Shown here: positions 1 through 7,704 of the stretch, piece after piece
Position numbering within the stretch: the stretch's first letter is position 1
Layout of the letters: each line of letters starts with the position of its first letter
Source: Chloroflexota bacterium
GTDB lineage: Bacteria > Chloroflexota > Anaerolineae > Ardenticatenales > Ardenticatenaceae
Length of the DNA: 7,704 nt
Reading direction: 5' to 3'
Assembly (NCBI GenBank): GCA_003520455.1
Contig: DOUV01000800.1
Location: 1 to 7,704 of the forward strand
Notes under the pieces: generated by a model
What the model was told of the DNA's origin: nothing
Seen by the model: the letters and a program-made list of their open reading frames with translations, nothing else
Database searches by the model: none
Made by a program: the position numbers and the translations under genes

Positions 1-540
1 GTGCCCCCCCCGGGCCAACTCTTCGGCCGCGGCGAGCCCGGCCGGGCCTGCGCCGACGATCGCCACCCGTTTGCCCGTCGGATGCGTCCGGCGAGTGATC
101 ACCCGACGCTGCTTGCGGTTGGCGTCGGCGGCGAACGCCTCGAGCCGGCTGATGTTCACCGGCCCGTTGCGTGTATTGACGACGCAGGAACTCTGGCAAA
201 AATGAGGGCAGACCCGGCCGCAGATTTCAGGCAGGTTGCTGGTCTGCCGAAACACCTCCCCGGCCCCGGCGAAGTCGCCTTGCTCGATGAGCCACAGGGC
301 CAGGGGGATATTGTTGTTGGCCGGGCAAGCCCGCACGCAGGCCTGGGGATAGGGGCACTGGAGGCAGCGGCTGGCCTCGACGACCGCGGTCTCCGGGTCG
401 TACCCGAGGAACACCTCGTCGAAGTTGTGAATACGTTGCGCCGGCGCCTGTCGCGGCACCGCTTGTGGCGGCGTCGCCAGCCGGGTTTTGCGGTTGATTT
501 CCAGGATACTGGTTCGGTCAAACATAGTTGCGCGGTCCAT
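1..540 (-). CDS. GltD-like NAD(P)H-dependent Fe-S flavoprotein, N-terminal 180 residues (runs off left edge)
   Basis: This is the start of a protein of the glutamate synthase small-subunit (GltD/NfnB-like) family, which moves electrons between NAD(P)H, FAD and [4Fe-4S] clusters in the cytoplasm. The visible part has the N-terminal Fe-S domain, with Cys59, 62, 68 and 72 (CLQC...CVRAC followed by PANNNIP) and Cys107, 111, 115 and 119 (CGRVC-x3-C-x3-C). The FAD-binding Rossmann strand follows with GAGPAG at about 163-168. The rest lies outside the window. The ATG at 540 was chosen for its fit with family N-termini; a GGGA about ten bases upstream is a weak ribosome site. An in-frame GTG five codons earlier and an ATG at codon 6 are alternatives. 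The gene begins 33 bases after a small cysteine-containing gene and is the second GltD-like member of this operon. No GltB large subunit is visible, so glutamate synthesis is not implied. Confidence 0.9.
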   Translation of the reverse strand, partial: MDRATMFDRTSILEINRKTRLATPPQAVPRQAPAQRIHNFDEVFLGYDPETAVVEASRCLQCPYPQACVRACPANNNIPLALWLIEQGDFAGAGEVFRQTSNLPEICGRVCPHFCQSSCVVNTRNGPVNISRLEAFAADANRKQRRVITRRTHPTGKRVAIVGAGPAGLAAAEELARGGH

Positions 541-573
541 CCAGCAATTTCCCACAGACTCGGGATGAATACG

Positions 574-852
574 TTAACCACCTACCAGCCCGGCTCGCTC
601 CCGCTCCTGGCGCTGCCAGAGGAGTAACCAGCTATCGTAGGCGTCGGCCCAGTTCTCCTCGGTCACCACCAGAACTTTGTCCACCCCGTCCCGGTCCTTG
701 ATGTAAAAGGTAAGTTCCGGGCGACCGTCCTCCTCGGTCTCGACCATGCAGCCGCCGGGACCAAAGTCCCGGTAGAGCAGTTTCCAGCCGAAGGTGGCCT
801 CGCAGGCGGCCTGCCAGCAGGAGCACCATTGGCGGTCCATGTAGACGATCAT
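574..852 (-). CDS. Small cysteine-containing protein of unknown function (92 aa)
   Basis: I do not recognise this family. The product is 92 residues, soluble in appearance, with no signal peptide or membrane helix. Cysteines are at 10, 12, 19 and 35 (W-C-S-C-W near the start, then AAC and GGC), and Trp residues at 9, 13 and 23 sit near them. The second half is acidic (ETEEDG, TEENWADAYD) and the tail is charged. The four cysteines could bind a metal or cluster or act in thiol redox chemistry, but that is inference. The start at 852 is well supported by GGGAGAGAG at 857-865, four bases before the ATG. It lies between two GltD-like genes: 149 bases after one stop and 33 bases before the next start. 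The context suggests a partner or assembly factor for those flavoproteins. The 149-base gap upstream holds only a short GC hairpin (902-915) and no convincing gene. Confidence 0.8.
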   Translation of the reverse strand: MIVYMDRQWCSCWQAACEATFGWKLLYRDFGPGGCMVETEEDGRPELTFYIKDRDGVDKVLVVTEENWADAYDSWLLLWQRQERERAGLVGG

Positions 853-1001
853 TTTACTCTCTCCCATTCCCTGTGGCCAGGTCGGTCTCCCGGCTTTTGA
901 CGGCCGAGTTCGGCCCTGCACTCTGGCCGGGATCCCAGCCAGCGTCGCCGTCTGCGCACAAATCGAGCCGTACGATGCGAGCGGGCTACCGATTTTCTCG
1001 G

Positions 1002-2822
1002 TCAAACCTTCATGAGGAAGCGGTCGATATCTCGCGCCGCACGTTTCCCAGCGCCCATGGCTCGTACCACGGTATCGGCCCCGGTGACGATGTCGCCGCC
1101 GGCCCAGACGCCGGTCCGGCCGGTCCGTCCCGTCTCCGGGTCCACCGTGATCAGCCCCCACCGGTCGGCGGCCAGCCCGCCGGTGGTTTCGGACAGCGTC
1201 TTGTCGGCCTGGTAGCCCAGAGCGAGCACGACGGTGTCCACCGGCAGGGTGAACTCGGTGCCTGGTTTGGGCACTGGCCGGCGCCGGCCGCTGGCATCGG
1301 GCGCTCCCAGCCCCATCTCCTGGCACTCCATGGCGACCAGGCGTGCCTGTTCGTCCCCGATGAAGCGCACCGGCGTCGTGAGGAACATGAAGCGCACGCC
1401 CTCCTCACGAGCGCTGCCCACTTCCTCGCGGCGGGCCGGCATCTCTGATTCGGATCGCCGATAGACCACAGTGACTTCCCGGAAGCCCAGGCGCAGGGCC
1501 GTCTCAGCCACATCCATCGAAGTGAATTCCTTGAGCCCGTCCCGTTGGACGATGGAGCCCAGGCGGACGGCCGTCTGGGCGACGTCCATGGCCGTATTGC
1601 CGGCGCCGATGACAGCCAGGCGCTCTCCAATCGTGGGTGCGCCCTCGCCGGGCGCCTGACCACTCCGCGATAGCTTGGTCCGGGTCAGAAATTCCGTCGC
1701 GGTGTAGACCCCGTTCAGCTCCTCGCCGGGAATCCTGAGCCGGGTAGGAACGATCGTGCCGGCACCGATGAAGACCGCGCCGTACCCTTGGGCGAGGAGG
1801 TTGTCAATCGTAAGATCCGTGCCGATGGTCGTATTCACCCGGAAGCACACCCCAACCGCCTCGAGAAACTCGATCTCCGCCGCGAGCACGGGGGGCGGGA
1901 GCCGGAACGTGGGGATGCCCCACGCCAGCGCCCCCCCGATGATGGGCAGGGATTCGAAGACGGTGACCTGGTGGCCGCGGAGCGCCAGGTCGGCCGCACA
2001 CGCCAGACCCGAAGGACCGGAACCGACGACGGCGACGCGTCGGCCCGTCGCAGGTGCCTTCTGCTCCGCCGGCTGCTGTCGCCGGCCGGATGCCTGCTCC
2101 CACGTGCCCAGAAAGCGCTCCAGCGCGCCGATAGCGATGGCATCGCCCCCCTCTTGGGCCAGGACACAGGCGCCCTCGCACTGGCGGGCGAAATCACAGA
2201 CCCGGCCACAGATCGCGGGGAAGTTGGTGGTGCGGCGCAGCACTGCGATCCCTCGCTGGAAATCCTGATCGACCAGGGCGCGAATGAACCCGGGGATATC
2301 GTTGTGGACCGGGCAGCCTTGAATGCAGAGGGGTTCGGGACATTGCAAGCAACGGGTGGCCTCGACCAATGCTTGTTCGCGACTGTACCCCAGTTCCACC
2401 TCCTCGAAGTCAACGCTCCGCTCGTGTGGGTCGCGGGCCGGCATACGCACCCGGTAACCCGAGAGCGCCGGCTCCCACTGCGTGTCTGGGTACTCGCGGC
2501 CGAAGGGCAACTTGAGATCGTGATCGTCCCAGAGGCCTGGGTGCGGGCTCGGCCCATAAATGGGCTCCATCTCTTCCGGCGTGCCGACCGCCGTGGCGCC
2601 GCAGGTCTGCAACATGGTGTGGATCTCTGCTCGCCGTAGGGGCGGCACTGTCACGCCTAACAGCTGGCCACTGTGCCCATTGGACTTGGTCGCGTGGGCG
2701 CGGATACCTATAAAATCGGGGGCAATGCCGGCCTTTTCCAGCCGGCTTCGGGCGGCATCTAGAGCCTCACCATGGGTGAAAGCCGCCACCAGGACCCGGG
2801 CTGGTTGTTCTGCCTTGCTCAT
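1002..2822 (-). CDS. GltD-like Fe-S/FAD/NAD(P) oxidoreductase with extra N-terminal domain (606 aa)
   Basis: This is a cytoplasmic flavoprotein of the GltD/NfnB-like family, expected to carry electrons between NAD(P)H, FAD and [4Fe-4S] clusters. Residues 1-85 form an extra alpha/beta domain that loosely resembles ferredoxin-like stress-protein domains. The Fe-S domain has Cys158, 161, 166, 170 and Cys205, 209, 215, 219 (CGRVC-x5-C-x3-C, with Asp where Pro is usual). The FAD Rossmann motif GSGPSG is at about 267-272, followed by GGALAWGIPTFRLP at 297-310. The second nucleotide site has GAGNTAMD at 406-413, and YRRSESEMPA is at 454-463. The C-terminal FAD motif is WAGGDIVTG at 573-581. A 24-residue insertion (about 423-446) carries a second copy of MDVAxTAxRLG. 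At 606 residues it is longer than typical GltD (about 470), because of the N-terminal domain and this insert. The start at 2822 has AGGGAGGG five bases upstream, overlapping the cytochrome stop codon. No glutamate synthase large subunit is visible, so the true partner is unknown. Confidence 0.92.
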   Translation of the reverse strand: MSKAEQPARVLVAAFTHGEALDAARSRLEKAGIAPDFIGIRAHATKSNGHSGQLLGVTVPPLRRAEIHTMLQTCGATAVGTPEEMEPIYGPSPHPGLWDDHDLKLPFGREYPDTQWEPALSGYRVRMPARDPHERSVDFEEVELGYSREQALVEATRCLQCPEPLCIQGCPVHNDIPGFIRALVDQDFQRGIAVLRRTTNFPAICGRVCDFARQCEGACVLAQEGGDAIAIGALERFLGTWEQASGRRQQPAEQKAPATGRRVAVVGSGPSGLACAADLALRGHQVTVFESLPIIGGALAWGIPTFRLPPPVLAAEIEFLEAVGVCFRVNTTIGTDLTIDNLLAQGYGAVFIGAGTIVPTRLRIPGEELNGVYTATEFLTRTKLSRSGQAPGEGAPTIGERLAVIGAGNTAMDVAQTAVRLGSIVQRDGLKEFTSMDVAETALRLGFREVTVVYRRSESEMPARREEVGSAREEGVRFMFLTTPVRFIGDEQARLVAMECQEMGLGAPDASGRRRPVPKPGTEFTLPVDTVVLALGYQADKTLSETTGGLAADRWGLITVDPETGRTGRTGVWAGGDIVTGADTVVRAMGAGKRAARDIDRFLMKV

Positions 2823-2833
2823 GAGATCCCTCC

Positions 2834-3541
2834 CTACCGTGACAGGCTCTCGATGTACTGGATGATCGTTTCCAATTCGTTGTCGCTCAGCATCGCGATA
2901 CTGAAGGGCGGCATTTGTTTTTTCGGTGTTCGCACCTGTCGCCGTACCTCCTCGGCCGTCTTCCCCACCAGGCTGGGTGCCAGAGCGGTGCCTTGAGCCC
3001 CAGGGCCGTGACAGGCGATACACCCTTTACTCTGGAAGAGTTGCGCCCCTTGATCGATGTCTGAGACTGCCTCGCTCTGGGCTCCCTCGGAGCTGGAAGC
3101 CGGAGCTGCCGGGCTCGCCGGTGGCGTCACTTCGATCTGGACGCCGTCAGGCACCTCAGGGAGCGCCATCAGATACGCCACGACGTCGGCGATTTCCTGT
3201 CGAGAGAGGGGAATCCGGGGCATGGTCGCCTGGTTATTGACGGTCTCGGGATTCGCGACGACGGCGGTCAGGAAGGTCGGTCCCGCGACCGCCACACCAT
3301 GCAGATTCGGCCCGACTTGCCCGCGGGCATCCTGGCCGTGACAGACGGCACAGTTGCTCACAAACAGCTGCTGCCCGGCGGCTGAATCTCCGAGGGGCCG
3401 AGAAAAACCGAACACCCGAATAGGGACCCCCTCGGGTTGTGCCGCGGATTCCCGGTAAGCCTGGTAACCGAAGGCGACCAGCGGGGTCCCAATGATCGCG
3501 ACCAGGGCGATGATGATTGCCAGGAGTTCCCATTTGCTCAT
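2834..3541 (-). CDS. Membrane-anchored dihaem cytochrome c (235 aa)
   Basis: This is a class I cytochrome c with two haem domains held on the periplasmic side by an N-terminal membrane helix (about residues 5-27). That helix has no obvious cleavage site, so it probably stays as an anchor. Haem motifs are CAVCH at 64-68 and CIACH at 174-178. Plausible distal methionines are Met107 (in ATMPRIP) and Met210 (in QMPPF). A flexible linker rich in Pro, Ala, Ser and Glu (about 138-160) joins the two domains. The ATG at 3541 is preceded by GGGAGA, seven bases away. The stop is 11 bases before the next GltD-like gene, whose ribosome site overlaps it, so the two are tightly coupled. The upstream neighbour is a CuA-like cupredoxin/polyferredoxin fusion; a CuA centre is a classic partner for cytochrome c, so these two probably exchange electrons. 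The physiological donor and acceptor are not identifiable here. Confidence 0.93.
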   Translation of the reverse strand: MSKWELLAIIIALVAIIGTPLVAFGYQAYRESAAQPEGVPIRVFGFSRPLGDSAAGQQLFVSNCAVCHGQDARGQVGPNLHGVAVAGPTFLTAVVANPETVNNQATMPRIPLSRQEIADVVAYLMALPEVPDGVQIEVTPPASPAAPASSSEGAQSEAVSDIDQGAQLFQSKGCIACHGPGAQGTALAPSLVGKTAEEVRRQVRTPKKQMPPFSIAMLSDNELETIIQYIESLSR

Positions 3542-3566
3542 CAGACAGTCTCCCATTGAGAGAGTA

Positions 3567-3655
3567 GAGATTGGAGATGAGAGATTTGGAGAGGAACGAC
3601 CACCTTCCAGATCGAACACGGCGGCCAAGAACCGCAGTCTCTCATCCTCAATCTC
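3567..3655. repeat. GA-rich heptad-type inverted repeat in the operon spacer
   Basis: Two 18-base arms (3567-3584 and 3638-3655) are reverse complements except for two adjacent positions, and 53 bases separate them. The left arm and its flank read as 7-base units of the form GAGATTG, GAGATGA, GAGATTT. The structure starts four bases after the stop of the cupredoxin-polyferredoxin gene and ends 25 bases before the cytochrome c start. No T-run follows it on the minus strand, so it is not a standard intrinsic terminator. It may affect mRNA processing or stability between the two genes. Confidence 0.7.
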
Positions 3656-3658
3656 CCG

Positions 3659-5569
3659 TTAGCCCAAGTACAAGCGCAAGAACACCACCGTCACACCGAC
3701 GAGAAAGGTCGCGATGGGAACCAGTGCTCGTTGAGCCTGCCGGGGATCAGGGAAGTTTTCCTCCGAGAGGCGATGAGCCAGCAGAATCGACAGCACCAGA
3801 CCGACCAACAGCACAGGAATCTGGAAATAGGGCACCCACCCGGAGAGGTACGGCGTCCACGGGTAGTGCTTCGTCCCCAAGAGATTCCAGCCCCACCCGA
3901 AGGGATCAGAGAGCAACGGGATCGCGTAGGAAACGTTGATGAACAGGAACGCGATGCTAAAGGCAATCCAGGCCATCAGGCCCATTGGCACCAGGGCGTA
4001 GGCATAGGTGACGAAGACACGCCGCAGCGGGACCGAGGAGGCGCCAGCCATTCGCTTCGACAGCCAGGAAAAGAGCAGGAAAATCCCCGGGACGACCACC
4101 AGGTTCAAGGTCAGCAGTCCGGCGGCGTAGGCCAGAAAGGTCGGGAGGCTGGTCACGTTGGCCCAACTCTTCAGCTTCCCCCACGGCCCCAGCATCACCA
4201 CGGAGTAGACGGCCGCGCTGGTGAGCATGATGAAAGCCTTGTAGGCCTCATCCAGATGGCGGTAGGGCACCAGCAGGTCCTTCCCGAAGACCCGCAGGTT
4301 GAGCCCCACGTTACCCACCGGGCAGGCCTTGATGCACTCCGTACAGAGCCCGCAGTAGGCATTGCGGTTGAGTGTGCCGGGGTACTCCATCCAGGGGCAA
4401 CCGAAGGCGTCGGCCGAGCCGCGGATGCACTCTTTCCCACAGTGCCGGCGACAGACCTCGGGATCCTTCACCCGCAACTCTAGCGGCGCCACCATAGAGT
4501 ACAACCCAATGAAGCCGCCCACGGGGCAGACATAGCGGCAGAAAACCCGCCGCTGGAAGATCAGCGACAGCACAATCGCCAGCACGATGAAGAGTGACAA
4601 CACGATCCCGGTCACAACGGGGGTCGTCAGGATGATGGCGCTGAACGTAGCGACCGCCAGGAAGGAGAAGTTCTGCAGCCAGATGTTGCGTAGCCGCCGG
4701 GGCCAGGCCTTTCCGAGGGTGAAGAGCTTACGCTTGCGGCGTTGGACGAAGCTCAATCGCTGCAACCATTCGCCTGGTGCCGGGATGGGACACATGGTGC
4801 ACCATACCCGGGCTCCAAACGGAATCAGGAACATGATCAGCAGCGCCCACCAGATGATCCATACGAAGATGATGGCGAAGTTGTGGTTGCCAACCGGGGT
4901 CCCGAAGAAGGCGGTCAGGAGAACCAGCACGAAGAAGAACAGGTTCGGCAGGATCACGAAGAATTGGAAGGCCCGGTGGCGGAGCACGCGTCTCAGCAGG
5001 CCGATCCCGAGCAGATCGAAAGGCAAGCGGCGGCGTGGCAGACGGGCCCCCAAGGCCGTCAACCGGGGGAGACCCAGGGGGCGGGCGATAATGCCCAGGC
5101 TGCCAGGTGAACGATCCGGATTTCCCGGATTCTCCCGTGTTCTTGAGATGTAGCCCAGGGTGCCGAGCGCGACCAACAGGGTCAACACCATTGCTCCCGC
5201 CGCGGGAGTGTTGGGCTCAACAACCAGCTCCCCAATCATGAACGGGTGCATGTTGCCGCAGGTGTAGGAACAGCGGAAGCGGAACTTGCCGGCCTTGTCG
5301 GCGCTGATGGTCACGGTGGTAGTCCGCCCGGGGAGAACGGGTTCGTTGATCCCATACCCGTCCAGGTAAAACCCGTGTACCACGTCATCCGAAGTAATGT
5401 TGAAGACGACCTGGTCCCCGCGGTTGACATGAATGACCTCGGGTTGCCAATCAAAGCGCTGCGCCGCCAGATTGATCTCCCGCCTGGTGGGCAACCCCGC
5501 GTGAGGGTTCGCCGCGACCAGAGCAAACAGCGCGCTCAAGACGAGAAAGCGTGGTAACCAACGTTTCAT
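3659..5569 (-). CDS. CuA-like cupredoxin fused to NapH/NosR-type membrane polyferredoxin (636 aa)
   Basis: This membrane protein probably transfers electrons between a periplasmic copper site and cytoplasmic-side Fe-S clusters. A Sec-type signal peptide (about 1-21) leads to a cupredoxin domain (about 30-118) with a full CuA ligand set: His65, Cys100, Cys104, His108 and Met111 (C-x3-C-x3-H-x2-M, as in cytochrome oxidase subunit II and NosZ). A membrane helix follows (about 124-140), then a polyferredoxin core with helices near 202-223, 231-251 and 300-338. Cys257-x2-Cys260-Pro and Cys344-x3-Cys348-Pro resemble the paired motifs of NapH, NosR and CcoG. A complete [4Fe-4S] motif is at Cys406, 409, 412 and 416-Pro. 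A second set, Cys373, 377, 381 and 391-Pro, has unusual spacing. Further helices lie near 446-462, 476-501, 518-546, 583-598 and 616-632. The start overlaps the preceding stop as ATGA. It lacks the NosR FMN domain, and a copper-reductase role like CcoG is an alternative. Confidence 0.9.
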   Translation of the reverse strand: MKRWLPRFLVLSALFALVAANPHAGLPTRREINLAAQRFDWQPEVIHVNRGDQVVFNITSDDVVHGFYLDGYGINEPVLPGRTTTVTISADKAGKFRFRCSYTCGNMHPFMIGELVVEPNTPAAGAMVLTLLVALGTLGYISRTRENPGNPDRSPGSLGIIARPLGLPRLTALGARLPRRRLPFDLLGIGLLRRVLRHRAFQFFVILPNLFFFVLVLLTAFFGTPVGNHNFAIIFVWIIWWALLIMFLIPFGARVWCTMCPIPAPGEWLQRLSFVQRRKRKLFTLGKAWPRRLRNIWLQNFSFLAVATFSAIILTTPVVTGIVLSLFIVLAIVLSLIFQRRVFCRYVCPVGGFIGLYSMVAPLELRVKDPEVCRRHCGKECIRGSADAFGCPWMEYPGTLNRNAYCGLCTECIKACPVGNVGLNLRVFGKDLLVPYRHLDEAYKAFIMLTSAAVYSVVMLGPWGKLKSWANVTSLPTFLAYAAGLLTLNLVVVPGIFLLFSWLSKRMAGASSVPLRRVFVTYAYALVPMGLMAWIAFSIAFLFINVSYAIPLLSDPFGWGWNLLGTKHYPWTPYLSGWVPYFQIPVLLVGLVLSILLAHRLSEENFPDPRQAQRALVPIATFLVGVTVVFLRLYLG

Positions 5570-5946
5570 CCCTTCACCCCCTTGCTGCCCACTCGCTCGC
5601 CACCAACACCGCCACCACCAACTCGGATGGCCCGGATCAAATCCTCAGGACCAGTGGCCGTCATCCGCCTCGCATCGTAGAGATGCATCTCATTCCCTGT
5701 GGCCTCCAGACAAATAAACCGGAGCACGTCCTCAGCCGACAGTGGGAAAGGGGTTGCCAGTATCGTGCCCGGCTCAGACACCTGGATTACGACGTCGGGG
5801 TGGAGATCAAAGACATGGGCCCACCCCCCAGGTTCGTCCGGCTCGCATGCGACGACGTCGATATCGGCGGTCGTCGCAAGCAACCCCTCGATCGCCCGGC
5901 CGACGAGTGGGAACCGAGAAAGGATGGCCACGCGACGGACCCTCAT
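5566..5946 (-). CDS. Stand-alone degenerate receiver (pseudo-receiver) protein (126 aa)
   Basis: The first 60 residues follow the receiver-domain pattern of NarL-type regulators. They align without gaps with the response regulator at 6268-6927 (RVAILSRFPLVGRAIEGLL against RVLLVDDHVLFRKGLMALL; DIDVV against DFNVV; HPDVVI against MPDLIL). The acidic pair is replaced by Ser10-Arg11, and the phospho-acceptor Asp56 is replaced by Val56, so classical phosphorylation is not expected. The end of the fold (GPEDLIRAIR, about 99-108) resembles receiver helix 5. There is no DNA-binding domain; the chain ends in a Gly-rich tail (about 110-126). The start at 5946 has a strong GGAGG five bases upstream. It is the first gene of the redox operon, and its TGA overlaps the next ATG by four bases, which suggests translational coupling. 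It may bind a partner kinase, regulator or the redox complex. Without the receiver comparison it would be called hypothetical. Confidence 0.82.
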   Translation of the reverse strand: MRVRRVAILSRFPLVGRAIEGLLATTADIDVVACEPDEPGGWAHVFDLHPDVVIQVSEPGTILATPFPLSAEDVLRFICLEATGNEMHLYDARRMTATGPEDLIRAIRVGGGGVGGERVGSKGVKG

Positions 5947-5981
5947 TCGTGCCTCCGTTCACCATGCTGCGGCTTACTCGT

Positions 5982-6010
5982 AGTATACGCGCTGGCTTGC
6001 GCGCTGATCC
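5982..6010 (-). promoter_or_regulatory. Candidate promoter of the redox operon
   Basis: On the minus strand TATACT (5982-5987) is a good -10 element, about 36 bases before the first ATG of the operon. No good -35 is seen at 16-18 bases spacing (only a GGATCA-like match). The interval instead carries the direct repeat CAGCGCG, at 6000-6006 and 5988-5994, twelve bases apart and abutting the -10. A strong -10 with a poor -35 is typical of activator-dependent promoters, and the adjacent NarL-type regulator is the obvious candidate. The assignment rests on sequence resemblance only. Confidence 0.45.
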
Positions 6011-6035
6011 ATCCTCCAGGGTAGCCCTTTTCACA

Positions 6036-6065
6036 CAAAAGAAGAGCTATCTTGCGATAGCTCTT
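6036..6065 (-). terminator. Intrinsic terminator downstream of the two-component genes
   Basis: On the minus strand a perfect 10-bp stem, AAGAGCTATC with GATAGCTCTT, encloses a GCAA loop of the GNRA type and is followed by CTTTTG. The stem is 6042-6065 and the T-run 6037-6040. No T-run follows on the plus strand, so it works best for leftward transcription. It lies about 200 bases after the response-regulator stop and about 50 bases before the candidate promoter, so it probably separates the regulatory genes from the redox operon. Confidence 0.7.
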
Positions 6066-6143
6066 TCGGGCCCCGTCGCGCCCGTTGGATAGTCTGTTCG
6101 GGCTATGCGCGCAGAGGCGTGCACAAAAACCAAGCCTTGTCGC

Positions 6144-6258
6144 TTGAAAGGTTACGGATTGAAAGGTTGAAGGTTGAACGTTCGACAGTGCAAGGGCGTT
6201 GCCAGCCGCTGCAACGGCACCGGTGAACGTTCAACCTTCAGGTCACGAACCTGTAACC
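6144..6258. repeat. Heptad-type inverted repeat forming a long imperfect palindrome
   Basis: Perfect 16-base arms, 6168-6183 (TGAAGGTTGAACGTTC) and 6225-6240, are reverse complements. Outer 6-base arms GGTTAC (6150-6155) and GTAACC (6253-6258) pair symmetrically, with 12 unpaired or weakly paired bases on each side. Inside, GTGC/GCAC (6188-6191, 6217-6220) and CGTTGC/GCAACG (6197-6202, 6211-6216) can pair again. The left half is made of degenerate 7-base units (TTGAAAG, GTTGAAG, GTTGAAC), and TTGAAAGGTT occurs twice (6144, 6159). The element ends ten bases after the response-regulator stop. It could fold as a long hairpin in the mRNA 3' end or be a small mobile or short-sequence-repeat element. 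Confidence 0.75.
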
Positions 6259-6267
6259 CGAACAGCA

Positions 6268-6927
6268 TTAGTGGGAGGCCGTTGTCAGGCCCTGTTGGAT
6301 GGCATAGGCGGCGGCCTGGACGCGATTCTCAAGATGCAGCTTGGCCAGGATGTTTTTGAGGTGGTTCTTCACGGTGTTCTCGGCGATGACAAGCTTGTCG
6401 GCAATCTCTTTGTTGGTCGAGCCGTGAGCAACGAATTGGAGCACCTCACGCTCCCGGTCGGTGAGCCGCTGAATCCCAGCTTTCGCGTGCGCATTTTCGC
6501 CCAGGCGGGAGAACTCACGGATGAGCTTGCCAGCCATGAAGCGCGAAATGGGCGCCTCGCCGCACGACACGCCCCGGAGCATCTCAAAGAGCTGGCCGGG
6601 TTCCAGCTTTTTCAGCAGATACCCGTGAGCGCCGCTTTTGATCGCCTCAAAGAGGCTCCGATCGTCCTCGGCAACGGTGAGCACCACGATCTTCACATAC
6701 GGAAGCTCGGTCACGATGCGCCGCGTGGCTTCCAGACCGTCACAGACCGGCATGGCGACGTCCATCAGGATCAGGTCCGGCATCAGCGTCCGGGCCTGTG
6801 CCAGCGCCTCCAGCCCGTTCTCAGCCTCGCCCACTACATTGAAATCGCTCTGGGAGCTCAAGAGGGCCATCAGCCCTTTTCGAAAGAGAACGTGGTCATC
6901 AACCAATAGGACGCGCAGGGCGTCCAT
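6268..6927 (-). CDS. NarL/LuxR-family response regulator (219 aa)
   Basis: This cytoplasmic transcription regulator is the expected phosphorylation target of the kinase encoded just upstream. The receiver domain (about 1-120) has the full active site: Asp10-Asp11, phospho-acceptor Asp56 (ILMDVAMP), Thr84 and Lys106. The C-terminal LuxR-type helix-turn-helix is at about 153-210 (LTDREREVLQFVAHG, then NKEIADKLVIAENTVKNHL). Its length is typical of the family. The ATG at 6927 is preferred over an in-frame GTG at 6936, because AAGGGAG is eight bases before the ATG but directly abuts the GTG. The gene overlaps the kinase 3' end by 29 bases, so the pair is co-transcribed and probably translationally coupled. 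Its target is unknown; the redox operon starting about 320 bases downstream is the best candidate from position. A NarL, NreC or DegU name would be over-precise. Confidence 0.95.
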   Translation of the reverse strand: MDALRVLLVDDHVLFRKGLMALLSSQSDFNVVGEAENGLEALAQARTLMPDLILMDVAMPVCDGLEATRRIVTELPYVKIVVLTVAEDDRSLFEAIKSGAHGYLLKKLEPGQLFEMLRGVSCGEAPISRFMAGKLIREFSRLGENAHAKAGIQRLTDREREVLQFVAHGSTNKEIADKLVIAENTVKNHLKNILAKLHLENRVQAAAYAIQQGLTTASH

Positions 6928-7704
6928 CGGCGTCACTCCCTTCTTGTTCCAATGGAATCTGAACCTTCACCGTCGTCCCCGCCACAGCCCGAGAGTGCAG
7001 GCGCAAGACCCCGCCTAGACTCTCGGCCCTTTCCTGCATGATGGCCAACCCAAAGGTCCGCCGGGCCGATCGCTCGACGGCGGCCAGATCAAAGCCAGTA
7101 CCATTATCCGCGATCGTGATCCGGATCGCGTCGTTTACGCGCTGAAACCGGACCCGGACGCGCTGGGCGTCAGCGTGCTTGCGTACGTTCGAAAGCGCTT
7201 CCTGAACGATCCGCAGCAGTTGAATCTCCTGAGTGGCGGTGAAGGCTAGATCCGTGGTTCCGTCGGCCTCAAACTCAGTCGTAATACCGTATTGCAGTTC
7301 AAACTCCTCCAGGTACTGTCTCACCGTGGCGATCAGTCCTTCTTTGTGGGAAACGGGCGTGCGGAGGCCGCTAATCGCCTCCCGCACATCGGCGTAGGTC
7401 TGATCCACGACTTGGGTCAACGCCTCCAGAGCCTGTGCCGCTTGAGGCGTGTCGCCGGCCAGCATTGCCTGCCGGGCCGCACGCGCGGTGAGGTTGAGAA
7501 CGCTCAAGGCCTGGGCAAAGCCGTCGTGCATCTCGCGGGCCAGGCGATCTCGCTCCTCCAAAACCGCCAGGTCCTGCACGCGCCGCCGCCCGGCGGCCAA
7601 GTCGCGGCGCATGCCCTCGAAGGCGGCCGCCAACTGCCCGATTTCGTCCTGCCCCTGGACCACCACTGGGTGCTCCAGGTCACCGCTGGCGATCTGCTCG
7701 GTGG
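6899..7704 (-). CDS. NarX-type sensor histidine kinase, C-terminal 267 residues (runs off right edge)
   Basis: The visible part is the cytoplasmic signalling half of a sensor kinase that should phosphorylate the adjacent response regulator. Residues are counted from the first complete codon. It opens with the end of a HAMP linker (about 1-35, with DEIGQLAAAF), which implies membrane helices and a sensor domain outside the window. The HisKA_3 dimerisation domain follows, with the H-box ERDRLAREMHDG and the probable phospho-acceptor His59. The HATPase domain has the N-box QEALSNVRKHA (Asn172), DNGTGFD at 199-205 and FGLAIMQERAESLGG at 217-231. These are hallmarks of the NarX/LiaS/DegS-like family that pairs with NarL-type regulators. 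The reading frame stays open to the edge; a GTG at 7666 inside the HAMP region is not the real start. The stop lies 29 bases inside the response-regulator gene. The signal sensed cannot be told from this part. Confidence 0.94.
   Translation of the reverse strand, partial: TEQIASGDLEHPVVVQGQDEIGQLAAAFEGMRRDLAAGRRRVQDLAVLEERDRLAREMHDGFAQALSVLNLTARAARQAMLAGDTPQAAQALEALTQVVDQTYADVREAISGLRTPVSHKEGLIATVRQYLEEFELQYGITTEFEADGTTDLAFTATQEIQLLRIVQEALSNVRKHADAQRVRVRFQRVNDAIRITIADNGTGFDLAAVERSARRTFGLAIMQERAESLGGVLRLHSRAVAGTTVKVQIPLEQEGSDADGRPARPIG
6936..6942 (-). promoter_or_regulatory. Ribosome binding site that decides the response-regulator start
   Basis: AAGGGAG on the minus strand sits eight bases before the ATG at 6927 and directly abuts the alternative GTG at 6936, which favours the ATG. 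The site lies within the 3' end of the kinase coding sequence. Confidence 0.6.

What the first reader, a model, noticed from the sequence alone, without database searches (positions are those of the whole stretch)
3659..5569. CuA-like cupredoxin fused to a NapH/NosR-type polyferredoxin
One chain carries a signal peptide, a complete CuA ligand set (His65, Cys100, Cys104, His108, Met111) and a membrane polyferredoxin core with paired C-x2/3-CP motifs and a full [4Fe-4S] motif. CuA domains are established in cytochrome oxidase subunit II and NosZ, and polyferredoxins of this type in NapH, NosR and CcoG. NosR carries a periplasmic FMN domain where this protein has a copper domain. That substitution would link periplasmic copper electron transfer directly to cytoplasmic-side Fe-S clusters. 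I do not know this architecture as a characterised protein.
Basis: partly seen in the sequence, partly recalled or inferred. Interest (0 to 1): 0.75.

Follow-up and report, generated by a model that had tools for sequence, protein, structure and literature searches.

The report
Copper-tipped membrane iron-sulfur electron conduit
This gene encodes a membrane protein that joins a copper electron-transfer domain, otherwise best known from respiratory oxidases, to an iron-sulfur membrane conduit; relatives occur in bacteria and archaea and can sit where other genomes keep a flavin-tipped conduit, so it probably carries electrons across the membrane to outside enzymes.

The parts
3659..5569 (-). 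CuA cupredoxin-polyferredoxin fusion protein, 636 aa
5510..5569 (-). N-terminal signal helix (residues 1-20)
   Evidence: sequence; helix 4-19 in the model; no signal-peptide program was run
5216..5485 (-). CuA-type cupredoxin domain (residues 29-118)
5237..5272 (-). CuA ligand loop C100-x3-C104-x3-H108-x2-M111 (His65 lies upstream)
   Evidence: H65, C100, C104, H108 invariant and M111 at least 90% in the 65 sequences of A2
3662..5014 (-). polyferredoxin membrane part (residues 186-636): CxxCP and CxxxCP motifs, Fe-S region, five-helix C-terminal extension
   Evidence: no PDB fold match at E <= 0.001
4322..4453 (-). Fe-S region, residues 373-416 (C373, C381, C391, C406, C409, C412, C416; H376 nearly invariant)
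2834..3541 (-). membrane-anchored diheme cytochrome c, 235 aa (ATG start chosen by me), in the place where most relatives carry CuA-2
   Evidence: Pfam Cytochrome_CBB3 4.6e-26 in two stretches; position compared
1002..2822 (-). GltD-like FAD/[4Fe-4S] NAD(P)H oxidoreductase with an extra N-terminal domain, 606 aa (ATG start chosen by me)
   Evidence: 58% identical protein directly after the polyferredoxin in L005
2418..2822 (-). N-terminal domain of that protein (135 aa), no Pfam match; its homologue follows the polyferredoxin in L006 and L008, without a GltD part in L006
574..852 (-). 92-aa ORF, no Pfam match, between the two GltD-like genes
   Evidence: read within ORF 574..1326; Pfam scan
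1..555 (-). second GltD-like oxidoreductase, cut by the window edge
   Evidence: Fer4_20 5.6e-32
5566..5946 (-). 126-aa ORF whose stop overlaps the ATG of the fusion gene (ATGA); no Pfam or NCBIfam match
6268..6936 (-). NarL/LuxR-type response regulator
6899..7702 (-). NarX/NarQ-like sensor histidine kinase, cut by the window edge

Best explanation
The protein is the membrane subunit of a transmembrane electron conduit of the NapH/NosR/RdhC kind in which the periplasmic FMN head is replaced by a CuA head. Shown: architecture, conserved ligands, predicted CuA fold, operon positions, and use in RdhC's slot in four genomes. Inferred: electrons arrive on the cytoplasmic or membrane side (from quinol, or from cytosolic flavoproteins where these are linked), pass the Fe-S clusters, reduce CuA outside, and go on to a second periplasmic carrier (CuA-2, CuA-2-cytochrome c or, in the window, a membrane-anchored diheme cytochrome c) and to an exchangeable terminal enzyme (NosZ, RdhA, a type II DMSO-family enzyme; unknown in the window). 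In the window the likeliest donor is the NAD(P)H flavoprotein encoded 11 bases after the cytochrome gene. My estimates: conduit function 0.7, outward direction in the window 0.5, NAD(P)H flavoprotein as donor in the window 0.4.
Against: No activity, copper or potential has been measured. Most Anaerolineae copies have no terminal enzyme that I recognised next to them. Co-occurrence with NosZ in 298 Anaerolineae genomes is 15 against 11.2 expected, p 0.19; with RdhA 14 genomes, p 0.12. The 5-to-4 FMN/CuA split (Fisher p 0.008) uses hand-picked places; over all 16 RdhA genomes tested for FMN_bind it is p 0.24. The GltD-type domain is in only 3 of 80 family-bearing genomes. A CuA site near +250 mV (recalled) could not reduce RdhA cobalamin (-350 to -370 mV; passage of PMC5928378), so a simple outward wire does not explain the rdh operons. 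No redox cofactor is known inside the membrane part, and its predicted fold has no confident PDB match.
Confidence: 0.68

Rival explanations
1. Cuproenzyme maturation: the protein reduces Cu(II) or activates/assembles copper centres (as CcoG reduces copper, or as NosR is needed to activate NosZ) rather than carrying respiratory current.
For: Copper-transport ATPase-like proteins (named by my reading) lie within 10 kb in 13 of 80 loci and in the same gene run in L010, L027, L038, L045 and L046; an SCO-like protein (my reading) in L068; NosZ next door in a few loci. The NosR activation role is quoted in PMC5928378 (passages); the CcoG role is recalled.
Against: It also sits in rdh and type II DMSO-reductase-like operons, whose enzymes are not known to need copper (recalled); it keeps two complete CuA ligand sets in most loci, in CuA-1 and CuA-2.
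Confidence: 0.12
2. The conduit bifurcates or runs inward: quinol electrons split between CuA/cytochrome c (downhill) and the cytoplasmic Fe-S clusters (uphill), feeding the GltD-like flavoprotein (NADP+ reduction) or, elsewhere, a low-potential enzyme.
For: It would resolve the potential mismatch with RdhA; high-potential carriers (CuA, CuA-2, cytochrome c) and flavin/Fe-S partners are encoded together in the window, L005 and L074.
Against: No bifurcating site is known in the family; in nos operons a plain outward wire suffices; the GltD-type link is rare (3 of 80 genomes).
Confidence: 0.12
3. It is specifically an N2O-reduction protein, a NosR analogue for NosZ, everywhere it occurs.
For: CuA-1 > polyferredoxin > CuA-2 > NosZ > NosD in L008 (with an extra small ORF), L042, L064 and L067, and a NosZ-linked copy in G030; a NarX/NarL-type regulator pair in the window.
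Against: 35 of 48 family-bearing genomes have no NosZ over cut-off, though one of these (G032) has it in two pieces; in 298 Anaerolineae genomes 39 of 54 carriers lack it at E <= 1e-60 and the association is not significant.
Confidence: 0.06
4. The cupredoxin is a structural or mononuclear-copper domain that is not a working CuA centre.
For: No spectroscopy; L072 keeps the protein although its N-terminal domain and its downstream partner both lack the cysteine motif.
Confidence: 0.07

Closest known systems
RdhC/PceC, FMN-type membrane subunit of reductive dehalogenase operons
   Same: Fer4_5 membrane core with paired cysteine-proline motifs, exoplasmic redox head; relatives of the window protein use the same slot after rdhA-rdhB
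   Different: RdhC has an FMN_bind head and, per PMC5928378 (passages), lacks the [4Fe-4S] motifs; here the head is CuA, Fe-S motifs are present and five more helices follow
NosR
   Same: exoplasmic redox head, cysteine-proline motifs, [4Fe-4S] motifs; some relatives lie beside nosZ
   Different: no FMN_bind domain; first motif is CxxCP; the Fe-S region lies between helices rather than at the C-terminal end (NosR layout recalled and from PMC5928378 passages); mostly not linked to NosZ
NapH
   Same: detectable homology over residues 244-418 (TIGR02163, E 2.1e-8)
   Different: 34 bits against a cut-off of 213; extra copper head and five C-terminal helices
CuA domains of cytochrome c oxidase subunit II and NosZ
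   Same: fold and five side-chain ligands
   Different: attached to or encoded with a polyferredoxin; CoxB equivalog score 48.9 against 147.7
FtrABCD iron transporter
   Same: a cupredoxin (FtrB) is encoded with a membrane protein FtrD; FtrB appears among the structural matches
   Different: the putative FtrB copper site is D118/H121, not a CuA set (PMC11966278 passages); that FtrD is a polyferredoxin is recalled

Membership tests
CuA cupredoxin domain | cupredoxin fold with His, 2 Cys, His, Met ligand set | tested here: met
   predicted fold and sequence:
CuA cupredoxin domain | binuclear mixed-valence copper | not testable with these tools
   needs EPR/optical spectroscopy
NosR / RdhC (FMN-type polyferredoxins) | FMN_bind domain PF04205 | tested here: not met
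   no hit at E <= 1, while five RdhC controls hit at 6.7e-14 to 8.8e-17
NosR / RdhC (FMN-type polyferredoxins) | two CX3CP motifs in a Fer4_5 membrane core | tested here: inconclusive
   second motif CxxxCP present, first is CxxCP; Fer4_5 above cut-off in two stretches
RdhC | position after rdhA-rdhB | tested here: inconclusive
   met for relatives L149, L150, L002 and L031; no rdhA within the 7.7-kb window, wider context not available
NosR | operon link to nosZ | tested here: inconclusive
   no nosZ within the window, wider context not available; adjacent in 4 of 80 relatives' loci
NapH | NCBIfam TIGR02163 above curated cut-off | tested here: not met
   34 bits against 213.05
Cytochrome c oxidase subunit II | TIGR02866 above cut-off | tested here: not met
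   48.9 against 147.7 bits
CcoG/RdxA cupric reductase | hit to an NCBIfam CcoG model | tested here: inconclusive
   no such name among the 10 NCBIfam hits at E <= 0.1; that the library holds a CcoG model is recalled, not checked
NapH/NosR/RdhC membrane fold | same fold in the PDB | tested here: inconclusive
   no PDB match at E <= 0.001 for the polyferredoxin model

The most novel reading that the evidence does not exclude
CuA-polyferredoxins are a membrane-bound electron-bifurcating module: quinol (or flavin) electrons split between a high-potential branch (CuA, then CuA-2 or cytochrome c, then periplasmic acceptor) and a low-potential branch through the cytoplasmic [4Fe-4S] clusters, reducing NADP+ or F420 through the linked flavoproteins, or priming a low-potential enzyme such as RdhA. 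The window would then be a cytochrome c-linked NADPH generator.
Probability: 0.1. Interest if true: 0.92.

Novelty: new variant of a known kind. Interest (0 to 1): 0.68.

Why it matters
How polyferredoxins such as NosR, NapH and RdhC pass electrons across the membrane is unresolved (PMC5928378 passages say so for RdhC). A natural version in which the flavin head is swapped for CuA, in the same operon slot, gives a spectroscopically visible reporter at the outer end and makes the question testable. It also extends CuA beyond the oxidases and NosZ to a widespread module of Chloroflexota and archaea with links to N2O reduction and reductive dehalogenation.

Tried and rejected
NosZ-only role: not supported by co-occurrence. 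Genome-wide co-occurrence with RdhA is not significant either (14 genomes, p 0.12); only the operon adjacency is informative. A solved relative of the membrane part: none found (one search lists matches to about residues 25-120 apart from one poor row, 6vow). Oxidase, nitrite reductase or nitrate reductase genes near the Anaerolineae copies: I recognised none by eye among the gene clusters present in four or more loci, but several clusters were not identified, and my ORF picker is crude: it missed the polyferredoxin ORF in 7 loci (recovered by tblastn). Pfam scan of 69 leftover operon neighbours: no family in more than 2 of them among the 25 of 79 shown. The 92-aa ORF was first scanned in a wrong frame (632-850) and rescanned at 574-852. 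PMC8756737 (Chloroflexi NirS fusions with cupredoxins) and PMC3475470, seen as passages, do not describe this protein there. The GltD N-domain protein search returned one homologue, P0121, 71% identical.

Selection: one search kept 80 of 243 confirmed loci, ranked with a query that contains CuA-1, so the 78 of 80 upstream figure is biased; CuA-2 was not in the query. One search was given 50 of the 80 loci (48 genomes). One search was given 80 of the 89 handles first listed. FMN_bind was tested in 12 genomes and in 25 chosen by hand, 16 of the 37 bearing RdhA. RdhA surroundings were read at 13 places: 9 with an RdhB-like ORF (5 FMN-type, 4 CuA-type next) and 4 without one seen (G150, G181, G098, G169; neither type next). 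The Fisher p of 0.008 covers the nine only; with G150 it is 0.048 and with all 16 tested genomes 0.24. Genomes are mostly MAGs of unstated completeness. The fused label includes L072, whose N-terminal domain is degenerate.

Full report
What was checked. The gene lies on the minus strand at 5569..3659 and encodes 636 aa. Pfam finds Cupredoxin_1, COX2 and Fer4_5, each above its gathering cut-off. NCBIfam gives sub-threshold matches to NosZ and CoxB CuA domains and to NapH. A PDB sequence search aligns residues 27-118 with Thermus-type CuA, E 9.3e-19.

Family. The protein search lists 1779 homologues at E <= 1e-3 from 7995 candidates; the closest are 85, 79 and 78% identical proteins of 645-658 aa. 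A scan of GTDB contigs confirmed 243 stretches, of which 80 loci were kept. They are mostly Chloroflexota; other record titles name Geothermarchaeota, Nitrososphaeria, Thaumarchaeota, Archaeoglobi, Methanoperedens, Thermoplasmatota, Spirochaetes, Omnitrophota, Methylomirabilota, Acidobacteria, Pirellulales and Bacillota (nearly all MAGs). In a sample of 298 Anaerolineae genomes 54 carry it at E <= 1e-60, in 68 places.

Module. In most loci the parts are separate genes: secreted CuA-1, polyferredoxin, and a membrane-anchored CuA-2, often with a C-terminal cytochrome c. A cupredoxin lies within 1.4 kb upstream in 78 of 80; a downstream hit within 2.5 kb is found in 73 of 80, one of which (L009) is only the cytochrome part. 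The seven downstream misses are L002, L013, L023, L031, L066, L072 and L079; L002 and L031 are the rdhA loci, L072 has a degenerate partner, and L013 and L079 end with the polyferredoxin. The motif C-x3-C-x3-H-x2-M is present in 78 of 78 upstream and 68 of 72 downstream hits; the four failures are L006 and L070 (altered spacing), L069 (contig end) and L009. The upstream ligand His was found in 73 by script and in the remaining five (L059, L062, L064, L067, L071) by eye. The fused state needs at least 8 changes on a 90-row tree (tree). In the window CuA-2 is replaced by a membrane-anchored diheme cytochrome c. The series CuA-2 (L059), CuA-2-cytochrome c (L004, L027), diheme cytochrome c (window) suggests domain replacement; this is my inference.

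Terminal enzymes. CuA-1 > polyferredoxin > CuA-2 > NosZ > NosD in L042, L064 and L067, and in L008 with an extra small ORF after the polyferredoxin; a further NosZ-linked copy lies in G030, the genome of L049. Type II DMSO-reductase-like alpha, beta and gamma genes (310, 258 and 123 bits, all below their curated cut-offs) plus a chaperone-like gene (my reading) precede the module in L029; L051 shares these clusters and L033 two of them. RdhA, over its curated cut-off, precedes the fused protein in L002 and L031. In the Anaerolineae sample RdhA lies 962-1068 bases from the family protein in 4 of 68 places, which include these two.

The replacement test. In G016, G142, G160, G245 and G285 an FMN_bind plus Fer4_5 polyferredoxin follows RdhA (Pfam of all five). 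In G002, G021, G161 and G196 the fused CuA polyferredoxin follows RdhA, and no FMN_bind hit was found in the genome. A small hydrophobic ORF of 70-99 aa, RdhB-like by my reading, lies between in all nine. The two states do not overlap in these nine (Fisher p 0.008), but the nine were picked. In four more RdhA places (G150, G181, G098, G169) I saw neither an RdhB-like ORF nor either type of third gene. Over all 16 RdhA genomes tested for FMN_bind, p is 0.24. In NosZ-linked carriers FMN_bind is absent from G008, G030 and G040; G028 and G039 each have one hit. Seven NosZ genomes without the family (G058, G067, G077, G079, G091, G111, G165) also gave no FMN_bind hit, so its absence says little for the nos case.

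What does not fit. Genome-wide association with NosZ is weak (15 shared of 54 carriers and 62 NosZ genomes, p 0.19). 35 of 48 carriers lack NosZ over cut-off. The potential of known CuA sites (recalled, about +250 mV) is far above that of RdhA cobalamin, so the rdh operons need either an unusual copper potential, a branch that bypasses CuA, or bifurcation. In L072 both cupredoxin domains lack the cysteine motif.

The window's own partners. Downstream on the same strand are the diheme cytochrome c and, 11 bases after it, a GltD-like NAD(P)H oxidoreductase with an extra N-terminal domain. A 58% identical protein follows the polyferredoxin in L005; a homologue of the N-terminal domain follows it in L006 and L008. 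In 80 family-bearing genomes that domain was found in three, each time directly after the polyferredoxin. It has no Pfam match. In L074 an FrhB/FpoF-like F420 protein lies between CuA-1 and the polyferredoxin, and in L068 an FAD/Fe-S oxidase-like protein is in the gene run. These rare but independent links suggest a cytosolic flavoprotein as electron partner. Upstream, a 126-aa ORF overlaps the start codon, and beyond it lies a NarX/NarL-type pair.

Literature. Ten searches listed no paper that I could see to describe this fusion or module; the library lacks most subscription papers. Seen as passages only: PMC5928378 (PceC/RdhC), PMC11966278 (FtrB), PMC8756737, PMC3475470. All others were seen only in listings.

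Verdict. The architecture is real and widespread, and the copper-for-flavin substitution is supported by operon position. The electron-conduit mechanism is the best inference; donor, direction and acceptor in the window are open.

Noticed in passing
L072:9926-12206: Thaumarchaeal relative in which the N-terminal cupredoxin-like region and the downstream partner both lack the copper cysteine motif: apparent joint loss.
   Followed up: partly
window 2418-2822 (-); L006:7548-7922; L008:11841-12194: Small unclassified domain, found in 3 of 80 searched carrier genomes and each time next to the polyferredoxin.
   Followed up: partly
e.g. L016:9397-9867 and L034:10440-11012: PCYCGC-motif lipoprotein (PF13798; tblastn hits in 49 of 80 loci) and a DUF1573-like protein (34 of 80) recur near the module; roles unknown.
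   Followed up: partly
window 6268-7702 (-); gene clusters 2 and 4: Response regulators (several types) in 32 and histidine kinases in 30 of 80 loci within about 10 kb; no background rate was computed.
   Followed up: no
L092 (G035): Archaeal genome (Scotarchaeum, the genome of L059) with a NosZ over cut-off, 736 bits, about 420 kb from the module on the same contig.
   Followed up: no
window 574-852 (-): 92-aa cysteine-containing ORF between two GltD-like genes, no Pfam match.
   Followed up: no
L059:9224-9904 and L062:1492-2091: A third COX2-like cupredoxin upstream of CuA-1 in Geothermarchaeota.
   Followed up: no
L009:11875-12300: The downstream partner shows only the cytochrome c part, with no cupredoxin seen in the three frames read: a second case, besides the window, of CuA-2 missing.
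   Followed up: partly
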